This document shows positions 1-10,170 of a stretch of DNA of 10,170 nucleotides, piece after piece; position 1 is the stretch's first letter, and each line of letters begins with the position of its first letter. A program made the position numbers and the translations under genes. Source of the DNA: Blastocladiella britannica (Eukaryota; Blastocladiomycota; Blastocladiomycetes; Blastocladiales; Blastocladiaceae); assembly GCA_025349905.2 (NCBI GenBank), contig MU625170.1, forward strand, positions 1 to 10,170. The letters are read 5' to 3'. A model generated the notes under the pieces. It ran no database searches, was not told the origin of the DNA, and saw nothing but the letters and a program-made list of their open reading frames with translations.

Positions 1-1083
1 TTTTAAGAAATGTACGTACTCGCTCTGGGTCGCACGCGCAGTACTCGCCAACGCCCCGTCCGCCTTATTGACCAGCACCAAGTCGCTGACCTCCACAATC
101 CCCTTCTTCATGCCTTGCAACTCGTCTCCTCCGGCCGGACTCACCAGCAACACCATCGCATCCACCATATCCGCAACCATGGTCTCCGACTGGCCCACGC
201 CCACGGTTTCCACCAGCACCACCTCGTAGCCGTTGGCCTCGCACAGCAAGATCGCGTCTACGGTATTGCGGGCAACGCCGCCCAGGGTACCGCGGGCAGG
301 ACTCGGGCGAACGTACGCGTCGTCGTGCCGCGACAGCTCGGGCATGCGCGTCTTGTCGCCCAGGATCGACCCGCCGGTACGTGTTGACGACGGGTCCACG
401 GCTAGTACGGCGACGCGCAGGCCGCGAGAGACCAAGTACATGCCAAAAGTCTCGATGAACGTCGACTTGCCGACGCCGGGACTGCCGGACAGACCCAATC
501 GTAAAGTCGTGGGTAACTTGCGTAGAGGGGGCGGGACCTGCGACGGGTCAGTGGGCGAAAACGTGGCCGGGGCCATTTCGAGGGTCGGACGGTGCTGTGT
601 GTCGCGGACCATAAGGTCTTGCACCGTGTACCGATCGAGCTGGCCTTTCTTTGTGGGCGCCACTGTGGTACGCAGCCGCGGCGCGATCGTGTTGGACGGG
701 ATACGGGTCGAGGTCGGCACAAACGAGGGATCGGAGCCGCCTCCCGTGTCGCGCATGTGGGCCAAGACCAGCGATAGCAAAGCATTGGCGTCCGGCTTGT
801 GCCGCGGTGCCGTCGATTCCACTAGGTACAATATATTTTGGTTAGTACTTGATTGACGCGCGTTCCATTGAGGTGTATACCAACCGAGAGTAATGGCCTT
901 GGCGAGCGCAAGCCGATCCTTGTGGAGGAGCCGCGTGTACAGGTCCATGACGTACGGCGACGGCTGTGTGGCCGCTGCGGTAGTGGACGAAGAGGACCGG
1001 CCCAATTTCAGCGACCATGTGGAGACCGGCGTACTCAAGGGCACCACACGACGAGCGGCGAGGGTGCGAGCATAACAATACAT
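1..1083 (-). CDS. MMAA: MeaB/ArgK/MMAA-family GTPase, partial (3' end beyond left edge)
   Basis: Putative mitochondrial G-protein chaperone of adenosylcobalamin-dependent methylmalonyl-CoA mutase (loading and protection of the B12 cofactor; propionate catabolism). Exon 1 is 1083-885 and exon 2 is 821-1 (still open at the edge), giving 340 residues so far; human MMAA has about 418, so the C-terminal dimerisation part is missing. Visible motifs: Walker [10 protein letters not shown] (about 179-187), then VLAVDPSS and [27 protein letters not shown], the switch region ETVGVGQSE (about 271), [12 protein letters not shown], and the G4 motif NKADG (about 318). The N-terminus ([14 protein letters not shown]...) is rich in Arg, Ser and Thr with no acidic residues, which suggests a mitochondrial presequence. 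The ATG at 1083 is the first in frame and has A at -3. About 70 residues (roughly 94-166) between the N-terminal helices and the G-domain look like an insertion. The family assignment is firm; the mitochondrial location is inferred. The gene starts 83 bp downstream of the threonyl-tRNA synthetase stop on the same strand. Confidence 0.93.
822..884 (-). other. Intron 1 of the MMAA-like gene (63 bp)
   Basis: On the minus strand it starts GTTGGT, carries a perfect TACTAAC branch site, and ends TGTACCTAG. Removing it joins ...AKAITL to VEST..., restoring the conserved ITL(V/I)ES stretch of MeaB/MMAA proteins. The junction is in phase 1 (G|TG). The intron is a multiple of three and has no in-frame stop, so retention would add 21 residues rather than truncate. 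A second GT (GTATAC) lies 4 nt further in, but its use would break the frame. Confidence 0.88.
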
Positions 1084-1166
1084 TCTTCTAGAGATGGGGG
1101 GAACCAAGCACTTGGATCCAAATGACGAAAGAGAGAGCAACTTAAAAAATTCATGTGTAAAAAAAA
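1084..1166. other. 83-bp gap between two co-directional genes
   Basis: This gap separates the threonyl-tRNA synthetase stop codon from the MMAA-like start codon, both on the minus strand. It must hold the end of one transcript and the start of the next. It contains T-rich runs on the coding strand near 1143-1166. No AATAAA-type signal or TATA box is visible. Confidence 0.7.
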
Positions 1167-3456
1167 TTAAGCGGACAGAGCATTGGACAGGCTCTTCGAG
1201 TCCTTGAGCGTCGTAAACTTGGTGAGCAAGTCCTCGACCGAGATCATCTGGCCCTTGGCCTTGGCGCCGGCGTCGTCGCGGTTGCGCACATTGACCGACT
1301 TGGCGGACTCCTCCTCCCCGCCCACAATCAAGACAAAGTTCCACTGGGCGATCTCGGCATTGCGCACCTTCTTGTTGAGCGTGAACTCGGACACGTCGGC
1401 CTCGACGTAAAACCCAGCGTCCCAGAACGTCTTGGCGACTTGCTTGGCGTACTCGTTGTACACGGGCGCGACCGGCACCACCAGCGCCTGGCGCGGCGAC
1501 AGCCAGAACGGCCATTTCCCTCCAAACGACTCGGTGATGATGGCAATGAACCGTTCGACGGAACCGAGAATCGCACGGTGAATGATCACGGGACGCTGGT
1601 ACTCCTTGCCCTCGCCGGTCTCGGAGGTACGGAACGTCAGGTCGAACCGCTCGGGCAGCTGGAAGTCGAGCTGGATCGTCGCGCACTGGTGCGACCGCCG
1701 CAGCGCGTCCTTGATGGTGATGTCGATCTTGGGTCCGTAGAACGCGCCGTCGCCGGGACTCAGCGACCAGTCGTACCCCGACGCGTTGAGGGCCGCCTCC
1801 AGCTTGGCCTCGGCCGCATTCCACACCTCAATCTCGCCCAGGTAGTTTTCGGGCCGCGTCGACAGTTTGAGCGTGAACGTGAACCCAAAGATGCCGTAAA
1901 TCTCCTGCAGGAACTCGAGGCAGCTGACCATTTCGGCCTCGATCTGCTCCGGCATGCAAAAGATGTGCGCGTCGTCTTGCTGGAACCGGCGCACGCGGGT
2001 CAGGCCCGTGAGCGCGCCCGAGAACTCGTTGCGGTGAATTACGCCAAAGTCCGCCAGCCGCAGGGGGAGCTCGTTGTACGACCGCGTCTTGTGGCCAAAC
2101 ATGACGCAGTGGCCGGGGCAGTTCATGGGCTTGAGCGCAAACTTCTCCTTCTCGACCTCGAACGAAAACATGTTCTCGGCATACTTTTGCCAGTGGCCCG
2201 ACGTCTCCCACAGCTTGGTGTTGTACATGTTGGGCGTCACCACCTCCTGGAACCCGCGCTTGCGGTACTCGGCCCGCTGCAGCTCCACCAGCGCATTGTA
2301 AATGCGCGTCCCGTGCGGCAAAAAGAAGCACGACCCGGGGGACATGTCGCTGAAAAAGTACAGCTCTTGCTCGCGGCCAATCTTGCGGTGGTCGCGCTTG
2401 GACGCCTCCTCCAGAAACTTCTTGTGCTCCGTCAGCTGCTTCTTGTCCGGGAACGACACGCCGTAAATGCGCTGCAGCGAGTCGTTCTTGGCGTCGCCCA
2501 AAAAGTAGCTGGCCGAGTTCTTCATCACCGCAAACGCCTTGACGCGGGCGGTGTTGGGCACGTGCGGGCCACGGCACAGGTCAATCAGCGGGCCACAGCG
2601 GTAGACCGTGGTCGAGGTACCGTCGGCGATCTTGTCCTGGATAATGTGCTGCTTGTACGGGTTGTGCTTGAACATCTTGAGCAGGTTTTCTTTCGAAATC
2701 ACCAGCCGCTCGAACGGCTGCTTGTCGCCCGCAATCATGGTCGCCAGCTTCTCGAGGGCAGGGTAGTCGGTCTGGGTGACGGGGCGGCCGGAGGGAATCG
2801 CCATCTCGTAGTAGAACCCGTCCTCGACCGGCGGGCCAATGCACAGGTGGCACCCGTAGTGACGCTCGCACGCCTCGCCCAAAATGTGCGCCGACGAGTG
2901 CCAGAAGACCGCGCGCGCCTCGTCGTTCTCGAAATCAAGCAGCTCGAGCTTGCACGACGACTCCAGCGGCCGCTCCAGGTCCCACAGCGCGCCATCGACC
3001 TTGGCAATCACCACGCGGTCGCCCAGCGACTTGGCAATCGACCGGGCAATCTCCATGGGCGTGGTCTCCCAGGACGTGCCGGCACGTTCAGACCCGTTGG
3101 GCAGCGTGATCGTGATGGGCTCGCGTTCCTTGACTGTAATATTTTTGTTTATGTTATTTTTTGGTTTGGTTTGTTGTCGATAAAAATTGGTTGACGTACG
3201 CTTCAGCTCGGCGTCGTGGGCAGCCTTGAGCTCCTCGAACATGGCAATGCGGTGCTGGACGTACTCGGGCTCGGGCGCGAACTTTGTATTGCTGAATTTA
3301 GTACATGACGCCAAGACGCGTAAAAGAGAAAAATACCTCAAGCGGGTGAGCACCCTCGGCAGCGGCAGCGGCAGCGGCACCCTTACCGGCCTTGGCAGCC
3401 TTGGGAGCCTTGGGCGTTTTGGCCGCGGTGGCGGGGCGTTGGTTTTCGGCCGACAT
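1167..3456 (-). CDS. THS1: Threonyl-tRNA synthetase, cytosolic type (EC 6.1.1.3)
   Basis: Charges tRNA-Thr with threonine for cytosolic translation. Exons: 3456-3337, 3281-3200 and 3133-1167, giving 722 residues (yeast Ths1 is similar at about 734). Order of parts: a Lys/Ala-rich N-terminus (about 1-35), HPLE...PEYVQHR as in eukaryotic cytosolic enzymes, a TGS domain starting ITITLPNG (about 75-135), and an SAD editing domain with HSSAH (146-150) and the C254...H258 pair. The class II core follows, with motif 2 [17 protein letters not shown] and motif 3 around [11 protein letters not shown], then the C-terminal anticodon-binding domain. The zinc and threonine ligands expected from the bacterial enzyme (Cys, His, His) are visible as C406 in MNCPGHC, H457 in DDAHIF and H586 in IIHRAILGS. 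The ATG at 3456 has A at -3 and opens a frame that reaches the conserved N-terminus only after splicing. All key residues are present. It is co-directional with the downstream MMAA-like gene. Confidence 0.97.
3134..3199 (-). other. Intron 2 of threonyl-tRNA synthetase (66 bp)
   Basis: Begins GTACGT and ends ATATTACAG; A-rich throughout, unlike the flanking GC-rich exons. Splicing gives ...[16 protein letters not shown]..., as expected for eukaryotic enzymes. The length is a multiple of three and there is no in-frame stop, so retention would insert 22 residues just before the TGS domain. The branch site is unclear; AATAAC is the nearest candidate. Confidence 0.88.
3282..3336 (-). other. Intron 1 of threonyl-tRNA synthetase (55 bp)
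   Basis: Begins GTATTT, carries TACTAAA as a branch-site match, and ends ATACAAAG. Splicing joins HPLE to [11 protein letters not shown], restoring the usual start of cytosolic threonyl-tRNA synthetases. An earlier AG (TTCAG) lies 10 nt upstream and would shift the frame, so the AAAG acceptor is preferred. Confidence 0.88.
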
Positions 3457-4154
3457 GTTTATTTTCCGTTGAAATTCGTTGAAAGAGTTGATTATTCTAC
3501 AACAACGACGCGACGACAGAACGTGCGTGTTATAGGGCGAGGACCACGCGAATCGAGCGGGCGAGGGGCGTTACGAGTCTTCTTGAGTCTTGAGTGGCGA
3601 CGCCGGGGCGACTCTCGAGCAATCACGCGGATGACCATTTATTGACATTCAACAGTTTCCCAAAAATTCATTTGACAGTTATGGAATTTCAACCCAAGGA
3701 TCTACCGCGGCTCGACAGCATTCGCGGATCCACGGTGCTCTCGTCTAGCGCAAGCCCAAGTATGCACTCCGCACATTACCTTCTTGAATATGAAATACGA
3801 CCATGTGTCCGTGCCACTGTGACTTGCTCGAATCCCCCGTGCTGTCTGGCATACCCCGGCACGTAGATCCGTCAGCGGAGTCACTCCGGTTTCACTGGAA
3901 CTGGTGTCAATTTCACTCGCACCAGTCCTGGCCGGTCCGAAATTATCCGTACCAACTAAGAATGACTTGCGACCGTAACCACAAGGGCAATGGCAACGGC
4001 AAGGGCAGCTTGCGGTTGTGACAATGGCGTATCTGACGCATGTCATCGTCGGCACTGGAGAGCATCTCCAGCGACGACGAAGGCGGGCTGACAGCAGAGC
4101 GCTGTGGGCTCACGAAAAAGCTCGCATGGCTGATCCTGAGATAGCTATAGCGAA
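3457..4154. other. Non-coding region upstream of threonyl-tRNA synthetase
   Basis: About 700 bp in which I recognise no gene. Short open frames on both strands (for example plus 3681-3866 and minus 3702-4055) have no known motif and no supporting context. Base composition is more balanced than in the flanking exons. The stretch nearest 3456 should hold the synthetase promoter and 5' UTR. Confidence 0.55.
3575..3614. promoter_or_regulatory. Cluster of GAGTC/GACTC elements upstream of threonyl-tRNA synthetase
   Basis: GAGTC occurs at 3575-3579 and 3585-3589 (10 bp apart), a GAGTG variant at 3592-3596, and GACTC at 3610-3614. The cluster lies about 120-160 bp upstream of the synthetase ATG. Fungal Gcn4/CPC1 sites have the core TGACTCA, and aminoacyl-tRNA synthetase genes are often under this control. 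Here the best copy reads AGACTCA on the minus strand, one mismatch from the consensus. This is a weak, suggestive call. Confidence 0.25.
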
Positions 4155-4634
4155 TTAGAGAAATAAGTCGTGGGCCAGCTGCTTAATCTTCCAGAGGACG
4201 GTCTTGTCGCTCGCCAACTCTGGACAAACACTCACGGAGGTATAAGAACCGTCCTCGTCGGCACGTGCTTCAAAACTATCAATTAACACTTTCCCCATAA
4301 GCGCCACAGATCCCACTCTGCCCATTCCCGAAGTCGCGGCCTTCTCGACGACATTTACGAATGTTACCGAAATCCAGGATGGACCCTCCGACGTGAGCGC
4401 AACGCGTATTTCCCGCCGGAGGAAGGCCCACAACGCGTTGCCGTTGCAGTACCGAGGTCGCGGCTAGACCGTCCCCACCTTCGATCCACGCAGGCAAGGA
4501 TCGGAATTTACGTCAACATAATGCTTATCTGTTGTATTCGTGGGCTCCGCGAACTCGGATCGCTCTACTCTAGCCAAATTGGTCGGGACTGTCATAATGC
4601 CTAGGCTGATCAAGGCCGACACGGCGCTGCTCAT
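4155..4634 (-). CDS. Possible small two-exon gene, unrecognised
   Basis: Two open stretches in the same minus-strand frame are separated by a single TAG at 4466-4464. That TAG would be the end of a 48-bp GTAAAT...TCTAG intron (4511-4464), leaving the frame intact. Exon 1 (4634-4512) starts MSSAVSALISLG and gives 41 residues; exon 2 (4463-4155) gives 102 residues ending KIKQLAHDLFL, so 143 in total. I recognise no domain. The proposed intron is shorter than the others here and has no clear branch site, and GC at third positions is lower than in the neighbours. It could equally be a decayed gene with one stop codon, or chance. Confidence 0.22.
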
Positions 4635-4928
4635 GATCGGTGACCTCCTTGACAACTAACACCCAACATCTCAAGCTCAAGAAAAAAAGGCGAACTCGGG
4701 CCAGGATGAACGTTTGTGCGAGCGTACTTTCGTCCACCACGGGGTGTCGCGATGCTGCAAGGCTGAGGTCGCCGGGGATATTCACAATGCCGCATTTCCC
4801 GCATTGTGGCGGCGGTGGGGTCTGGCAATCGAATGGTACGGCCCCAAGGACGCATGCATCGTGCTCAAGGGTTGCACCTCATGGGTTGTGCAGTGGCAGG
4901 ATATTTTAATCTATAATCCGGAAATATG

Positions 4929-4966
4929 ACTCGAGGCAATCCCCCCCGATTGTTGCCACCTCGAGT
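4929..4966. repeat. Imperfect inverted repeat (hairpin)
   Basis: ACTCGAG (4929-4935) is matched by CTCGAGT (4960-4966), and the inner arms GCAA (4936-4939) and TTGC (4953-4956) can also pair, leaving a 3-nt bulge and a C-rich loop. The left arm overlaps TGACTC. It could be a protein-binding palindrome or an RNA hairpin; nothing here decides its role. Confidence 0.5.
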
Positions 4967-5067
4967 GAAGAATCGAGATCAACGCACTGAACTGGATGCT
5001 CCGTCACCCCTTTTCTCACATTTCTGGGCTGGCCGCGACCCGATCAAGGAATTTTGAGGGAAACCAC

Positions 5068-5077
5068 TTTGCGCAAA
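5068..5077. promoter_or_regulatory. Palindrome TTTGCGCAAA, E2F/MBF-like
   Basis: A perfect 10-bp palindrome about 180 bp upstream of the receptor start codon. It contains TTTGCGC on both strands, which fits the E2F-type consensus TTTSSCGC. A functional role is inferred only from sequence and position. Confidence 0.25.
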
Positions 5078-5121
5078 ACACCTTGAAATATTTTTGCTCT
5101 CTCTTCCCCTGCTTTTTTATC

Positions 5122-5138
5122 AAAAAATTTTTTTTTTT
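5122..5138. promoter_or_regulatory. Poly(dA:dT) tract A6T11
   Basis: Six A followed by eleven T, 117 bp upstream of the receptor start codon. Such tracts exclude nucleosomes and are common in fungal promoters. It may instead lie in the 5' UTR. Confidence 0.4.
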
Positions 5139-5254
5139 CCAATTTGATTTCGCATTGTCGCTATCATATTGCACTACTCCCCTCGCACTCCCTGGCAACA
5201 CCGGCACCCAAAGTAAAGCACTTGCACCCCCTTGCCCATTGATTTTCCCACGGA

Positions 5255-8200
5255 ATGGGCCTGCCTGCTGCAACCGCACCACCACCACCGCCCGCGCAGC
5301 ACCGGCGCCAGCCTCGCCCGACTTCCGGCACCGCACCACCGGCCGCTGCATTCACGGCCGTATCTCCGTCCTCTGCTGCCGGAAGCGGAACGTCGTCTTC
5401 GGCCGCCATCACTGATGCCGCAACTGTTCCTCTGCTGACCAGCACCACTCTGCGGCACATCTTGTCGGGGGGCGATGCAGCTGCCCACGGCACCGGCGGT
5501 CCCAGGACCACCAGCGCCGGCCACGCATATGCGCCGATTGCGCTGTCCGACATTTCCGTGGCCCCCCCTCCCACCACCTCCCAGATTGCTCTCGCGGCGC
5601 TGTTAGCCCCGTCGTCGTCCGAATCCACGGTGGGCGACCCACGGCACGACTCGAGTGACGTGTTTCATGGCGGCGGTGGCCTGAGCAAACCTCTCCTGAT
5701 GTCGTCGACCACCACTCTTCCCAAGAAAGGAGGGGGTGGCGACAAGGATCTGCTGGCCGACCCCGGAATTCTAAATGACGGGAGCACGCCGTCGTACGCA
5801 CGGTCCACCGCCTCGATTGCCCCTTCCCGCGGGCTGCCGGTCCCACCACCACCAAAGAACAAGATGCTGCGTGTTCCGGGCCTGCGCTGGAACTGGCGCG
5901 ATCGGGCCGCGGCGGCCGTGCAGAGGCGGTGGCCGTTCGTGTGGCTGCTCCCGGTCCTGCTCCTGGTCGCCACCGCCGTGGTCTCGTACGAGGTGTGGCA
6001 GGTCATGTCGGCCAGTCAGCTGGCGGCGATCCAGCGCGGAAACGAGTTCCGGTCGTCGCAGCTGGCCGATCGCATCATCTTTGAGCTGCGCGCGCGGCTC
6101 ATGGCACCGGGGAATACCGTGCGCGGGTTTCTCGCCAACCAGCCGTCATTCAACCAGTGTATGTAATTTTTTTTTTTTGATCAGAATTCTTCATTTCATC
6201 CACTTAAAAAAAAATATATAGCAACCCTCGAATCATTCTGCTCGCTCACCAACTGGTCACCGTGGCTTCGTGTCACCCTCGCACCCCACATCAAGGATGT
6301 CGATCGCCCGCAATGGGAGTCCGACAACCGACGCACCATGAGCTTCGTTAACTCGTCGCTGGCGCCCGGCTCCCAATCCACCACCGTCTCCACCAACCAG
6401 GTGCAGTTGCCGCTGCACGTCAAGGACGACTACTGGCCAACGACCTACATCTACCCGTACACGCCCGAGCTCATTGGCGCCGACCTGTACACTCCGCCAC
6501 GAACCGAGGCGCTGGATGCGTCGCTCCAGTTGCCACTCAACGATTCCGACCACGGGTACTTTACCAACCCGTACGGCATGATCATCCCGCCGTCCAAATC
6601 AACGCATACGCCACCGGCCATTGGGTTCTCGTATTTCACGGCGCAGCTGGTGCAAAACAATACCTACTGGACCGTCAATACCCTCTTCAACGTACGGATC
6701 TTTTCATCCTTTATAATATCGCACTTACCGGGAGACGTTAAAAAAAAATAGCTCAACGCATTTATGAGCTCGCTCGTGTACAACTCGTCCCTCAACACCT
6801 GGTTCGTCATTGGCCTGTCCATCAACAACACGCTCGTGTTCCGCAATCCTGTCGAGGCCGGCAACACCCCGGTCTCTGAGGCCACCGCTTGGCAAAACTT
6901 TACTGTGGCCGGGCAGACATTCATGCTCGACTGCACGCCCAAGGCCAACAATAACGTGTTTATCACCGTGTGGCCCACCGTCACGCCGATTCTGGTGGCG
7001 CTGGCCGGCGTCTTTTTGACGGGTGGCGTGGTTCATATTTTGCGCCGGTTGCAGCGGTACTCTGAGGTATACCTTTCATTTGTATTGTGCTATTTTCAAT
7101 TAGCTCAATTTTTCTGTTGTAAAAAAAAAGACCGAACGCCTCTTGGGGTCGTGGAAAGGCTATTCCAAGGCAATTTTGGAGGCCACTCCCAATGCCATGT
7201 TGATCGTGGACTCTAGCGGCAAGATCTCGGTGCGCACCAATTATACTTTTCTTTCTATCTCAACTTTCAAAGAAGAATAAAAAAACTGATCAAAAATTTA
7301 AACAGGGCATTAATCGACCACTGGTGCACATGACGGGCCGATCCCCGGACTCGTTCGTGGAAGACCCGTCGCTCATGAGTCTCTTCCAGTTACCCGAGAC
7401 GACGTCGTTTGATCTGCTCAGCCAGACGTCGATTGGCGGCACGCCCCCGACCCACGAAACACTGACGCCGTCGACGCCGTTCCTGGCCCCGCCCACACCT
7501 TTACACCTGGAAGACGGCGAGACGCACCCGATCACATCGGCTATTTTCTTGGCCGAGGGCCGCCGCGAAGTGCAAGTGAAATGCGTGTCGGTCAACGAGT
7601 ACGGCGAACAAGTGCACTCGCTTGTCGACGCGATGCTGCAAGTGTCCCCACCGACGGGTCACCCGAACGTGCACCGTGTGCTGGTGATCACCGACCTGAC
7701 CGACTTGAAGCAGCGCGATAGGGCATTGGCGGCGGTCGCGCTCGAAAATCAGCGGCTGATTTCCGAGCAGCGGTCGATGCTCGCGTTTGTCGCGGCGTCC
7801 ATGGTCGCCCCTTTGCGCACGTTCTTTGCGGCCGCGTTCTCGCGCGACTCGGAGAACGGGATTCCGGAACTGCGCATTGCGACCGACCATATTCGCGGGC
7901 TGCTGGTCGCTACCTCCGAGCTCATGAACATTCCGCTGCCGCCCGGAAACATGGTGTTTCCCAAGCCGGGCGAGGAACAGGTCGCCCAGACCCCGATGCC
8001 GTCATCTCTGCACCACCACCATCAGCAACTAATGCGGCCGGACTTGACGCCATTGCTGGGCAGCGGCCTTTCGACCGGAGGAGCTCTGCTGGACTCGAGC
8101 TCCGCCGCGGCGGCAGCACGCCGCAGTCAGTCGCTGGCACGGTCGCGCGCCATCACGCCGTCGCCCGCACCTCCACCGAGCCCCGAAGCATTGACCCACT

Positions 8201-10128
8201 TTGCACTCGATGTGCGTCTGGGCGAGTGGCTCGGGACCAAACGGCCGGAACCCGACCCACCAAGATGCGTGCACTTGACCGCCGACGCGGTGCGCGTCCT
8301 GGACCGGTTGCTCGAGATTCTGCGGGAACTGCCGCCCGGGACGCTCATTCGGTGGTGGAGCGTGCGGCAGTCCAAGACGGCCGTGGCCACTTCGGCAGCG
8401 CCAAATGCGACTCCGACTCCACACACCGTCGCTGGAGCGGGAGGTGGGAATGGTGGAGAAATAGCGACCCCGCACACGCCGCCACACACGCCACTGCACG
8501 ATTCCACGACCCCAAACACCACCCCGGCAACGTACCTGTCGCTGCGCATCTGTGTGCCCTCGAGCGCGCAGACCGCGGTCCAGCAGCTCAAGCACTTGGT
8601 CGAGGACTTTGACTGGTCGCGACCCGCCCAGGGCGCGGCATTCTCGCTGCTGCTGCTCCAAGTGGCAGTTATCAAGCAGCTGCTGTCGCGCATTGGCGGA
8701 TTCTTTAGTGTGCTGCCCAACGACCGCGAGATCAGGGTAAGGATCCCGTGCCGGGCGTGTACGTGCACGCCGCGGAACTCGCCGCACCCGGCCGCTGGGG
8801 CGATTTCGGCGATTACGGCTACCGGTCCATCGGGTGTTGAGGCAGTGGGTGGTACAGTTAGTGTTCATGGCGACGCACCCGTTGCGGCCGCCGTTGCCTC
8901 GCATCAGTACCATGTATCGTCACTTCCACCAGTGGCAGAGTCGGTGGCGCCGCTGCCACTGCTATCGATCCCCGCCCGAAACAGTAATAACCCGTTCCCG
9001 TCGCCGGTGCACAGCGAAGCGACTCCGCCGCCCTTGCCACCGGGATCCACACCGCCGCCGCCGCCGCAGCAGCAGCGGGCCGATCTCGTGGGTGGAGGAG
9101 CCGCGAGTTCGGGGTCGGCGTTGCCGCCGCTCGGCCGGGGATTGTCGACGGCGGCTCTTAACACGCCGCCCGCATCGGCCACTGCTCCGACAACGACGGC
9201 GACGACCACGGCCGCGGCGGTGGCGGATCACGGGCCCAGCCGGACCTTGGTGGAGGCTGCGGCGGCGGCGGCCCTACTTCCACTCTCGCCACTATCGCGA
9301 TTATCATCCGCGCCATCGGCATCGTCTGTGGCCCCCGTCGCTGCTGCTGCTGCTGCCGCCGCCGTGGCCCAACCAAAAACGGCCGTACCCGCAACAACGA
9401 CCACTGTCACCACCAACGGGTCATCCGCGGCGCCGCGGCCGTCGTCGACCTCGTCTTCGGCGTTCCCGTTACACACCGAGGCGTCCCCCGCATGTGCGGT
9501 GCTCCCGTCCCTCCCGCCGCCGGCCGAACGCACGCGGCTCACGATCCTGGTGGTCGAAGATAATGTGCTCGTACAGCAAGTCACCAAGAGGTTCCTGATG
9601 ACCGCGGGGCACACGGTGCATATTGCGGATAACGGGCGCGATGCGCTCGAAAAGCTCGGGCTCGAGTTTAATCCGGAGGGGACCGCCGCCACGGACGCCG
9701 ACGGTGCTGCTGCTGGTGCTTCAGCGGGAGCCAACGGCGGTGAAGCGGGCCATGCACCGAACCCATCCCCGGCCTCACTCGCACCGCCTACCGGCGACCC
9801 GTCCTTCCCCCCCCCGCCCGTCGACGTGGTGGTCATGGACTTGCTCATGCCCATCTGCGACGGGTACGAGGCCACACGACAGATCCGCCGGCGGTGGAGC
9901 CCCGAACTGTTACCCGTAGTGGCCGTCACCGCCAACGCTGTCGCGGACGAGGCCGACCGGTGCTTTCAGGCAGGAATCACGGCGTTCCTTAACAAGCCGG
10001 TGCGGCGGAACCAGTTGGTCGCCGTCGTGCAGAACGCCGTCGGGTGGTGGCCGGCCGTCGAGGCCGCGAGGGCCGAGGCGGCAGCCGCGGCCGCAGCAGC
10101 AGCCGGCGCTGCTGCTAACAATGTGTAA
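5255..10128 (+). CDS. CHASE-PAS pseudo-histidine kinase with C-terminal receiver domain
   Basis: Membrane receptor of the hybrid histidine kinase type, 1536 residues in five exons: 5255-6158, 6222-6691, 6752-7066, 7131-7229, 7306-10128. The ATG at 5255 is the first after an in-frame TGA (5240-5242), with G at -3 and +4. Parts: Pro/Ala/Ser-rich cytosolic N-terminus (1-225); TM1 (about 226-248); an extracellular CHASE-like domain (about 255-534) with YIYPYTPELIGADLY and several N-glycosylation sequons (for example VNSS, NNTYW, YNSS, QNFT); TM2 (about 535-555); PAS starting ILEATPNAMLIVDSSGKI (from about 574); a DHp-like helix (about 745-800); an HATPase-like remnant (about 905-1080); a low-complexity linker (about 1085-1335); a receiver (about 1340-1510). 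The receiver is complete: E1347/D1348, phospho-acceptor D1441 in VVMDLLMP, T1471, K1493. The kinase core lacks the H-box His (MLAFVAASMVAPL instead) and has no N or G box; GAAFSLLLLQ stands where GTGLGLAI is usual. I infer no kinase activity. Confidence 0.9.
6159..6221 (+). other. Receptor gene intron 1 (63 bp)
   Basis: Begins GTATGT, T-rich at the start, with a 9-A run before ATATATAG. Phase 1; splicing joins FNQ to STLESFCSLTNW within the CHASE region. Retention would hit an in-frame TAA two codons later, giving a 303-residue protein with only TM1. Confidence 0.9.
6692..6751 (+). other. Receptor gene intron 2 (60 bp)
   Basis: Begins GTACGG and ends with nine A followed by TAG. Phase 0; splicing joins TVNTLFN to LNAFMSSLVYN. 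Read through, its terminal TAG is an in-frame stop. Confidence 0.88.
7067..7130 (+). other. Receptor gene intron 3 (64 bp)
   Basis: Begins GTATAC and ends GTTGT followed by nine A and G. Splicing moves the frame from RRLQRYSE, just after TM2, to TERLLGSWKGYSKAIL at the start of the PAS domain. Its length is not a multiple of three, so the frame change supports it. Confidence 0.88.
7230..7305 (+). other. Receptor gene intron 4 (76 bp)
   Basis: Begins GTGCGC, a weaker donor than the others, and ends TTTAAACAG, with CTGAT as a possible branch site. It is AT-rich and contains in-frame stops if retained. Splicing joins VDSSGKIS to GINRPLVHMTGRS inside the PAS domain, as expected for that fold. 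Confidence 0.85.
8761..9530 (+). repeat. Low-complexity coding linker (Ala/Pro/Ser/Thr-rich)
   Basis: Lies inside receptor exon 5, between the HATPase-like remnant and the receiver domain. It is dominated by GCN, CCN and ACN codon runs, including poly-Ala and Pro-Pro-Pro stretches. It is probably a disordered tether. A similar but shorter poly-Ala run (near 10075-10110) ends the protein after the receiver. Confidence 0.75.
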
Positions 10129-10170
10129 GATGATCCATTGCTTTTGTCCATATTATTGCGCGCTTGGTTT
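10129..10170 (+). other. Start of receptor 3' flank
   Basis: Only 42 bp after the TAA stop are visible. No polyadenylation signal of the AATAAA type is present here. Confidence 0.5.

What the first reader, a model, noticed from the sequence alone, without database searches (positions are those of the whole stretch)
7740..8760. Receptor kinase core without phospho-histidine or ATP-binding motifs
Between the PAS domain and the linker, the protein keeps the layout of DHp plus HATPase. The helix MLAFVAASMVAPLRTFF sits where FLANMSHEIRTPLN is usual; LTADAVRVLDRLLEILREL sits where the N-box region is expected; and GAAFSLLLLQVAVIKQLL followed by GG sits where GTGLGLAI...GG is expected. The H-box His is absent and no His lies nearby (none in about residues 728-780), and the N, G1 and G2 residues are gone. 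This looks like a pseudo-histidine kinase that keeps its fold but not its chemistry. It might act as a conformational relay or as a partner of an active kinase.
Basis: partly seen in the sequence, partly recalled or inferred. Interest (0 to 1): 0.8.

Follow-up and report, generated by a model that had tools for sequence, protein, structure and literature searches.

The report
Fungal hormone-type receptor with dead kinase
A water fungus encodes a cell-surface receptor laid out like a plant cytokinin receptor whose kinase core has lost the residues for binding ATP and for carrying phosphate, so it must signal in some way other than ordinary histidine-kinase chemistry.

Summary
The window is one whole contig of Blastocladiella britannica (Blastocladiomycota). 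Its five-exon gene encodes a receptor with the layout TM-CHASE-TM-PAS-DHp-CA-linker-REC. The H-box histidine is Ala760, the Glu, Arg and Asn of HELRN are also replaced, and N, G1 and G2 boxes are gone. Only the receiver keeps its chemistry.

Relatives split the claim in two. Loss of the ATP site is shared: none of 9 family proteins with a CA-like region (window included) has N, G1 or G2 at the aligned place. Loss of the histidine is private: 10 of 10 relatives keep HELRNP. That helix fell to 0.22 mean identity here (relatives 0.78-0.84) while the flanking coil stayed ordinary. In one duplicated paralog pair the dead CA region is under purifying selection (dN/dS 0.19, as the receiver).

So this is a real pseudo-histidine kinase, inside a family of CHASE receptors that gave up ATP. 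The His-bearing members could still relay or remove phosphate, as ChpT, Spo0B and PhyT do; this one could not. My favoured mechanism, a ligand-gated receiver that accepts and drains phosphate, is inferred, not shown.

The parts
5255..10128 (+). Receptor gene, five exons (5255-6158, 6222-6691, 6752-7066, 7131-7229, 7306-10128), 1536 residues
   Evidence: Splicing by hand from GT..AG sites and frame. The NCBI model covers exons 4-5 only, from Met in exon 4, and agrees with mine there. Exons 1-3 rest on homology of the sensor; the start codon is unproven.
5942..7066 (+). Two putative membrane helices enclosing a CHASE-type sensor (interrupted by two introns and followed by a third)
7143..7722 (+). 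PAS domain, with intron 7230-7305
   Evidence: Pfam PAS 23.1 bits, cut-off 22.6, on the spliced protein
7723..7953 (+). DHp two-helix region without phospho-histidine; Ala760 at 7795-7797 where relatives have His
   Evidence: Alignment with 10 relatives; modelled as two long helices
8263..8367 (+). Pseudo-CA, first part: helix at the N-box place, no Asn
   Evidence: Paralog alignments; strand-helix-strand in the model
8548..8757 (+). Pseudo-CA, second part: strand, helix at the G2 place (LLLLQVAV), GG, two strands
   Evidence: HHalign to canonical kinases: probability 57, E 1.1e-4 for one comparison; 0 of 200 column shuffles reach the score
8758..9531 (+). Low-complexity linker of about 258 residues
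   Evidence: position, composition; pLDDT mostly under 50
9532..10047 (+). Receiver with Glu1347, Asp1348, Asp1441, Thr1471 and Lys1493 in place

Best explanation
The protein is a membrane receptor of a Blastocladiomycota family (CHASE-PAS-DHp-pseudoCA, in some members with REC). Shown: no N, G1 or G2 box in 9 of 9 family proteins with a CA-like region; HELRN kept by 10 of 10 relatives and lost here; catalytic residues of the receiver intact here. Inferred by parsimony: the ATP site was lost before Catenaria and Blastocladiella separated. Inferred from established kinase chemistry: this protein cannot autophosphorylate, cannot pass phosphate through its DHp, and cannot act as a HisKA-type phosphatase, since His, Glu and Asn of HExxN are all replaced. 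Inferred mechanism: ligand binding to the CHASE domain changes the shape of a still folded DHp-pseudoCA dimer and so opens or closes access to its receiver. The receiver takes phosphate made by other kinases (through the HPt protein, or from the His of a family member in a mixed dimer) and loses it by hydrolysis, so the receptor works as a ligand-gated phosphate acceptor or sink.
For: No HisKA/HATPase_c match in the window protein; family-wide absence of HATPase_c matches at E up to 10 with canonical controls positive; motif tables; CHASE-type sensor; receiver residues in place; focal divergence of the H-box helix, 0.22 against 0.78-0.84, with ordinary flanks; purifying selection on the pseudo-CA of the C465/C508 pair, dN/dS 0.19; coding-like third-position GC in the DHp and CA stretches; six paralogs with the His, canonical kinases and a candidate HPt at 24.9 bits, cut-off 24.6 in the same genome.
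Against: There are no data on interaction, expression or biochemistry. The CA fold is predicted at modest confidence (mean pLDDT 50 and 62), and its profile signal sits mainly in one 24-column stretch: 8-column block shuffles reach 33.1 against 33.6. The second DHp helix of the C465/C508 pair is weakly constrained (dN/dS 0.83, 34 codons). Selection was not measured on the window gene itself. A focal burst of change could also be decay.
Confidence: 0.5

Rival explanations
1. Allosteric pseudokinase like Caulobacter DivL: the dead DHp-CA binds a phosphorylated receiver or an active kinase and acts by shape alone, and its own receiver chemistry is secondary.
For: DivL has Tyr for His, shows neither kinase nor phosphatase activity and binds DivK~P (PMC4211667, passages read). 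The pseudo-CA is conserved in the family.
Against: DivL-type function does not need an intact attached receiver, and this one is intact. No partner is known.
Confidence: 0.22
2. The gene is decaying: once the family no longer needed the His here, the H-box helix drifts and the gene is on its way to loss.
For: The H-box helix is the only stretch compared where the window is an outlier; its branch in the DHp-only tree is long, 2.34. Family members vary widely: C84 and C310 lack a CA region in the frames read, and C149 shows no receiver.
Against: Open frame through 1536 codons, coding-like GC3 in DHp and CA, receiver residues intact, and without the DHp the branch is ordinary (0.79 against 0.61 for Be3728).
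Confidence: 0.15
3. Ligand sink: the CHASE domain captures hormone-like ligands, and the cytoplasmic part only anchors or dimerises the protein.
For: The sensor resembles the others of the family.
Against: An intact receiver and a conserved core would not be needed.
Confidence: 0.08
4. Active kinase whose motifs are hidden by a frame error, an unseen intron or alternative splicing.
For: A GT at 8736 could be a splice donor.
Against: The frame is open and the deposited model is identical; motifs are absent from 9 of 9 CA-bearing family proteins; the H-box aligns in frame through the changed stretch.
Confidence: 0.02

Closest known systems
CHASE-domain hybrid histidine kinases (plant cytokinin receptors AHK4/CRE1; CHASE-HHKs of early diverging fungi)
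   Different: No ATP site in the family and no phospho-histidine in the window protein. I could not tell whether P0004 or P0005 are among CaHHK3-5.
ChpT, Spo0B and PhyT (phosphotransferases described as degenerated histidine kinases)
   Same: A DHp with His and a CA that no longer works as an ATPase describes the His-bearing relatives (PMC3433190 and PMC5898713, passages read).
   Different: Those are bacterial and lack this CHASE sensor and receiver. The window protein lacks the His as well.
DivL (Caulobacter pseudo-histidine kinase)
   Same: DHp without His, no kinase or phosphatase activity (PMC4211667, passages read)
   Different: DivL still binds an ATP analogue weakly (57 uM); the window protein has no N, G1 or G2 box and has its own receiver.
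Arabidopsis subfamily 2 ethylene receptors (ETR2, EIN4, ERS2)
   Same: Hormone receptors with missing kinase parts (stated in a passage of PMC5285503)
   Different: Different sensor, lineage and set of lost parts.

Membership tests
Active hybrid histidine kinase (HisKA + HATPase_c + REC) | Phospho-histidine in the H-box | tested here: not met
   Ala760 in place of His; 10 of 10 relatives have His
Active hybrid histidine kinase (HisKA + HATPase_c + REC) | N, G1 and G2 boxes of the ATP site | tested here: not met
   No HATPase_c match; patterns absent at the aligned places
Active hybrid histidine kinase (HisKA + HATPase_c + REC) | Receiver with acidic pair, Asp, Thr and Lys | tested here: met
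   Glu1347, Asp1348, Asp1441, Thr1471, Lys1493; Response_reg 74 bits
CHASE receptor | Extracellular CHASE domain | tested here: met
   By relatives: profile 179 bits, P0007 over the Pfam cut-off, P0006 model close to AHK4. Direct Pfam scan of the window sensor was negative.
CHASE receptor | Cytokinin binding | not testable with these tools
   No binding data
Pseudo-histidine kinase | DHp-CA fold kept with catalytic residues lost | tested here: inconclusive
   Residues lost. Fold: modest-confidence model, Foldseek matches to PAS-histidine kinases, HHalign probability 57; VIA rows did not cover this part.
Histidine phosphotransferase of the ChpT/Spo0B kind | Phospho-accepting His on a dimeric DHp-like bundle | tested here: not met
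   No His here; the His-bearing relatives would meet it
DivL-like allosteric pseudokinase | Binding of a phosphorylated receiver or a partner kinase | not testable with these tools
   No interaction data

The most novel reading that the evidence does not exclude
Blastocladiomycota hold a family of transmembrane, ligand-gated receptors that work without ATP: CHASE receptors turned into histidine phosphotransferases or phosphatases (HExxN kept, ATP site lost), with the window protein as a specialised subunit that has dropped the histidine and serves as the phosphate-accepting or silencing partner in mixed dimers.
Probability: 0.3. Interest if true: 0.75.

Novelty: new variant of a known kind. 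Interest (0 to 1): 0.52.

Why it matters
Hormone-type receptors of zoosporic fungi are inferred to be kinases from their architecture. Here a group of CHASE receptors in two genera appears to have given up ATP while keeping the histidine helix almost unchanged, and in the one pair that could be tested the dead domain is still selected for. This gives a natural series (His kept or lost, receiver kept or lost, CA kept or lost) for testing what a histidine-kinase fold does without kinase activity. It may also account for some of the Catenaria receiver proteins that a survey listed as unclassified response regulators (PMC8510515, passages read); that link is my inference and was not checked.

Tried and rejected
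Frame error or missed intron that would restore the motifs: rejected. His791 as a substitute phospho-acceptor: set aside, because it lies in the second DHp helix, where the B. emersonii and Catenaria relatives, which also have the real His, carry a His too.

Sequence-to-profile search for the CA domain: a profile from 21 canonical kinases scored three canonical controls at 179-187 bits, the DHp-bearing relatives at 8-25 bits through the DHp, and did not list the window protein at E up to 100; only P0007 showed a weak CA piece, E 0.24. Block shuffles of 8 columns reach nearly the real HHalign score, 33.1 against 33.6. The VIA rows of both models list sensor, PAS or receiver matches and no kinase core; that is absence from a list. 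A Pfam CHASE search of the assembly found nothing; the window's sensor is split by introns and divergent. A PDB sequence search with the P0007 sensor gave only chance hits.

Trees (unrooted) disagree on the nearest relative. Without the DHp (9 sequences) the window and B. emersonii 3728 are set against the rest with support 86 and 89. With PAS, DHp and CA together (11 sequences), or the DHp alone, 3728 groups with 3729 and Catenaria instead (74 and 75). Orthology to 3728 is therefore open.

Limits of the search for relatives: searches scored only the 7,993 and 7,995 candidates that shared most words; one search scored 668 candidates for one 79-residue stretch. Absence from Allomyces or other fungi is not shown.

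Rows dropped: of 28 canonical loci returned, 21 were kept because each held both an H-box and a G2 pattern, so these two motifs are present in that set by construction; in it N-box and G1 patterns were found in 18 and 13 of 21. HHalign used 8 of 9 family CA sequences after its own filter. C84 and C310 show no CA region in the frames read and are not in the CA counts. Of the ten relatives, the two Catenaria proteins are 99% alike over the searched stretch and C465/C508 are recent duplicates, so they are not independent. Two matches to the loose G2 pattern (GAGGG in the window, GTGEG in C167) lie in low-complexity loops.

Papers: my searches showed no report of this family; listings were cut and the library holds open-licence papers only.
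Full report
What the window is. The 10170-base window is a complete contig, G000:C615. Its protein is identical to BC828DRAFT_249673 of Blastocladiella britannica, on a contig of the same length. Contigs C149 and C167 of the same genome also match B. britannica records by protein and contig length. The gene runs from 5255 to 10128 on the plus strand in five exons and encodes 1536 residues. The deposited model starts in exon 4 and agrees from there on.

The observation. At the H-box the closest relatives read LAHELRNP and the window protein reads VAASMVAP: His to Ala760, Glu to Ser, Arg to Val, Asn to Ala, Pro kept. Pfam gives neither HisKA nor HATPase_c at E up to 10, only the receiver. A canonical kinase of the same genome, scanned from part of its gene, gives HATPase_c 79.7 bits and HisKA 27.3 bits.

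Two losses with different histories. Of 9 family proteins with a CA-like region, window included, none has an N-box, G1 or G2 pattern at the aligned place. In the alignment the Catenaria and B. emersonii proteins keep one of the three G2 glycines, which looks like an intermediate. Of 10 relatives, 10 keep HELRNP; the window alone lacks it. Mean identity over the 18-residue H-box helix is 0.22 for the window and 0.78-0.84 for the ten relatives. Over the 41 columns before it the window has 0.43 and the relatives 0.37-0.56. So the change is focal. Trees agree in part: without the DHp the window branch is 0.79 and that of B. emersonii 3728 is 0.61, while in the DHp-only tree the window branch is 2.34. 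Which relative is nearest is unsettled: support of 86-89 for pairing with 3728 without the DHp, but 74-75 for placing 3728 with 3729 and Catenaria when the DHp is used.

Is the CA-like region really a CA domain? The score on the compacted alignment, 33.6, is reached by 0 of 200 column shuffles (best 20.7) and not by the reversed alignment (14.8). Shuffles that keep 8-column blocks reach 33.1, so the signal is mainly the G2 helix and GG. AlphaFold models show an order of helices and strands compatible with DHp and CA, at mean pLDDT 62 (P0006) and 50 (window). Foldseek's best matches for both models are mostly PAS-histidine kinases and phytochromes. I take homology as likely and the exact fold as unproven.

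Is the dead domain used? In the duplicate pair C465/C508, dN/dS is 0.04 for the PAS start, 0.07 for the H-box region, 0.19 for the pseudo-CA, 0.19 for the receiver, 0.33 for the stretch before the CA, 0.37 for the linker and 0.45 for the PAS loop; the second DHp helix stands out at 0.83 over 34 codons. So in this pair the pseudo-CA is kept as carefully as the receiver. Selection on the window gene itself was not measured.

How it may work. Without an ATP site the family should not be able to make its own phospho-histidine (inference). Members with HExxN could move phosphate between receivers, as ChpT, Spo0B and PhyT do (PMC3433190, PMC5898713, passages read), or remove it, since the E/DxxT/N motif serves the phosphatase reaction of HisKA kinases and the isolated HK853 DHp domain shows that activity (PMC5727384, passages read). 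The window protein keeps neither option; what it keeps is the receiver. I therefore favour a ligand-gated phosphate acceptor or sink, perhaps in mixed dimers with His-bearing members. A DivL-like, purely allosteric role is the main rival (PMC4211667, passages read). The genome has canonical kinases and a candidate HPt that could feed such a system.

Known or new. CHASE hybrid kinases are reported from Catenaria and Allomyces (PMC5285503, passages read), and pseudo-histidine kinases are known from bacteria and plants. I found no report of fungal CHASE receptors without an ATP site (searches; listings only, apart from the papers named). A survey notes that Catenaria and Mortierella contribute 36% of unclassified fungal response regulators (PMC8510515, passages read). 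One Catenaria relative carries a UniRef name beginning 'Response regulator', so some of these may be such receptors; I did not check that. Verdict: a new variant of a known kind.

Noticed in passing
window 4-1083, minus strand: MeaB/MMAA-type GTPase gene (Pfam MeaB 252 bits), running off the left end of the window.
   Followed up: no
window 1170-3458, minus strand: Threonyl-tRNA synthetase gene: TGS, second additional domain, class II core and anticodon-binding domains.
   Followed up: no
window 9661-9819: Low-complexity insertion of about 50 residues inside the receiver, before the strand with the phospho-acceptor Asp; the other five receivers of the family listed lack it.
   Followed up: partly
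L051 (G000:C69:28500-33000): Another kinase-like gene with an H-box HEVRDNP and receiver matches but no HATPase_c match in the genome search: possibly a second, independent line of ATP-site loss.
   Followed up: partly
L046 (C84), L052 (C310), L045 (C149), L044 (C167): Family members that keep the His but, in the frames read, lack the receiver (C149, C167) or everything after the DHp (C84, C310).
   Followed up: partly
P0006 and P0007 (B. emersonii H9P43_003729 and 003728): Adjacent locus tags on one long contig: one His-bearing protein without and one with a receiver, a possible receptor pair.
   Followed up: no
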